From NCBI RefSeq assembly GCF_024749045.1, contig NZ_CP087184.1:4464001-4528000 (forward strand): a stretch of 64,000 nucleotides of DNA, given 5' to 3'. Positions 1 through 64,000 of this stretch are shown in pieces. Every line of letters starts with the position of its first letter. The first letter of the stretch is position 1. The position numbers were made by a program, and so were the translations under genes. The notes under the pieces are model-generated. The model saw nothing but the letters and a program-made list of their open reading frames with translations, had not been told where the DNA came from and did not search any database. The DNA comes from Pseudomonas sp. B21-028. GTDB taxonomy: Bacteria > Pseudomonadota > Gammaproteobacteria > Pseudomonadales > Pseudomonadaceae.

Positions 1-155
1 GCAGTTTGATCCGCCAGGCGCTCTGAAAAGTCAGACACCTTGTGCAAGTGAGATGGTAATGTGCTACATCTGGTAGCTGTCGAAGCGCAGCCTAAAAGTT
101 AGACGCGCAGGCTGAAATTTAGGGAATTATCTTGAGAGTCGGCTGGAGACGCTAA
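1..155. other. Upstream non-coding stretch
   Basis: I see no gene or clear hairpin here. It ends with a GGAG Shine-Dalgarno sequence at 145-148 serving the TTG start of the following gene. Confidence 0.4.
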
Positions 156-1307
156 TTGAGGATTTCATTAGATACAAATATCTTGCATCAAGAGGGGTAT
201 ACGTCCCAGTCGATGCGACTTTTGCATCGCCTGGTTGTCGCAGGCTCTATCCAAATAGTTATCAGTCGGATGGTTATTCGTGAATACGACACCAAACGGC
301 TAGCAGAAATCTCATCAAAGTTGCAGGGAGCTAAAGATAACCTGAAAGATATCAATAAAATATTCACCAAGGCTAACAAGAATATTTCTATGCTTGATAC
401 CCTTGACTCCCAATTGTCTAATTTTTTTCCTGAGCTTGAGTCTTATCTTAAAGAAACCACGCGGAAATGGCTTTCTGATTTCAACGTAAGTGTCATCGAT
501 ATGGCTCCAGAGTGCTACGAAAATATATGGGATGACTATTTTTCAGGCAATGGATGCTTTAAAAAACCTAAGAATCGCGATGACATCCCTGATGCAGTAA
601 TAAGTTGCTCGCTAGAAAATTTGATTGATGATGGCAAACCACTTGTTTTTATTTGTAAGGATGGCCAGCTAAAAGCGCACTTAGGAAAAAACGCTAATGT
701 GCAAGTATTCGGGGAGCTTTCAGAACTAACTCGCAGCCCAGTTTTTGAGAGTAAGCTACATGCATTAGATGCCCAGGATAAAGCTATCGAAGAATTTAAA
801 ACGGTTATTGGTTCTGACGCTTTTCTTCAGAAAGTAATTAATTATTTTTCATCTCCTGAGTCGGATTTCTTTTATGCGTACTGGGAAGATGATCAGATAG
901 AAAATCAGGGTAGCTTGCCGCTTTCCGTTTTCGGCGGGGTTAGTGCAGGAAGTCTAGTGATCTCAAGCATTGAGCAAAAAAAGTTTGCACCGGTGGCGTG
1001 CATTGATCCTGGGCATTACGTGGTACCTGTATCGTTTTGCGCCGACATCCCAATCAGTTTCGTCGGTGACTATGGGGAATGGCTTCATGCTTCCGATGAA
1101 GTTAAACGGGAGGTGGGCGTCGACTCCGCTAATGGGGACGGAGCCTGCGAGTTTAGCGTACTAAGAAACGCAACTATAACAGGCGAAATCGTTATACATC
1201 TACTTAAGAAAGAAGATCCGCAAAGTCTATTAATTCATGCAAATTATATTGGCACAGATGAATCACCGCTAGACGTGGAATTTGTCCCTGGAAAAATTAT
1301 ACTTTGA
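156..1307 (+). CDS. PIN domain (DUF4935-like) protein
   Basis: The protein has 383 residues. The N-terminal ~180 residues look like a PIN-type ribonuclease fold of the DUF4935 kind: an early acidic residue in SLDTNIL (Asp6), an acidic cluster NRDDIPDAV near residues 140-150, and a final strand FICKDGQL near 170. PIN domains are metal-dependent RNases, often toxins or defence effectors. The C-terminal ~200 residues match no family I recognise. The start is TTG at 156 with GGAG eight bases upstream; no ATG fits the N-terminal strand. It is AT-rich and lies next to other accessory genes, which suggests transfer. The fold is fairly secure, the biological role is not. Confidence 0.75.
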   Translation: MRISLDTNILHQEGYTSQSMRLLHRLVVAGSIQIVISRMVIREYDTKRLAEISSKLQGAKDNLKDINKIFTKANKNISMLDTLDSQLSNFFPELESYLKETTRKWLSDFNVSVIDMAPECYENIWDDYFSGNGCFKKPKNRDDIPDAVISCSLENLIDDGKPLVFICKDGQLKAHLGKNANVQVFGELSELTRSPVFESKLHALDAQDKAIEEFKTVIGSDAFLQKVINYFSSPESDFFYAYWEDDQIENQGSLPLSVFGGVSAGSLVISSIEQKKFAPVACIDPGHYVVPVSFCADIPISFVGDYGEWLHASDEVKREVGVDSANGDGACEFSVLRNATITGEIVIHLLKKEDPQSLLIHANYIGTDESPLDVEFVPGKIIL

Positions 1308-1320
1308 ATGTGATTGGCAA

Positions 1321-2643
1321 TCATTCGAGACCTTCGAAGCAGTCAATGACGTCTTGCCAACCTGGAAGAGGTTCAGATATCAAGCCAGGCGTATCCGGGG
1401 CGATACTTAGGGTCCAGTTCTTGGGCTCAAAAAATAATGAGTGCTCGTCAGCGAACCACTTAATTGACTGAAACTCGCACACCGTACGCAGGAGTAGCTG
1501 TTCACTTAAGCGCATTGCTCCTTTCATTAGGTCTGTTGGGTCAATACATATCTGAACAGCATCGGCGCCATTCATGAGCATAGTGGCGTGAAGCCCTTGG
1601 GCGTTAAAATGCTTTTTTAGCACTAGAAGGTCGATGAGTGCGACAATATGGACAATCTCCTGCATGAAGAGAATTGAATTATGTTCGTCCATCGATAGGG
1701 TGAACGGATAGGCAGGCAACCAACTCATGTCTGGTGTCAGTGAAACACATAGGGTCGAATAGCTGGCATAGGCTCTCAACTCGGCGTCAAGAAGCCCAGG
1801 ATTTTCTGTAAACCATTCGGTACTGAATATTATGTACCTAAGGCCTGGCTCGGGGGAACTTGAAGCAAACCCGCAGGCAGTCACCCGCGTCATGCAATCG
1901 TTGATTTCTCGCTCGTAGTTGATCTCAGGATTTATAATTTCAACGCGCTTGGTGTTGCCGGTACCTCGAAAATTCACAGCTCCATCATTTGCAAAGAAAT
2001 CGGCAAGTACTTGAAGTTGCTCAACTTGCCGATCACTACGTGCGTTACGGTTCTTGGATGACTTCATTTCAATAGGCACAGGATCTTCAGCGCCGAGCGC
2101 ACAAATGTCGCCGTGGCGAATGATGTTGGTCAGATCTGACAATACTACTGGGACGCCCATGCGTATTCCGAGGCGGCAGTGCCGATACTCTTGGCGAAAG
2201 CCAGTCTTGTCAGAGATAAATCCTGCATCCTGTTTGACGTTGTAGTCGCCATCGTAGAGCAAATGCTTTAAGCTGTATTTCGACTGGTAAGTAAAAGCTA
2301 TTCCGTCACCAAAGCATCTCCATAGGAATAGAAGATGGCGCACTTCAACGACCATAGCGTCTATTCGATTAACTAAGAGCTTAACCAGCTTCGCCTTTTC
2401 CTTAGTCAACCGACCACGAGACTTCAACGCGCTCAACCGATGCCTTGCTCGTTTCAGCCGGCGAATACGCCTTTCTCCCCGCGAAATATTACGGATGAGC
2501 GAACGCTGCAACTCAAGCACAGTTGAGAGCTGATTGGGGGCACGCCTAATATCATGTAACAGTTGGGCCGCCTGAGCTAACCTAAAATGCTCTCTGGGAA
2601 ATCTCATCTGCATCCATCCATACTCGCCGGGCTGCCGACGCAC
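1321..2643 (-). CDS. Hypothetical protein with PD-(D/E)xK-like motif
   Basis: This 440-residue protein is not recognised as a named family. Residues 50-100 are very basic and helical (RRIRRLKRARHRL...), suggesting nucleic-acid contact. Around 178-194 the sequence reads GD(I)...PIEMKSSK. Asp179, Glu192 and Lys194 have the spacing of a PD-(D/E)xK nuclease core, followed by a helix containing Gln206. It converges with the PIN gene, with stops 13 bp apart. No signal peptide or membrane segment is seen. I infer a nuclease-like protein, perhaps related to defence. The motif is read by eye and could be coincidental. Confidence 0.6.
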   Translation of the reverse strand: MRRQPGEYGWMQMRFPREHFRLAQAAQLLHDIRRAPNQLSTVLELQRSLIRNISRGERRIRRLKRARHRLSALKSRGRLTKEKAKLVKLLVNRIDAMVVEVRHLLFLWRCFGDGIAFTYQSKYSLKHLLYDGDYNVKQDAGFISDKTGFRQEYRHCRLGIRMGVPVVLSDLTNIIRHGDICALGAEDPVPIEMKSSKNRNARSDRQVEQLQVLADFFANDGAVNFRGTGNTKRVEIINPEINYEREINDCMTRVTACGFASSSPEPGLRYIIFSTEWFTENPGLLDAELRAYASYSTLCVSLTPDMSWLPAYPFTLSMDEHNSILFMQEIVHIVALIDLLVLKKHFNAQGLHATMLMNGADAVQICIDPTDLMKGAMRLSEQLLLRTVCEFQSIKWFADEHSLFFEPKNWTLSIAPDTPGLISEPLPGWQDVIDCFEGLE

Positions 2644-2848
2644 TCATTAGGGGCATCTGCAGCTATGTGGAGATAGTAGCTCATTGCAAGAGTCGAACAT
2701 CGGTTCAGAGTTATCGTTTGAGCACCATTCAAGCTTTATCAAGCTAACTTTTACTGATTGAGCACAAAACTAGCTAGCGGAGTGATAAAACTTGCCGCAC
2801 AAATGCGGCAAGTTAATCAGCAGTTTTTTAGCTGAACAAGAATATATA

Positions 2849-3889
2849 CTAGTAGGCTTGCTTCATTATCTGCTGCAACGCCTTTATTCTCTGTATGGAG
2901 CCATCTCTTACTGTAGTTGGCTTGAAAGGTTTGTTCAGCTCTATCGACTCAGTATTGATTGCTTTTGCCAGCTCTGTATTTGCTGACATGGTTTGAGCAA
3001 CAAAATCTTTGCATGCGGACTCCAAGGGCGTCCATTGCGCTCTACCTTGGCTAGATTCAATATTGACTTTTGACAAGTAAGCACTGCTTTGCAATAAATC
3101 AGTACACACCATAAATGTATTAGGGGCACCGGTTGTGTCGTTTGTCATCTCTACTAGTTTAAGCACCGCATCCGTAACAACCTTGACATTTGTTGATGTT
3201 AAGCCTTGTCCAGTCGAGTCTGGTAACTTTACTTCAATTTTCCCAGAGGTAGATGCTGTGATTTTTTGAGTCGTAGTTTTTTTGCTCTCCAATTCCGCTA
3301 TTTCTTTCTTCAGGGCTACAGCCTCAACGGAGGTTTGGTCCTTGATCGAAGCTAATTTTTCCTTCCCCTTCGTCAATTCTTCCTCTAGTTTTAAAAGCTG
3401 TGATGCCCCAGAGTCGGAGTTTGTAGTAATCGAAATTTGTGGGGACTTAAGCACTCCGGTTAGCTGTTCAATTGCCATAAGTGCGATTGTATTTTGCTGG
3501 TTTCGGCTCAGCAATGTTTGGTAGGTATATGCTGTCAATCCTTGGTTTGCGTATGCCTGACAAATACTGAATAGCTGGTCCCTTAGCAACTGAATTGAGT
3601 GGGTTCTTAGACCTATGTTAGATCCTGATTCCGAAAAAGCCGAAGCGATTGCCACTCCGTTTTTAGCTTCGCCGCTCAAACTCCCCGCCAACATCATGAG
3701 CGCGTCTGGACTAGCTTCTGGGCAAGTAACTTTGAATTCGTGATACTTACCGCTTCCTATTTCCTGTTTTACCTCCGTCACTATTGCCAAGCGCTTACTA
3801 GCCTCCAGCTCTTTATAATTAGTCATAATATTACAGCCAGCCAGAAGACTCACTGTGCTGATTAAAGCCAAGCAATATTTTATTTCCAT
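2849..3889 (-). CDS. Putative coiled-coil lipoprotein
   Basis: The product has 346 residues and starts with a lipoprotein signal: a short basic start, a hydrophobic stretch, then the lipobox LLAGC with the acylated Cys at residue 19. The middle, roughly residues 165-205, is rich in Glu and Lys in heptad-like order (KLEEELTKGKEKLASIKDQ), indicating a coiled coil. The remainder is rich in Ala, Ser and Thr. I do not recognise the family. It probably faces the periplasm anchored to a membrane. The gene is AT-rich like its neighbours and stands alone, with more than 200 bp on either side. Confidence 0.65.
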   Translation of the reverse strand: MEIKYCLALISTVSLLAGCNIMTNYKELEASKRLAIVTEVKQEIGSGKYHEFKVTCPEASPDALMMLAGSLSGEAKNGVAIASAFSESGSNIGLRTHSIQLLRDQLFSICQAYANQGLTAYTYQTLLSRNQQNTIALMAIEQLTGVLKSPQISITTNSDSGASQLLKLEEELTKGKEKLASIKDQTSVEAVALKKEIAELESKKTTTQKITASTSGKIEVKLPDSTGQGLTSTNVKVVTDAVLKLVEMTNDTTGAPNTFMVCTDLLQSSAYLSKVNIESSQGRAQWTPLESACKDFVAQTMSANTELAKAINTESIELNKPFKPTTVRDGSIQRIKALQQIMKQAY

Positions 3890-4446
3890 GTGCGCTACCC
3901 ATTATTGTTTTAGTCGTTGGCAAGGTAAGGCGTAGATCCCGTCCGTAGTGGACGCGGTCATCAAGTCCGCGTCGTATATCAGAGAAGCTCATCCTCGACT
4001 TTTACGCAAGGTGGTGGAAGCAGTTGTTACCCTCGATCCAAAAAGCTGAACCTGAGCGGTATGCGTGCTACGCATGGTGCATAGCTCATGAGGGCAGTGA
4101 AATCGAGGAGTGCGTCGCCACCCGAATATTTGATCGCTCACCGTTCAACTCGTCTGCCATGCGACTCTTGCTTTCCATGCCATCCACAAACAGGGTTTTC
4201 ACTCAAGAAGGTTTCACATTTCCGTACCTGATTCTTGAGCGTACATTAAGAGGTAAACATGCCTCCGGTGGAGAAAAAATACTTTAAGGGATAGGTGACG
4301 TGTGGGCCGGATGAGCGAGCGGCAGCAGGGTGCGTGAAAACGCGTCTCATTGCATGCAGGTTACTTTGGGGAGCCCCCTGGCCCATCACGATTGACCGAC
4401 ATTTAACCAAACCGGCCGGTCGTGACAGCTATGAATCATGAGATTT
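3890..4446. other. 557-bp intergenic stretch with a doubtful 87-codon ORF
   Basis: A plus-strand frame at 4024-4287 is open for 87 codons from a TTG, but it has no good ribosome binding site and no recognisable motif, so I do not call it a gene. The rest shows no hairpin or repeat I can support. It may be debris of an older insertion, because the neighbouring genes are accessory. Confidence 0.35.
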
Positions 4447-5788
4447 TTAGATAATCAGCGTTTCGTCCACCTCTACAAATTTCGCATCGAAAAGAGCTTC
4501 TCCTGATGCGTCTTTATAAACAAGGTGATGACGAACGCCCGAGGCGGGAGAGGAAAAATTACCAACGAATTCATCACCCTCTCTCCGTAGCAAATGATAG
4601 AGATCCGCTTTCTGATAGACATAATTGCCCTCAGGTATCTTCATTCGTCCGTTTTCATTGAACAGATATAGCTCTGAAGGTTTGTTCGAAAGAGTGCCCA
4701 CAGGCGTGTCTATGATTAACTGCCCAGCTCGTCCCTCCACAATTGCGCGATTAAACCCTTGGTGCAGTTCGGCCATTGCAATGGTGACATAAGTATTAAT
4801 GACGCTATCGGAGCCATCTCTCGCTACAGATGGTTGAAGAAAAACTACAGCATCAAATCCATAATCATGTCCATGATCCTTCAGCATTAAATCACATGCC
4901 TCTTTTAGTATCGCTATTTCTGTTGAGCTGTGCACTCTGACCCATAGATAGCGAAAATAATTATCAGAGCATGGCAGTTGCGCTAGCATATTTTCGCCAG
5001 CTTCGACTAGTTTGTTTTTTGCATTTCTCAACGCACTGAAATGCTGCGGGCAATAAATGAGGACAAAGTGCGACTGGATGGAGGATGCATAAGTTTCCTT
5101 TGAGCGTTCAAGCTCAGCAAATCTTAGGCTACAGCCTTTGTATGTATAGGTGTCGTATCTTCTTAGCTTATTGCGCACAAAATCTATTAAGAATTCAAAA
5201 GTACTCGGTGGAATGTATAGATCCGAGTAAAGGATCAGTCTTCCACGTTTCCCTAAAGAATTAAGTCGCTCAGAAAAAGCTGACTTCAACTGGTCGCCTA
5301 ACTGATGAAATTCAGTTTCATACTGAGCCATTGTCTGGCTCTTAATTGATATGAAATATTTGAAACCGCTTGGAAAAATCGACAGCGAAATCATAGCCCT
5401 TTTGATTGCCTGGTGCGGGGCTAACTTTTCCTGTGTTTGCCTTTATAGAGCCGCAAGTTAATATTTCCGTGATAAATCCATGAGCATTTTTAATGCCTGA
5501 CTTTATTTTTTTTGCCGTTGAATTTAGCCATTGTTGATGCGTTTTCTCCAGCTCTAGAATCGTTTTTCCCAAACCAAAAAGTTCATTGGTGGCCAACCAA
5601 TCCTTTCTTCTCCAGAGAGTCTGAAGTCGATGACCTAATTGTCCTTCATTACCATCCAACCAAGACCTTCCGAAAAGGCCTTCGACCGCAGCAATACATT
5701 CGGTTGCGAACTCTGGCGATTTTACGCCTGTCGAGTCCAGCAAATGTGATGTATCCCGACCAAAACGATCCTGCACAGGCCCCTGCAT
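4447..5788 (-). pseudogene. Frameshifted nuclease-like protein (two ORFs, one gene)
   Basis: Two overlapping minus-strand ORFs appear to be one ~446-residue protein. The 5' part starts at ATG 5788 behind a strong AAGGAAGG and runs to a stop at 5342. The 3' part is open from 5394 to 4447. In the overlap the first frame reads GYDFAVDFSKRFQIFHIN-stop, while the second continues GFKYFISIKSQ. Removing one T from the T5 run near 5374-5378 joins them as GYDFAVDFPSGFKYFISIK, a D...(S/I)xK strand pair reminiscent of restriction-nuclease-like folds. Alternatively the 3' part is an independent gene starting at ATG 5331. A sequencing error, a true mutation or programmed frameshifting are all possible. 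Confidence 0.6.
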
Positions 5789-6150
5789 TAACGCCTTCCT
5801 TGTTAAAAATTTGAATATCAATATTCGGCCAACTTATCTCGAATTGGCACTCGGAGTGCAACGCGGATCTGATTCTTTCGAACGGTTTTTTAGTCGTCTA
5901 ATCAAGATCAATGTGATCTATATTACGAGTGCTCTCGCAGCGTAGGCTGAATGCCAAACACTTCATGTAGGTTCATGACACCTCCCATGTGATGCTGCAT
6001 CCTATCGTCTGTCGGAATATAATGGCAAATGGACATATCCTCGAGTCCTACACCATACACACCCCGTAACACCGAGCCCTAATCCCAAGGCTACGTCACC
6101 TTGCGCCTTTGCCTACAACTAAGCCAGAATCCGCCCGCTTGTGTGCCCTG
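5789..6150. other. Intergenic region upstream of the split gene
   Basis: This is the boundary between AT-rich accessory DNA and the DUF6124 leader. It must hold the promoter of the minus-strand gene, with AT-rich stretches around 5880-5935, but no site can be called with confidence. Confidence 0.3.
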
Positions 6151-6152
6151 GG

Positions 6153-6220
6153 CCGTACCGGTAGCTTGGTTTCCGTCACTGCTCATCAGTGACCGGGTTT
6201 AGCGACCCGAATCGGTACGG
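6153..6220 (+). ncRNA. Structured leader, three-way junction A
   Basis: Closing stem CCGTACCG (6153-6160) pairs perfectly with CGGTACGG (6213-6220). Inside are a hairpin GTCACTG/CAGTGAC (6175-6181 with 6187-6193) and a hairpin CGGGT/ACCCG (6194-6198 with 6205-6209). It lies ~190 bp before the DUF6124 start, on the same strand. The complementary arms were checked base by base. Function is unknown; a cis-regulatory RNA or a mobile repeat are both possible. Confidence 0.5.
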
Positions 6221-6245
6221 TTGCATCAGCGCTCCTGATCTCATT

Positions 6246-6263
6246 GCAGATATTCCTATCTGC
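6246..6263 (+). ncRNA. Linker hairpin in the DUF6124 leader
   Basis: GCAGATA (6246-6252) and TATCTGC (6257-6263) form a perfect 7-bp stem with a TTCC loop. It sits between the two three-way junctions. Confidence 0.4.
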
Positions 6264-6275
6264 GACTGTTGTAAT

Positions 6276-6350
6276 GGTGGCTGTGCGCGGGAGACCTTCG
6301 GGTCTGCCGGGCTCCTGTACCCCCGGTTCGCTAACCTGCGTACAGCCGCC
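6276..6350 (+). ncRNA. Structured leader, three-way junction B
   Basis: Closing stem GGTGGCTGT (6276-6284) pairs with ACAGCCGCC (6342-6350), nine pairs with one G-U. It encloses AGACC-TTCG-GGTCT (6292-6305, a stable UUCG tetraloop) and CCGGG/CCCGG (6307-6311 with 6322-6326). The element ends 58 bp before the DUF6124 ATG. I recall closely similar sequence before related small genes in other P. fluorescens genomes, but cannot verify that here. Confidence 0.55.
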
Positions 6351-6408
6351 ACCCTAACTTGCTTAGCGACAAGCATGGTGTGGCTCAACCAGGTACAGGA
6401 GTTTCATC

Positions 6409-6768
6409 ATGTTCAAGGTCACACCCAATCCTCCGGATTCGGATCCCACCTCATCCTACTCAAGCCTCGATCCGGAGAAACTCCACGAAGCTACCGAGCG
6501 GGCACTCAATTTCTATTTGAAGCCCGAACAGGACAAACCCAAGAAAGATCCACCCCCGAGCCAGCTCTTCACCGTCATCGACGGCATCGACACTGAAAGC
6601 CTGCTCGCCAACCTCAGCGAAAACCTAGCCTCGGCCAACGCCATGATCAACGACCTGGCGTTCGACCTGGACGGATCACGCCGACATGTCGCGCTGGGCA
6701 TTCAGCAGGTGATCGAGCTGAGCGAGCTATTGGCAAACAGGGCGTTGGATAACGTCGATCCACGCTAG
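6409..6768 (+). CDS. DUF6124 family protein
   Basis: The 119-residue protein begins MFKVTPNPPDSDPTSSYSSL and ends with a helical segment around LLANLSENLASANAMINDL and ALDNVDPR. This is the layout of the DUF6124 proteins common in fluorescent pseudomonads, related to DUF3077. The family has no known function. No signal peptide or membrane segment is seen; the second half is predicted helical. ATG 6409 follows AGGAG (6397-6401). The gene is preceded by an elaborate structured leader and followed by a long hairpin at 6791-6834, so expression is probably controlled at RNA level; that last step is inference. Confidence 0.85.
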   Translation: MFKVTPNPPDSDPTSSYSSLDPEKLHEATERALNFYLKPEQDKPKKDPPPSQLFTVIDGIDTESLLANLSENLASANAMINDLAFDLDGSRRHVALGIQQVIELSELLANRALDNVDPR

Positions 6769-6790
6769 CAGCCAGCCCGTAACGTGAGGC

Positions 6791-6834
6791 CGAGTCGGAC
6801 CTTTGTAGCCCCAGTCTACAGAGCCGCCGACTCG
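6791..6834 (+). terminator. Long hairpin after the DUF6124 gene
   Basis: CGAGTCGG (6791-6798) pairs with CCGACTCG (6827-6834), and CTTTGTAG (6801-6808) pairs with CTACAGAG (6816-6823), giving about 16 pairs around a 7-base loop. No T-run follows, so it may stabilise the 3' end or act as a weak terminator. Confidence 0.45.
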
Positions 6835-7179
6835 CCCACCCGGCAAGGGGGCGTCAAGCCACTCAGCCCTATAAGCGCCTGTCGCCCGCGTGCATCAGCC
6901 AACTCACGTTGCCCGGCGGCAACCTCAGATCCCCGGCATAAATACGTTATAAAACGCGTCAGAGGCCTTGCCCCTCGGCAGCCGACCTCATCATCCGCGA
7001 TCAACCCCAATGCTTCCCTCAAAGCCAACGTCTGCTCGCACACGTTCGCGTCTTTTGCTGCCGTTTTGTACCCACCTCAACCACGCCAACCTCGGGGCAA
7101 CACCTCCCTAATCCTGATTAAAAGCCCAACCCGTCCGAAGCCCCGAAACTGCGCACACCATCCCAACAGCGCAGCCGTC
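6835..7179. other. 345-bp stretch before the phage module
   Basis: The plus frame of the protease is open throughout (from 6784), but the N-terminal extension looks like low-complexity translation without a start signal. I see no separate gene. It probably marks the left junction of the phage fragment. Confidence 0.35.
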
Positions 7180-8004
7180 ATGAACCCACTCCACATCTTC
7201 AAACCCGGCACCCACACCGCCCAATGCGGTACCACCTACAACTTCACCGAAGCCGACCTAGCCGCCACCGTCGCCGCCTACAACCCAACCCTCCACGAAG
7301 CCCCCCTGGTCATCGGCCACCCGCAACACGATGCCCCAGCCGCCGGCTGGGTCAAATCCCTATCCGCCACCGCCCACGGCCTCATCGCCGAACCCCAGCA
7401 AATCGACGCCGCGTTCGCCGAGCAAATCGCCAAGGGCAGCTACAAAAAAATCTCCGCGTCCTTCTACCACCCAACCGCCGCCAACAACCCCGTGCCCGGC
7501 GTCTACTACCTACGCCACGTCGGCTTCCTCGGCGCCCAACCACCGGCCGTCAAAGGCCTTCGCCCCATCGAACTGGCCGAAGGCGAACCCGGCGTCATCG
7601 AGTTCAGCGAAAGCGACCCAAACACCACCGCATTAGAAGCAGAGAACCTCCGCCTAGAAGCCGAACTCACCCAACGCGACAACGCTGCCCGCATCGCCGC
7701 CCAACAAACCCTTCACGCCACCAGAGTCGCCTACGCTGAGCAACTGGTCGCCGCCGGCATGAAGCCACTGCACGCCCCCGTGTTCATCGCGGCGCTCGAC
7801 GCCGTGCAGTCCGGCACCACCCCTTTGGAGTTCGGCGAAGGCGACCAACGCCAGCCCCTAAGCGTCGGCCTCAAAACCCTCTTCAAGGACCTGACCCAAG
7901 CCGTCAGCTCCACCGAAGTCGCCACCAAGGCCCGCACCGGTCAGGCCGACGCCGCCACTGCCAACCCCTTGCTCGCCGACGCCGAAGCCCGTGCCCAACG
8001 ATAG
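7180..8004 (+). CDS. Phage capsid maturation protease / scaffold (Mu gpI-like)
   Basis: The product has 274 residues from ATG 7180. It resembles the Mu gpI-type prohead protease/scaffold proteins. The N-terminal ~130 residues contain HIFKPGTHTAQCG, a central GHPQHDAPAAGWVKSL segment and the SYKKISASFY segment typical of that family. The C-terminal part (about 150-205) is a charged coiled coil (EAENLRLEAELTQRD) that fits a scaffold domain. In intact phages such a protein cleaves itself and scaffold during head assembly. It directly precedes the decoration and major capsid genes, as expected. The longer frame from 6784 is disregarded because its added residues lack family character. Confidence 0.8.
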   Translation: MNPLHIFKPGTHTAQCGTTYNFTEADLAATVAAYNPTLHEAPLVIGHPQHDAPAAGWVKSLSATAHGLIAEPQQIDAAFAEQIAKGSYKKISASFYHPTAANNPVPGVYYLRHVGFLGAQPPAVKGLRPIELAEGEPGVIEFSESDPNTTALEAENLRLEAELTQRDNAARIAAQQTLHATRVAYAEQLVAAGMKPLHAPVFIAALDAVQSGTTPLEFGEGDQRQPLSVGLKTLFKDLTQAVSSTEVATKARTGQADAATANPLLADAEARAQR

Positions 8005-8012
8005 GAAACCCC

Positions 8013-8378
8013 ATGGCCACATTCACCCCACCCAAAGACCTTGGCGATTTACTGCTGATGCAAGTCAGTCCCGGCTGGACCAAAGACAAGGCCGTCCTAC
8101 TCGGCGGCACCGACTACCCCCTGGGGCAGGTACTCGCCAAGGTGGCCGGCAAATACCAGGCCCTCGACCTCAGCAGCACCGGCGCCAAAAAAGCCGCTGC
8201 CGTACTGGCCGAGCACGTCGACGCCAGAACCGGCGACAAGCCCGGCGTCGTCATCGCTCGCGGTGCGGTCCTCGCCCTGGCCGAATTGGTTTGGCCGGCC
8301 GGCATCACCGAGCCGCAGAAGACCGCGGCCCTCGCCGAACTCAACGCCCAAGGCATTGTCTCCCGCGCCACCCTTTAA
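8013..8378 (+). CDS. Phage head decoration protein
   Basis: The product has 121 residues, rich in Ala, Gly and Val. It resembles lambda gpD-type head decoration proteins (HDPD), which bind the outside of the expanded capsid as trimers and stabilise it. The position, 8 bp after the protease and 12 bp before the major capsid protein, is the canonical order. ATG 8013 follows GGAAACCCC, a usable ribosome binding site. The gene is intact in length. Confidence 0.8.
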   Translation: MATFTPPKDLGDLLLMQVSPGWTKDKAVLLGGTDYPLGQVLAKVAGKYQALDLSSTGAKKAAAVLAEHVDARTGDKPGVVIARGAVLALAELVWPAGITEPQKTAALAELNAQGIVSRATL

Positions 8379-8390
8379 CCGGAGCCCACC

Positions 8391-9359
8391 ATGAACCTGC
8401 AAGACCTGTTCAGCGTTGCCAACCTCACCGCCGCCGTGAACAAGCTCCCAGCCATCCCCGGCAAAGTCGGCGTCATGGGGCTGTTCGACGAGAAAGGCGT
8501 CACCAGCACCGCCGTCGTCATTGATGAGCGCGAAGGCCGCCTAGTGCTGGTGCCCAATACGTCCCGCAACGACGACCCGACGCCGCTCGAAGGCCGCAAA
8601 CGTAAACGTCGCACCTTCGAAACCCTGCACCTGCCGGTCAGCAGCTCAATCCTGCCCAGCCAATTGCAAGGCATCGCCGCGTTCGGCCAGGAAAGCGCCA
8701 CCGCGCCCGTCGTCACCGTCGTCAACGACCACCTGCAGGAGCTGAAAAACAGCGTCGAAGCCATCCGCGAATTCCAGCGCGTTGGCGCATTGCGCGGCCA
8801 ACTGCTGGATGCCGACGGCTCGGTGTTGTTCGACCTGTTTGATGAATTCGACGTCAAGCAGAAGAGGGTCACCGTGCCCCTCAGCAAGCCCGAGACCAAC
8901 GTGCGCAAAGCCTGCCTCGACGCCAAACGCCACGCAGAATCCGAACTAGGCGGCGTGATGGTCACCGGCTTTCGTGCCTTGTGTGGGCCAGACTGGTTTG
9001 ACGCGCTCACCGACCACGCCAAGGTCAAAGAAGCGTTCGCCCATTATCAAGCGGCCCAAGATCGTCTCGGCGGTGACCTGCGTTCGGGCTTCACCTTTGG
9101 CGGCATCGAATACGTCGAGTACGACGTCACCGTCAGCGGCCAGCGCTTCATCCCGGCCGACGTCGCCCAGGTCTTCCCGGTCGCCCGCGGCGTGTTCCGT
9201 TTGTTCAACGCCCCGGCCAACTACAACGAAACCGTCAACACCCTGGGCCAACCGTTCTACAGCAAGGCCGAGCCACGCAAGATGGGCAAAGGCTGGGACC
9301 TGGAAGCCCAGGCCAACCCTTTGGCCATGTGTTTGTTCCCGAAGCCCTCGTTGAACTGA
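8391..9359 (+). CDS. Phage major capsid protein E
   Basis: The 322-residue product matches the major capsid protein E (HK97-fold) family: N-terminal arm with DLFSVANLTAAVNKLP, a basic loop GRKRKRRTFETLHLP, a central YVEYDV strand region and a C-terminal FLFPKPSL-like end (CLFPKPSLN). It forms the icosahedral head. It appears full length and follows AACCGGAG. The protease-decoration-capsid trio is intact, but portal and terminase upstream and the neck and tail genes downstream are absent. Confidence 0.87.
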   Translation: MNLQDLFSVANLTAAVNKLPAIPGKVGVMGLFDEKGVTSTAVVIDEREGRLVLVPNTSRNDDPTPLEGRKRKRRTFETLHLPVSSSILPSQLQGIAAFGQESATAPVVTVVNDHLQELKNSVEAIREFQRVGALRGQLLDADGSVLFDLFDEFDVKQKRVTVPLSKPETNVRKACLDAKRHAESELGGVMVTGFRALCGPDWFDALTDHAKVKEAFAHYQAAQDRLGGDLRSGFTFGGIEYVEYDVTVSGQRFIPADVAQVFPVARGVFRLFNAPANYNETVNTLGQPFYSKAEPRKMGKGWDLEAQANPLAMCLFPKPSLN

Positions 9360-9372
9360 AGGCGGGTTGATC

Positions 9373-9456
9373 ATGCGCTATTGCACCCGCGCCGACCTCG
9401 GCAACTATCAGGCAAATGCAACAAAGCGCTTCGCCCAAGGCGATAGCAGTCATTGA
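9373..9456 (+). pseudogene. Truncated phage gp36-like (DUF1320) gene
   Basis: Fourteen bases after the capsid gene an ATG begins MRYCTRADL, the usual first residues of DUF1320 (Mu gp36-type) neck proteins, normally ~140 residues. After Leu9 the sequence loses family character and stops at codon 28. The junction is therefore at about 9398-9402, marking where a deletion removed the rest of the phage. Confidence 0.65.
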
Positions 9457-9562
9457 GAAGCTGGCCAGAGCCGCGGCGAAGGGAAGGCTCAGAGAGTCGG
9501 ACTTGGTGCTCTTGGAGGACATCGCAGGCCTGCTAGAGAAGGCTAACGCCGAAAAACCTTGA
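9416..9562 (+). CDS. Small 48-codon ORF at the deletion junction
   Basis: ATG 9416 opens a 48-codon frame (MQQSASPKAIAVIEKLARAA...) ending at TGA 9560. The sequence is helical and charged (RESDLVLLEDIAGLLEKAN). It may be a small intact gene or the C-terminus of a phage gene joined to the capsid module by the deletion. The ribosome binding site is weak (AGG). I do not recognise the product. The bidirectional hairpin just beyond it fits a real gene end. Confidence 0.45.
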   Translation: MQQSASPKAIAVIEKLARAAAKGRLRESDLVLLEDIAGLLEKANAEKP

Positions 9563-9574
9563 GCCCAGATGCAA

Positions 9575-9599
9575 AAAGCCCGGCGCTAGGCCGGGCTTT
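9575..9599. terminator. Bidirectional hairpin terminator
   Basis: AAAGCCCGGC and GCCGGGCTTT form a perfect 10-bp stem with a 5-base loop. The A-run at 9573-9577 gives a U-tract on the minus strand, suited to ending the zeta-toxin operon; it may also serve the plus-strand ORF. Confidence 0.75.
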
Positions 9600-9615
9600 G
9601 GAGATGGAGACAGAA

Positions 9616-9810
9616 TTATTTACATTTTGCAGCCATAAACTCGCCAGATTTCGACGAGCGGATCACATCCTTCTGCTCATCAATGGCCGCACGAGCCGCC
9701 ATATGATAAATCTCTCGCCTTTCTTCCGCGGACCCGTGGCGGAAAAATTCAGACATTGTCGACGAACCATGAGGCTTCGTCGAAGCGCCTGCTGCCTTTT
9801 CGCCTTTCAT
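9616..9810 (-). CDS. Small protein paired with zeta toxin
   Basis: The 64-residue product starts inside the end of the toxin gene (4-bp ATGA overlap at 9807-9810), so the two are translationally coupled. The C-terminal half, SEFFRHGSAEERREIYHMAA, is charged and helical. A small partner overlapping a zeta kinase is a plausible antitoxin, although in the classic epsilon-zeta and PezAT loci the antitoxin gene comes first. The antitoxin role is inference from position and size; I cannot name a family. Confidence 0.55.
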   Translation of the reverse strand: MKGEKAAGASTKPHGSSTMSEFFRHGSAEERREIYHMAARAAIDEQKDVIRSSKSGEFMAAKCK

Positions 9811-10538
9811 GGGAATACTCCGTTCAAAATACGTTCAAGCTCGTTGGGATCATAGGGCTGGTTGATAAACCCGTCAATTTCGTCAGCTGAAAGGTCAATG
9901 CCAATATCGCCGTTCGCGCCATCGTTGTCCTTGATGATCACATCCACCTGCAACGCATCCTGAAACTCACGCTTGAGAGTACAGACAGAGACCTTTGCAG
10001 CATAGAATTGTCTGACAAACTCAGGGCAAGGAATATTCCTTCCGTCTTTCCTTTCTCTCGCGAGAACAAACTCCCAGGCAAGCTCAGGACGCTGGTAGAC
10101 GTAGATTACTTGGGCAGACCTGTTCTCTTTATCAAGGGCCCGCGAGATATTTCGGCGCGCCACTTCGAGATTCGCAAGAGTCCCATCCAGCAGGAACGAT
10201 TGACGTTGCTGGTAAACCAAATCCAGGGTTCGCTCAACAATGGTCGTTACCCCGCGCTGGAAAAGACTGGAGTTTCGCCCCGTGTACTCAAGAAAATAAA
10301 CTCTAAAATCATCAGGATCGATCCGTAACGCCTTCGATCCACCGGCTTGCATCATTCCAATAAACGCCCGGGACACCTCAGTTTTCCCTGCGCCCGGCGA
10401 CCCAGCCATGAACACAGAGACTGGGTACTCATCGCTCGGATAGGTCTCCAAACAGGCCAGATCCCGGGCGATACGGGTTCGGTTTTGCTTTGCAAATACC
10501 GCAGCACGCTCAGAAATGGCTTGCTCTTCCTGCGTCAT
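9807..10538 (-). CDS. Zeta toxin family kinase
   Basis: This 243-residue protein has the zeta/PezT core. Walker A GSPGAGKT lies at residues 46-53; RIDPDDFR follows at 72-79, with the Asp and Arg expected to bind the sugar-nucleotide substrate; FLLDGTLAN lies at about 115-123. Zeta toxins phosphorylate UDP-N-acetylglucosamine at the 3' hydroxyl and block peptidoglycan synthesis. The key residues look present, so the enzyme may be active. It is transcribed with the overlapping 64-residue gene and ends at a strong terminator. It lies among phage debris, suggesting a maintenance or anti-phage cargo gene. Confidence 0.85.
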   Translation of the reverse strand: MTQEEQAISERAAVFAKQNRTRIARDLACLETYPSDEYPVSVFMAGSPGAGKTEVSRAFIGMMQAGGSKALRIDPDDFRVYFLEYTGRNSSLFQRGVTTIVERTLDLVYQQRQSFLLDGTLANLEVARRNISRALDKENRSAQVIYVYQRPELAWEFVLARERKDGRNIPCPEFVRQFYAAKVSVCTLKREFQDALQVDVIIKDNDGANGDIGIDLSADEIDGFINQPYDPNELERILNGVFP

Positions 10539-10586
10539 GAATTCATCCCTCTAATGGGCAGGACTTTAACACCCCTATCCTGCGAA

Positions 10587-10607
10587 AGCCCGGCGTATGG
10601 CCGGGCT
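10587..10607 (-). terminator. Hairpin after antirepressor fragment
   Basis: AGCCCGGC (10587-10594) pairs with GCCGGGCT (10600-10607). It lies 12 bp beyond the stop of the minus-strand antirepressor remnant and closely resembles the hairpin at 9575-9599. The U-tract is short (TTTCGC). Confidence 0.5.
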
Positions 10608-10618
10608 CTCTGCATTTG

Positions 10619-10837
10619 CTAGGTCAGCAAGTTCTCTTCCCTGCTCTGCCACATTGCCTGAAGCTTGGTCAGCCCCTTGCCTGTGATCAGCGTGGAGCAC
10701 ATTGGGACGATGCCGTCTATTGGATGCTCGAAGGTGCCGAACTTCACATCGAGTAGACCAGCCTCGATCTTCGCCTGGTACGGCTCTTTTGTTCTTGTTA
10801 CGACCATATGCCGGCCGGCGAGCGCCCGACCTTTCAC
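10619..10837 (-). pseudogene. Antirepressor C-terminal fragment
   Basis: The open frame encodes 72 residues. From about RHMVVTRTKEPYQAK to the end (ITGKGLTKLQAMW) it resembles the C-terminal domain of phage antirepressor (KilAC-type) proteins. The first ~9 residues are antisense to the integrase fragment and are not native, so the real breakpoint lies near 10800-10810. The N-terminal DNA-binding/BRO part is missing. Assignment is by memory of the C-terminal pattern, so moderate. Confidence 0.5.
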
Positions 10838-11005
10838 GAGATCCGAGCACTCGGTGCCTGGCTATACGAGCAGCAGGGTTTCGATCAGGAATACATCCAG
10901 GGATTGATGGGGCACGCGGACGTCAAGATGACCGAGCACTACCAGACAGGGCACGGCGAAGAGGCGGTGGTTTACATGAAGGTCAAAGCCGACCTGAAGG
11001 TGTAG
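10808..11005 (+). pseudogene. int: Phage tyrosine integrase, C-terminal fragment
   Basis: Only the last 65 residues of a tyrosine recombinase remain: HEIR (the HxxR box), LMGHADVKMTEHYQ with a second His and the Tyr nucleophile, and the tail YMKVKADLKV. The N-terminal arm-binding and core-binding domains and the first catalytic Arg are gone, so it cannot act. It ends 82 bp before the 79-bp tRNA-derived repeat, the standard position of an integrase beside its attachment site. It shows that a phage or island once used this tRNA-Val site. Confidence 0.85.
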
Positions 11006-11061
11006 TGCGGTGTTCGTTTGCCCAAAATATTCCCAAAGTTTGCCCAAGGGAAAAAGCAAAA

Positions 11062-11087
11062 AGGGGTTACCGTTTCCGGTAACCCCT
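11062..11087 (-). terminator. Terminator-like hairpin next to att copy 1
   Basis: AGGGGTTACCG and CGGTAACCCCT form a perfect 11-bp stem with a TTTC loop; A-rich sequence follows on the left, giving a U-tract on the minus strand. It occupies the same place as the terminator of the intact tRNA-Val at 13963-13988 but differs in sequence. Confidence 0.7.
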
Positions 11088-11165
11088 CTAGACCGCCCAG
11101 CAGAGCGGATTTTGTTTGGTAGGCGCGATTGGACTCGAACCAACGACCCCCACCATGTCAAGGTG
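11087..11165. repeat. Att site copy 1 (79-bp duplicate of tRNA-Val 3' part)
   Basis: This stretch is identical over 79 bp to 13988-14066. It holds the tRNA 3' portion from CCA through the anticodon stem and ~30 bp of downstream flank. After 11165 the match to the tRNA ends abruptly. This is a recombination scar of integration into tRNA-Val(GAC), next to the integrase fragment. Confidence 0.9.
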
Positions 11166-11363
11166 ACCACGAGACACGCATAAGCTCCTGATTCATTGGG
11201 GAAATAATAGTTTTTTGATCGTTCCAAAACTGGCGATACGCCCTATAAGAATCAATAACTTAGCGTTGTATATTCCTACAGTACTACCACCCTCCCCGGC
11301 GCTCTGCCAACCGAATATCCCTCCCAAACTGCTACCCTGTTTTCATCGAACAAGGAGTCGCCC

Positions 11364-11573
11364 ATACCCAACTCAGACCTGCTCCCCTCCCTGCTCTTCA
11401 AGATCAACGAGAACCAGCTCGCCCTGGAGGCTGCCATCTTGGAGCTATCCAACTGGGTCGAGGCGCGCGGCTCAGCTGATGTCGCCGACAATGCGCGCGG
11501 TGCCCTGGACACGATCGACAAGAACGAAGAGTTCATCAAGATGACCTTGGCGGTTCTGATGACGCCTGAATGA
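11364..11573 (+). pseudogene. Small phage-associated protein with ATA in the start position
   Basis: A 69-codon frame encodes PNSDLLPSLLFKINENQLAL... through to MTLAVLMTPE, a helical protein of a type I recall as common in Pseudomonas prophages. AAGGAG at 11352-11357 is six bases before codon ATA at 11364, exactly where ATG would be expected. The start codon is therefore probably mutated and the gene silent, although rare initiation at ATA cannot be excluded. The rest of the frame is intact. Function unknown. Confidence 0.6.
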
Positions 11574-11750
11574 CCGACTTCGGACGAAGTTACGCGTGAC
11601 AGCAGCACTGAATGATTATTCAGTGGCAAGCCAGACGAGGGCGGGCGGCGACAAGGTATTCCGATCAGGAATAAGCCCATGAAAATCATGAATTTTATTT
11701 ATTGCTGTGGATCTCGTAGCGTACCTCCTTCTGCATAAGGAGATGACCCT

Positions 11751-12383
11751 GTGAATAATTCCCGCCTGCGCTTGTACGTTGACTCTCAATTTTCCAGCCC
11801 CTATGCCATGTCGGCTTTCGTGGTACTCCGCGAAAAGGGCATCGAATTTGAAATGATCCCGCTAGACCTCGACGCATCCGAAAACCAGTCAGAAGACTAT
11901 GCCAGCCTCTCGCAGACCCAGCGGGTACCCACACTTGTGCACGGCGACTTCGCCTTATCTGAATCGTCGGCGATCACTGAGTACCTAGAAGACGTTTTCC
12001 CCCAGGCGCCGGTTTACCCACAAGATCCGATGCAGCATGCAAAGGCACGACAAGTACAGGCATGGGTGCGAAGTGACCTGCTGCCCATTCGGCAGGAACG
12101 ATCCACATTGGTTGTGTTTTATGGACTCAAATCAACCCCCTTGTCGCCAGCTGCCGAGTCGGCAGCGCGCAAGCTGTTCGGTGCCGCACAAACGCTACTG
12201 GCCGACAACCCCGAGTACCTGTTTGGCCAATGGTCGATCGCCGATGTGGATCTGGCCTTGATGCTCAACCGGCTGATACTCAATGGTGACTCCGTACCAC
12301 CCGCGCTGGTGGAGTACGCGCAGCGCCAATGGCAACGACCAACCGTACAAGAGTGGGTCAAATTGCAACGTCCTCCGATGTAG
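11751..12383 (+). CDS. yfcF: YfcF-like glutathione S-transferase
   Basis: The 210-residue product starts MNNSRLRLYVDSQFSSPYAM, typical of YfcF-type glutathione transferases. The thioredoxin-like N-domain (about 6-80) contains RVPTLVHGDFALSESSAI, the cis-Pro and the Glu-Ser glutathione-binding motif. The all-helical C-domain (about 95-205) contains FGQWSIADVDLAL. YfcF has glutathione-dependent peroxidase activity and protects from oxidants in E. coli. The gene stands alone within the small att-bounded element, so it is probably cargo. GTG at 11748 just upstream is an alternative start. Confidence 0.82.
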   Translation: MNNSRLRLYVDSQFSSPYAMSAFVVLREKGIEFEMIPLDLDASENQSEDYASLSQTQRVPTLVHGDFALSESSAITEYLEDVFPQAPVYPQDPMQHAKARQVQAWVRSDLLPIRQERSTLVVFYGLKSTPLSPAAESAARKLFGAAQTLLADNPEYLFGQWSIADVDLALMLNRLILNGDSVPPALVEYAQRQWQRPTVQEWVKLQRPPM

Positions 12384-12401
12384 TCGGCGCACGTATCATT
12401 T

Positions 12402-12776
12402 TATGGAGAGCGGCTTATTTTTAGAGAGAGGGTTTCGGGCTCGTTCAGAAACTCTGGAAATGTACGAACAATCCTACTTGATGCTGGATAACGAGGTCCA
12501 GGAGCTGACCGCTCAGCTACGCAAAGCCCGGCAGGACATCTTCGGTTTGGTCGAAATGCACGCCGCCGAGGCCAAGGAATGCGCCAAGCTCGCGCTAAAC
12601 TGAAGCAGGTGAAGTGGGATCGGAATTCAGAGCAACTGGAATACGTGAAGCTGATGAACAGGACCAACAATGAACTCGGTGGGCAAGACAAATTGATAGC
12701 CGACCTGTACCAGCGCCTGAAGGTGTATGAGGGCGATAGCCTTCCCGATGTGAGAACCGGCAAGAATCGGAACTGA
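12402..12776 (+). pseudogene. Frameshifted helical protein
   Basis: A frame from ATG 12402 (or 12459, MYEQSYLMLDNEVQEL) runs to a stop at 12601 after AAEAKECAKLALN. The overlapping frame from 12579 continues MRQARAKLKQVKWDRNSEQL to 12776. Adding one A at GAATG (about 12576-12580) joins them as AAEAKE-MRQARAKLKQ, a continuous coiled-coil-like helix. I therefore read one ~125-residue gene broken by a one-base deletion. It lies 16 bp before the SRAP gene. Family not recognised. Confidence 0.55.
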
Positions 12777-12792
12777 GCAGCCAGGGGGCGCT

Positions 12793-13059
12793 ATGTGCGG
12801 ACGACTATCCCAATACACCGGCATCCATGACTTCGTGGCTGCGCTGAGCATGCCCAACGCCATGGTCAGCACCGTGGGCGATCAACTGGAGCGGTACAAC
12901 GCCGCTCCATCGCAACAGCTCGCCCTCTTCCATCAGGAAGGCGACAGCTTGCACGCCGACCTGGTCCGTTGGGGCTGGCGGCCGCACTGGGCCAAGGACC
13001 GAGCAGCCCCAATCAATGCCCGGGTCGAGAAAGTCGCCCACGGCCCCCTCTACCGGTAA
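12793..13059 (+). pseudogene. Truncated SRAP (HMCES/YedK) peptidase
   Basis: The frame opens with MCGRLSQYTG; Cys2 is the residue that forms a thiazolidine crosslink to abasic sites in the SOS-associated SRAP family. RYNAAPSQQ and the PHWAKD/APINARVEK segments follow in family order. Full-length proteins have ~200-230 residues; this one stops at 88, soon after INARVEKVAHGPLYR, losing the later catalytic residues. The break is at GGTAAAAAGGTAAAAAGGGGACAG, where a GGGGACAGATTTATTT motif begins that I associate with mobile elements. Likely non-functional. Confidence 0.75.
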
Positions 13060-13186
13060 AAAGGTAAAAAGGGGACAGATTTATTTCCACCTAGGATTTG
13101 GCTCACTTCCTATCAGCTCGTCATAATCGTTGTCTGTCCTAGTTTTCCCGGTTCTCTTCCCTCTGCCAGCACGCCATTCACTCGTC

Positions 13187-13432
13187 CTATTCATCGCTAT
13201 CCGACGAGATAATCCCACTGCCACCGTCAACAAATGACTGACAACCCTCATCGAATGACGGAGACCCCGTGTCACAGGCCCCCTCATCATCGATTCCATT
13301 TTCTTCCGCCCACTCATACCCCGCTTGATGCCCTGAGCAGTCATCGGTGCATCCATAGCCGTCAAACGTATCCGCAGAAGCTGTTGCGCTTAATACCGAT
13401 GCCAGCAATGTCAATGCAGACAGCATTTTCAT
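13187..13432 (-). CDS. Small secreted acidic, Cys-rich protein
   Basis: The 81-residue product has a clear Sec signal (MKMLSALTLLASVLSATASA, cut after ASA) and a ~60-residue mature part rich in Gly, Asp, Glu and Cys (DGYGCTDDCSGHQAGYEWA, then ACDTG and EGCQSF). Two or more disulfides are likely. It resembles small periplasmic proteins found in many pseudomonads, function unknown to me. It lies downstream of the next minus-strand gene. Confidence 0.7.
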   Translation of the reverse strand: MKMLSALTLLASVLSATASADTFDGYGCTDDCSGHQAGYEWAEENGIDDEGACDTGSPSFDEGCQSFVDGGSGIISSDSDE

Positions 13433-13500
13433 GGAAGCCTCCTATGAGACAGACGGGGGATGTACTCCTGAAAACAAAGCGTCTAACAGGGAATCATTGC

Positions 13501-13806
13501 TCAATATTCACTAAGAGCTTTTTCTGCCTCAATATCCTGATCAGCACAGGCTTTAACCATCGCGAATCCGTATGTGCGCATTTGCTTCATGCAGCGCGCT
13601 ACCGTCGGCTTGTACTTTTCAGGAATTTTATTGACGGCAGCTAAAGCATCCAGATCCTGGTCAACGCAAGCCTTCACCATTGCAGCCCCATACGTCCCCA
13701 TCTGTGACTTGCATCGATCGATGATCTCCTTTTTCACATCGGTATCTGCGTACGCCACTGCCGAAAATGAAGCCGCCATACCAACCAACATAATGATCCC
13801 GCGCAT
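13501..13806 (-). CDS. Small secreted protein with internal duplication
   Basis: From ATG 13806 the product has 101 residues: a signal peptide ending AVAYA, then a mature part with two copies of one unit, RCKSQMGTYGAAMVKACVDQD and RCMKQMRTYGFAMVKACADQD, 35-45 residues apart. Each repeat has two Cys, so an intra-repeat disulfide is likely. Alternative starts at 13824 or 13791 are possible because no ribosome binding site is decisive. I do not know the function. The gene lies inside the att-bounded element. Confidence 0.68.
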   Translation of the reverse strand: MRGIIMLVGMAASFSAVAYADTDVKKEIIDRCKSQMGTYGAAMVKACVDQDLDALAAVNKIPEKYKPTVARCMKQMRTYGFAMVKACADQDIEAEKALSEY

Positions 13807-13962
13807 ATCCCTATACTCACTCATACCTGAAGAAATAAGGCACAACGCTATTACGGCCCGGCCATTTTGTCTATGCATCAGGAAGAAGGGGGAGAGTTTT
13901 TGAGATTGTCGCGTCGATGGAGCCATGGGATGGGATCGTTCTGCAAATTGCAGACAACAAAA

Positions 13963-13988
13963 AAGGGCCCACCTTTCGGTGAGCCCTT
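13963..13988 (-). terminator. Terminator of tRNA-Val(GAC)
   Basis: On the minus strand AAGGGCTCACC-GAAA-GGTGGGCCCTT forms an 11-bp stem (one U-G pair) followed by a T-run. It lies 30 bp beyond the tRNA 3' end. Confidence 0.8.
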
Positions 13989-14066
13989 CTAGACCGCCCA
14001 GCAGAGCGGATTTTGTTTGGTAGGCGCGATTGGACTCGAACCAACGACCCCCACCATGTCAAGGTG
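13988..14066. repeat. Att site copy 2 (within tRNA-Val)
   Basis: It is identical over 79 bp to 11087-11165 and covers the tRNA from the anticodon stem to CCA plus flank. Together the two copies bound a 2.8-kb element. Confidence 0.9.
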
Positions 14067-14094
14067 GTGCTCTAACCAACTGAGCTACGTGCCT
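14018..14094 (-). tRNA. tRNA-Val (anticodon GAC)
   Basis: The 77-nt cloverleaf includes an encoded CCA (14018-14020), anticodon GAC (14058-14060 complement), TTCGAGTCC T-loop and a D-arm AGCTCAGTTGGTTAGAGC. The acceptor stem AGGCACG/CGCGCCT pairs except for A5-C68. It is the integration target of the elements to its left. The mismatch could be a relic of the exchanged 3' half. Confidence 0.93.
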
Positions 14095-14277
14095 GCTGTG
14101 AGGCGGCATTCTACGGAATTCCGAAGGGGTGTCAACACCTTTTTTTCACCTAACCCTATGAATATGCAAAATATTTAATTTCCCCCATGGGACGAAGATT
14201 TTGAGGTGGCTGGCGGCCGATTTTTATCTCGGGTAGGATCTGCGCACTCGTAAAAAATATAAAACAGAGGTTGCAGA

Positions 14278-15561
14278 ATGGCGAACACACCTTATCCAGC
14301 GTCCTATTACGCCGCGTCGGCCAACCCGGTGCCGCCCCGCCCGGCCCTGCAGGATGACATCGAGACTGATGTGTGCGTGATCGGCGCAGGCTATACCGGC
14401 CTGTCTTCTGCCCTGTTTTTGCTGGAAAACGGTTTCAAGGTCACGATTCTCGAGGCCGCCAAGGTGGGGTTTGGCGCGTCGGGTCGTAATGGCGGGCAGA
14501 TCGTCAACAGCTATAGCCGCGACATCGATGTGATCGAGCGCAGTGTCGGCCCGCAGCAGGCGCAGTTGCTGGGCAAGATGGCATTCGAGGGTGGGCGGAT
14601 CATTCGGGAGCGGGTGGCGAAGTATCAGATTCAGTGCGATCTGAAGGACGGCGGTGTATTTGCCGCCCTCACGGCTAAACAGATGGGCCATCTGGAGTCG
14701 CAGAAGCGTTTATGGGAGCGCTTCGGCCATACCCAGCTGGAGCTGCTGGATCAGCGTCGTATTCGCGAGGTGGTGGCGTGCGATCAGTATATCGGCGGCA
14801 TGCTGGACATGAGCGGCGGGCATATCCATCCGCTCAATCTGGCCTTGGGTGAGGCGGCGGCCGTGGAGTCCCTGGGTGGGGTGATTCATGAGCAGTCGCC
14901 GGCGGTGCGCATCGAGCGCGGTGCCAGCCCGGTGGTGCATACGCCGCAGGGCAAGGTCAGGGCCAAGTTCATTATCGTGGCCGGCAATGCCTATCTGGGC
15001 AACCTGGTGCCGGAGCTGGCGGCCAAGTCCATGCCTTGCGGCACGCAGGTGATCACGACCGAGCCGTTGGGAGACGAGTTGGCCCACAGCCTGTTGCCCC
15101 AGGATTATTGCGTCGAGGACTGCAATTACCTGCTCGACTACTACCGGCTGACGGGCGACAAGCGCCTGATCTTCGGCGGTGGCGTGGTGTATGGCGCGAG
15201 GGATCCGGCGAACATCGAAGCGATCATCCGGCCGAAGATGCTCAAGGCGTTCCCGCAGCTCAAGAATGTGAAGATCGACTACGCCTGGACCGGAAACTTC
15301 CTGCTGACATTGTCGCGTCTTCCGCAGGTCGGACGGCTGGGGGATAACATCTACTACTCCCAGGGCTGCAGCGGCCATGGCGTGACTTATACGCATCTGG
15401 CGGGCAAGGTGTTGGCCGAGGCGCTGCGTGGCCAGGCCGAGCGTTTCGATGCGTTTGCCGACCTGCCCCACTACCCTTTCCCTGGCGGCCAGCTACTGCG
15501 CACGCCATTCGCGGCGTTGGGCGCGTGGTATTACGGGTTGCGGGACAAGCTGGGGGTGTGA
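14278..15561 (+). CDS. puuB: FAD-dependent oxidoreductase, PuuB-like
   Basis: The 427-residue protein belongs to the DAO-type amine oxidases. The N-terminal Rossmann motif VCVIGAGYTGLSSALFL (about 32-48) and GFGASGRNGGQIVNSYS (about 63-80) are characteristic of gamma-glutamylputrescine oxidases. A C-terminal FAD contact YSQGCSGHGVTYTHLAGKV (about 361-379) completes the domain. The likely reaction is oxidative deamination of gamma-glutamylated putrescine or a similar amine with H2O2 formation in the cytoplasm. AGAGG precedes ATG 14278. It stands alone between the tRNA and phzF, with no other puu gene nearby, so the exact amine is uncertain. Confidence 0.85.
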   Translation: MANTPYPASYYAASANPVPPRPALQDDIETDVCVIGAGYTGLSSALFLLENGFKVTILEAAKVGFGASGRNGGQIVNSYSRDIDVIERSVGPQQAQLLGKMAFEGGRIIRERVAKYQIQCDLKDGGVFAALTAKQMGHLESQKRLWERFGHTQLELLDQRRIREVVACDQYIGGMLDMSGGHIHPLNLALGEAAAVESLGGVIHEQSPAVRIERGASPVVHTPQGKVRAKFIIVAGNAYLGNLVPELAAKSMPCGTQVITTEPLGDELAHSLLPQDYCVEDCNYLLDYYRLTGDKRLIFGGGVVYGARDPANIEAIIRPKMLKAFPQLKNVKIDYAWTGNFLLTLSRLPQVGRLGDNIYYSQGCSGHGVTYTHLAGKVLAEALRGQAERFDAFADLPHYPFPGGQLLRTPFAALGAWYYGLRDKLGV

Positions 15562-15600
15562 AACCCGCATTCGGTGGCCCCATGTGATGGGTGGGGCCAC

Positions 15601-16464
15601 TCAATCAAGGGCCTGATATTCAGAAAGTCCCTGCAACCTCCCCTCCACCTGAGTGCGCGTCTCGCCACCAATCCAGACCTGGCCGGCGTCATCGCGACAC
15701 ACATGGATGCGGCCTTTGCGACCGAGACGGGTGCCTTGAGCTGCAACATAGGCTTGCCCAGCCAGACCAGCCTCGAACAACCACTGCGCCAGCGAGGCGT
15801 TCAGGCTGCCCGTGACCGGGTCTTCAACGATGGCGCCCAGGTGGTTGCTGAAAAAGGCGCGCACCTCAAAGGCCGTATCACCACTGGAATGCGGCCCGAC
15901 CACGCCCACATCGATTCTGCGCGGCCAGTTTTGTGCCGGTTGCAGGGCCAGGACTTGCTCGGCCGAGGCCAGTCGGATGCCCAGCCAGCCAGGACCATTG
16001 TCGACCCAGGCCGCATCGACGACGTCACGCGGATCTATCCGCAGAAGTTGCACCGCCTCGCTCAGCTCTTCCCTTGACGGGGTTCCGGAGCGAATCACCG
16101 CAGGAGCGGCAAAGCACAGCCGGCCTTGATCGCGACGAATGCTCACGAGCCCCGCACCACATTCCTGGACAACGTGCGCCTCGTTCTTGGGTTTGCGACC
16201 GGTCGCAAGCCAGGCATGGCAGCTCCCCAATGTCGGGTGCCCGGCGAACGGTAACTCCCGGTCCAGCGAAAAGATCCTGACCCGGTAGTCTGCGTCCGGG
16301 TGCGTTGGCGATAGCACAAAGGCCGTTTCCGACAGGTTGAACCAGCGAGTCAGTCGTTGCATGCCAGCCGTCTCCAGCGCGTCGGCCCCCATGACCACGG
16401 CCAGTGGGTTGCCGGAGAACGGCCCGGCGCCAAACACGTCGATGATTTTAATCACAGGGTCCAA
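15601..16464 (-). CDS. PhzF family epimerase/isomerase
   Basis: The 287-residue protein has the PhzF/DAP-epimerase-like double barrel: IKIIDVFGAGPFSGNPLAVV (about 5-24), a Glu in NLSETAFVL, RIFSLDRELPFAGHPTLGS (about 63-81) and a late DPVTGSLNASLAQWL. PhzF isomerises DHHA in phenazine synthesis, but most homologues serve other, unknown substrates, and no phenazine genes are near. It forms a likely operon with the LysE exporter 42 bp upstream and is divergent from a MocR regulator. Confidence 0.87.
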   Translation of the reverse strand: MDPVIKIIDVFGAGPFSGNPLAVVMGADALETAGMQRLTRWFNLSETAFVLSPTHPDADYRVRIFSLDRELPFAGHPTLGSCHAWLATGRKPKNEAHVVQECGAGLVSIRRDQGRLCFAAPAVIRSGTPSREELSEAVQLLRIDPRDVVDAAWVDNGPGWLGIRLASAEQVLALQPAQNWPRRIDVGVVGPHSSGDTAFEVRAFFSNHLGAIVEDPVTGSLNASLAQWLFEAGLAGQAYVAAQGTRLGRKGRIHVCRDDAGQVWIGGETRTQVEGRLQGLSEYQALD

Positions 16465-16506
16465 GGCACCCTCCTTCGTTTTCCTGATGGCTTCAAAACG
16501 CAGAAA

Positions 16507-17136
16507 TCAATGGGAGGACAGGAGAAGCTTCAATCCCGCGACCGCGAACAGCGTAGAAAACAGCCCTTGAATCCAACGCCGCAGCCGGGCGTAGACGGCG
16601 ATCATCCGGGCCGTCGAAAACACGATGGCGTAGCCGCCGAAGATAATGATGCCGAGCAAAGCGCAACCGCCGATGATCGCAGGCAAGGTGCCGGCTGGGG
16701 CATCTTCACGGAGCCCGAGCGACATGATCGCCATCCAGGACATGATGGCCTTGGGGTTGCCGATGTGCATGAGCACGCCCTGGCGGTACAGCGGCAGATA
16801 ACGCCGAGCCTCCCGCCCGGCAACCGTCTCGGCGCTGTCGTGTGTCGATGCCATGGCAGCCTTGCCCGCGCGCATCGCCAGGTAGAGCAAATAGACCCCG
16901 CCCGCCGCCTTGATGATGAAAAGCGCCTGGGCATAAGCGGCCAACAATGCGCAGATGCCCGTCGCCGCCAGAAATGCCCAGAAGAGTGAACCGGTCATGA
17001 CGCCGGATGCCAGGACCAAGGCGTGGGAGCGCCCGTCACGCATCGCCACGCCCATGATCGCCATATTGCTCGGGCCCGGGCTGGCGGCGGCAAGGATGTA
17101 GCTGCCAAAGGCAAGCATGACCGGATGATCGATCAT
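16507..17136 (-). CDS. LysE family translocator
   Basis: The 209-residue membrane protein has about six hydrophobic segments. The N-terminal segment contains AAASPGPSNMAIMGVAMRDG, the usual LysE/RhtB signature, and a middle HIGNPKAIMSWMAIMS matches the GNPKA motif. The family exports amino acids and their derivatives. It probably shares a transcript with the phzF-like gene and is controlled by the divergent MocR protein through the inverted repeats at 17221-17262. Confidence 0.88.
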   Translation of the reverse strand: MIDHPVMLAFGSYILAAASPGPSNMAIMGVAMRDGRSHALVLASGVMTGSLFWAFLAATGICALLAAYAQALFIIKAAGGVYLLYLAMRAGKAAMASTHDSAETVAGREARRYLPLYRQGVLMHIGNPKAIMSWMAIMSLGLREDAPAGTLPAIIGGCALLGIIIFGGYAIVFSTARMIAVYARLRRWIQGLFSTLFAVAGLKLLLSSH

Positions 17137-17220
17137 TGGATGTCCTCAAGAGGCGTCCGAGACGGCGGCGTTTCCGTCGTCCGGAACAGCCGAACCGTTG
17201 TTCCGCAAGCACCATAATGC

Positions 17221-17262
17221 GCGTGACACTTCATGACTATTGAAATAGTGTCACGCGACACT
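17221..17262. promoter_or_regulatory. Probable MocR operator
   Basis: GCGTGACACT (17221-17230) and AGTGTCACGC (17247-17256) are perfect 10-bp inverted arms, and a further GACACT at 17257-17262 makes a second inverted pair with AGTGTC (17247-17252). It lies in the 148-bp divergent region 23 bp before the regulator ATG. Confidence 0.65.
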
Positions 17263-17284
17263 ATTCGTTCAACGGGTATCCGCA

Positions 17285-18631
17285 ATGCACCTTCAATCGC
17301 CTTGGACACCCCGTCTCGCGGACATCGACGCGAACGCATCGGAACGCCTGGTGCGCGCCCTGGCCGACGACATCGTTGAAGGTCGATTGAAAAGTGGCGA
17401 CCGCCTCCCCGCCCATCGGCAGCTCGCCTGGCAACTGGGGATCGGGCTGGGTACGGTGACGAAAGCCTATGCCGCCCTGGAACGGCGGGGGCTGGTGCGC
17501 AGCGTCAAGGGTCGGGCAACGTTCGTGGCCATCCTGCAGGCACACGAGCAGCGGCTGATCGATCTTTCATCCAACGTGCCGCCCGCCATGTTGACGAGCC
17601 GGCTCCTGGCGCGGACCTTGACCGGTATCGCTCGCAAGATCGACGCCGACCATCTCAATCTCTACTCACCCCCCGCCGGACATCTGGAACATCGTCGCCT
17701 GTTGGCCCGCTGGCTTGAAACCCTCGGCATCGTGGTCGAACCGTCCCACCTGGTGCTGACGAGCAATGCCCGCCAAGCCATCTCCCTGGCTTTCGATCTC
17801 GCCTGCGGCCCCCACGGGGTGATCCTGACGGAACGCCTTACCTATCCCGGCGCGATTGCCCTGGCCCGGCGCAAAAGCCATCGGATGCAGGGGATCGAGA
17901 TCGACGCGCAAGGCATGCTGCCGGAGGCACTCGCCCAGGCCCTCGGTCATCTCGCAGCAGCCAGCAACAAAGTGGTCTATCTCACCCCCACGCTTCACAA
18001 CCCGACCACGGCGACGATGGGTGCGGCGCGACGGCAGGCTATTGTCGAGGTCTGTCGACAAGCGGGTGTGTGGATCATCGAAGATGGTGTCTATGCGCTG
18101 GGATCTGCGCCAGGGCCTGCCCTTGCGACGCTGGCGCCCGAGAGGGTGTTGCACGTCAACGGTCTGTCCAAGTCCCTCGGTCCCGGGCTGAGGATCGGCA
18201 TGCTCACGCTGCCCGCTGAATTGCACGGCGCTGCGCAGGAAGCCTTGCAGGATATTCCCCTGGGTCCGTCGCCGTTGTCTTGCGCCGTGGTGGAGGACTG
18301 GTTGTCCAACGGCGTGATCGCTTCAATCCAGCAGGACTTGCGCCACGAAGCGCGACGCAGGACAAGCCTCGCCACCGCATTGCTCGACGAGGCCGCACTC
18401 GTTTCGCATCCGGACGCCTATCACATCTGGCTACCGATGCCTCGCGACGCCGCTGATCACTTCACCAAGGCGGCGGCCCAGGCGGGCATCAGGGTGACAG
18501 CACCAGAATCGCTGATGGTGGATCGCGATCAGTCGATGACTGGCATTCGCCTGTGTCTTGGGGGTCCATCTTTCGAGGAGTTGACCCAGGGGCTGACCCG
18601 CCTGTCGAACTTGCTGAAGGCACCCGATTGA
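17285..18631 (+). CDS. MocR-type GntR/aminotransferase regulator
   Basis: The 448-residue protein has an N-terminal GntR winged helix (about 20-82: SGDRLPAHRQLAWQLGIGLGTVTKAY) and a C-terminal fold-type I aminotransferase domain (about 110-445). The PLP lysine is in HVNGLSKSLGPGLRIGM (about 285-301). Such MocR proteins sense amino acids or PLP and act as regulators. The start ATG 17285 fits the helix at the usual distance. It is divergent from lysE-phzF and probably controls both itself and them. Confidence 0.88.
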   Translation: MHLQSPWTPRLADIDANASERLVRALADDIVEGRLKSGDRLPAHRQLAWQLGIGLGTVTKAYAALERRGLVRSVKGRATFVAILQAHEQRLIDLSSNVPPAMLTSRLLARTLTGIARKIDADHLNLYSPPAGHLEHRRLLARWLETLGIVVEPSHLVLTSNARQAISLAFDLACGPHGVILTERLTYPGAIALARRKSHRMQGIEIDAQGMLPEALAQALGHLAAASNKVVYLTPTLHNPTTATMGAARRQAIVEVCRQAGVWIIEDGVYALGSAPGPALATLAPERVLHVNGLSKSLGPGLRIGMLTLPAELHGAAQEALQDIPLGPSPLSCAVVEDWLSNGVIASIQQDLRHEARRRTSLATALLDEAALVSHPDAYHIWLPMPRDAADHFTKAAAQAGIRVTAPESLMVDRDQSMTGIRLCLGGPSFEELTQGLTRLSNLLKAPD

Positions 18632-18654
18632 ACCCGGAACAGCCTCCAACCGCC

Positions 18655-20706
18655 TCAAACGTCCAGCACCAACGTCTCACTCCCCTGCGCCGGCACGGCG
18701 CAGCAGATCAACACCTCATCCGCCTCCAATCGTTGCGCCGGCGTGTTCAGGTAATGCACCTGGCCACTGCTCAGTCGGGTCTTGCAGGTGCCGCAGGAAC
18801 CTCCGCGGCAACTGAACTCCGGATTCAGACCCCGTGCTTCCGCCAGTTCGAGCAACGTCCCGGTGCCGGGTTCCCAGCGCGCTTCCTTGCCCGAGGTGGC
18901 GAACAGGACTTTCACCGCTTCATCGGCCATGGGCACCTGTTCCGCCGCTGGCACGCTGACTTCAATGTCACGAACCAGTGTTGACGGACCGAAGGTTTCC
19001 GCGTGAATGCGATCATCCGGAATGCGCAATTCGCGCAGACCATCGTACAGCGCCTGGGTAAAACTCCCCGGCCCGCAGAGGTAGTAGTCGTAGTCATTCA
19101 ACGGGAGCAAGGTCTTGAGCAGTTCAATGTCGATGCGGCCGGCCATGTCGTAATGGTCGGCTGAACCGTCGATGGGCGGCTGGCTGACCACACGCAGGAC
19201 CTTGATCTTGTCCCCCGCACGAGCCACCAGTTCGTCGACCTCATCGCGAAAGGCCAGGTCGGCGACTGAACGGCTGCTTTGTATCAGCCACGTCGGCCGC
19301 ATACGATTGATGCGTTTTCCTTGATAGACCACTTCGCGCAGCATCGACAGCAACGGCGTGATACCAACGCCCGCGCCCAGCAGCACCAGTGGACGCCGCT
19401 CGGAAGCCTGGACCGTGAAATCCCCCTGGGGCGCACGGGCTTCGATCCAGTCCCCTACTTGAATCCGCTCATGCAGGTGCGAGGACACCGAACCGTCGCG
19501 CTTGACGCTGATGCGCAAGAATTCATCCGATGGTGAACTGGAAACGCTGTAGGTGCGAATGGCGGGGGCCTGCTGCCCTTCCAGCAGAACCCGCACGGGC
19601 AAATGCTGCCCCGGCTCGAACCTGGGCAGTCCGACGCCGTCATTGGCTTGCAGATAGAACGAGCGAATGGCGCGGCTCTCATCCACGATGCGCTCCACCC
19701 GCATCGCTCGCCAGTGGCTGCGCAAAGCTTCGGCCTGCAAGCGCTCGGCCGCCCGCTCCCAACTGCCCGTCATCATCGAGTTGGGTGAGGCGCCCTCGAC
19801 CGTGTCTGTCCAGCGCAACGGGAGCGCGGCCTGACGGTAGACAATACGCTGCGGCTTGAAGCGCCATAGCCGCTCGGCGCCCTGGAACGCGGCGATTTCG
19901 GGGCTGTCCAGCAGCACCTCGGCTGAACCGCTCATTTGCAACAGGTCACCGCTCTGGAAGTCGATAAATACCAGACCGGCCCGGGGGTTCAGCAGGATGT
20001 TGCCCAGGGTGTTGAAAAACAGATTCCCGGAGAAATCCGGAATGGTCAGGGTCCCGTCTTCTTCCATTCGCACAAAACCGGGCTTGCCGCCGCGATGCGA
20101 GGCATCGACCTGGTTCTGGCCGTCGCGCACCACGTAGGTCGCGACGTAGAACGAGTCGGCCGCGGTGACCATACGACGCACCTGCGGGTCCGCGCCGGTC
20201 AACTCAAGCACGGCGCCTGCGGCCTCATCGACGAAGGCGTACTGACGCAAGTTGATGTAGCGCGGGCAATTGCCGTAGGCCTGGGTCACGGCGATTTCAA
20301 TCCCCTCATCCGACTGACGCAGTACGTTGCCATTCATGCGGTTGCGCCGGCGGGTATGCAGCTCGATGCCAAGCATGCCGATGGCATCGCCCGGCTTCAT
20401 GCCGTTCTGGGCCGGGTCGTCGGGCTGCGGCTGGAGGCTGATGTGCAGACGTTCCGGCGCGGGAGAACTCATGAAGCCAGGTTGCCCCGTGCGAATTGTC
20501 GCCCATACATCGCCTTGCCGATCCACCGTTCCCAGCACTACGAAGGGCAACTGGGCATAGAACTCGCGATGCTGGTCCGGCATCCATGAGCGGGCCATTT
20601 GTCGTTGGCCGACACCCACCATCATGTCGACCGCACCGACTGCGCGCTGCAAGGTCAACTCGCCTTCATGCCAAGCAGAAAATTGCGAAGTCGAGACTTT
20701 ATCCAT
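18655..20706 (-). CDS. PNPOx-like / ferredoxin reductase / 2Fe-2S fusion oxidoreductase
   Basis: The 683-residue protein fuses three modules. Residues about 40-300 are a flavin-binding split barrel of the pyridoxamine-phosphate-oxidase type (FVVLGTVDRQGDVWATI, LFFNTLGNILLNPRAGLVFID). Residues about 335-560 form an FNR-type FAD/NAD domain (RTYSVSSSP; LVLLGAGVGITPLLSML). The C-terminal ~85 residues are a plant-type 2Fe-2S ferredoxin (CRGGSCGTC and a final C near 669). Electrons would pass from NAD(P)H through FAD to the iron-sulfur cluster. Substrate unknown. The whole chain is in one frame and appears intact. Confidence 0.85.
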   Translation of the reverse strand: MDKVSTSQFSAWHEGELTLQRAVGAVDMMVGVGQRQMARSWMPDQHREFYAQLPFVVLGTVDRQGDVWATIRTGQPGFMSSPAPERLHISLQPQPDDPAQNGMKPGDAIGMLGIELHTRRRNRMNGNVLRQSDEGIEIAVTQAYGNCPRYINLRQYAFVDEAAGAVLELTGADPQVRRMVTAADSFYVATYVVRDGQNQVDASHRGGKPGFVRMEEDGTLTIPDFSGNLFFNTLGNILLNPRAGLVFIDFQSGDLLQMSGSAEVLLDSPEIAAFQGAERLWRFKPQRIVYRQAALPLRWTDTVEGASPNSMMTGSWERAAERLQAEALRSHWRAMRVERIVDESRAIRSFYLQANDGVGLPRFEPGQHLPVRVLLEGQQAPAIRTYSVSSSPSDEFLRISVKRDGSVSSHLHERIQVGDWIEARAPQGDFTVQASERRPLVLLGAGVGITPLLSMLREVVYQGKRINRMRPTWLIQSSRSVADLAFRDEVDELVARAGDKIKVLRVVSQPPIDGSADHYDMAGRIDIELLKTLLPLNDYDYYLCGPGSFTQALYDGLRELRIPDDRIHAETFGPSTLVRDIEVSVPAAEQVPMADEAVKVLFATSGKEARWEPGTGTLLELAEARGLNPEFSCRGGSCGTCKTRLSSGQVHYLNTPAQRLEADEVLICCAVPAQGSETLVLDV

Positions 20707-20899
20707 TCGAGGTCACCTCGCGCACGCGGCGACAATTCGCGCCAGCGGCTATGGTCAGGGTTCTTTCACCCCCCGCGGAGGTGAGCGTGAGCGCTCATAT
20801 TCCCTCCGATGCACCTGCGACGGAATCCGCACAAACTACAATCCACTCTTTCAGAAACTGGAATGGTCGCAGGCTTGACCTGAATTGCAGACACAAAAA
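20707..20899. other. Upstream region of the fusion oxidoreductase
   Basis: It holds the ribosome binding site inside the palindrome GAGGTGACCTC (20711-20721) close to the start codon, and presumably the promoter. No gene is seen. Confidence 0.4.
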
Positions 20900-20921
20900 A
20901 CCCCGGTCTTTCGACCAGGGT
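20900..20921 (-). terminator. Terminator of the tRNA-Asp/Val cluster
   Basis: On the minus strand ACCCTGGTC-GAAA-GACCGGGGT forms a 9-bp stem followed by six Ts, about 75 bp after the last tRNA. Confidence 0.8.
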
Positions 20922-20996
20922 CTTTGCTATCGATCAGAAGAGGCTTTTCGGCTTTCTTCCCGGCTTCAAGGCGTTCAGTGGGCCTCGAAGCAGATA

Positions 20997-21073
20997 TGGC
21001 GCAGCGGACGGGACTCGAACCCGCGACCCCCGGCGTGACAGGCCGGTATTCTAACCGACTGAACTACCGCTGC
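20997..21073 (-). tRNA. tRNA-Asp (anticodon GTC)
   Basis: 77 nt including encoded CCA. Acceptor GCAGCGG pairs with CCGCTGC; anticodon loop CTGTCAC gives GTC. It is the last gene of a three-tRNA transcript. Confidence 0.95.
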
Positions 21074-21160
21074 GTATCGCTGTGGACTTGCGTCCATTTG
21101 ACTCGTCTGACCAACCCCTTGGGCTTGATCTCGAACCAGGCGAACCTGACTCGGAAAATA

Positions 21161-21237
21161 TGGCGCAGCGGACGGGACTCGAACCCGCGACCCCCGGCGT
21201 GACAGGCCGGTATTCTAACCGACTGAACTACCGCTGC
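21161..21237 (-). tRNA. tRNA-Asp (anticodon GTC), second copy
   Basis: The sequence is identical to the copy at 20997-21073 over all 77 nt; the spacer between them is unrelated. Confidence 0.95.
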
Positions 21238-21295
21238 GCGTCGGTGGAGGCTTTTGACAGCTTCCGTCCTGCTTTCGCAAGACTCTCATGGAACA

Positions 21296-21371
21296 TGGTG
21301 GGTGATGACGGGATCGAACCGCCGACATTCTGCTTGTAAGGCAGACGCTCTCCCGGCTGAGCTAATCACCC
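21296..21371 (-). tRNA. tRNA-Val (anticodon TAC)
   Basis: 76 nt with encoded CCA. Acceptor GGGTGAT pairs with ATCACCC; anticodon stem-loop GTCTGCCTTACAAGCAGA gives TAC. It is first in the cluster Val-Asp-Asp. Confidence 0.95.
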
Positions 21372-21437
21372 TTTGCTTCGCTGAGGCCGCGAAATTTACG
21401 CAGGTGCCGAAGCTAAGTCAATAGCAGGGTTGAGTTT

Positions 21438-21535
21438 TTTTCAAAAACAGCTTCGAGCGACAAGCTTCGGGCTGCAAGCAGAAATGCCAACACCGCGAAA
21501 CCGCTGGCAGCTTGTAGCTCGCCACTTGCAGCTGC
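21438..21535. repeat. Palindromic repeat of the 'CAAGCTxCAAGC' type
   Basis: AGCTTCGAGCGACAAGCTTC with GGGCTGCAAGC, then CAGCTTGTAGCTCGCC with ACTTGCAGCTGCAA, are diverged inverted units. This pattern recurs between genes in many pseudomonads. Confidence 0.5.
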
Positions 21536-21537
21536 AA

Positions 21538-22311
21538 TCATTCATAAATCATTTTCTTGGTCATGCCGCCGTCCACCACGAACTCCTGGCCCGTGACGAA
21601 ACCGGCATTGCGCGACAACAACCACGCCACCATCGCCGCCACGTCTTCTACCGTGCCTACCCTGCCCGCCGGATGCTGGGCATGATCGGCGTCGGTCAAC
21701 GGCTCTGCACGGCGCTGGAACGGGTCCCGTGCGTCGATCCAGCCAGGGCTGACGGCATTGACCCGGATCTCCGGCCCGAGGCTGATCGCCAAGGCATGGG
21801 TCAGGGCCAACAGGCCACCTTTGCTCGCGGCATAGGCTTCGGTGTCGGGTTCCGACTGCGCGGCACGGGTCGAGGCCAGGTTGACGATGGCGCCGTTGTG
21901 GGCACGCAGGTAAGGCGCACAGTGCTTGGCCAGCAGCATCGGCCCGCCGAGGTTCACCGCCAGGACCCGATTCCAGTGGGCCAGGTCCAGGCTTTCGAGG
22001 GTGATGTTGTGCGGGTCGGCAATGGCCGCGTTGCACACCAGCGCATCGAGCCGGCCGAACTGGCCCAGCACCTCGGCAATGCCGGTGGCGACCTGGGTTT
22101 CGTCCGCTACGTCCATGGCGATGAACCAGGCGTTATCGCCCAACGTCCTGGCCACCTTGGAACCGCGCTCGCGATCCAGGTCGGTCAGGACCACTTGCCA
22201 ACCTTCACAGATCAGCCAGGCGGCGATGCCCAGGCCAATGCCCCGGGCAGCGCCCGTCACCAGTGCAACCCGGCCATGGGTGCCGCTGGACGGCGTTGCC
22301 AGCTCGATCAC
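21538..22311 (-). CDS. SDR family oxidoreductase
   Basis: The 257-residue protein is a classical short-chain dehydrogenase: cofactor motif [13 protein letters not shown] (about 18-30), NAA in VCNAAIADP (about 92), catalytic Ser in [10 protein letters not shown] and Tyr-x-x-x-Lys in YAASKGG (about 158-164). A C-terminal [19 protein letters not shown] fits the family. Substrate unknown. It overlaps the end of metZ by 4 bp (ATGA), so it is co-translated with it; the same pair occurs in other pseudomonads. Confidence 0.9.
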
Positions 22312-23519
22312 AAGGCCGCCAACCCACGCGCCAGGTCGGCTTGCAGGTCGGCCACGTCTTCCAGGCCGACCGCGACGCGGATCAGGCTGTCGCGGATTCC
22401 CGCTGCTTCACGCTCCTGCGGCGACAGACGGCCGTGGGAGGTGGTGCTCGGGTGGGTAATGGTGGTCTTGCTGTCGCCCAGGTTGGCGGTGATGGACACC
22501 AGCCGGGTAGCATCGATGAAGCGCCAGGCGCCCTCCTTGCCCCCCTTGACCTCGAAGCTCACCACGGCACCGAAACCGCGCTGCTGACGCAGGGCCAGGT
22601 CGTGCTGCGGATGGCTCTTGAGGCCGGCGTAATGGACTTTCTCGATGCCGTCCTGCTGCTCCAGCCACTCGGCCAGGGCCTGGGCATTGGCACAATGGGC
22701 TTTCATGCGCAGGCCCAGGGTTTCCAGGCCCTTGAGGAAGACCCAGGCGTTGAACGGACTGAGGGTCGGCCCGGCGGTGCGCAAAAAGCCCACCACTTCT
22801 TTCATCTGCTCGCCACGACCGGCCACCACGCCGCCCATGCAACGGCCCTGGCCGTCGATGAACTTGGTGGCCGAATGCACCACCACGTCCGCGCCCAGTT
22901 TCAGCGGTTGTTGCAGCGCCGGGGTGCAGAAACAGTTGTCGACCACCAGCATGGCGCCCTTGGCGTGGGCGATTTCCGCCAACGCGGCGATGTCCACCAG
23001 TTCGGCCAAGGGGTTGGACGGTGATTCGACAAACAGCAATTTGGTATTGGCCTTGATCGCCGCATCCCAACCGGACAGATCCGCCAGGGGCACGTAATCG
23101 ACTTCCACGCCGAAGCGCTTGAAGTACTTTTCGAACAGGCTGATGGTCGAGCCGAAGACACTGCGCGATACCAGCACATGATCACCGGCGCTGCACAGAC
23201 TCATCACCACGGCCATGATCGCCGCCATGCCGGTGGCGGTGGCAACCGCCTGCTCGGCCCCTTCCAGCGCGGCAATACGCTCTTCGAAAGCGCGCACGGT
23301 GGGGTTGGTGTAGCGCGAGTAGACATTGCCCGGTACTTCACCGGCGAACCGCGCCGCCGCGTCGGCCGCGGTACGGAACACGTAGCTGGAGGTGAAGAAC
23401 ATCGGATCGCCGTGTTCGGCTTCCGGCGTGCGGTGCTGGCCGGCGCGAACCGCCAGGGTGTCGAACGCTACGCCTTCAAGGTCGCTGTCCAGCCGACCGG
23501 CATCCCAATCCTGACTCAT
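22308..23519 (-). CDS. metZ: O-succinylhomoserine sulfhydrylase
   Basis: From ATG 23519 (behind AGGAG) the enzyme has 403 residues. It is a Cys/Met-metabolism PLP enzyme: Lys in [17 protein letters not shown] (about 205-220), N-terminal [23 protein letters not shown] and the C-terminal [22 protein letters not shown] end. MetZ makes homocysteine from O-succinylhomoserine and sulfide in methionine synthesis. The upstream position of purF (59 bp gap) is the usual Pseudomonas order. Confidence 0.92.
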
Positions 23520-23577
23520 GCTGTCACTCCTGCAATCGGTCAAACGCAAACCGGCCCCTCAGGGCCGGTGCGTCACT

Positions 23578-25083
23578 TTAGTTGTTGTACAGATCGATGA
23601 TCGCGCTGACCGCCTGGGTCTTGGCCTTGGACGCATCGTTGCGGGCGCTTTCGATCTTGTTCAGGTAGGCCTCGTCGATGTCGCCGGTGACGTACTTGCC
23701 GTCGAACACCGCACAGTCGAACTGCTCGATCTTGATCTTGCCGCCGCCCACGGCTTCGATCAAGTCCGGCAGGTCCTGGTAGATCAGCCAGTCGGCACCG
23801 ATCAGGTCGGCGACTTCCTGAGTCGTGCGGTTATGAGCGATCAGCTCATGGGCACTCGGCATGTCGATGCCGTAGACGTTCGGGTAGCGCACGGCCGGGG
23901 CCGCCGAGCAGAAGTACACGTTCTTGGCACCGGCTTCGCGGGCCATCTGGATGATCTGCTTGCACGTGGTGCCACGCACGATGGAGTCATCCACCAGCAT
24001 CACGTTCTTGCCGCGGAATTCCAGCTCGATGGCGTTGAGCTTCTGGCGCACGGATTTTTTCCGCGCGGCCTGGCCCGGCATGATGAAAGTCCGGCCGATG
24101 TAGCGGTTCTTCACGAAGCCTTCGCGGAACTTGACGCCCAGGTGGTTCGCCAACTCCAGGGCCGCGGTGCGGCTGGTGTCCGGGATCGGGATGACCACGT
24201 CGATGTCATGGTCCGGACGCTCGCGCAGGATCTTCTCGGCCAGTTTCTCGCCCATGCGCAGGCGGGCCTTGTAGACCGAGATGCCGTCGATGATCGAGTC
24301 CGGGCGCGCTAGGTAGACGTGTTCGAAGATGCACGGCGTGAGGCTCGGGTTGGTCGCGCACTGGCGGGTGAACAGCTTGCCGTCTTCAGTGATGTAGACC
24401 GCTTCGCCCGGCGCCAGGTCGCGAATCAGGGTGAAGCCCAGCACGTCCAGGGACACGCTCTCGGAGGCGATCATGTATTCGACGCCTTCGTCGGTGTGAC
24501 GCTGGCCGAAGACGATAGGACGAATGCCGTGGGGGTCGCGGAAGCCGACGATACCGTAGCCGGTGACCATCGCCACCACCGAGTAGCCACCGACACAACG
24601 GTTATGCACGTCGGTCACGGCAGCGAACACATCCTCTTCGGTCGGCTGCAGCTTGCCACGCTGGGCCAGCTCGTGGGCGAACACGTTGAGCATCACTTCC
24701 GAGTCGGAACTGGTGTTGACGTGACGCAGGTCGGATTCGTAGATTTCCTTGGCCAACTGTTCGACGTTGGTCAGGTTGCCGTTGTGCGCCAGGGTGATGC
24801 CGTACGGCGAGTTGACGTAGAACGGCTGGGCTTCGGCCGAGGTCGAACTGCCCGCCGTCGGGTAGCGCACATGGCCGATACCCATGTGGCCGACCAGGCG
24901 CTGCATGTGACGCTGGTGGAACACGTCACGCACCAGACCGTTGTCCTTGCGCAGGAATAACCGGCCGTCATGGCTGGTCACGATACCGGCAGCGTCCTGG
25001 CCGCGGTGCTGGAGCACGGTTAGCGCGTCATACAGCGCCTGATTGACGTTCGACTTACCGACGATACCGACGATGCCACACAT
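23578..25083 (-). CDS. purF: Amidophosphoribosyltransferase
   Basis: The enzyme has 501 residues when started at [10 protein letters not shown], since Cys1 must be exposed as the glutaminase nucleophile; the three codons before it are not used. The glutaminase domain spans ~1-230 ([10 protein letters not shown]). The PRPP loop [17 protein letters not shown] lies in the C-terminal transferase domain (~355-372). It catalyses the first committed step of purine synthesis. It lies in the cvpA-purF-metZ block, 41 bp after cvpA. Confidence 0.97.
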
Positions 25084-25124
25084 GCGACGCAACCCCTACT
25101 TAATGGATCTGAACTGAACAACAC

Positions 25125-25685
25125 TCACTGCGGCGTTTTGGCCGTCGGCAAGAGGTGTTCCTTGAACGGTATTTCAGCGGGTACGCTGATACCGCTGGCA
25201 AGCCACTGACTGCTCCAACCCAGGATCAGGTTTTTTGACCAGTCTGCGACCAATAGAAATTGTGGCACGAGCCGGGACTCCTGCCACCACGAATCCTGTT
25301 GTACCGGCCCCAGGCTCAGCAGCCCGACAGCCACGACCACCAGCAACGCGCCACGCGCGGCGCCAAAGGCCATGCCCAGGAACCGGTCCGTCCCGGAAAG
25401 CCCGGTGACGCGAATCAGTTCGCCGATCAGATAGTTGATCATGGCGCCGACCAGCAAGGTGGCGATAAACAAGATGGCACAGCCCGCGATCACGCGAGCC
25501 GACGGCGTTTCGATGTATCCGGCGAGGTACTGGGACAGCGAGCCACCAAACATCCAGGCAACGATTCCCGCGATGATCCAGGTCAGCAGCGAGAGGGCTT
25601 CCTTGACGAAGCCTCGGCTCAGACTGATCAATGCGGAGATGGCGATGATCGCAACGATCGCCCAGTCAACCCAGGTAAATGGCAC
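25125..25685 (-). CDS. cvpA: CvpA family membrane protein
   Basis: 186 residues with four hydrophobic segments and the start MPFTWVDWAIVAIIAISALI followed by SLSRGFVKEALSL, typical of CvpA. The protein is an inner-membrane protein needed for colicin V production in E. coli and linked to envelope stress. It precedes purF here as in enterobacteria. Confidence 0.93.
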   Translation of the reverse strand: MPFTWVDWAIVAIIAISALISLSRGFVKEALSLLTWIIAGIVAWMFGGSLSQYLAGYIETPSARVIAGCAILFIATLLVGAMINYLIGELIRVTGLSGTDRFLGMAFGAARGALLVVVAVGLLSLGPVQQDSWWQESRLVPQFLLVADWSKNLILGWSSQWLASGISVPAEIPFKEHLLPTAKTPQ

Positions 25686-25777
25686 GGTGCAGCCTACAGA
25701 CGGATAAGGCGGCGCATTTTAGCAGAGCCCAGGGCTGTCGGTAAGCGGCGATTGTCAGTGTGTATGAAATCAGATGC

Positions 25778-26449
25778 TTAGCCGCGTTCCGGCTGAAAAC
25801 GCACCACAAAACCCTTGAGATTCTGCTGCCGACCGAGCAGGTCGCGCAGGCGGTCGGCCTCGGCACGCTCGATCAACGGCCCGACAAACACCCGATTCTT
25901 GCCATCGGCGGAACGGATGTAGGCATTGTAGCCCTGACTGCGCAGGGATTTCTGCAGGTTTTCCGCGCTTTCGCGGCTGCTCAGGCTGGCCAGCTGCACG
26001 GACCAACTGACCGACAGGCCATTGGCGTCCACGCGACTTTGACTGGTGTCCGGCTTGGTCGGTGCCGCGGTGATCGGCTGGGTCGGCTGGGTCGGCGCGG
26101 GCTTGACCGCCGGGGTCGCCGGCACAGGAGCTGGCGCCGGAGCGACAGCGGGCTTGGTCGGGACAGCCGGTGCCGCGGGGATCGGTGCAGATGGCGTGGC
26201 CGGTTGCTCAGCCAGTTCCTCGTCGCTCGGGACCGGCTCTTGGGGCAGTGCCTGCGGCTCGGGCACCGTCACCGGCTCGACCTGCACAGGCGGAACCGAT
26301 GGCGCCTGGGGCGCGGCAGGTGCATCGACCGTGACCTGGCGCTGCTCGTCCTGACGGGAAAACAGCATCGGCAGGAAAATCACCGCCAGGGCCACCAATA
26401 CCAGGGCCCCCACCATGCGCTGCTTGTATGCCTTATCCAGCAATGCCAT
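25778..26449 (-). CDS. SPOR domain protein (DedD-like)
   Basis: From ATG 26449 the product has 223 residues: a short cytoplasmic start [12 protein letters not shown], one membrane helix (about 14-30), a Pro/Ala/Val-rich periplasmic linker (about 50-140), and a C-terminal SPOR domain (about 145-220: WSVQLASLSSRESAENLQKSL...RVFVGP). SPOR domains bind denuded septal peptidoglycan, so a role in cell division is expected. The start overlaps the end of folC by 17 bp. Confidence 0.9.
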   Translation of the reverse strand: MALLDKAYKQRMVGALVLVALAVIFLPMLFSRQDEQRQVTVDAPAAPQAPSVPPVQVEPVTVPEPQALPQEPVPSDEELAEQPATPSAPIPAAPAVPTKPAVAPAPAPVPATPAVKPAPTQPTQPITAAPTKPDTSQSRVDANGLSVSWSVQLASLSSRESAENLQKSLRSQGYNAYIRSADGKNRVFVGPLIERAEADRLRDLLGRQQNLKGFVVRFQPERG

Positions 26450-27740
26450 CTGCAGCTTCCTCCGTGGAGCGCCGGGCCAGCCATTGCAGGGCCTCGGCAA
26501 CACAAAAAAATGATCCGAACAACAGGATTTCGTCATCGGCCGTTGCCACGGCGCACTGCCCTTCCAGTGCGGCAGCAACGCTGTCGTAAGCATCCACCGA
26601 AGCGCCACGGCGCTGCAAGGCCGCCTGCAATTCAATTGCAGGACGTGAGCGCGGCGAATCCAGGGGCGTTACCGCCCAGTGCTGGACACTAGCATCCAAC
26701 GCCTCGACCACGCCATCCAGATCCTTGTCTGACAGCAGGCCGAACACCGCCAGGCGTCGCCCTGCCACCGGCCGCCGCGCCAGGCGCTCGGCCAGGTACT
26801 GTGCCGCATGGGGGTTGTGACCGACATCCAGCAACAGGTTCAGGCGTTTGCCCTGCCACTGGAACTGGCGCCGATCGAGACGACCGACAACGCGAGTCGC
26901 CTGCAACGCCTTGACGATCTGCCCGGCGTCCCACGGCAGACCCAGCAGCAGGTAGGCCTGGAGCGCCAGCGCGGCGTTCTCCATAGGCAGATCCAGCAGC
27001 GGCAGGTCGCGCAACTCCACCGGGTGCCCCTGGAGATCGCTACCGCGCCATTGCCAATGCTGCTCGGTCATGGCCAGATCGAAATCCCGTCCCCGCAGGA
27101 AGAACGGACAGGCCAGTTCCCGGACCTTGTCCAGCAGCGGTTGCGGAGGATTGAGATCACCGCAGAGCGCAGGCGCGCCCTGACGAAAGATGCCGGCCTT
27201 CTCGAAGGCCACGGAGTCGCGGGTATCACCCAGGTAATCGGCATGGTCCACGCCGATGCTGGTAACCAATGCGATGTCCGCATCCACCAGGTTGACCGTG
27301 TCCAGCCGCCCGCCCAGGCCGACTTCCAGCACAACGGCGTCGAGGCCGGCACGAGCGAACAGCCAGAAGGCCGCCAGGGTGCCCATCTCGAAGTACGTGA
27401 GGGAAATCTCGCCCCGCCCGGCGTCCACCGCGGCGAAAGCCTCGCACAGCTCGGCATCGGCGGCTTCGACGCCGTTGACCTGCACCCGCTCGTTATAACG
27501 CAGCAGGTGTGGCGAGCTGTAGACACCGACGCTCAACCCCTGGGCCCGCAGCAGTGAGGCCACGAAGGCACAGGTCGAGCCCTTGCCGTTGGTGCCGGTG
27601 ACGGTGATGACCCGGGGCGCCGGCTTGCCCAGCCCCATGCGGGACATGACCGCTTGCGAGCGCTCCAACCCCATATCGATGGCGGATGGATGCAATTGCT
27701 CGAGGTAGGCCAGCCAGTCGTCCAGGGTGCGTTCGGTCAT
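26433..27740 (-). CDS. folC: Dihydrofolate synthase / folylpolyglutamate synthase
   Basis: 435 residues of the Mur-ligase fold. ATP loop [15 protein letters not shown] (about 42-56), [17 protein letters not shown] (about 74-90) and the [15 protein letters not shown] segment (about 305-319) are all present. It adds glutamate to dihydropteroate and then to folates. It overlaps accD by 4 bp (ATGA) and the SPOR gene by 17 bp, so all three are coupled. Confidence 0.95.
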
Positions 27741-28657
27741 AGCCCGGCAGGCACCGGCGGAACCACTATCGGCTCGATGGGTGCGGCGACGTACTGAGGC
27801 GTCGGCAGGCCCATCAGTTGAGCCAACAGGTTACCCAGGCGCGGACGCAGCTCCTGGCGATGGATGATCATGTCGATGGCACCGTGCTCCAGCAGGAACT
27901 CGCTGCGCTGGAAGCCTTCCGGCAGCTTTTCGCGCACGGTCTGCTCGATGACCCGCGGGCCAGCGAAGCCGATCAGGGCTTTAGGCTCACCGATGATCAC
28001 GTCGCCCAGCATCGCCAGACTGGCGGAGACACCGCCGTAGACCGGATCGGTCAGCACCGAGATGAACGGCAGGCCTTCTTCACGCAGACGCGCCAGGACG
28101 GCGGAGGTCTTGGCCATCTGCATCAGCGAGATCAGTGCCTCTTGCATCCGCGCACCGCCGGAAGCGGCGAAGCAGATCATGGGGCAGCGGTTTTCCAAGG
28201 CGTAATTGGCGGCGCGAACGAAGCGCTCACCGACGATGGCGCCCATGGAACCGCCCATGAACGAGAACTCGAAGGCCGAGACCACCACCGGCATGCCTAG
28301 CAGGGTGCCGCTCATGGACACCAGGGCGTCTTTTTCGCCGGTCTGCTTCTGGGCCGCGGTCAGGCGATCCTTGTACTTCTTGCCATCGCGGAATTTCAGG
28401 CGATCCACGGGCTCCAGGTCCGCACCCAGCTCAACACGGCCTTCGGCGTCCAGGAAAATATCGATACGGGCACGCGCGCCAATGCGCATGTGGTGATTGC
28501 ACTTGGGGCAAACGTCCAGGGTCTTTTCCAGCTCGGGACGGTACAGCACCGCTTCGCAGGATGGACATTTGTGCCACAGACCTTCAGGCACCGAGCTTTT
28601 CTTCACCTCGGAACGCATGATCGAGGGGATCAGTTTGTCTACCAACCAGTTGCTCAT
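27737..28657 (-). CDS. accD: Acetyl-CoA carboxylase carboxyltransferase beta subunit
   Basis: From ATG 28657 (MSNWLVDKL, behind GAAAGAAAG) the protein has 306 residues. A four-Cys zinc ribbon CPSC...CPKC (about 29-51) is followed by the crotonase-like carboxyltransferase core ([19 protein letters not shown]). With AccA it transfers CO2 from biotin to acetyl-CoA, starting fatty acid synthesis. Longer upstream codons are not part of the family. Confidence 0.96.
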
Positions 28658-28914
28658 GCTTTCTTTCTCCAGTACCGGCGGCCCGAACGCTCTGGTTCGC
28701 GGCCCCGCGTATGCCCTTGAGCTAAATTCATTGTGCGGCGAGGGCCGAAAGGCCACCACGGTCAGCGCGAAACATGACCTGCGTGCGGCCCAACCTTTCT
28801 CAACCATTCCTGCAACCGCTGCACCGCGGTTGCCGCTACGCTATCGGCCCGCCCGGAGGCGGCGCCTGCCTGCTGTGTACAGTGCAGGTATGGACGGCGG
28901 CAGTCTGCCAGCCG

Positions 28915-29547
28915 TCACATTGGCGACTGGCTGCTGCGCACAGCGGCCATGAATGCCCGGATCTTCGCCGGATCCTTGATGCCCTTGCCCTGCTCCACCC
29001 CGCCGCTCACGTCCACCGCATAAGGACGAACCTGGCGAATCGCTTCGGCCACGTTGTCAACCGTGAGGCCACCGGCGAGGATGATCGGTTTGCTCAGCCC
29101 CCGGGGCACCAGCGACCAGTCGAACGCTTCACCGGTCCCACCTGGAACGCCCTCCACATAGGTATCCAGCAAAATGCCGCTGGCGCTGGCGAACGTCTCG
29201 CATGCAGCCGCGATGTCATCCCCCGCCTTGACCCGCAGTGCCTTGATGTAGGGACGATGCCAGCCTTCGCAGTCGGCCGGCTTCTCGTCGCCATGGAATT
29301 GCAACAGGCCCAGCGGTACCGCATCGAGGATCTCGCCCAGCTCGCAACGGCTGGCGTTGACGAACAGGCCGACCGGGGTCACGAACGGCGGCAAGGCCTG
29401 GATGATCGCCCTCGCCTGCTGCACGGTCACCGCCCGCGGGCTCTTGGCATAGAACACCAGCCCGATGGCATCGGCTCCGGCCTCGACAGCTGCCAGCGCG
29501 TCCTCAACGCGGGTGATCCCGCAAATCTTGCTGCGAACGACCGACAT
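28915..29547 (-). CDS. trpF: Phosphoribosylanthranilate isomerase
   Basis: A 210-residue single TIM barrel. The catalytic Cys is in [20 protein letters not shown] (about 7-26); [20 protein letters not shown] and [15 protein letters not shown], then [15 protein letters not shown] follow in order. It converts phosphoribosylanthranilate to CdRP in tryptophan synthesis. It lies between truA and accD, not with the other trp genes, as is usual in Pseudomonas. Confidence 0.95.
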
Positions 29548-29609
29548 GTTGTCAAAACCCCAGCTAAATCCGTGAAAGTCCCGGATGGTAGCAAATGCAG
29601 CGGAGGGCG

Positions 29610-30464
29610 TCAGCCGTCGAGTTCCGAGAAGCCGGTGAGGAAATGTGGCCCGATGTAACGCTCCGGCAATTCGAACTCGTCGCGGTATTCAACCTGTACC
29701 AGGTACAAGCCAAACGGATGCGCCGTCACGCCACCGGAGCGGCGGATGCGGCTGTCGAGCACTTCCTTGATCCACTCCACCGGCCGCTCACCGGCGCCGA
29801 TGGTCATCAGCACGCCGGCGATGTTGCGCACCATGTGATGCAGGAATGCACTGGCGCGGATGTCGAGCACGATCATCTTGCCGTGACGGGTCACACGCAG
29901 GTGATGCAGCTCCTTGATCGGAGACTTGGCTTGGCACTGGCCGGCGCGAAAAGCGCTGAAATCGTGAACCCCGACCAGGTACTGCGCGGCCTCGGCCATG
30001 CGCTCGACATCCAGCGGACGGTGGTTCCAGGTGATTTCTTCGTTCAGGTGCGCCGGACGGATCTGATCGTTGTAGATCACATAGCGGTAACGCCGGGCGA
30101 TGGCCTTGAAGCGTGCGTGGAAATGCGCCGGCATCACCTTGGCCCAACTGACGCTGACGTCATGGGGCAGGTTGATGTTGGCCCCCATGACCCAGGCCTT
30201 CATCGAACGCTCGACCTGGGTGTCGAAATGCACCACTTGGCCGCAGGCGTGCACACCGGCATCGGTGCGCCCGGCACAGTGCAGCGACACGGGTGAATCG
30301 GCGACTTTGGACAGCGCGTTTTCAAGGGTTTCCTGCACGGTCGCGACGCCGGAGGCCTGGCGCTGCCAGCCACGATAACGCGAACCTTTGTATTCCACGC
30401 CCAAGGCGATCCGGAAAAAGCCGTCAGCCGCCATTTCGGCAGCCGGGTTGTCTATGTTTGCCAA
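29610..30464 (-). CDS. truA: tRNA pseudouridine(38-40) synthase
   Basis: The catalytic Asp is in [18 protein letters not shown] and the fold segments [17 protein letters not shown] and [13 protein letters not shown] are present. The enzyme makes pseudouridine at positions 38-40 of the anticodon arm. The start is uncertain: TTG 30464 (giving [10 protein letters not shown]...) or ATG 30434 (MAADGFFRI) are both possible; there is no ATG further up. The gene sits 62 bp before trpF. Confidence 0.93.
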
Positions 30465-30564
30465 GGAATTACAGCCTGCTGAGGTACGCAAAGGCGGGCA
30501 TTATAAGGCGGGTGGGGTGGGATGCCAGTGCAACCGTCGATCCGGTGTTGGATGTGCCGGCCTC

Positions 30565-30705
30565 ATCGCGAGCAGGCTCGCTCCCACAGGGGATTTGCGG
30601 CACTCACAAGACCCTGTGGGAGCGGGCTTGCTCGCGAAACGGTGGCACAGCCAACATTGATGCAGCCTGACACACCGCCTTCGCGAGCAAGCCCGCTCCC
30701 ACAGG
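30565..30705. repeat. REP cluster (three units)
   Basis: Three copies of the CTGTGGGAGCGRGCYTGCTCGCGA unit in alternating orientation (30565-30590, 30614-30638, 30681-30705) fill the truA-fimV gap. One pair forms an inverted REPIN-like unit. Confidence 0.9.
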
Positions 30706-30725
30706 ATTGCGTCTGAACCCAAGTC

Positions 30726-33332
30726 TCACGCCAGCCGCGCGAGCATCTCCTGCGCTTCGCTCTTCTGGGTGGCATCGCCTTCGCTGAGGACTTCACCAAG
30801 GATATCCCGGGCACCGTCGTGGTCTCCCATGTCGATGTAGGCCTGGGCCAGGTCGAGCTTGGTCGCCACTTCATCGGTGCCGCTGAGGAAGTCGAAGTCC
30901 GGCTCGTCTTCGGCACTGGCCATGGCGTCTTCCGCCGTGAAGGATGGCTGGCCCAGGCTGTCGGACAGGCGATCCAGCTCGGCGTTGACATCATCCAGCT
31001 CGGACTCGAAGGGATCCTTCGGCGCGTCCATTTCGTCGGCCAGGGACAGATCGAAATCCGCCGGCAGCTCGAGATCGTCGGCCGGGGTGTCGAGCAAGGC
31101 CGGGGTCTCGGCTGCAGGTTCGTCCAGCCCCTTGAGATCGTCGCCCAGGTCCAGCAGGAAATCCTCGTCGTCCAGGGCCGGCGCTGGCGCCGGCGCATCG
31201 GCGCCCAGGTCCAGGTCGAACTCCGACAGATCGTCCAGGCTTTCGTTGGCTTCGGTCTGCTGCTTGAGCACCGATTCAAAGCTCAGATCGTCGTCCATCG
31301 GGAACGCATCGAGCTCTGGCACTGGCTCAGGGGCCGGCGCCGCCGGTGTGTTTTCCAGGTCCTCCAGACTCAGGTCGAAGGCACTGTCCAGTTCTTCATT
31401 GGTGGCCGGCGTTTCTTCCAGCAACTCCTTGACGTACTGGGCGTCCAGCTCGGCAGCCACCGCCGCCGCGGCCAGGGTCGCGCTGGTGGCAACCACCATG
31501 GCCGGGAAGCGGCTCTTGAGCTGCTCGACCTGGGCGAAGTTTTCACCATTGGCTACCAATTGGCGTTCCTGGGCGACAAACGCGTCGCGGTCGCCCTGCA
31601 GGCCGTAGACTTCCATCAATTTCAGACGCAGGTCGCTGCGTTGTGGCTCGGCCTTGATGCCCTGTTCGAGCTGATCGGCCGCCTGGTTCAAGCGACCGCG
31701 ATCGATATGGGCCTGGGCCTGGCCCAGCACATCGTCGAAGCGATCGGCAGCCGGGGCGACCAATGGCGCGGCGATAGGCGGCGAAACCACCACAGGCGCG
31801 ACCACCGGGGCCGGCTGGGGAACGGGTTTGGGTGCCGGCGCGGGGGCTGGCTTAGGGTCGAGCTTTACGCTTGGCGCCGGTACTTCAATGCCCTCGAAGC
31901 TGCTCGGGGGCAGATCGAGCTCCGGGGAGAAGTCGGCCTCCTCCTCGAGGGCCCGGGCCATGCGCAAGTGCTTCTCGGCTTCCTGCTGGGCCTTGCGGCG
32001 GCGGGCGAGCAACAGCAGCAGCAACAGCAGGACCAACGCACCACCACCGATCAAGCCGAGCAGGATCGGGTTGGTCAGCAGGTCGTTGTATTTCTGTTCA
32101 CTGGATGCCGCCGGGGTCTCGGCCGGAGCCGCCGGTGGCGTCGCTTCGGGCGTCGCTTCGGGAGCGGCTTGCGGTGCCGGTGCAAGGACTTGTGCCGATG
32201 GCTCCGGCGTCAACTGCGCCGACATCGCTGGCGTTGCTTCGTTGGCTGGCGGAACTGCGGCACCTTCGGCCTGCATCTTCGCCAGTTGATTATTCTTCAG
32301 CTCGATCAGGCGCTGCAGCTTGTCCAACTGGCTCTGCAGGTCCGCCATGCGGCTTTTCAATTCTTCGTTGTCACGACGAGCCGAGTCGAGGCTTTCCTGG
32401 GTGACCGCGAGCTTGTCGCTCAGGGCCTGGGCATCGCCGGCAGCCCCCTTGCCTTTACCCTTGCCTGCCTTCGCAGACTCCGCTGTCACCAGGCTCAGGT
32501 TATCGCGGCCGGCGGTCTGCGACGGCGCGGCTTTGCCCTGGCCACGCTTGGTCGCGTCCAGTTGCTGCTGGCCACCAGGTGCCGCAGTCGCACGGCCTTG
32601 GCGCCCCTGGCGCCAGGCGGCGTTCTGCGCAGCCACTTCGGCGATGGCTTGGGGTTGCGGCAACGCGGTGCTTTGGACCGGGTCCGGCAGGCGCAGGACC
32701 TCGCCGGTCTTGAGCAGGTTGATATTGCCGTTGATGAAAGCGTGCGGGTTCAGCGCCTGGATCGCCAGCATGGTTTGCTGGACCGACCCGCCGTTGCGGG
32801 CCTTGGCGGCGATTTCCCAGAGGGTATCGCGCGGCGTGGTGGTGTACTGGGACGGCTTGGTGGCGCCAGTGACCGGCGTCGACACCACCTGGGGTGGTTT
32901 CGGTCGGGCAGCCTCGGCAGCCTGGGGCGAGAACTTGGACGGGTCGACCAGTACGCTGTAGTCACGCAGCAGGCGGCCGTTGGGCCACATCACCTGTACC
33001 AGGAACTTGACCAGCGGCTCGGACAGCGGCCGGCTGGACGTCACCCGCAGGACACTCTTGCCATTGGCGTTGATCACCGGAGTGAAAGCCAGGTCATTGA
33101 GAAACGCCTGGCGGGGTACGCCGGCCTTGGCGAAATCCTCGGGCGAGGCCAGGCTCGGTACGACTTCGGCAGCGGTCAGTTGCTGGACATCGAGCAGCTC
33201 GATCTCCGCGACCAGAGGCTGGTTCGGCGTCGACTTCAGGGTCAATTCCCCGAGCCCGAGCGCTTGCGCCATACCGGAGGACAGCGCCGAGGCGGCCGCT
33301 ATTGCTAACACCAGTTTGCGAACTTGAACCAT
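30726..33332 (-). CDS. fimV: FimV/HubP family polar hub protein
   Basis: From ATG 33332 the protein has 868 residues: signal peptide (to SSGMAQA), the N-terminal FimV region (LGLGELTLKSTPNQPLVAEI), a LysM-like peptidoglycan-binding segment (about 160-230, TTPRDTLWEIAAKARNGGS), a coiled coil (about 300-360), a single membrane helix (about 420-445, GLIGGGALVLLLLLLLLARRR), then a long acidic cytoplasmic tail with TPR-like and a C-terminal FimV motif (KLDLAQAYIDMGDHDGARDI). FimV organises type IV pili and twitching at the cell pole. The start at 33428 would add non-signal residues. Confidence 0.9.
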   Translation of the reverse strand: MVQVRKLVLAIAAASALSSGMAQALGLGELTLKSTPNQPLVAEIELLDVQQLTAAEVVPSLASPEDFAKAGVPRQAFLNDLAFTPVINANGKSVLRVTSSRPLSEPLVKFLVQVMWPNGRLLRDYSVLVDPSKFSPQAAEAARPKPPQVVSTPVTGATKPSQYTTTPRDTLWEIAAKARNGGSVQQTMLAIQALNPHAFINGNINLLKTGEVLRLPDPVQSTALPQPQAIAEVAAQNAAWRQGRQGRATAAPGGQQQLDATKRGQGKAAPSQTAGRDNLSLVTAESAKAGKGKGKGAAGDAQALSDKLAVTQESLDSARRDNEELKSRMADLQSQLDKLQRLIELKNNQLAKMQAEGAAVPPANEATPAMSAQLTPEPSAQVLAPAPQAAPEATPEATPPAAPAETPAASSEQKYNDLLTNPILLGLIGGGALVLLLLLLLLARRRKAQQEAEKHLRMARALEEEADFSPELDLPPSSFEGIEVPAPSVKLDPKPAPAPAPKPVPQPAPVVAPVVVSPPIAAPLVAPAADRFDDVLGQAQAHIDRGRLNQAADQLEQGIKAEPQRSDLRLKLMEVYGLQGDRDAFVAQERQLVANGENFAQVEQLKSRFPAMVVATSATLAAAAVAAELDAQYVKELLEETPATNEELDSAFDLSLEDLENTPAAPAPEPVPELDAFPMDDDLSFESVLKQQTEANESLDDLSEFDLDLGADAPAPAPALDDEDFLLDLGDDLKGLDEPAAETPALLDTPADDLELPADFDLSLADEMDAPKDPFESELDDVNAELDRLSDSLGQPSFTAEDAMASAEDEPDFDFLSGTDEVATKLDLAQAYIDMGDHDGARDILGEVLSEGDATQKSEAQEMLARLA

Positions 33333-33542
33333 AGCCTCTTCCTTTGTTTGAACATTCCTCGGCCAGCGAGAAGGTATTGATGTCGCTGCCGCTAGGCATT
33401 TCACGCAGCCCCGAAGGACGGGGCGCACGATCGTTTCTACTCATGCCCGGGAACGTCCCTAGCGGGAGATTTTCGCCTTCAGCGTCCAGGCCAAGCATAG
33501 CGCCCGGCTAGAATCATTCGACAAATTGTTGCCAAGTATCTT

Positions 33543-34553
33543 TTACAGCAGGTCTTTTATCAACAACTCCGCCACCTGCACTGCGTTGAGCGCCGCGCCC
33601 TTGCGCACGTTATCCGTCGTCAGCCACATATTCAGTTCCGTCGGGTCGTCGATACCACCGCGCACGCGCCCCACATACACCACATCCTGCCCCACCGCAT
33701 CGCCGACCGGTGTCGGGTAATCGCCCGCCTCCACCAGTTCGATGCCGGGGGCCGCTTCCAGGGCAGCGTTGACTTTCGTCAGGTCGACAGCGTTCGCAGA
33801 CTGCACGGTCACGCTAAAGCTATCGCCGAAAAACACCGGGGCTTGAATGCAAGTGACGGAAATCTTTAACAAAGGTTGATCCAGCACCTGGCGCAACTCA
33901 CGCACCAGACGTTTTTCCAGTTGCGTGTGGCCTTGCTCATCCGGGGTACCGACCTGGGCCAGCAGGTTGAATGCCATTTGCCGGTCGAAGAAAGTCGGCT
34001 CCAGTGGACGGGCGTTGAGCAACTCGGCGGTCTGGCGCGCCAACTCGGTCACGGCGACGCGGCCTTGGGCAGATACGGCGAGGCTGGCGGTCAGGCTGAT
34101 GCGCTGCACATCCAGGCACTCGCGAAGTGGGGCCAACGCCACGGCCAGTGCGATGGCCGACGCACTCGGACTGCTGACCTGGAACGGCTTGCCGAGGCCC
34201 GCCAGCACCTGGGCGTTGGCTTCCGGCACGATCTGCGGTGCCTGTTCCGGTGGCAGGGCACCGGACAGGTCGATGAGCGTGCAACCGGCGGCGGTGGCAC
34301 GCGGGGCGAAGCTCAGGGTGACCGCCGGACCGGCCGCAAAGAACACCAGTTGCACTTTGCTGAAATCGAACTCGTCGACTTCTCGTACCCGCACGTTTTT
34401 GTTGCGGAACATCACCGAACTGCCTGCCGATTCACTGCTGGCCAGCAGGTGCAGGTTGCCGACGGGGAAGTCCCGCTCTTCGAGAATCTGGACGAGGGTT
34501 TCGCCGACAGTACCGGTGGCGCCGATCACGGCAATGTCAAAGGACTGGCTCAT
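33543..34553 (-). CDS. usg: Usg-like paralogue of aspartate-semialdehyde dehydrogenase
   Basis: 336 residues with the fold of Asd: IAVIGATGTVGETLVQIL (about 7-24), FFAAG..VT, DLSGA. The residues equivalent to the catalytic Cys motif are SSPSASAIAL (about 147-156), without Cys, whereas the true Asd next door has GGNCTVSLM. The protein is therefore probably not a dehydrogenase; Usg proteins have unknown roles. It lies between fimV and asd, the usual place in gammaproteobacteria. Confidence 0.9.
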   Translation of the reverse strand: MSQSFDIAVIGATGTVGETLVQILEERDFPVGNLHLLASSESAGSSVMFRNKNVRVREVDEFDFSKVQLVFFAAGPAVTLSFAPRATAAGCTLIDLSGALPPEQAPQIVPEANAQVLAGLGKPFQVSSPSASAIALAVALAPLRECLDVQRISLTASLAVSAQGRVAVTELARQTAELLNARPLEPTFFDRQMAFNLLAQVGTPDEQGHTQLEKRLVRELRQVLDQPLLKISVTCIQAPVFFGDSFSVTVQSANAVDLTKVNAALEAAPGIELVEAGDYPTPVGDAVGQDVVYVGRVRGGIDDPTELNMWLTTDNVRKGAALNAVQVAELLIKDLL

Positions 34554-34650
34554 GGGTCTACCTCAGGTAAAACGTGGGGAGCGGCACTTTACCGGGTGGT
34601 TGGTATGCAGGCAATTGGCAGGGAATTCTTGCGCTGACTGCACCGGCCAA

Positions 34651-34742
34651 ATCGCGGGCAAGCCTTGCTCCCACAAGCCCTGTGCTCATTGAAAACCTAC
34701 TGTGACAGTTTCATTGTGGGAGCATAGCTTGCTCGCGATGGC
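34651..34742. repeat. REP pair, diverged
   Basis: Units CGGGCAAGCCTTGCTCCCACA (34655-34675) and TTGTGGGAGCATAGCTTGCTC (34714-34734) are inverted relatives of the standard REP unit. Confidence 0.75.
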
Positions 34743-34773
34743 GATCTCCCCAGACACACATTACCCATAAAAA

Positions 34774-34801
34774 AACCCGCACCTCTCACAAGGCACGGGT
34801 T
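34774..34801 (-). terminator. Terminator of asd
   Basis: On the minus strand AACCCGTGCCT and AGGTGCGGGTT form an 11-bp stem (two G-U pairs), followed by a T-run at 34773-34769. It lies 20 bp past the asd stop. Confidence 0.85.
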
Positions 34802-34820
34802 CTTTACACAGCAAAGACAA

Positions 34821-35933
34821 TCAACGCTCGAGCAGGATCCGCAGCATGCGCCGCAGCGGTTCGGCCGCGCCCCACAGCAGTTGGTCGCCGACAGTGAAGG
34901 CACCGACGAACTGCGAGCCCATGTTCAGCTTGCGCAGGCGTCCCACCGGCACGTTCAGGGTACCGGTGACCTTGGTCGGGCTCAGCTCCTGCATGCTGGT
35001 TTCGCGGTTGTTCGGCACCAGCTTGACCCAAGGGTTGTGCTGGCTGATCAGCCCTTCGATGTCGGCGATCGGCACGTCCTTGTTCAGCTTGATGGTCAGC
35101 GCCTGGCTGTGGCAGCGCATGGCGCCGATGCGCACGCAAATGCCGTCCACCGGGATCGGGCTCTTGAAGCGACCGAGGATCTTGTTGGTTTCGGCCTGGG
35201 CCTTCCACTCTTCGCGGCTCTGGCCGTTAGGCAGTTCCTTGTCGATCCACGGAATCAGGCTGCCGGCCAGCGGCACACCGAAGTTCTCGGTCGGGTAGGC
35301 ATCGCTGCGCATCGCCTCGGCGACCTTGCGGTCGATGTCCAGAATGGCGCTGGCCGGGTTCGCCAGGTCATCGGCGACGGCCGCGTGGGTCGCGCCCATC
35401 TGCTTGATCAGCTCGCGCATGTTCTGCGCGCCGGCACCGGAAGCCGCCTGGTAGGTCATGGCGCTCATCCACTCCACCAGACCGGCTTCGAACAGGCCGC
35501 CCAGGCCCATCAGCATCAGGCTGACGGTGCAGTTGCCGCCGATGTAGTTCTTGGTGCCGGCGTCCAGTTGCTGGTCGATGACCTTGCGGTTGACCGGGTC
35601 GAGGATGATCACCGCGTCGTCCTGCATGCGCAGGCTGGAAGCGGCGTCGATCCAGTAGCCCTGCCAGCCGGCTTCGCGCAGTTTCGGGAAGACTTCGCTG
35701 GTGTAGTCGCCACCCTGGCACGTCAGGATCACATCGAGGGTCTTGAGCTCATCAATGCTGTAGGCATCCTTGAGCGCACCGGTATCCTTGCCCACGGACG
35801 GGCCCTGGCCACCGACATTGGAAGTGGTGAAGAACACCGGCTCGATGAGATCGAAATCCTGCTCTTCCAGCATTCGCTGCATGAGCACGGAACCGACCAT
35901 GCCCCGCCAACCGATCAGACCTACACGTTTCAT
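34821..35933 (-). CDS. asd: Aspartate-semialdehyde dehydrogenase
   Basis: From ATG 35933 ([20 protein letters not shown]) the enzyme has 370 residues. NADP motif GWRGMVGS (8-15), catalytic Cys in [16 protein letters not shown] (about 131-146), [11 protein letters not shown] and the catalytic His region ([14 protein letters not shown]) are present. It makes aspartate semialdehyde for lysine, threonine, methionine and DAP synthesis. Its own terminator follows; leuB is 54 bp upstream. Confidence 0.96.
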
Positions 35934-35987
35934 CGCAACTGCACCTATACAAAAGTGGGCCACCGTCGAAGCGGTGGACCAGAGAGA

Positions 35988-37070
35988 TTACAGATTCCGC
36001 AGCGCGGCGACTACCGCGTCGCCCATTTGCTGCGTACCGACTTTGGTACAACCGGCCGACCAGATGTCGCCGGTGCGCAAACCTTGGTCCAACACCACAC
36101 TGACGGCCTTTTCAATGGCGTCGGCGGCGTCGGTGAGGTTGAAGCTGTAGCGCAGCATCATCGACACCGACAGGATGGTCGCCAATGGGTTGGCAATGCC
36201 CTGCCCGGCAATATCCGGCGCCGAACCGTGGCACGGCTCGTACATGCCTTTGTTGTTGGCATCCAGGGAGGCCGACGGCAGCATGCCGATGGAGCCGGTG
36301 AGCATCGACGCTTCGTCGGACAGGATGTCGCCGAACATGTTGTCAGTGACAATCACATCGAACTGCTTCGGTGCGCGCACCAGTTGCATGGCCGCGTTAT
36401 CGACGTACATGTGGCTCAGTTCGACGTCCGGGTAATCCTTGGCCACCTGCTCGACCACTTCGCGCCACAGTTGGCTGGATGCCAGCACGTTGGCCTTGTC
36501 CACCGAGCACAGCTTCTTGCCACGCACGCGGGCCATGTCGAAGCCGACCCGGGCGATACGGCGGATTTCGCTCTCGCTGTACGGCAGGGTGTCGTAGGCC
36601 TGACGCTCGCCATTATCCAACTCACGGGTACCGCGCGGGGCACCGAAGTAGATACCGCCGGTCAGTTCACGGACGATGAGGATGTCCAGGCCGGAAACGA
36701 TTTCCGGCTTCAGGCTCGAGGCGTCGGCCAGTTGCGGATAGAGGATCGCCGGACGCAGGTTGCCGAACAGGCCCAGTTGGGCGCGAATCTTCAGCAGGCC
36801 GCGCTCGGGGCGGATGTCGCGCTCGATCTTGTCCCATTTCGGGCCACCCACGGCCCCCAGCAGCACGGCATCGGCTGCACGGGCACGGTCCAGGGTCTCA
36901 TCGGCCAGGGGCACGCCGTGCTTGTCGATGGCCGCGCCGCCGATCACGTCGTGGCTGAGTTCGAAACCCAGGCCGTACTTGTCATTCGCCAGTTCCAGGA
37001 CCTTGACCGCTTCGGCCATGATTTCCGGACCAATGCCGTCACCTGGGAGAATCAGAATCTGCTTGCTCAT
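35988..37070 (-). CDS. leuB: 3-isopropylmalate dehydrogenase
   Basis: 360 residues of the isocitrate-dehydrogenase family: [21 protein letters not shown] (about 4-24), [18 protein letters not shown] (about 95-104), [12 protein letters not shown], and the [14 protein letters not shown] equivalent ([19 protein letters not shown]), which binds metal and substrate. It oxidises and decarboxylates 3-isopropylmalate in leucine synthesis. AGCAAGAGGAAAGC precedes its ATG. Confidence 0.96.
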
Positions 37071-37133
37071 GCTTTCCTCGTTTGTTGTACCGACGCGCCA
37101 GGCTTTCTACTTCCGGGCAGGCCAGGAAAAAGG

Positions 37134-37898
37134 CTATCGCTCGGCCCACAGCACCAGTACATCCGTACTGAAAGAACCATCGGCCTCAATTTCGAAATAT
37201 TCACGCACTTCATCGCCCATCGCGCGTTGCAGCTCGAGTATTGCCCCGCGCATCACCTCGGGCGTGCGCATGCGCTCGACCCAGGAGCGGTATTCCAGGC
37301 GCAGGCGCTGGCGAGAGGTGCTGCTCACCTGCAACCCCGCCTCGCTGACCTGACGCAACCACTCGGCGGCCGAATAATCGCGCACATGACTGGTGTCGCG
37401 CAGCACCTCGACGCTTTGCAGGTAGGTGTCCAGCAACGGCATGCCCGGCGACAGCACATCAATGAACGCCGCCACGCCGCCCGGCTTGAGCACCCGGCGC
37501 ACTTCCCGCAAGGCCAGACCGAGGTCGCCCCAATGATGCGCCGAATAGCGGCTGAACACGAAGTCGAACTCAGAATCGGTGAACGGCAGGCGCTCGGCGG
37601 CGCCGCACACAGTGGTGATATTGCCCAGCCCACGTTCCGCAGCCGCCGTCGCCACGACATCGAGCATCTGCCGGGACAGGTCATAGGCCACCACTTCACC
37701 GGCCAACGGCGCCACGTGAAAACTCACGTGACCAGCGCCGCAACCCAGATCCAGCACCCGGGCATCGCCATGACCAGCCAACGCAGCCTGTAGCAGCGCG
37801 AACTCGGCGCCCTGGGCGTGCACGGCACTGCTCAGATAAGCCGAAGCCTGTTCACCGAATTGCTTTTGTACAACCTGGCTGTGGGCGGTGCTGGTCAT
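37134..37898 (-). CDS. Class I SAM-dependent methyltransferase
   Basis: 254 residues with the SAM motif VLDLGCGAGHVSFHVAPL (about 53-70), DLSRQMLDVV, a VFSRYSAHHW acidic/aromatic post-II segment and a VLKPGGVAAFIDV motif. It resembles UbiE/Coq5-like enzymes; substrate unknown. It lies between leuD and leuB, the same position as in other pseudomonads, though no role in leucine synthesis is established. Confidence 0.87.
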   Translation of the reverse strand: MTSTAHSQVVQKQFGEQASAYLSSAVHAQGAEFALLQAALAGHGDARVLDLGCGAGHVSFHVAPLAGEVVAYDLSRQMLDVVATAAAERGLGNITTVCGAAERLPFTDSEFDFVFSRYSAHHWGDLGLALREVRRVLKPGGVAAFIDVLSPGMPLLDTYLQSVEVLRDTSHVRDYSAAEWLRQVSEAGLQVSSTSRQRLRLEYRSWVERMRTPEVMRGAILELQRAMGDEVREYFEIEADGSFSTDVLVLWAER

Positions 37899-37937
37899 GG
37901 GATGTCCTTAGGGTTTTGTAGTGCCTGGGCTGGCCTC

Positions 37938-38015
37938 TTCGTGAGCAGGCTCGCTCCCACAGGGTTTGGGATACACCGCAAATCCAATGTGGGAGCGAGC
38001 CTGCTCGCGATGGCG
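37938..38015. repeat. REP pair
   Basis: Inverted units GAGCAGGCTCGCTCCCAC (37943-37960) and GTGGGAGCGAGCCTGCTCGC (37989-38008) flank a 28-bp spacer, giving a REPIN in the leuD-methyltransferase gap. Confidence 0.9.
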
Positions 38016-38035
38016 TCGTCATGCCTTATGCGAAA

Positions 38036-38680
38036 TCAAACCTCGCGAAACAACCAGGGCTGGCTCGCCCGATGCTTGGCTTCGAACGCGGCAATCGCCT
38101 CGCCGTCCTGCAGGGTCAGGCCGATGTCGTCCAGGCCGTTGAGCAGGCAATGCTTGCGAAACGCATCGATCTCGAACCCCAGCACCTTGCCGTCGGGACG
38201 GGTCACGGTCTGGGCTGCAAGGTCGATCTGCAGCTGATAACCCGGGTTGGCCTCGACCTGCTGGAACAGCTCGTCCACTTCAGCGTCGCTGAGGATGATC
38301 GGCAGCAAACCGTTCTTGAAACTGTTGTTGAAGAAGATATCGGCGTAGCTCGGCGCGATGATGCTGCGGAAGCCGTACTCTTCAAGCGCCCATGGCGCGT
38401 GTTCGCGGCTCGAACCGCAACCGAAGTTCTCCCGGGCCAGCAGCACGCTGGCGCCCTGGTAGCGCTCGGCGTTGAGCACGAAGTCCTTGTTCAGCGGCCG
38501 CTTCGAGTTGTCCTGGTAGGGCTGGCCCACATCCAGGTAGCGCCATTCGTCGAACAGGTTCGGACCGAAGCCGGTGCGCTTGATGGATTTCAAGAACTGC
38601 TTGGGGATGATCTGGTCGGTGTCGACGTTGGCACGATCCAGAGGCGCGACAAGACCAGTGTGCTGGGTAAAAGCTTTCAT
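38036..38680 (-). CDS. leuD: 3-isopropylmalate dehydratase small subunit
   Basis: 214 residues of the aconitase swivel domain: [23 protein letters not shown] (about 8-30), [15 protein letters not shown] (about 85-99). With LeuC it isomerises 2- to 3-isopropylmalate. The stop of leuC is 14 bp before its ATG, and GAAAGGAGAGC gives the ribosome binding site. Confidence 0.96.
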
Positions 38681-38694
38681 GCTGCGCTCTCCTT

Positions 38695-40113
38695 TCAGAT
38701 CAATTCACGAACGTCGACGAAACGGCCGTTGACGGCAGCCGCCGCGGCCATGGCCGGGCTGACCAGGTGGGTACGGCCACCGGCGCCCTGACGGCCTTCG
38801 AAGTTACGGTTGGAAGTGGAAGCGCAATGCTCGCCCGACTCCAGGCGATCCGGGTTCATCGCCAGGCACATCGAGCACCCTGGCTCGCGCCACTCGAAAC
38901 CGGCCTCGAGGAACACCTTGTCCAGCCCTTCCGCTTCGGCCTGGGCCTTCACCAGGCCGGAGCCCGGCACCACGATGGCCTGCTTGATAGTCGACGCGAC
39001 CTTGCGGCCCTTGGCGATCACCGCCGCGGCGCGCAGGTCTTCGATCCGCGAGTTGGTGCAGGAACCGATGAACACGCGGTCGAGCTGAATGTCGGTGATC
39101 GCCTGGTTCGCCTTCAAGCCCATGTATTTCAGGGCGCGGACGATGGAGTCGCGCTTGACCAGATCCATCTCCTTGGCCGGATCCGGTACGTTCTGATCCA
39201 CCGCCAGGACCATCTCAGGGGACGTACCCCAGCTGACCTGCGGCTTGATCTGGGTCGCATCGAGCTCGACCACCGTGTCGAACTTGGCATCGGCGTCGGA
39301 CACCAGGTCTTTCCAGGCCTCGACCGCCAGGTCCCACTCGGCGCCTTTCGGGGCGAATGGGCGACCCTTGACGTATTCGACGGTCTTTTCATCGGCGGCC
39401 ACCAGGCCCACGCGGGCACCGGCCTCGATGGACATGTTGCAGATGGTCATGCGGCCTTCGACGGACAGGTCGCGGATCGCGCTGCCGGCGAACTCGATGG
39501 CATGGCCGTTACCGCCAGCGGTGCCGATCTTGCCGATCACGGCCAGGACGATGTCCTTGGCCGTCACGCCGAACGGCAGCTTGCCCTCGACGCGCACCAG
39601 CATGTTCTTCATTTTCTTGGCCACCAGGCACTGGGTGGCGAGCACATGCTCGACCTCGGAGGTGCCGATGCCGTGGGCCAGGGCACCAAAGGCACCGTGG
39701 GTGGAGGTGTGGGAGTCGCCGCAGACCACGGTCATGCCGGGCAAGGTCGCGCCCTGCTCCGGGCCGATGACATGGACGATGCCCTGGCGCACGTCGTTCA
39801 TCTTGAATTCAACGATGCCGTATTCGTCACAGTTGTCATCGAGGGTCTGGACCTGCAAACGCGAAACCTGGTCGACAATGGCGTCGATACCGCCCTTGCG
39901 CTCCGGGGTGGTCGGCACGTTGTGGTCCGGGGTCGCGATGTTGGCATCGATCCGCCATGGCTTGCGCCCGGCCAGGCGCAGCCCTTCGAAGGCTTGCGGC
40001 GAGGTCACTTCGTGGATGATGTGACGGTCGATATAGATCAGCGCCGAGCCATCGTCGCGCTGCTTGACCAAATGCGAATCCCAGAGCTTGTCGTAGAGCG
40101 TTTTGCCGGCCAT
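38695..40113 (-). CDS. leuC: 3-isopropylmalate dehydratase large subunit
   Basis: From ATG 40113 ([14 protein letters not shown], behind GAGGA) the subunit has 472 residues. The 4Fe-4S ligands are in [13 protein letters not shown] and [13 protein letters not shown] (about 405-420). [14 protein letters not shown] lies at about 130-143. It carries the active-site cluster of isopropylmalate isomerase. Divergent LysR gene 156 bp away probably regulates it. Confidence 0.96.
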
Positions 40114-40269
40114 CAGACGGTTCCTCATCAGCTTGTTTCTATGCCCTGGATCTTGAGTGTCTCAATAACCCTTTGGCTTGTGAGGCTGATGTTATGGGGC
40201 TACATTAAATAACTCAAATTCATATTTTTCATACTTTGCATAACCAACAGGAATTCTATCGAGACCGCC
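40114..40269. promoter_or_regulatory. Divergent leuC/LysR control region
   Basis: The 156-bp region separates leuC from the divergent LysR gene. AT-rich sequence at 40203-40248 (AACTCAAATTCATATTTTTC) probably holds the promoters and LysR binding sites, but no exact T-N11-A box can be singled out. Confidence 0.4.
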
Positions 40270-41160
40270 ATGGACCTCGCCAACCTCAACGCCTTTATCG
40301 CCATTGCCGAGACGGGCAGTTTCTCCGGCGCCGGTGAACACCTGCACCTGACCCAGCCGGCCATCAGCAAGCGTATCGCCGGGCTGGAACAGCAGCTCAA
40401 CGTCCGCCTGTTCGACCGGCTGGGCCGCGAAACCGGCCTGACCGAGGCCGGTCGGGCCCTGCTGCCCCGGGCCTATCAGATCCTCAATGTGCTGGACGAC
40501 ACCCGTCGCGCCCTGACCAACCTGACCGGCGAAGTCACCGGACGGCTGACGCTCGCCACCAGCCATCACATCGGCCTGCACCGCCTGCCGCCTTTGTTGA
40601 GGGAGTTCACCCGACGTTACCCACAGGTAGCGCTGGATATTCAGTTTCTGGATTCGGAAGTGGCCTACGAGGAAATTCTCCACGGCCGGGCGGAACTGGC
40701 GGTCATCACCCTTGCCCCCGAACCGCACGCGTTGATGCGCGCCACACCGGTCTGGGACGACCCCCTGGATTTCGTCGTGGCACCGGAACATTCGCTGCTG
40801 GACAACCCCGCGGTCAGCCTCGCGGACATCGCCCTGCACCCCGCGGTTTTCCCGGGGGGCAACACTTTTACCCATCATATCGTCCGGCGTCTGTTCGAGG
40901 CCCAGGGTCTGACACCGAACATCGCCATGAGCACGAATTATCTGGAAACCATCAAGATGATGGTCTCCATCGGCCTGGCCTGGAGCGTCCTGCCGCGCAC
41001 CATGCTCGACGATCAGGTGGCGCGCATTCCTTTGCCGGGCATACAACTCAGTCGCCAGCTAGGCTATATCTTGCACACTGAACGGACGCTGTCGAATGCT
41101 GCGCGCGCTTTCATGTCCTTACTGGACGCACAAATCGATCTGCCAGGGACAAAGGCATAG
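40270..41160 (+). CDS. LysR family transcriptional regulator
   Basis: 296 residues: winged helix at ~1-60 (MDLANLNAFIAIAETGSFSG, LHLTQPAISKRIAGLEQQL) and a periplasmic-binding-like effector domain (about 90-290). Divergent from leuCDB, so it probably senses a leucine-pathway intermediate and controls leuC; this is position-based inference, matching the same arrangement elsewhere in Pseudomonas. Confidence 0.9.
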   Translation: MDLANLNAFIAIAETGSFSGAGEHLHLTQPAISKRIAGLEQQLNVRLFDRLGRETGLTEAGRALLPRAYQILNVLDDTRRALTNLTGEVTGRLTLATSHHIGLHRLPPLLREFTRRYPQVALDIQFLDSEVAYEEILHGRAELAVITLAPEPHALMRATPVWDDPLDFVVAPEHSLLDNPAVSLADIALHPAVFPGGNTFTHHIVRRLFEAQGLTPNIAMSTNYLETIKMMVSIGLAWSVLPRTMLDDQVARIPLPGIQLSRQLGYILHTERTLSNAARAFMSLLDAQIDLPGTKA

Positions 41161-41227
41161 GTTGTGCTACTCCTATAGAGCCGAAATGCCTGCGCTTAAC
41201 GCCCAACTGCCCAAGGCTCGCTAGATA

Positions 41228-44200
41228 ATGCCCAAACCCGCCGACCATCTTCCGCCCCTGCCGCGCATCCAGGCGCTTGACCCGAAACGGTCCGAGCAAA
41301 GTTGGGACAGCGCGCCGCAGTTACTGGCCGCCCTGAACGGTGCACGGCTGGGGGCCTGGTCGTGGGACATCGACACCGGGCGGATCAGTTGGTCCAGGGG
41401 CACCCAGGCGCTGTTCGGCTTCGATCCGCGCCAGCCGCTTCCGGCGGACGTGGACTACCTGGACCTGCTCTTGCCTGAAGACCGGGCCAAGGCCGTCCGC
41501 GCTTTTCACGCGGCAGTGGCCGGCGCGCCGCTGGAACAGGCGATGCACCATCGTATTGTCTGGCCCGACGGCAGCCTGCACTGGCTTGAAATCAGCGGCA
41601 GCGTATCGCCCGACAAGCACGGGCGCCCGCGGATGATCGGGGTCATCCGCGAGATCACCCACCAGCGCGAGCGCGAACAGGCCTTGCGCAGTTCGGAGAA
41701 GCGCTTCGCCACGCTCTTTCATCTCTGCCCGAACATGGTCCTGCTGACCCGCCAGGAGGATGGGCTGATCAGCGAAGCCAACCAGTATTTCGAAAGCCTG
41801 TTCGGCTGGCCGGTGCACGACGTCATCGGCCGTACCACCCTGGAGCTGGGCTTGTGGGTCGACCCCAGCCAGCGGGCGAAACTGGTGGAGGCCACCAAGG
41901 CCAAGGGCGAACTGGTGAGCATGGAAGTGGAATTCCGCGCCAGTAACGGCCAGATCCACAACGGCATCCTCAGCGCGCAGAAGGTCGAACTTGAAGGCCA
42001 GCCCTATTTGCTGAGCACGTTTCTCGACACCACGGAACGCAAATTGGCCGAACAGGCCCTCAAGGACAGCCAGGAACGCCTCGACCTGGCCCTCGACTCG
42101 GCACAACTGGGCACCTGGGACTGGCACATCCCCAGCGGCATGCTCTACGGCTCGGCCCGTGCCGCGCAGCTCCATGGCCTGGAGCCCAAACCGTTCCACG
42201 AGTCGTTCGACGCGTTTTTCGAGGGAGTGCCCAATGAAGAGCGCAACAACATGCGCAATGCGTATCGCAGCCTGCGCGAAGGCCCGGCGGGCAATTATCA
42301 ACTGACCTACCGCGTGCAATTGCCGGATGGCAGCTCCCGTTACCTGGAGAGCCGCGCCCGCCTCTACCGCAATGACGACGGCAGCCCACAGCGCATGGCC
42401 GGAACCCTGCTGGACATCACCGATCAGGTGGAGCGCGAGCAGAGCCTGGCGGCGTCGGAGGAAAAATTTGCCACGCTGTTCCAGGTCAGCCCCGATCCGA
42501 TCTGCGTCACCCATCAGGACAGCAGCCGCTTCCTCGAGATCAACTCCAGCTTCACTCAGACCTTCGGCTGGTCCGCCAGTGACGTGATCGGCCACAGCGC
42601 CGATGAAATCGGCCTCTGGGACGCTTCGGGCAACAGCCTGCAACGCATCGAACGGGTGATTCGCGAGCAATCGCTGAACAACGTTGCCATTGTCGTCCAT
42701 CACAAGGATGGCCAGCCGCTGACCTGCGTAATCTCCAGCCGGCAGATCAACGTCAGCAACCAGCCCTGCATCGTCACCACCCTGCGGGACATCACCCAGC
42801 AACAACGCTCCGAAGCGGCCCTCAAGGCCAGCGAGGAAAAATTCGCCAAGGCGTTCCACTCCAGCCCTGACGCCATCACCATCACCGAACGCGAAAGCGG
42901 CCGCTACCTTGAGGTCAACGACGGCTTTTGCCGCCTGACCGGCTACCGCGCCGACGAAGTGATCGGGAACACAGTGTACGAGGTGGGCATCTGGGCCGAG
43001 GAAAAACAGCGCGCAACCCTGCTGGCCGAATTGCAACTCAAGGGCCGCGTGCATCACCAGGAAATGCTCGGGCGCAACAAGCGCGGGGAAATGCTCACGG
43101 TTGAGGTGTCGGTTGAGCCAATTACGCTCAACGAGACGGACTGCCTGCTGCTGACCGCCCGGGACGTGAGCCTGCTGCGCAACGCCGAGGCCCAGATCCG
43201 TCACCTGGCCTATCACGACCCGCTGACCAACCTGCCCAACCGGGCCTTGCTGATGGACCGGCTGAGCCAACAGATCGCCCTGCTCAAGCGCCATAATCTA
43301 CGGGGCGCGCTGCTGTTCCTCGATCTTGACCACTTCAAGCACATCAACGATTCCCTGGGCCATCCGGTGGGTGACACCGTGCTGAAAATCATCACCGCGC
43401 GCCTGGAAGCCAGCGTGCGCCTGGAGGACACCGTCGCGCGGTTGGGCGGTGACGAATTCGTGGTGCTGCTCAGCGGCCTGGAAGGCACCCGCAATGAAGT
43501 CAGCGAGCAGGTGCAGAAGCTGGCCGACACCCTGCGCGAATTGCTTTCGGAACCGATGTTCCTCGACGGCCAGCGACTGCAGGTCACGCCCAGCATCGGC
43601 ATGGCGCTGATTCCCGACCACGGTTCCACCCCAACCGATCTGCTCAAGCGCGCCGACATTGCGCTCTATCGCGCCAAGGATTCGGGGCGCAACACCTCGC
43701 AGATGTTCCACACCACCATGCAGAAGGCAGCCAGTGAACGGCTGCGCATGGAAACCGACCTGCGCCAGGCCCTGGCCCGCGACGAGTTCAGCCTGCATTT
43801 CCAACCCCAGGTCGACGCCCGGGATAACCGAATCGTCGGTGCCGAAGCACTGGTGCGCTGGCATCATCCCGAACTGGGCGCCCAGTCGCCCAGCGAGTTC
43901 ATCAAAGTCCTGGAAGACAGCGGGTTGATCCTGGAAGTGGGCACCTGGATCCTTGATGAAGCCTGCGATGGCTTCAAGCAATTGATCGCCAAGGGCAAGA
44001 TCGATCCGCAACGGTTCAGCCTGTGCGTGAACATCAGCCCGCGCCAGTTCCGTCAGAGCGATTTTGTCGAACGCATCGAGAACAGCCTCGCGATCCACGG
44101 CCTGCCTTGTACCATTTTGAAACTGGAAATCACCGAAGGCATCGTGATCCAGAACCTGGACGACACCATCGGCAAGATGCGCCGCCTCAAGAAACTGGGG

Positions 44201-44506
44201 GTGAGCTTCGCCATGGACGACTTTGGCACCGGTTATTCGTCGCTGACCTACCTCAAGCGTCTGCCGGTGGATACGCTAAAAATCGACCAGTCATTCGTGC
44301 GCGACGCCACCAGCGACCCCAACGACGCCGAGATCATCCGCGCCATCGTCGCCATGGCCCGCAGCCTCAACCTGGAAATGATTGCCGAAGGCGTGGAAAC
44401 TCTGGAACAACTGCACTTCCTGCAAGGCCTCGACTGCCATCTGTACCAGGGCTACCTGCACAGTCGGCCGTTGCCGCTGGATGCGTTTGAGCGGTTGTTG
44501 CCGTAA
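41228..44506 (+). CDS. Five-PAS GGDEF-EAL protein (cyclic-di-GMP turnover)
   Basis: 1092 residues with no membrane segment. About five PAS domains span 25-655 (the later four open with SSEKRFATLF, SQERLDLALD, SEEKFATLFQ and SEEKFAKAFH). The GGDEF domain (about 665-830) has an intact RLGGDEFVVLL at 738-748; the EAL domain (about 840-1085) has GAEALVRWHHPE, and downstream DDFGTGYSSLTYLKRL and the Glu of MIAEGVETLEQL. Both catalytic motifs look intact, so it may make and degrade c-di-GMP in response to several signals. The ligand is unknown. 67 bp separate it from the LysR gene. Confidence 0.92.
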   Translation: MPKPADHLPPLPRIQALDPKRSEQSWDSAPQLLAALNGARLGAWSWDIDTGRISWSRGTQALFGFDPRQPLPADVDYLDLLLPEDRAKAVRAFHAAVAGAPLEQAMHHRIVWPDGSLHWLEISGSVSPDKHGRPRMIGVIREITHQREREQALRSSEKRFATLFHLCPNMVLLTRQEDGLISEANQYFESLFGWPVHDVIGRTTLELGLWVDPSQRAKLVEATKAKGELVSMEVEFRASNGQIHNGILSAQKVELEGQPYLLSTFLDTTERKLAEQALKDSQERLDLALDSAQLGTWDWHIPSGMLYGSARAAQLHGLEPKPFHESFDAFFEGVPNEERNNMRNAYRSLREGPAGNYQLTYRVQLPDGSSRYLESRARLYRNDDGSPQRMAGTLLDITDQVEREQSLAASEEKFATLFQVSPDPICVTHQDSSRFLEINSSFTQTFGWSASDVIGHSADEIGLWDASGNSLQRIERVIREQSLNNVAIVVHHKDGQPLTCVISSRQINVSNQPCIVTTLRDITQQQRSEAALKASEEKFAKAFHSSPDAITITERESGRYLEVNDGFCRLTGYRADEVIGNTVYEVGIWAEEKQRATLLAELQLKGRVHHQEMLGRNKRGEMLTVEVSVEPITLNETDCLLLTARDVSLLRNAEAQIRHLAYHDPLTNLPNRALLMDRLSQQIALLKRHNLRGALLFLDLDHFKHINDSLGHPVGDTVLKIITARLEASVRLEDTVARLGGDEFVVLLSGLEGTRNEVSEQVQKLADTLRELLSEPMFLDGQRLQVTPSIGMALIPDHGSTPTDLLKRADIALYRAKDSGRNTSQMFHTTMQKAASERLRMETDLRQALARDEFSLHFQPQVDARDNRIVGAEALVRWHHPELGAQSPSEFIKVLEDSGLILEVGTWILDEACDGFKQLIAKGKIDPQRFSLCVNISPRQFRQSDFVERIENSLAIHGLPCTILKLEITEGIVIQNLDDTIGKMRRLKKLGVSFAMDDFGTGYSSLTYLKRLPVDTLKIDQSFVRDATSDPNDAEIIRAIVAMARSLNLEMIAEGVETLEQLHFLQGLDCHLYQGYLHSRPLPLDAFERLLP

Positions 44507-44523
44507 CGAGCGCAGCTGTTTTC

Positions 44524-44660
44524 TGTGGCGAGGGGATTTATCCCCGCTGGGCTGCAAAGCAGCCCTAAAACCTGCCACCTCGGTGTGCCAGGCTGACTAG
44601 GGTGGACCGGTCTAATGGGGCTGCTGCACAGCCCAGCGGGGATAAATCCCCTCGCCACAA
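44524..44660. repeat. Inverted pair of 'GGCGAGGGGATTTATCCCC' repeats
   Basis: TGTGGCGAGGGGATTTATCC with CCGCTGGGCTGC (44524-44555) recurs inverted as GCAGCCCAGCGG with GGATAAATCCCCTCGCCACA (about 44627-44660). This is a second repeat family, distinct from the standard REP units. Confidence 0.85.
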
Positions 44661-44686
44661 TGGAGTTTTACAAAGTTTTCGATATG

Positions 44687-44715
44687 AAAAAGGGCGCCAT
44701 CTCGGCGCCCTTTTT
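44687..44715. terminator. Terminator of hsp20
   Basis: AAAAAGGGCGCC and GGCGCCCTTTTT form a perfect 12-bp stem around ATCTC. It works in both directions and lies just past the hsp20 stop. Confidence 0.9.
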
Positions 44716-44728
44716 CAGTGGCGATATA

Positions 44729-45181
44729 TCAGTTCTGCAGCGCGGGTTGCTGCTGCGCACCGTTGATCGGGATGCGCTTGGCTTTCGCCTCTTCCGGAAC
44801 CACCCGCAACAGGTCGATACTCAACAGACCGTTGCTCAGGCCGGCGGACTTGATCTCAATATGATCCGCCAAGCGGAAGGACAGCTTGAATGCACGCTGG
44901 GCGATGCCCTGATGCAGGTAGGTCACGCTGTCGTTGCTGGCCTCACGCTTGCCACCGCTGATGGTCAGCACACCTTTTTCCACCTGCAGGTCCAGGTCTT
45001 CTTCCCGGAAGCCAGCGGCGGCGACTACGATACGGTATTCATCATCACCGTATTTTTCCACGTTGTAGGGTGGATAGCTGCTGCCCGGTTCGTTGCGCAG
45101 GGCGGTTTCGAACAGGTCGTTGAAACGGTCGAAGCCCACCGAGGAACGGAACAGAGGGGCCAGCGAAAATGCAGTACTCAT
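44729..45181 (-). CDS. ibpA: Hsp20/IbpA small heat-shock protein
   Basis: 150 residues with the alpha-crystallin domain at about 35-125: start MSTAFSLAPLFRSSVGFDRF, YPPYNVEKYGDDEYRIVVAA, VEKGVLTISGGKR and YLHQGIAQRAFKLSFRL are typical of IbpA/HspH. Such proteins hold unfolding proteins for refolding. Its leader carries a sigma32-type promoter and a ROSE-like thermometer, so expression should rise sharply on heating. Confidence 0.92.
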   Translation of the reverse strand: MSTAFSLAPLFRSSVGFDRFNDLFETALRNEPGSSYPPYNVEKYGDDEYRIVVAAAGFREEDLDLQVEKGVLTISGGKREASNDSVTYLHQGIAQRAFKLSFRLADHIEIKSAGLSNGLLSIDLLRVVPEEAKAKRIPINGAQQQPALQN

Positions 45182-45190
45182 GATTCAAAT

Positions 45191-45245
45191 CTCCTGAAAA
45201 GTTCAGCAAGGTTTTTTGTCTCCGCGACCCGAATTCGGCATCGCG
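45191..45245 (-). promoter_or_regulatory. ROSE-type RNA thermometer in the hsp20 leader
   Basis: In the RNA, CUUGCUGAA (45210-45202) pairs with UUCAGGAG (45198-45191), with one bulged G, masking the Shine-Dalgarno AGGAG nine bases before AUG. This UUGCU/AGGA arrangement with a bulged G is the hallmark of ROSE elements. A second stem CGCGA/UCGCG (45245-45223) with inner CCGAATTCGG lies just upstream. Confidence 0.8.
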
Positions 45246-45253
45246 TACCCCTT

Positions 45254-45281
45254 ATCTAGGGGCCGCCAAATACTTTTCAAG
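45254..45281 (-). promoter_or_regulatory. Sigma32-like promoter of hsp20
   Basis: Minus strand: CTTGAAA (45281-45275), 12-bp spacer, CCCCTAGAT (45262-45254). This fits the heat-shock consensus CTTGAAA / CCCCATNT. Transcription would start near 45246, giving a leader of about 65 nt. Confidence 0.7.
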
Positions 45282-45301
45282 AGCTTTTTTTCAAATTTTT
45301 T

Positions 45302-46261
45302 TCAGGCCGCTTCAGTGCGCTGCATACCTAGCAAATGACCCACGGCATCGAGCTCGGTTTCCCTGCGCAGCGCGGTAAACAGCTCGACCGCCTCGGGATA
45401 ATTGCGGGTCAACATCGCCAGCCATTGCTTCAACCGCCCAGGCGCCTGACGTGGGGTCAGCTGTTCGACCACTTGTCCCCAGAAATCCTGGAGCATCGGC
45501 TGCAGCTCGGCCCAGGACATCTGCACCACCTCTTCACCGGCGCGAGCGGCGGTGATCTGCCGGGCCAGGTCCGGACGGGAAACCAGGCCACGACCGAGCA
45601 TGATGTCCTCTACGCCGCTGATCTCACGGCAACGACGCCAATCTTCGACGCTCCAGATATCCCCGTTGGCGAACACCGGCACCTTGACCACTTCCTGAAC
45701 CCGGGGGATCCATTCCCAGTGGGCCGGCGGCTTGTAGCCGTCAGTCTTGGTCCGCGCATGCACAACGATGTGCGCCGCCCCGCCTTCGGCCAGCGCCGTG
45801 GCGCAGACCAGCGCGCCGTCCGGACTATCGAAGCCCAGGCGCATCTTGGCGGTGACCGGAATGTGTTTCGGCACGGCGCGACGCACGTGTTCGACGATCT
45901 GGTTGAGCAGTTCCGGCTCCTTGAGCAACACCGCGCCGCCCCGGGACTTGTTCACTGTCTTGGCCGGGCAGCCGAAATTCAGGTCGACCACCTCTGAACC
46001 CAACTCACAGGCCAGTGCCGCGTTTTCCGCCAGGCACACCGGGTCGGAACCCAGCAACTGCACCCGCAGCGGCACGCCGGCAGCGGTCCGCGCGCCGGTC
46101 AGCAGTTCGGGGGCGAGCTTGTGGAAATAGGCCGGTGTGAGCAGGCGGTCATTGACGCGGATGAACTCGGTCACGCACCAGTCGATACCACCGACGCGCG
46201 TCAGGACGTCCCGCAGGATGTTGTCGACCAACCCCTCCATGGGCGCCAGGGCAATTTGCAT
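45302..46261 (-). CDS. dusC: tRNA-dihydrouridine(16) synthase
   Basis: From ATG 46261 ([20 protein letters not shown]) the product has 319 residues. FMN barrel motifs: [27 protein letters not shown] (catalytic Cys, about 91-111), [16 protein letters not shown] and [12 protein letters not shown]. The DusC class modifies U16 in the D-loop. The first four codons (MRFP) are probably not used. It has no partner gene nearby. Confidence 0.93.
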
Positions 46262-46307
46262 GGGAAAACGCACTCAACGAAAAAACGTGCGGCAGTTTAC
46301 CGGATTC

Positions 46308-46335
46308 TGTGGGAGCGAGCCTGCTCGCGATGGCG
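46308..46335. repeat. Single REP unit
   Basis: TGTGGGAGCGAGCCTGCTCG with CGATGGCGG at the dusC-thioesterase gap. Confidence 0.88.
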
Positions 46336-46340
46336 GTGGA

Positions 46341-46799
46341 TCAGCTGGCGAGGATGCCAACTGTGCCACAGGCCTCCAGCGCCGGGCCGTAGCCTTCGAT
46401 GAACTCCGGCGGCATGCGCTTGGGTTTGCCGGTGGAGAGCTCGATGCAGACGAATGAGGTCTGCGCCCGCAGCAAGGTGGCGTTGTCGCTGGGGCGGATC
46501 AGTTGGAAATGCCGGCTCATCTTCAGTCGCTGGTCCCAGTCGACGATCCAGGTGGCCAGTTGCAGCTCGTCGCCTTCGTAGGCGGCCGCCAGGTAATCGA
46601 TTTCATGGCGCACCACCGCCATCGCCCGGTCCAGCCGGCGATACTCCGCCAGATCCAGCCCCAGGCGCTGGGAATGACGCCAGGCACAGCGTTCGAGCCA
46701 GGTGACGTAAACCGCGTTGTTGGCGTGGCCCAGCCCGTCGATGTCTTCGGCGGCTACTTGAAGATCAATGATGAACGGTGTTGCCCGATCCCAGCCCAT
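46341..46799 (-). CDS. Acyl-CoA thioesterase (4HBT hotdog)
   Basis: 152 residues of the 4-hydroxybenzoyl-CoA thioesterase type. DIDGLGHANNAVYVTWLERC (about 18-37) holds the conserved Asp, His and Asn; the LVRHEIDYLAAAYEGDEL strand follows. It hydrolyses an acyl-CoA in the cytoplasm; which one is unknown. Stands alone, with a REP unit on each side. Confidence 0.87.
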   Translation of the reverse strand: MGWDRATPFIIDLQVAAEDIDGLGHANNAVYVTWLERCAWRHSQRLGLDLAEYRRLDRAMAVVRHEIDYLAAAYEGDELQLATWIVDWDQRLKMSRHFQLIRPSDNATLLRAQTSFVCIELSTGKPKRMPPEFIEGYGPALEACGTVGILAS

Positions 46800-46846
46800 G
46801 CCCCTCTCCCGGTCGAATGTGGATCGGGGCAGTGTACCCGATCCCT

Positions 46847-46869
46847 GCGGGCAAGCCTTGCTCCCACAA
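46847..46869. repeat. Diverged REP unit
   Basis: GCGGGCAAGCCTTGCTCCCA matches the diverged REP unit at 34654-34673. Confidence 0.75.
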
Positions 46870-46870
46870 C

Positions 46871-47704
46871 TCAGGCCGATTGCCGTGCTTGCAGATTGCG
46901 CCCGGCCAACAGTGATAACACGCCATCGATGACCCGGGGATCGGCCAGCACCCGCTGGTGCCCGCCCTGGGGCAAGCGCAGCAGGCGGCTGTCGAACCAG
47001 GCCTCGTGAATCAGCTGCGACTCCTTGACCGAGACGGACGTGTCGTCCTCGGCGTGGACGATCAACCCCGGCACATCCAGCTGATAATGCGCAACGTCCA
47101 TCTTCGAGGCGCGCATGCCCACATCGTTTTCCACCTGACGAATGAAGGCCGAACGCGCGTGGGGCGGCAGGCCCACCAGCCGGGCGAAGCCGCGCAGCAC
47201 CCCAAGGATGCGCGCAGGTGCGGCGATACTGACCAGCGTCTCGGTGCGCAACCCCAACTGGACCGCGAGCATGGCACTGGCCCCGCCCATGGAATGCCCG
47301 ATCACCGCTTGCAGCGGCGGCAGTTCGGCCGCGGCTTCAAGCATCGCCCTGGCGAACAGCAGGACATTCGCCTCGCGACCAGGTGAGCGGCCATGGGCCG
47401 GACCGTCCAGCGCCACTACCATATAACCAGCCTCCACCAGCGCCGTGATCAGTGCGGCGAACTGCGTGGGTCGCCCTTCCCAGCCATGCATCAGCAAGAC
47501 GGTCGGGCCTTTGCCCCAGCGCAGGGCAGAAAGACCGAAGCGCAAGGTGATGCGCTCGGAGGTTGCCAGCAATGGCAGTTCCCAGTCCCGTGGCGGCAGG
47601 TTCCGGGGACGCATGAACAGTGCGCGCATCTTCTTTGCCACCAAACGCGGAGCTACCCGCCCCAGCGTGCCATTGACACCACGAATCCAGCTCAATCTGT
47701 CCAT
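46871..47704 (-). CDS. Alpha/beta hydrolase
   Basis: From ATG 47704 (MDRLSWIRGVNGTLG) it has 277 residues. Nucleophile elbow GHSMGGASAM (Ser about 135), oxyanion HGWEGRPTQF, Asp in VHAEDDTSVSV and a late His (GGHQRVL) form the triad. Substrate unknown. It follows a TetR gene closely, with only 29 bp between, so it is probably co-transcribed with and regulated by it. A longer start at 47737 would overlap the TetR gene by 4 bp (ATGA) and cannot be excluded. Confidence 0.85.
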   Translation of the reverse strand: MDRLSWIRGVNGTLGRVAPRLVAKKMRALFMRPRNLPPRDWELPLLATSERITLRFGLSALRWGKGPTVLLMHGWEGRPTQFAALITALVEAGYMVVALDGPAHGRSPGREANVLLFARAMLEAAAELPPLQAVIGHSMGGASAMLAVQLGLRTETLVSIAAPARILGVLRGFARLVGLPPHARSAFIRQVENDVGMRASKMDVAHYQLDVPGLIVHAEDDTSVSVKESQLIHEAWFDSRLLRLPQGGHQRVLADPRVIDGVLSLLAGRNLQARQSA

Positions 47705-47733
47705 CGCTCTTCTCCCACGGTTTGCGCCTTGGC

Positions 47734-48273
47734 TCACCGCATCGCGGATTTGGCGGCGCGCAGAACACGATCCGATAACTCTCCCGGGCCCAATGCCCGG
47801 GCCAGCGCCAGGCCACCTACCATCAAGGCAATGTCGGCGAGGGCCTTGTCGGCATCTTCCGGGCTGGCCGCCAATTGCGCGGCCATTAACTCAATGTGTT
47901 CGTTGAGCACTTCACGAAACGGATCCGGCAGCCGTCCCAGTTCACCAATCGATGCCGGAATCGGACAGGCGTTTTCGGTAGAGTCCCGATGCTTGCGTGA
48001 CAGGTAAAACGCTGCCACCAGGGCTCGCCGCTCTTCGCCGGTCAGCTCGGCATCCATGTCGGCGATCAAACCGCGACGCCGGCTGAGCAGTTGCTTGAAA
48101 GCTTCCAGCATCAACGCATCCTTGCTTTCGAAATGGGCGTAGAACCCGCCCACTGTCAGCCCGGCCGCGCCCATGACGTCGCCCACGCTCGGCTCGACCG
48201 GACCGCGCTGGATCAGCGCATCGCTGGCGGCCTTGATAATGCGTTCACGGGTCTGTGCTTTTTTATCGCTCAT
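47734..48273 (-). CDS. TetR family regulator
   Basis: 179 residues. The N-terminal helix-turn-helix (about 7-53: AQTRERIIKAASDALIQRGP, VMGAAGLTVGGFYAHFESKD) is typical; the C-terminal ligand domain has the TetR-C-like DUF pattern. GGAGG at 48283-48279 precedes ATG. It probably represses the hydrolase operon; AT-rich palindromes just upstream are candidate operators. Confidence 0.9.
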   Translation of the reverse strand: MSDKKAQTRERIIKAASDALIQRGPVEPSVGDVMGAAGLTVGGFYAHFESKDALMLEAFKQLLSRRRGLIADMDAELTGEERRALVAAFYLSRKHRDSTENACPIPASIGELGRLPDPFREVLNEHIELMAAQLAASPEDADKALADIALMVGGLALARALGPGELSDRVLRAAKSAMR

Positions 48274-48285
48274 CGTTTGCCTCCG

Positions 48286-48320
48286 AATATTACGATCACA
48301 ATATTATTCTCATAATAATT
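48286..48320. promoter_or_regulatory. Candidate TetR operator
   Basis: ATTATT (48304-48309) and AATAAT (48315-48320) are inverted arms around CTCAT, and palindromic AATATT occurs at 48286-48291 and 48301-48306, 15 bp apart. The AT-rich block lies 13-47 bp before the regulator's start, a normal place for autoregulation. Confidence 0.35.
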
Positions 48321-48402
48321 TTCCGCAAGCAGAATCTCGATCCGCTGGTCGGCAGTCTATTTTTCGAGGATAGGAGAATTGGCTGAACGCCAGACAAACA
48401 AA

Positions 48403-48429
48403 AGGGCCATTCAAGAATTGAATGACCCT
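48403..48429 (-). terminator. Terminator of the tRNA-Glu/Ala cluster
   Basis: Minus strand AGGGTCATTCAA and TTGAATGGCCCT form a 12-bp stem with a three-base loop, followed by a T-rich stretch. Confidence 0.8.
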
Positions 48430-48456
48430 CATAAAATCCCGCAGAGCGGGTAATCG

Positions 48457-48532
48457 TGGCGTCCCCTAGGGGACTCGAACCCCTGTTACCGCCGTGAAAG
48501 GGCGGTGTCCTAGGCCACTAGACGAAGGGGAC
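48457..48532 (-). tRNA. tRNA-Glu (anticodon TTC)
   Basis: 76 nt with encoded CCA; acceptor GTCCCCT/AGGGGAC; anticodon loop CTTTCAC. Member of a Glu-Ala pair that is duplicated next to it. Confidence 0.95.
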
Positions 48533-48608
48533 ACAAACCTTCTTGCTTGATCAGCGCTGAGAACTGATCGATTCAAGGCCGGTGTGGCCAGACCTTGAAC
48601 CTGACGAT

Positions 48609-48684
<76 letters not shown>

Positions 48685-48737
48685 AGGTTTTTCGCCTCGC
48701 GGCGGAGCGACATCTTGCAACATCGCTTCTGTAAAAC

Positions 48738-48813
48738 TGGCGTCCCCTAGGGGACTCGAACCCCTGTTACCGCCGTGAAAGGGCGGTGTCCTAGGCCACT
48801 AGACGAAGGGGAC
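48738..48813 (-). tRNA. tRNA-Glu (anticodon TTC), second copy
   Basis: Identical to 48457-48532. Confidence 0.95.
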
Positions 48814-48891
48814 GCAAACCCTTCTAACTGCTGATCAACGCTGAGTGCTGATCGCTTCAAGGCCGGTGTGGCCAGACCTTGAAGTGTAAAT

Positions 48892-48967
<76 letters not shown>

Positions 48968-49074
48968 TCATCGCTGAGGACGGGGCGAATCTTAAGGGCG
49001 TATCGGAGGGCTGTCAAATTTATTTTCAACAAATTTGAAAATTTTTTGCCGGGATAACAATCACTTACCGACAA

Positions 49075-49092
49075 ACCCCGGAAAACCGGGGT
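49075..49092 (-). terminator. Hairpin after gltX
   Basis: ACCCCGG and CCGGGGT form a perfect 7-bp stem with an AAAA loop, 21 bp past the gltX stop; T-tract is short. Confidence 0.6.
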
Positions 49093-49113
49093 ATGCCCTG
49101 CCCCAACGACCGC

Positions 49114-50595
49114 TTAGGCAATCGCGCCCAGCAGTTTTTCCCACTCCTTGTTTTCCTTCTTCGACACGCCACCGAGCAGATCGATGGCCTGGCGCAGGCG
49201 GAAACGGGTCAGGTCCGGCCCCAGGATTTCCATCGCATCGAGCACCGACACCGAGCTGGCCTGGCCGGTAATGGCGGCAAACATCAGCGGCATGGCGTCG
49301 CGCAATTTCAGCTCCAGGGATTCGACCACGGCCTGGATGGTCGCGGTGATGCTGTCCTTTTCCCATTGACGCAGGCTTTCGAGCTTCCACAGGATCAATT
49401 GCATCAACTGGCGCACCTGATCGCCCGAGAGTTTCTTGGATTCGAACAGCTTCGCATCCGGCGTCACGCCACCGGCAAAAAAGAAGCCGGCCAGCGGCGC
49501 GATCTGGCTGAACGTCTCCACCCTGCCCTGCACGTGGGGCGCGATCTTCATCATGTACTCGGGGTTCAATGCCCACTTCTGCACGCGTGCGGCGAATTCT
49601 TCCACCGGCAGATCGCGCAGCCACTGGCCGTTGAGCCAGGACAGTTTTTCGATGTCGAAGATCGGACCGCCCAGGGACACCCGCGACAGGTCGAAATGCT
49701 CGACCATTTCCTGCAGCGAGAACTTCTCGCGCTCGTCCGGCATCGACCAACCCATGCGGCCCAGGTAATTGAGCATCGCCTCGGGCATGAAGCCCATGCG
49801 CTCGTAGAATGTCACCGAGGTCGGGTTCTTGCGCTTGGACAGCTTGCTCTTGTCCGGGTTACGCAACAGCGGCATGTAGCACAGCTGCGGTTGCTCCCAG
49901 CCGAAGTATTCGTAGAGCAGGATCAGTTTCGGCGCCGATGGCAGCCATTCTTCACCGCGCAATACGTGGGTGATGCCCATCAGGTGGTCGTCGACCACGT
50001 TCGCCAGGAAGTACGTCGGCAAGCCGTCGGTCTTCATCAACACCTGCATGTCCATGCGATCCCACGGGATCTCGACATCGCCACGCAGCATGTCCGGCAC
50101 CACGCAGACGCCTTCGCTCGGCACCTTCATGCGGATCACATGGGGCTCGCCGGCGGCCAGGCGCCGGGCGACTTCTTCCTTGGACAGCAGCAGCGCGCGG
50201 CCGTCGTAGCGCGGGGTCTCACCGCGGGCCATCTGCTCGGCGCGCATCTGGTCCAGCTCTTCAGCCGTGCAGAAGCAGGGAAACGCGTGCCCCATATCCA
50301 CCAGTTGCTGGCAATACTGCTTGTAGATGTCGCCACGCTCGCTTTGCCGGTACGGGCCGTGTGGGCCGCCAACGTCCGGGCCTTCGCTCCAGTCGATGCC
50401 GAGCCAGCGCAGGGCGTCGAAAATCTGCTGTTCGGACTCGCGCGTCGAACGCAACTGGTCGGTGTCCTCGATCCGCAGGATGAACTCACCGCCGTGCTGC
50501 TTGGCAAAGCAATAGTTGAACAAAGCGATGTAGGCGGTGCCGACATGGGGATCGCCAGTGGGCGAAGGCGCGATGCGGGTACGGACGGTGGTCAT
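49114..50595 (-). CDS. gltX: Glutamyl-tRNA synthetase
   Basis: 493 residues. Class I signature [16 protein letters not shown] (HIGH-like, about 7-22) and [14 protein letters not shown] (KMSKS-like, about 248-261) are intact; the C-terminal helical anticodon-binding domain follows. It charges tRNA-Glu. The tRNA-Glu/Ala cluster follows directly downstream, as in other pseudomonads. Confidence 0.97.
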
Positions 50596-50716
50596 GGCAT
50601 GTCTCGGAAAGAATATAAAAGCGAAGATGAAACAGGGGGCGAATGGTAACAGGCGTTGGTGGGCGGGCTCCAGTCAGAGGGGGATTTGAGTGGCACCTGC
50701 CAGACCGGATCGCGCC

Positions 50717-50786
50717 CATCGCGAGCAGGCTCGCTCCCACAGGAGAACGCATTCCAACCGTGGGAGCGAGCCTGCTCGCGATGGCG
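50717..50786. repeat. REP pair
   Basis: Inverted units ATCGCGAGCAGGCTCGCTCC (50718-50737) and GTGGGAGCGAGCCTGCTCGC (50760-50779). Confidence 0.9.
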
Positions 50787-50809
50787 CCTGGAAGGTCGAC
50801 GCAAAAACC

Positions 50810-52825
50810 TCAGACAGTCAGCAACCGCTCACGCAACTTGCCAATCTCGTCCCGCAACTGCGCCGCCGCCTCGAACTCCAGGTCCCGGGCCAGTTGGTAC
50901 ATCTTCTCTTCCAACTGCCGGATGCGCTTGGTGATTTCGCTTGGCGAGCGCAGTTCCGCTTCGTAGCGGGCGCTCTCTTCGGCGGCCTTGGCCATGCCCT
51001 TGCGCTTCTTGCTGCGCGAACCGGGCACGGTGGCACCTTCCATGATGTCGGCCACGTCCTTGAACACCCCTTTGGGCGTGATGCCGTTGGCCAGGTTGAA
51101 GGCGATCTGCTTGTCACGACGGCGCTCGGTCTCGCCGATGGCCCGTTCCATGGAGCCGGTGATGCGGTCGGCATACAGGATCGCCCGGCCGTTGAGGTTA
51201 CGCGCCGCCCGACCGATGGTCTGGATCAGCGAACGCTCGGAACGCAGGAACCCCTCCTTGTCAGCGTCGAGGATCGCCACCAGCGACACTTCCGGCATGT
51301 CCAGGCCTTCGCGCAGCAGGTTGATGCCCACCACCACGTCGAAGGTGCCCAGGCGCAGGTCGCGGATGATCTCGACCCGCTCCACCGTGTCGATGTCCGA
51401 GTGCAGGTATCGCACCCGCACGCCATGGTCGGCCAGGTAATCGGTGAGGTCCTCGGCCATGCGCTTGGTCAGGGTGGTCACCAGGACCCGCTCTTCGATG
51501 GCCACGCGCTTGTTGATTTCCGACAGCAGGTCATCGACCTGGGTCAGTGCCGGGCGCACTTCGACTTGCGGGTCCACCAGGCCGGTCGGCCGCACGACCT
51601 GCTCGACCACCCGGCCGGCATGCTCGGCCTCGTAGTTACCGGGGGTGGCCGAGACGAAGATGGTCTGCGGGCTCACGCTTTCCCATTCATCGAAGCGCAT
51701 CGGCCGGTTGTCCAGCGCCGAAGGCAGGCGGAAACCGTATTCCACCAGGGTTTCCTTGCGGGACCGGTCGCCTTTGTACATCGCGCCGACCTGGGGCACG
51801 CTGACGTGGGATTCGTCGATCACCAGCAAGGCATCGGCCGGCAGGTAGTCATACAAGGTCGGAGGCGGCGCACCCGCCGGGCGACCCGACAGGTAGCGCG
51901 AATAGTTTTCGATGCCGTTGCAGTAGCCCAGCTCGAGGATCATCTCCAGGTCGAACCGGGTCCGCTGCTCAAGGCGCTGGGCTTCCACCAGTTTGTTGTT
52001 CGAGCGCAGGTACTCCAGGCGTTCCTGGAGCTCGGCCTTGATCCCGTCAATGGCGTCCAGCAGGGTTTCCCGTGGCGTGACGTAATGGCTCTTGGGGTAG
52101 AAGGTGAAACGCGGCAGCTTGCGGATCACCTCGCCGGTCAGCGGATCGAACGCCGAAATGCTCTCCACTTCGTCATCGAACAGCTCGATGCGGATCGCCT
52201 CCAGGTCGGATTCCGCCGGGTAGATGTCGATTACATCGCCGCGCACCCGGAACGTCGCCCGGGCGAAGTCCATGTCGTTGCGGGTGTATTGCAGGTCCGC
52301 GAGGCGGCGCAGCAAGGCACGCTGGTCGAGTTTGTCGCCGCGATCCACGTGCAGCACCATCTTCAGGTACGTTTCCGGGCTGCCCAGGCCATAGATACAC
52401 GACACCGTGGTGACGATGATCGCGTCCTTGCGTTCGAGCAACGCCTTGGTCGCCGACAGTCGCATCTGTTCGATGTGGTCGTTGATCGAGGCATCCTTCT
52501 CGATGAAGGTATCCGACGACGGCACGTAGGCTTCCGGCTGGTAGTAGTCGTAATACGAGACGAAGTACTCCACCGCGTTGTTCGGGAAAAACGCCTTGAA
52601 CTCACCGTACAGCTGCGCCGCCAGGGTCTTGTTCGGCGCCAGCACCAGGGTCGGGCGCTGCACCTGGGCGATCACGTTGGCGATGCTGAAGGTCTTGCCC
52701 GAACCGGTCACACCGAGCAACGTCTGGTGGGCCAGCCCCGCTTCGATACCTTCGACCATCAGGCGGATGGCTTCCGGCTGGTCGCCAGCGGGCTGGAATC
52801 GGGTGACTAGCTGGAATTCAGACAT
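50810..52825 (-). CDS. uvrB: Excinuclease ABC subunit B
   Basis: 671 residues. Walker [15 protein letters not shown] (about 38-51), beta-hairpin region [12 protein letters not shown] (about 92-103), motif [11 protein letters not shown] and helicase motif [10 protein letters not shown] are present; the C-terminal UVR helix pair ([20 protein letters not shown]) binds UvrC. It verifies lesions in nucleotide excision repair. Upstream I find no clear LexA box. Confidence 0.97.
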
Positions 52826-53157
52826 AACATAACCCCTGGGTTCACGCCTGTCGGCCAGGCGACGGGAATGAGGAAGACCGAAACGACTGATGTCGCCCGT
52901 GGAAAAAGCTGGAATGCAGACAATGTGGAGGTGAATGCCTTCGCTTTCAAGACGAACGTCCTACACGCCTTGGAGTCTTTGACGCGGCGAAGGGACTAAC
53001 GGTCGAAAAAAATCGAAAATACTTATCGTAAAAACCGAATCGCCTGTCGCTCTGCCCGGTGATGGCCTCTATACTAGCTCCCCGTTTGTGCACCGCTCTA
53101 GTGCATCCGGCTGGAGCGCCACACGTCCCCTCACACTCCATTCAGAGCCGCGCACTA
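52826..53157. other. 332-bp divergent promoter region
   Basis: It lies between uvrB and the aminotransferase gene. A TATACT at about 53070-53076 could be a -10 box for the plus-strand gene, but its -35 is poor. Nothing else is seen. Confidence 0.35.
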
Positions 53158-54354
53158 ATGAGCCTGTTTTCCGCTGTCGAATTGGCACCCCGCGACCCAA
53201 TCCTGGGCCTCAACGAAGCATTCAACGCCGACACCCGTACCGATAAGGTCAACCTGGGCGTGGGTGTTTACTGCAATGAAGAGGGGCGTATTCCGCTTCT
53301 GCGCGCCGTTGTCGAAGCCGAGACGATTCGCGTGGCTCAGCACGTTTCCCGTGGCTACCTGCCGATCGACGGCATCGCGGCCTATGATCAGGCGGTCCAG
53401 ACCCTGCTGTTCGGCAAGGACTCGCCACTGATCGCCTCCGGCCGCGTCATTACCACCCAGGCCGTGGGCGGCACTGGCGCACTGAAGATCGGTGCCGACT
53501 TCCTCAAGCAATTGCTGCCTGACGCCGTCGTGGCCATCAGCGACCCGAGCTGGGAAAACCACCGCGCCCTGTTCGAAACCGCCGGTTTCCCCGTACAGAA
53601 CTACCGCTACTACGACGCCGCCACTCACGACGTGAACCGTACCGGCCTGCTCGAAGACCTCAACGCCCTGCCCGACCGTTCGATCGTTGTGCTGCACGCC
53701 TGCTGCCACAACCCGACCGGCGTGGACCTGAGCCCCGAGGACTGGAAAAACGTACTGGCCGTGGTCAAGGCCAAGAACCATGTGCCGTTCCTGGACATGG
53801 CCTACCAGGGCTTTGGCGACGGCATCGACGAAGACGCGGCAGCCGTGCGCCTGTTCGCCGAATCGGGCCTGACCTTCTTTGCGTCCAGCTCGTTCTCCAA
53901 GTCGTTCTCCCTGTACGGCGAGCGCGTAGGCGCCCTGTCGATCGTCAGCGAATCGAAGGAAGAAAGTGCTCGCGTGCTGTCCCAGGTCAAGCGCGTGATC
54001 CGCACCAACTACTCCAACCCGCCGACCCACGGCGCCAGCATCGTGGCCGCCGTGCTCAACAGCCCCGAGCTGCGGGCCCAGTGGGAAGCCGAGCTGGCGG
54101 AAATGCGCTTGCGGATCCGTGGCATGCGCAACCAGATGGTGGACATGCTGGCCAAGGCCGCGCCGCACCGGGATTTCAGCTTCGTCGCACGTCAGCGCGG
54201 GATGTTCTCCTACTCCGGCCTGACCGTTGAACAAGTGACGCGGCTGCGCAACGAGTTCGGCATCTACGCCCTGGACACCGGCCGCATCTGCGTAGCCGCG
54301 CTGAACCAGAACAACATCGATGCGGTGACCAAGGCGATTGTCCAGGTGATCTAA
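53158..54354 (+). CDS. tyrB: Aromatic/aspartate-type amino acid aminotransferase
   Basis: From ATG 53158 (MSLFSAVELAPRDPILGL) the enzyme has 398 residues, the typical length. PLP lysine is in SSSFSKSFSLYGERVGAL (about 245-262); HACCHNPTGVDLS, and RTNYSNPPTHGA follow the class I alpha pattern. It transaminates aspartate and aromatic amino acids with 2-oxoglutarate; the preference cannot be told from sequence. Upstream in-frame codons (from 53059) are outside the family. Divergent from uvrB as in other pseudomonads. Confidence 0.9.
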   Translation: MSLFSAVELAPRDPILGLNEAFNADTRTDKVNLGVGVYCNEEGRIPLLRAVVEAETIRVAQHVSRGYLPIDGIAAYDQAVQTLLFGKDSPLIASGRVITTQAVGGTGALKIGADFLKQLLPDAVVAISDPSWENHRALFETAGFPVQNYRYYDAATHDVNRTGLLEDLNALPDRSIVVLHACCHNPTGVDLSPEDWKNVLAVVKAKNHVPFLDMAYQGFGDGIDEDAAAVRLFAESGLTFFASSSFSKSFSLYGERVGALSIVSESKEESARVLSQVKRVIRTNYSNPPTHGASIVAAVLNSPELRAQWEAELAEMRLRIRGMRNQMVDMLAKAAPHRDFSFVARQRGMFSYSGLTVEQVTRLRNEFGIYALDTGRICVAALNQNNIDAVTKAIVQVI

Positions 54355-54369
54355 AAAACCGCATAAAAC

Positions 54370-54461
54370 CTGTGGGAGCGAGCCTGCTCGCGATGGCGGA
54401 GGGTCATCCAACATTGATGTTGAATGATGCGCCGCCATCGCGAGCAGGCTCGCTCCCACAG
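54370..54461. repeat. REP pair
   Basis: Inverted units TGTGGGAGCGAGCCTGCTCG (54371-54390) and CGAGCAGGCTCGCTCCCACA (54441-54460). Confidence 0.92.
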
Positions 54462-54593
54462 TCGTTTTTGCGGCATGATCCTTACTTGTGTGAAGCGGTA
54501 ACAAGTGTTTGAGTACCCCCCACGACCAATCAAACCCACCGCCCACCACCCAAAGCTTGACTTCTCTTTTCCAATCAGTAACATACGCGTCAT

Positions 54594-54669
<76 letters not shown>

Positions 54670-54682
54670 GACAGCAATATCA

Positions 54683-54713
54683 AAAGCCCCTGAATCGAAA
54701 GATCCAGGGGCTT
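54683..54713 (+). terminator. Terminator of tRNA-Asn
   Basis: AAAGCCCCTG pairs with CAGGGGCTTT around AATCGAAAGAT, followed by TTTT. Confidence 0.9.
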
Positions 54714-54916
54714 TTTTGTGGGCGAAAAACCTGCCGGAGGCCGTATAAGGCCCGCCCGAGGTCGCTACCGGAACAATATTCCGGCGCCAAAAAGGCATTA
54801 TGGTCTGAATCCTGCTTTCTTTTTCCGCCAACCCGAGCTGTCACGTGAGCGTCATGGCTGTGCCGCAAGCTGGCCCTGTCCGTCAACAACAGCTTCATAA
54901 CAACAAGGACGAAGGT

Positions 54917-55111
54917 ATGCCCACGCAAAACCCCCACCGCATCGTCGGCCTGTGCACCTCCGGCAAGGTGTACAACGTGCTGACCGAGCTCAAGCACCTG
55001 GAAGGCCATCGTACCGCCAAGTTCCTTTCGCTGTTGACGGAAAACCTGGTGCGCAAGGGGGTGCTCAATGAACGGGAAGTGGTGCACATGCTCGATCTGG
55101 TGGTCGATTGA
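54917..55111 (+). CDS. Small conserved hypothetical protein
   Basis: From ATG 54917 (behind GAAGG) the product has 64 residues, MPTQNPHRIVGLCTSGKVYN then a helical half (LKHLEGHRTAKFLSLLTENL, LNEREVVHMLDLVV). No signal peptide or membrane segment. Function unknown; the spacing and codon use look like a real gene. Confidence 0.65.
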   Translation: MPTQNPHRIVGLCTSGKVYNVLTELKHLEGHRTAKFLSLLTENLVRKGVLNEREVVHMLDLVVD

Positions 55112-55202
55112 GCGGCATCGATTCCCACTATTGAAGCAGTTGATTTTTCCCCTTGCCGGCTGAGTCGTAAGGTAACCCCATCGATAGATGGAGGTTGTCC
55201 CC

Positions 55203-55385
55203 ATGCTCAACATTCAAATCATGTCTGTCATTGGCAGCGCCGTTCCCGCCGCTCTCCGTGAACGTGGCCTGCTGGCCTGCTGGTATCTGGTCCAGGACGG
55301 CGTGACCATCAGCGGCCCACTGACTTCACTGCCCGCCGCCCAGGCCCTGTCGCAGCGCATCGGCACCTACCTGTTGAGCGCCTGA
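55203..55385 (+). CDS. Small hypothetical protein
   Basis: 60 residues from ATG 55203, behind a strong GGAGG (55189-55193). Segments MSVIGSAVPAALRERGLLAC and WYLVQDGVTISGPLTSL suggest a small folded domain. Function unknown; convergent with the AI-2E transporter 10 bp away. Confidence 0.6.
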   Translation: MLNIQIMSVIGSAVPAALRERGLLACWYLVQDGVTISGPLTSLPAAQALSQRIGTYLLSA

Positions 55386-55395
55386 TGGCGCACGA

Positions 55396-56457
55396 CTAGG
55401 GCAACTTCACCCGGGGCGCGCTTTCGACAAACAAGGCCCAACAGGAAATGAACAAGGCAGCGATGAGCGGCCCGATCACGAACCCGTTCAGCCCGAACAC
55501 CGCCAGGCCGCCCAGCGTCGAAACCAGCACCATGTAGTCCGGCATCTTGGTGTCCTTGCCTACCAGGATCGGGCGCAGGAGATTATCCACCAGGCCGATC
55601 ACGAACACGCCGAACAGCGTCAGCACGACGCCTTGCCAGATCGCCCCGGAGAGCAGGAAATACACCGCCACCGGCGCCCAGACGATACCCGCCCCCACCG
55701 CCGGCAGCAGCGACAGGAAGGCCATCAGCACAGCCCAGGGCAACACGGTTGAAATGCCCAGGACCCAGAAGATCAGCCCGCCCAGAGCCCCTTGGGTGAT
55801 CGCCACCAGCAGGTTGCCCTTGACCGTCGCGCGCACCACCCGATTGAACTTCAATTGCAGGCGCCGCTTCTGGTACTCCGCCAGGGGAATGGCCGTGCGC
55901 ACCTTGCGCACCAGTTCCGCGCCGTCGCGCAGGAAGAAGAACAGCAGGTAGAGCATCACAAAGAAGCTGACCAGGAACTGAAACGTCCCCTGGCCGAAGC
56001 TGAAGGCCTGGGTGGCGAAGAACTCGCTGCCCTGCATGGCGCTCTTGACGATCTTGTCCCGCAATCCGCTCAGGTTACCCAAGCCAAAGCGGTCAAGCAG
56101 ATGCTGGAAGTACGGCGGCAAGGCGTCCTTGAACCGCGCCAGGTAATCGGCAATGTCCAGCTCCCCGCTTTCCAGGCTCTTGTATAACGCCGTGCCTTCC
56201 TGGACCAGCAGCGTGCTGATGACGATCACCGGCAGGATCGCGATGACCACACAGATGCCCAGGGTGAACAGCGAAGTGACATTGCGCGGCCAGCCGAACT
56301 TCAGTTGCAGGCGGTGCTGCATCGGCGCGAAGACAATGCCGAGGATGACCGCCCAGAACACCGCGCCATAGAACGGCAGCAGGATCCAGATGAAGGCGAC
56401 ACTGACCAGGATCAGCAGCAGCATCTGGGATTTGTATTGCAGGCTCTTTCGGTTCAT
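55396..56457 (-). CDS. AI-2E family transporter
   Basis: 353 residues with about eight membrane segments, arranged two at the start (LLLILVSVAFIWILLPFYGA), a gap with the soluble loop, then five to six (FLVSFFVMLYLLFFFL; VVLTLFGVFVIGLVDNLLRP). The C-terminal LRPILVGKDTKMPDYMVLV is the family signature. Members export AI-2 or antiport Na+/Li+ with H+; the substrate is not clear here. Confidence 0.88.
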   Translation of the reverse strand: MNRKSLQYKSQMLLLILVSVAFIWILLPFYGAVFWAVILGIVFAPMQHRLQLKFGWPRNVTSLFTLGICVVIAILPVIVISTLLVQEGTALYKSLESGELDIADYLARFKDALPPYFQHLLDRFGLGNLSGLRDKIVKSAMQGSEFFATQAFSFGQGTFQFLVSFFVMLYLLFFFLRDGAELVRKVRTAIPLAEYQKRRLQLKFNRVVRATVKGNLLVAITQGALGGLIFWVLGISTVLPWAVLMAFLSLLPAVGAGIVWAPVAVYFLLSGAIWQGVVLTLFGVFVIGLVDNLLRPILVGKDTKMPDYMVLVSTLGGLAVFGLNGFVIGPLIAALFISCWALFVESAPRVKLP

Positions 56458-56603
56458 TTGCTTTCCATGTCACAGGCTCGATAAGTGTTAGTCCGTCGGG
56501 ATTCGCCGGAGTGCCGTTGCGTTCACCGACCCCATTGATCCAGATCAACAGCGCCTGGTCGGCCGTGGCGTACCCTCGGCGCTTTTTGCGATCAGACGTC
56601 ACC

Positions 56604-57929
56604 ATGCCCCTCGTAGCCCCTGAACTGCTTGCCCCGGCCGGCACCCTGAAAAACATGCGCTATGCCTTCGCCTACGGCGCCGACGCGGTTTACGCCGGCC
56701 AGCCGCGCTACAGCCTGCGGGTGCGCAACAATGAATTCGACCATGCCAACCTGGCCCTGGGCATTCGTGAAGCCCAAGCTTCGGGCAAGCGCTTCTACGT
56801 GGTGGTGAACATTGCGCCGCACAACGCCAAACTGCGCACTTTCCTCAAGGACCTCGAGCCGGTGATCGCCATGGCGCCCGATGCGCTGATCATGTCCGAC
56901 CCGGGGCTGATCATGCTGGTGCGACGGAACTTCCCACAGATGCCGATCCATCTGTCGGTGCAGGCCAACACGGTGAACTGGGCGAGCGTCGAGTTCTGGC
57001 AACAACAGGGCCTGAGCCGGATCATTCTTTCCCGGGAACTGTCCCTGGAGGAAATCGCCGAGATCCGCCAGCAAGTGCCGGCCATGGAACTGGAAGTGTT
57101 CGTCCATGGGGCCCTGTGCATGGCCTATTCCGGGCGTTGTCTGTTGTCGGGCTACCTGAATCGGCGCGACGCCAACCAGGGCAGTTGCACCAACGCCTGT
57201 CGCTGGAAATACTCGGCCCAGCCAGCGGTGGAAAACGCCGTGGGCGACATCGTGCACAGCTACCAGCCCGAACCCACCCTGGGCCTCGGCGCGCCCACCG
57301 GCCAGGTATTCCTGCTCCAGGAGGCCAACCGTCCGGACGAATCCATGCCGGCGTTCGAGGACGAGCATGGCACCTACATCATGAACGCCAAGGATCTGCG
57401 TGCCGTGCAGCATGTGGAGCGGCTGACCCGCATGGGCGTGCACTCCCTGAAGATCGAAGGCCGGACCAAGTCGCACTTCTACTGCGCGCGCACCACCCAG
57501 GTGTATCGCCGGGCGATCGATGACGCCATGGCCGGCCGCACCTTCGACCGTGGCCTGATGACCGACCTGGAGTCACTGGCCCAGCGCGGCTATACCGAGG
57601 GCTTCCTGCGCCGGCATGTGCATGATGAATACCAGAACTACCAGAACGGCAGCTCAGTCTCGGAGCGCCAGCAGTTCGTCGGCGAACTCACCGGCGAGCG
57701 GCGCGAACGCCTGGCTGAAGTGCGGGTCAAGAACCGCTTCGAGCTGGGCGACCACATGGAGCTGATGACGCCCAAGGGCAATTTTCACTTCGACCTGCAT
57801 CAACTGCAGGACGTGAAAGGCCGGAGCATCGACGTCGCGCCGGGGGACGGGCATGTGGTGTACGTGCCGATACCGGATGCGGTGGACCTGCGGTTCGGGT
57901 TGTTGATGCGGGATGTGCGCAAGTCATAG
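56604..57929 (+). CDS. trhP: Peptidase U32 family protein TrhP (YegQ)
   Basis: From ATG 56604 (MPLVAPELLAPAGTLKNMRY) it has 441 residues. The U32 signature ELEVFVHGALCMAYSGRCLL and the following CTNACRW Cys cluster (about 165-205) probably bind a 4Fe-4S cluster. In E. coli TrhP is needed for 5-hydroxylation of uridine 34 in tRNA, using prephenate. It is unlikely to be a peptidase. The reading frame before 56604 is not family sequence. Confidence 0.9.
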   Translation: MPLVAPELLAPAGTLKNMRYAFAYGADAVYAGQPRYSLRVRNNEFDHANLALGIREAQASGKRFYVVVNIAPHNAKLRTFLKDLEPVIAMAPDALIMSDPGLIMLVRRNFPQMPIHLSVQANTVNWASVEFWQQQGLSRIILSRELSLEEIAEIRQQVPAMELEVFVHGALCMAYSGRCLLSGYLNRRDANQGSCTNACRWKYSAQPAVENAVGDIVHSYQPEPTLGLGAPTGQVFLLQEANRPDESMPAFEDEHGTYIMNAKDLRAVQHVERLTRMGVHSLKIEGRTKSHFYCARTTQVYRRAIDDAMAGRTFDRGLMTDLESLAQRGYTEGFLRRHVHDEYQNYQNGSSVSERQQFVGELTGERRERLAEVRVKNRFELGDHMELMTPKGNFHFDLHQLQDVKGRSIDVAPGDGHVVYVPIPDAVDLRFGLLMRDVRKS

Positions 57930-57971
57930 GAGGGGCGGGCTTGGCAGTTGGCATCCTTGCCAACTGAACCG

Positions 57972-58073
57972 CCGCTATCGCGAGCAGGCTCGCTCCCACA
58001 GGGTCCGGGCTGAATCTGATACTTGCACGTCACCACCGATCCCTTGTGGGAGCGAGCCTGCTCGCGATGGCGG
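57972..58073. repeat. REP pair
   Basis: Inverted units at 57975-57999 and 58044-58071; GCGAGCAGGCTCGCTCCCAC and its complement. Confidence 0.92.
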
Positions 58074-58142
58074 TGGATCGGTCATGAATGTTTAACTGGC
58101 TCACCATTCCAACAGGGATGGGGGCCACCCAACGGACCACGG

Positions 58143-58248
58143 CAGGAACTGCCGAAGGCTGCGATCCTCCTTTCCCGATAGGGCCTGGCATCCCAGGCGA
58201 AGACATCTGGATCGGAAGCAGAAGATCGCAGCCTTCGGCAGCTCCTGG
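58143..58248. repeat. Inverted repeat 'CTGCCGAAGGCTGCGATC'
   Basis: CAGGAACTGCCGAAGGCTGC with GATC (58143-58166) is repeated inverted at 58224-58248. A third repeat family, ending 3 bp before the chemoreceptor stop; it may end transcription. Confidence 0.8.
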
Positions 58249-58251
58249 CCG

Positions 58252-59931
58252 TCAGATCCGGAACTGTCCGACCAATTTGCCCAGGCGCTGGCCCAGGTCG
58301 CTCAGGCTGCGGGAGGTCTGGGCGCCGAGTTGGGTTTCGTCGGCCACGCTGTCCACCGCCACGGCGATCTGATGCACGCTGCGGTTGATTTCCTCGGCTA
58401 CCGCGGTCTGCTCTTCCGCGGCGCTGGCGATCTGGGCGTTCATCGAGTTGATGGTGCCGATCAACTGCGCCATGGTGTCCAGGGAGGCTCCCGCCTCGTT
58501 GGCCCGGACCGATGTGCCGTCACCGGCCTCACTGGAACGACGCATCGCTTCCACCGCCGCATGGGTACCCGATTGCAGGCGGTCGATCATGCCCTGGATT
58601 TCCTGGGTGCTCTGCTGGGTCCGGCTGGCCAGGGCACGGACTTCATCGGCCACCACCGCAAAACCACGTCCCGCTTCCCCGGCACGCGCCGCCTCGATGG
58701 CCGCGTTGAGGGCCAGCAGGTTGGTCTGCTCGGCGATCGAACGAATCACCCCGAGTACGCTGACAATCGAAGCCACGTCCTGTTGCAGGCTGTCCAGGGA
58801 CACGCCACTGCTGCGGATGTCGTTTACCAGCGCATGAATCTGCTGGATGCTGCCAGCCACCACCCGCTTGGCGGATTGACCTTCTTCGTCGGTCTGCTGG
58901 GCGGCTACGGCGGCGCCCTGGGCGCTGCGGGCCACTTCCTGGGCGGCGGACGACATCTCGTTGATCGCCGTGGCGACCTGGTCGGTTTCGTGGCGCTGGC
59001 GCTCCATGGCCTGCTCGGAACGCTGGGCCTGTTCGGAGACCTGGGCCACCAGCCCGGTCAGTTGCGAAGTCATGTCGGTGATCTGTCGCACCAGGCCATG
59101 GATCTTGTCGACGAAGCGGTTGAACGAGCCGGCCAGCTGGCCGAGTTCGTCCTGGCTGGTGATCGCCAGGCGCCGGGTCAGGTCGCCCTCGCCCGCCGCG
59201 ATGTCGTCGAGGTTGTCTTTCATCAGGTTCAAGGGTCGCAGGATGGTGTTGGCCAGCAGCAGGCCCACCACCGCAATCACCAGCAGCACGACGGCAGCGA
59301 TGCCGACAATGCTCAGGATCACGCCTTGCACACGCTCATGGACCTTGGCTTCCACCAGCGCCACCTGGGCTTCGATACCGTCCAGGTTGACCGAACTGCC
59401 GACTGCCATGTCCCACTTGGGCAGGTATTCGGTGTAGCCGAGCTTGGGCACCAAGGCCTTGCTATTGGGCAGCGGCGAGCTGTATTCGAGGTAGTGGGTC
59501 CCGTCCTTGGCAACTTTCACCAGGTCACGGTTGACGTAGACACCGTTCGGATCACGGTTTTCCTTGAAACTCTTGCCCACGCCGTCGGGGCTGTTGGCCT
59601 TGAACAGCCGCACGGTTTCGGAGTCGTAGCCGAAGAAGTAGCCGTCCTTGCCGTAACTGATGTTCGACAGCAGCTTGATGGCCTCGGCCCGCGCCGCGTT
59701 ATCACCGGGAGCGGCTGCATCGTACAGCGGCTTGATGGCGGTCAGGCCCACCGCTACGTAGCTCTGCAGCGTCGCCTTGGCATCGGTAAGCAGGCGTTCG
59801 CGGGTCTGCTGAACCTCTTTACCGGCCTGTTCCGTCAAGATGAAAGCCGTGGTCAAGCTGATGATCATGGCGGACAACAGTACCGGCAATATTGCCAGGG
59901 ACAGGACTTTAGCCTTCAGGCTCAGGCGCAT
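58252..59931 (-). CDS. Methyl-accepting chemotaxis protein
   Basis: From ATG 59931 ([20 protein letters not shown]) the protein has 559 residues: first membrane helix (about 10-32), a periplasmic single-Cache-2-like domain (about 35-190; [15 protein letters not shown]), second helix (about 200-222), HAMP (about 222-275) and the methyl-accepting domain with its hairpin tip ([20 protein letters not shown]). The ligand is unknown. The longer open frame upstream runs through REP sequence and is not coding. Confidence 0.92.
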
Positions 59932-60015
59932 GCTGATCACTCTTGTAAGTGTTATTGGCGTGGTTAGCTGTGTTAACGGCAAGCTTGGGGAAAACTGTAG
60001 GCCAATATCAAAAGC

Positions 60016-60070
60016 AATCGCGAGCAGGCTCGCTCCCACGGGAAATGTGGGAGCGAGCCTGCTCGCGATG
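60016..60070. repeat. REP pair
   Basis: ATCGCGAGCAGGCTCGCTCC and GTGGGAGCGAGCCTGCTCGC inverted around GGGAAAT. Confidence 0.92.
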
Positions 60071-60089
60071 AAAGCGAACCTGTCTCGGA

Positions 60090-61409
60090 CTACAGCACCA
60101 TCGCCGCCACCCAACCAAACGCCAGCAACGGCAGGTTGTAGTGAAGGAAGGTTGGAACCACCGTGTCCCAGATGTGGTGGTGCTGGCCGTCGATGTTCAG
60201 GCCGGAGGTCGGGCCGAGGGTCGAGTCCGAGGCAGGCGAGCCCGCATCGCCCAGGGCACCGGCGGTGCCGACGATGCAGACGATCGCCAGCGGGCTGAAG
60301 TCCAGTTGCAGGCACAGCGGCACGAAAATCGTGGCCAGGATCGGTACGGTGGAGAACGACGAGCCGATGCCCATGGTCACCAGCAGGCCCACCAGCAACA
60401 TCATCAGCGCGCCGATAGCCTTGTTGTGGCCGATCCAGGCCGCCGAGGCTTCCACCAGGTTCTGCACTTCGCCGGTGGCCTTCATCACCTCGGCAAACCC
60501 CGAAGCGGCGATCATGATGAAGCCGATCATCGCCATCATTTTCATGCCTTCGGTGAACAGGTCGTCAGTCTCGCGCCAACGCACCACCCCCGACAGCGAG
60601 AAGATCAGGAACCCGGCCAGGGCACCGATGATCATCGAATCCACCAACAACTGAACCGCGAACGCCGCCGCCACAGCGATCCCGGCCACCATCAGGCTCA
60701 TCGGGTTGTAGCGCACCGCCACCTGCTCGGCCCGGGCAATTTTCTTCAGGTCGTAGACGCGCTTCTTGCGGTAGCTGAACAACGACAGCAGCAAGCCGAA
60801 TACCATGCCCAGCGCCGGGATGCCCATGGCGTGGGTGACATTGATGCCGCTGACGTCCACGCCGCTGCGGGCGATGTTGGCGAGCAGGATTTCATTGAGG
60901 AAAATATTGCCGAACCCCACGGGCAGGAACATGTAGGGGGTGATCAGGCCGAAGGTCATGACGCAGGCGATCATCCGACGATCCATCTGCAGCTTGGTCA
61001 GCACGTAGAGCAGCGGCGGTACCAGCAGCGGAATGAAGGCGATGTGGATCGGCAGGATATTCTGGGACGCGACGGCCACCGTCCCCAGCAAACCGATCAG
61101 CACCCATTTGACGCTGGAGCCCCCGGCGGCGTCCTGGCGGTCCACCAGGGCCAGCACCTTGTCGGCCAGGGCGTGGGCCATGCCGGACTTGGCAATCGCC
61201 ACCGCGAAAGCGCCGAGCAAGGCGTAGGACAATGCCACTGTCGCACCGCCACCAAGGCCCGCGTTGAACGCCTTGAGCGTCGCCTCGATGCCCAGGCCAC
61301 CGGTCAGGCCGCCCACCAACGCGCCGATAATCAGCGCGATCACCACATGCACACGGGACAGGCTGAGCACCAGCATGACGCCAACCGCGGCAATTACTGC
61401 ATTTATCAT
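60090..61409 (-). CDS. Na+/H+ antiporter family protein
   Basis: From ATG 61409 ([20 protein letters not shown]) the protein has 439 residues and about 11-12 hydrophobic segments. The pattern ([40 protein letters not shown] at the C-terminus) fits the Na_H_antiporter (NhaC-like ArsB/NhaD superfamily) group. It probably exchanges cations or carries a small organic acid; the substrate is uncertain. Upstream in-frame codons run through REP sequence. Confidence 0.85.
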
Positions 61410-61538
61410 CGTTACCTCAAGGCACAGCGGTGCAAAGCCACCGGAAAAAAGGCGGGGACTTTGCAGCAAGCGGCGCCAAGCTGCAAGGGCCGTGCGGCGG
61501 GTTTCGAGGTTGCCGTATTCAAAATCACCGCAGCCCTC

Positions 61539-61630
61539 CTGTGGGAGCGAGCCTGCTCGCGATAGCGTCCGGTCAGTCACCTTGATGCAAGCTGATACGC
61601 CGCCATCGCGAGCAGGCTCGCTCCCACAGG
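61539..61630. repeat. REP pair
   Basis: Inverted units at 61540-61562 and 61604-61629, between the antiporter and the sensor kinase gene. Confidence 0.92.
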
Positions 61631-61644
61631 GTGATTTGGTGTGA

Positions 61645-62958
61645 TCAGCGCCGAGGCAGTTCGATCAGGACTTTCAGCCCGCCCCACTCGCTGTCGTGCA
61701 GGGTCAGCGTCCCGCCCCAGGTGTCGACAATGTCCCGCACGATACCAAGCCCCAGGCCGTGGCCATCGGTCTGCTCGTCCAGGCGCGTGCCCCGGCTGAA
61801 GACCTGCTCGCGCCGCTCCTCGGGAATGCCTGGGCCGTCGTCTTCCACCGCCAGGGTGAATGTCCCGGCCGTTTCGGTCACGGTCAGGCGCACTTCGGCA
61901 TCCGACCATTTACAGGCGTTGTCCAGCAGGTTGCCCAGTAGTTCCAGCAGGTCTTCGCGGTCCCAGGGCAGGTGCTGGCCTGGCGCGGCCACATAGCTCA
62001 GGTGCAAATGCTCGCCGTGGATCATGTTCAGCGTCGCCAGCAGCCCCGGCAGTTCCGCATCGCAGTCCAGCTGCGCGCCGGGCAAGGCATCGCCGGCCAG
62101 TCGGGCGCGGTTGAGCTCACGGTTCAGGCGCTGGCGCACCTGTTCCAGTTGTTCAAGCAACAACTTGCGCAGTTCAGGGTATGGATCGAGCTTTTCGTTC
62201 GAGGCCAGGCTTTGCAACACTGCCAGCGGGGTTTTCAGGGCATGGCCCAGGTTGCCCAGGGAATTGCGCGAGCGCTTGAGACTGTCTTCGGTGTGGGCCA
62301 GCAAATGATTGATCTGCGCCACCAGCGGTTCCAGCTCAAGGGGCACCTGTTCGTCGAGTTGCGAACGCTGGCCACGCTGTAGTTGAGCGATCTGTTCCCG
62401 GGCCTTCTCCAGCGGACGCAAGGCACGGCGCACCGTAAACCGTTGCAGCAGCAGGATCAGCAACAGCCCCGCCAGGCCGAGGACGAGGCCGATCTGCTGC
62501 ATGCGCAGGAAACTGTCGCGCACGGGCGTGTAGTCCTGGGCCACGCTGATGGAAATCGCCTGGCCCAGGCGCCGATAGTCGGTGCGCAATACCAACAGTT
62601 TCTGGCCTTCAGGCCCCAGTTGCAGGTTGCTGTGCAGGCCCGGATGGTCGAGCCGGGGCAGTTCCTGGTCCCACAGGGAACGGGAACGCCAGTGCACGTC
62701 GGCAAAATCGATGCGGAAATAATGCCCGGAGAACGGTCGCAGATAGGCCGGCGACAAGCGCCGCTCATCCAGTTGCAGCCCCTGGGGGCCACGCGCCAGG
62801 GCCACCAGCAGACTCTCGCTGTCATTGCGCAAGCCGGCTTCCAGATAGCGCTGCAACCCCAGCTCGAACAGCCACAGACTGGTTTGCGCCAGGACCAGGC
62901 CGACCACCACCATCACACCGATCAGGCCCAGGCTCAGCCGTCGCTGAATAGATCTCAC
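61645..62958 (-). CDS. Sensor histidine kinase
   Basis: 437 residues: membrane helix 1 (about 10-30), a periplasmic domain (about 35-155), helix 2 (about 158-178), HAMP-like linker, dimerisation helix with [14 protein letters not shown] (phospho-His about 239) and an HATPase domain ([34 protein letters not shown]). The layout resembles PhoQ/PmrB-like sensors. It overlaps the response regulator by 4 bp (ATGA). Confidence 0.92.
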
Positions 62959-63623
62959 CGGGCCTGTCCGCCGAACAGGTAACCCTGCCCGCGACGGGTT
63001 TCGATCACGTTGCGTCCCAGCTTGCGTCGCAGGTGATTGACGTGGACTTCCAGCACATTGGAATCACGCTCGGTTTCACCGTCATATAGATGTTCGGCGA
63101 GATGGCTCTTGGAGAGGATCTGCTCGGGGTGAAGCATGAAATAGCGCAACAGGCGAAATTCGGCGGAGGTCAGTTGGATGTCCGCGCCGTCGCGGACCAC
63201 ACACTGGCGCCCCTCATCCAGATGCAGCCCGGCAGCCTGGAGCGTCGGCTGATTGGCCTGGCCATGGGAGCGGCGCAGCAGCGCCTGGACCCGCAGGTGC
63301 AGTTCCTCGGGATGAAACGGCTTGGTCAGGTAATCGTCGGCACCGGCCTTGAGGCCCTCGATGCGTTCGGCCCAGGAACCGCGGGCGGTGAGGATCAGCA
63401 CCGGGGTGCTCAGGCCGCCGGCACGCCACTGGGCCAACACCTCGAGCCCCGGCACACCCGGCAGGCCAAGGTCGAGGATGATCAGGTCATAGGGTTCGCT
63501 GCTGCCCTGATACACCGCGTCGCGACCGTCGGCGAGCCAGTCCACGGCGTAGCCCTGTCGTGTCAGCCCGGCCATCAACTCGTCGGCCAGGGGAACGTGA
63601 TCTTCCACCAGAAGCAGGCGCAT
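62955..63623 (-). CDS. OmpR-family response regulator
   Basis: 222 residues. Receiver domain (1-120) with [16 protein letters not shown], phospho-Asp in [17 protein letters not shown] and Lys in [13 protein letters not shown]; winged helix (about 130-220) with [20 protein letters not shown]. Partner of the overlapping kinase. The stop of the PepSY gene overlaps its start by one base. Confidence 0.94.
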
Positions 63624-63934
63624 CAGTCTTCCTTATCTTTGAGCAAGCGGCCGGATGCGGCCTCCAGATCCAGTTCGCGCACGACACCGTCGGTGTCCAG
63701 CATCTCGACCTCATAAATATAGACGCCGTGTTTCTCTTCCAGCTCGGCCTCCAGCAACTTGGCGCCGGGATGCAGGTCCAGCGCCTGTTGCAGCAATTGC
63801 TCCAGCGGCAGTATCACGCCTTGCTGGCGCAGTTGCAGGGCCTCGTCCTGGTCCAGGTCCCGCGCCATGACCACCGAACAAAACGCCAGCAGCACCAGCG
63901 GCCATCGACCGCGGGCGCAGAGATTAAGCTTCAT
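63623..63934 (-). CDS. Secreted PepSY-domain protein
   Basis: From ATG 63934 ([20 protein letters not shown]) the product has 103 residues: a signal peptide (to VVMA), then a PepSY domain ending [29 protein letters not shown]. PepSY domains are inhibitory or sensing modules of the periplasm. It is translationally linked to the upstream PepSY gene (TAATG) and to the two-component genes, suggesting a stimulus sensor or target of that system. Confidence 0.85.
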
Positions 63935-64000
63935 TAAGTATCCTGATGATTCTTGAGCACCTTGCCGGTAACGGCGTCCAGTTCCATATCCCATTCAACG
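63934..64000 (-). CDS. PepSY-domain protein, C-terminal part (runs off window)
   Basis: The last codons read VEWDMELDAVTGKVLKNHQDT then TAA, the usual end of a PepSY domain. The stop overlaps the next start as TAATG, so the genes form one transcript. The N-terminus lies outside the window. Confidence 0.8.
   Translation of the reverse strand, partial: VEWDMELDAVTGKVLKNHQDT

Follow-up and report, generated by a model that had tools for sequence, protein, structure and literature searches.

A C4-type antisense RNA before a DUF6124 gene in Pseudomonas: probable re-use of a phage P1-like silencing cassette in many chromosomal copies

Introduction

The closest described counterpart of the locus reported here is the c4-icd-ant operon of phage P1 (AF234172; RF01695), in which the elements follow one another in the order a1-b1-C4-a2-b2-gene and b2 lies over the start region of the gene. 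The mature C4 RNA of P1 occupies 48343-48419 (the C4 model matches 48337-48422), the -10 box of the P1c4 promoter lies 32 nt before a1, and a second promoter lies about 40 bp upstream of the C4 promoter. The P1 basis for transcription, processing and repression is also treated in the accessible parts of PMC5320573 and PMC12197685. The a1 and b1 targets of C4 antisense RNA form a motif of their own, c4-a1b1 (RF03163), which is listed in the accessible part of PMC2864571.

Related RNAs have been described in two other bacteria. The Group 1 sRNAs of Acinetobacter baumannii comprise many C4-like RNAs on a single chromosome, with variable a' and b' segments (PMC5320573, accessible part). The IsrK leader RNA of the Salmonella prophage Gifsy-1 pairs with a downstream structured region and activates translation, raising that of the downstream operon about 140-fold in trans; this operon encodes an antirepressor-like protein, and the term 'C4 antisense' is absent from PMC4825925, which describes it.

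The Pseudomonas locus studied here shares with P1 the order of elements, the C4 fold, the position of b2 over the start region and the promoter geometry. It differs in that P1 carries icd and ant behind a single copy, whereas here the gene is DUF6124 and the cassette is chromosomal, with about 35 copies and many codes within one genome. The Acinetobacter RNAs have no bacterial target gene named in the accessible part of PMC5320573, whereas here a cognate target adjoins nearly every copy. The isrK family (RF01394) matches the leader of our locus weakly (6175-6272, 23.1 bits, below the cut-off of 50), and we do not assign the leader to it. The C4 RNA family and its a1/b1 motif have been published, as have the multi-copy C4 RNAs of Acinetobacter; in the literature searched, which included few subscription papers, we found no report of a C4 expansion in Pseudomonas, of a linkage to DUF6124 or of per-copy cognate codes, and no mention of DUF6124.

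Results

A structured leader before a small gene

The window analysed is a stretch of 64,000 nucleotides from the chromosome of Pseudomonas sp. B21-028 (NZ_CP087184.1, positions 4,464,001 to 4,528,000 of the forward strand). Its region 6153-6350 is a structured RNA leader, which most likely controls the small gene behind it. An earlier note on this DNA had drawn two cloverlike three-way junctions joined by a 7-bp linker hairpin, and all of these are present in the minimum-energy fold of 6140-6425 (-126.5 kcal/mol). This fold has z -5.00, and none of 200 dinucleotide shuffles was as good. Folded alone, the second clover reaches z -5.58 and the first z -3.42 (0 of 200 shuffles each), and the linker stretch 6226-6268 reaches z -2.31 (5 of 200). 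The UUCG loop ascribed to the second clover lies at 6297-6300, and the gene behind the leader is indeed a DUF6124 gene. The features of the locus, all on the forward strand, are as follows.

6101 to 6138, forward: upstream block TTGCGCC...CAGAAT..., common to many copies by eye
6139 to 6167, forward: putative promoter, with -35 TTGTGT (6139-6144), a 17-nt spacer and -10 TAGCTT (6162-6167)
6175 to 6193, forward: first hairpin of the a1b1 leader, from the fold and the c4-a1b1 model match at 6173-6213
6194 to 6209, forward: second hairpin of the a1b1 leader, with a1 TTAGCGA at 6199-6205, complementary to a' over 7 of 7 nt
6214 to 6220, forward: b1 GGTACGG, a weak site (5-nt Watson-Crick run against b', 7 nt with G-U)
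6244 to 6265, forward: linker hairpin between leader and C4, from the fold; varies in other copies
6270 to 6356, forward: C4 antisense RNA (Rfam RF01695, 82.6 bits, cut-off 45)
6312 to 6321, forward: b', a 10-nt loop, CTCCTGTACC, unpaired in the free fold
6328 to 6334, forward: a', a 7-nt junction, TCGCTAA, unpaired in the free fold
6363 to 6369, forward: a2 target TTAGCGA, the complement of a' over 7 of 7 nt
6392 to 6401, forward: b2 target GGTACAGGAG, a perfect 10-nt complement of b' that holds the Shine-Dalgarno sequence AGGAG (6397-6401)
6409 to 6768, forward: DUF6124 gene, 119 aa, the putative silenced gene (PF19619, 107 bits)

The similar outline of the two clovers had suggested duplication of an RNA element. 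We found no direct repeat in 5900-6500, and the clovers match two different Rfam models (C4, and c4-a1b1 below its cut-off), so they are not copies of each other. Duplication of one element is therefore rejected; the two parts are a target and an antisense RNA.

The second clover as a C4 antisense RNA

By its Rfam match the second clover is a C4 antisense RNA. Its architecture agrees, with a long closing stem, a tetraloop hairpin, b' in the loop of the second hairpin and a' unpaired; in the free minimum-energy fold, computed with no model, the loop 6312-6321 and the junction 6328-6334 are the unpaired parts by the second hairpin. The covariation that the earlier note had proposed to look for is present in the closing stem, where 13 of the 17 pairs show compensatory double changes among 104 distinct sequences. 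By analogy with P1, the mature RNA is expected at about 6276-6353, and a GG(T) stands at 6276, the expected 5' end.

The targets before the downstream gene complement this RNA in full, a' with a2 over 7 of 7 nt and b' with b2 over 10 of 10 nt, and the AGGAG within b2 lies seven bases 5' of the DUF6124 ATG (6409). As a positive control, our script recovered all four annotated target sites of P1.

The DUF6124 protein has no match in PHROGs, PADLOC or NCBIfam. Its AlphaFold model (alignment of 50 sequences; mean pLDDT 78.9) contains a confident helical hairpin, and Foldseek returned 0 matches in the PDB at E<=0.001. Directly after the gene follow phage head genes (7180-9359; head maturation protease, decoration protein and major capsid protein), which places the cassette beside or in a prophage region; the operon is thus not of the P1 type with icd and an antirepressor gene. 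Elsewhere in the window there are a zeta-toxin family gene (9807-10538, reverse strand; PF06414, 165 bits) with a 64-aa open frame directly behind it (9616-9810, reverse strand), perhaps a toxin pair, and a match to the ROSE_3 RNA thermometer (45176-45247, reverse strand; 68.6 bits).

The upstream leader and its promoter

Like the c4-a1b1 motif, the window leader consists of two hairpins directly upstream of C4, with a1 in the second; it differs in scoring 36.6 bits at 6173-6213 (model positions 12-53, E 1.2e-7), below the cut-off of 46.7. Judged from its sequence, the leader would work like an a1 target, and it is not filed as a member of c4-a1b1.

The putative promoter was sought in other copies as TTG, 16-18 nt and xAxxxx, ending 4-10 nt before the first hairpin. 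Of 77 copies, 44 could be anchored (the other 33 were not counted); 35 of these 44 show the arrangement, compared with 1.8% of shuffled upstream sequences, and the spacer is 17 nt in 32 of the 35. From the -10 box to a1 there are 32 nt both in the window (6167 to 6199) and in P1 (48223 to 48255).

This promoter bears on the first clover. Its closing stem (6153-6160/6213-6220) stands in the minimum-energy fold, and its 3' arm doubles as b1; as RNA the stem is doubtful, since its 5' arm lies in the promoter spacer. Pairing between spacer and own b1 region, followed in 50 of 77 copies that could be anchored for this comparison, was weak and mixed (z 1.1 and 2.2 for Watson-Crick pairs, 2.3 and 3.3 with G-U), and by eye a pairing at this place is kept in the relatives L160 and L170 and not in L165. 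The stem could nevertheless arise if transcription starts at a promoter farther upstream. P1 has its second promoter about 40 bp upstream. The block 6101-6138 stands at a comparable position and might serve as a further promoter or as a site for a regulator, which makes a longer transcript including the 5' arm possible.

The linker hairpin varies among copies. Of 106 copies, 63 carry a 45-nt linker with z below -1, and in 30 z is below -2 (mononucleotide shuffles). In three copies of the window's genome (5253880, 1307017 and 1551634) a different upstream block precedes the same promoter place and contains an inverted repeat of the type TTCCGAC...GTCGGAA, so cassettes may fall into two regulatory classes.

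Copy number and gene linkage

The window's genome (G000; 6.49 Mb, one contig) holds 36 C4 matches, 35 of them above the cut-off, together with 31 c4-a1b1 matches (17 above the cut-off) and 29 DUF6124 matches. Within 600 nt downstream on the same strand, DUF6124 stands behind 27 of the 36 C4 matches and DUF3077 behind 2. Counted from the other side, 27 of the 29 DUF6124 matches lie behind a C4, the decayed copies 741736 and 3097680 included, and 30 of the 31 a1b1 matches lie beside one. The two DUF6124 matches lacking a C4 match are 587291, where a 3' piece of C4 can be seen by eye with no Rfam match, and 2185959, where there is none. At the 587291 locus two TwoAYGGAY RNA matches flank the gene (2424-2488 and 3318-3381 of L044).

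Similarity among copies spans roughly 0.7-1 kb. The earlier suggestion of a mobile structured repeat applies in a loose sense, in that a cassette of about that size (leader, RNA and gene) is dispersed in many copies. A search for an empty site, made with the gene beside copy 846103, found nothing in 75 other genomes beyond a 27-nt match in one of them. At one site shared by L024, L171, L181, L185 and L189, two cassettes are present in four genomes and one in L189; since the number differs at a shared site, cassettes are gained or lost.

Across 40 genomes of the genus, with the window's own among them, C4 matches number between 0 and 42 (median 14; 20 or more in 17 genomes); 36 genomes have any match and 35 at least one above the cut-off. 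DUF6124 reaches up to 43 matches in one genome. Over the 40 genomes the C4 count follows the sum of DUF6124 and DUF3077 matches (Spearman 0.91), a sum that is approximate because the families may match some of the same genes, and the four genomes lacking C4 have neither family. In another species (L051) the first frame behind C4 is a 52-aa open frame with no Pfam match (1640-1795), and a DUF3077 match follows about 500 bp downstream of C4, a layout like that of icd before ant.

Per-copy codes

To compare codes, we read a' and b' from fixed C4 positions and scored their longest Watson-Crick run against a copy's own targets and those of others, the targets being the region before the downstream gene and the upstream leader. 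Three sets were used: 35 copies of the window's genome (one partial C4 dropped), 42 copies of a second genome, G018, and the 29 best-scoring loci, one per genome (G018 included; two are nearly identical). Own targets scored higher than others on average in every test of all three sets (0 of 10,000 permutations each, which preserve column make-up and not the kinship of copies).

The run of b' against the Shine-Dalgarno region averaged 7.51 nt for own and 4.77 nt for other targets in the 35 copies, 7.48 and 4.87 nt in the 42, and 8.24 and 4.94 nt in the 29 loci. The own Shine-Dalgarno region was best or tied in 25/35, 32/42 and 22/29 cases, the own upstream region in only 13/35, 14/42 and 12/29. 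Runs of 7 nt or longer at both segments occur in 24 of 35 own pairs of G000 and in 31 of 42 of G018; among cross pairs the counts are 5 of 1190 and 5 of 1722, respectively. The b' segments are nearly all distinct (33 in the 35 copies of G000, 42 in the 42 of G018). The match of codes to their own targets is thus well supported.

Insulation between copies by duplex energy is weak. RNAduplex gave 17.60 kcal/mol for b' with its own downstream region and 13.12 for others, with the own pair best in its row in only 3 of 35 cases; for a' with its own a2 region it was best in 0 of 35, the mean being reached by 3 of 5000 permutations. Because own pairs are so rarely the best by energy, cross-talk between copies is possible. 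Nor did we see code avoidance beyond chance, as about as many cross matches occur as independence would give (5 against 4.8 and 5 against 5.4).

Coordinated code changes

In alignments of three sites shared with other species, the codes of C4 and of its targets change together. At the site of copy 17699, L191 and G000 are identical over 331 of 339 positions of the coding part and 359 of 379 of the right flank, and b' reads CTTCTTCGGTTCCC in L191 and CAATGCTGGAATCC in G000, while b2 reads GGGAACCGAAGA and GGATTCCAGC, respectively. On the proximal left G000 differs from all three relatives (257-258 of 340-346 identical), and farther out 96-98% is common. The code of L187 and L200 equals that of 17699.

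At the site of 1150848, L212 (P. mediterranea; left flank 409/445) has a different a', which a1 and a2 follow, and a b' changed from TTAGCTC to TTAACTT, which b1 and b2 follow. L211 (96% over 3362 bp) has the same code as the 1150848 copy, and so do L208, L209 and L213, which share less of the flanks or share them at lower identity. The third site is that of 3947396, where L215 is 86% identical on the right over 1769 bp, with near flanks of 247/331 and 198/268. In L215 one A-U pair between b' and b2 has turned into G-C, and a G-U pair has likewise become G-C.

Relatives of the window copy, which may not be orthologues, include L165 and one L166 copy, which keep the perfect 10-nt b'/b2 match, and L160 and L170, in which no more than 6 nt pair without interruption. 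When near-identical pairs are pooled, identity is 0.52 for b1, 0.71 for b' and 0.77 for b2, compared with 0.86 for the coding part and 0.79-0.83 for the remaining leader; these are 13 hand-picked pairs, in some of which the gene start is misplaced, and a faster change of the b segments is suggestive only. A wider count of code switches (71 of 136 differing pairs at sites with shared flanks) was discarded, as tandem cassettes make many of them spurious.

C4 outside the genus

In the class, 18 of 274 genomes have C4; the 17 besides the window's own have at least 1 to 6 copies each, at most 15 candidates per genome having been scored. In one other genus of the order, 10 genomes have 0-2 copies. 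At 18 C4 loci outside the genus (17 genomes), a downstream run of 7 nt or more is available to b' within 100 nt at 15 loci and to a' within 60 nt at 16, both counts being without a permutation control. Three of four downstream proteins scanned there match AntA/AntB (L078), Rha (L081) and BRO (L090), and the fourth (L075) has no match. A phage origin with later expansion in Pseudomonas would fit.

The DUF6124 protein of the window matched 1 of 50,697 phage records and none of 72,556 plasmid records (tblastn, E<=1e-5). An alignment search returned 70 loci in IMG/VR viral contigs (L238-L307), which may be phage or host DNA; many of them lie near a contig end, a position that would suit provirus borders.

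Discussion

The locus is very probably a silencing cassette built on a C4-type antisense RNA, as in phage P1, that has been put to use on a DUF6124 gene and multiplied over the chromosome. By the P1 model, one promoter (6139-6167) would give rise to the a1/b1 leader, C4 and the mRNA, and C4 would be cut out of this transcript by RNase P. Pairing of a' with a2 and of b' with b2 would then hide the Shine-Dalgarno sequence, leaving DUF6124 untranslated. The upstream a1/b1 would compete for the same C4 segments and, as a decoy or folding partner, most likely adjust or relieve silencing; such a decoy or refolding role is plausible since the Gifsy-1 leader, whose isrK family weakly overlaps the window leader, activates translation. 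An a/b code particular to the copy and matching its own targets is present in most chromosomal copies, and RNA and targets change together.

A bolder extension is that a phage immunity RNA was domesticated in Pseudomonas chromosomes and gave rise to dozens of antisense addresses, largely insulated from one another, each of which serves one member of DUF6124/DUF3077, and that selection against cross-silencing, as in plasmid incompatibility, drives the coordinated switching. We hold this only tentatively, because insulation is weak by energy and codes show no avoidance beyond chance.

Somewhat less probable is a system akin to type I toxin-antitoxin pairs, compatible with a silencing cassette, in which C4 would be the antitoxin RNA, DUF6124 the toxin and addiction the reason why the cassettes persist. 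An antisense RNA over the Shine-Dalgarno sequence of a small gene, many copies with decayed ones among them (741736, 3097680), and the annotation of the P1 gene at the same place, icd, as an inhibitor of cell division would all suit it, but DUF6124 has no toxin or defence family match (the structure search being uninformative) and 587291 keeps the gene with half a C4, so that loss of C4 is tolerated there if the gene is expressed.

Considerably less likely is that the C4 set acts in trans as a collection of immunity codes directed at phages whose antirepressor genes are under C4 control, DUF6124 being secondary. An idea of similar kind was raised for Acinetobacter (PMC5320573, accessible part), the codes are diverse, and in other genera three of the four scanned downstream proteins are phage regulators; against this, in the window's genome a DUF6124 or DUF3077 gene directly follows 29 of the 36 C4 matches, and the codes fit the start of that very gene.

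Hardly credible is a riboswitch-like leader that binds a ligand, or a structured repeat and nothing more, which the earlier note had proposed from strong folding before a gene and to which the many dispersed copies might also point, since the variable parts of C4 match the ribosome-binding site of the gene exactly in antisense and change with it, unlike a fixed ligand pocket, and the copies come with promoter and gene.

If the domesticated set of insulated addresses did exist, it would be a natural, self-diversifying set of orthogonal RNA regulators. The P1-like silencing cassette itself matters in that C4 is otherwise known as a single-copy phage switch, or in Acinetobacter a multi-copy RNA with no target named in the accessible part of PMC5320573. 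Here a genome can offer dozens of copies whose likely targets are legible in the DNA itself, which makes specificity, cross-talk and the co-change of regulator and target directly testable, and the cassettes offer a first handle on the DUF6124 family.
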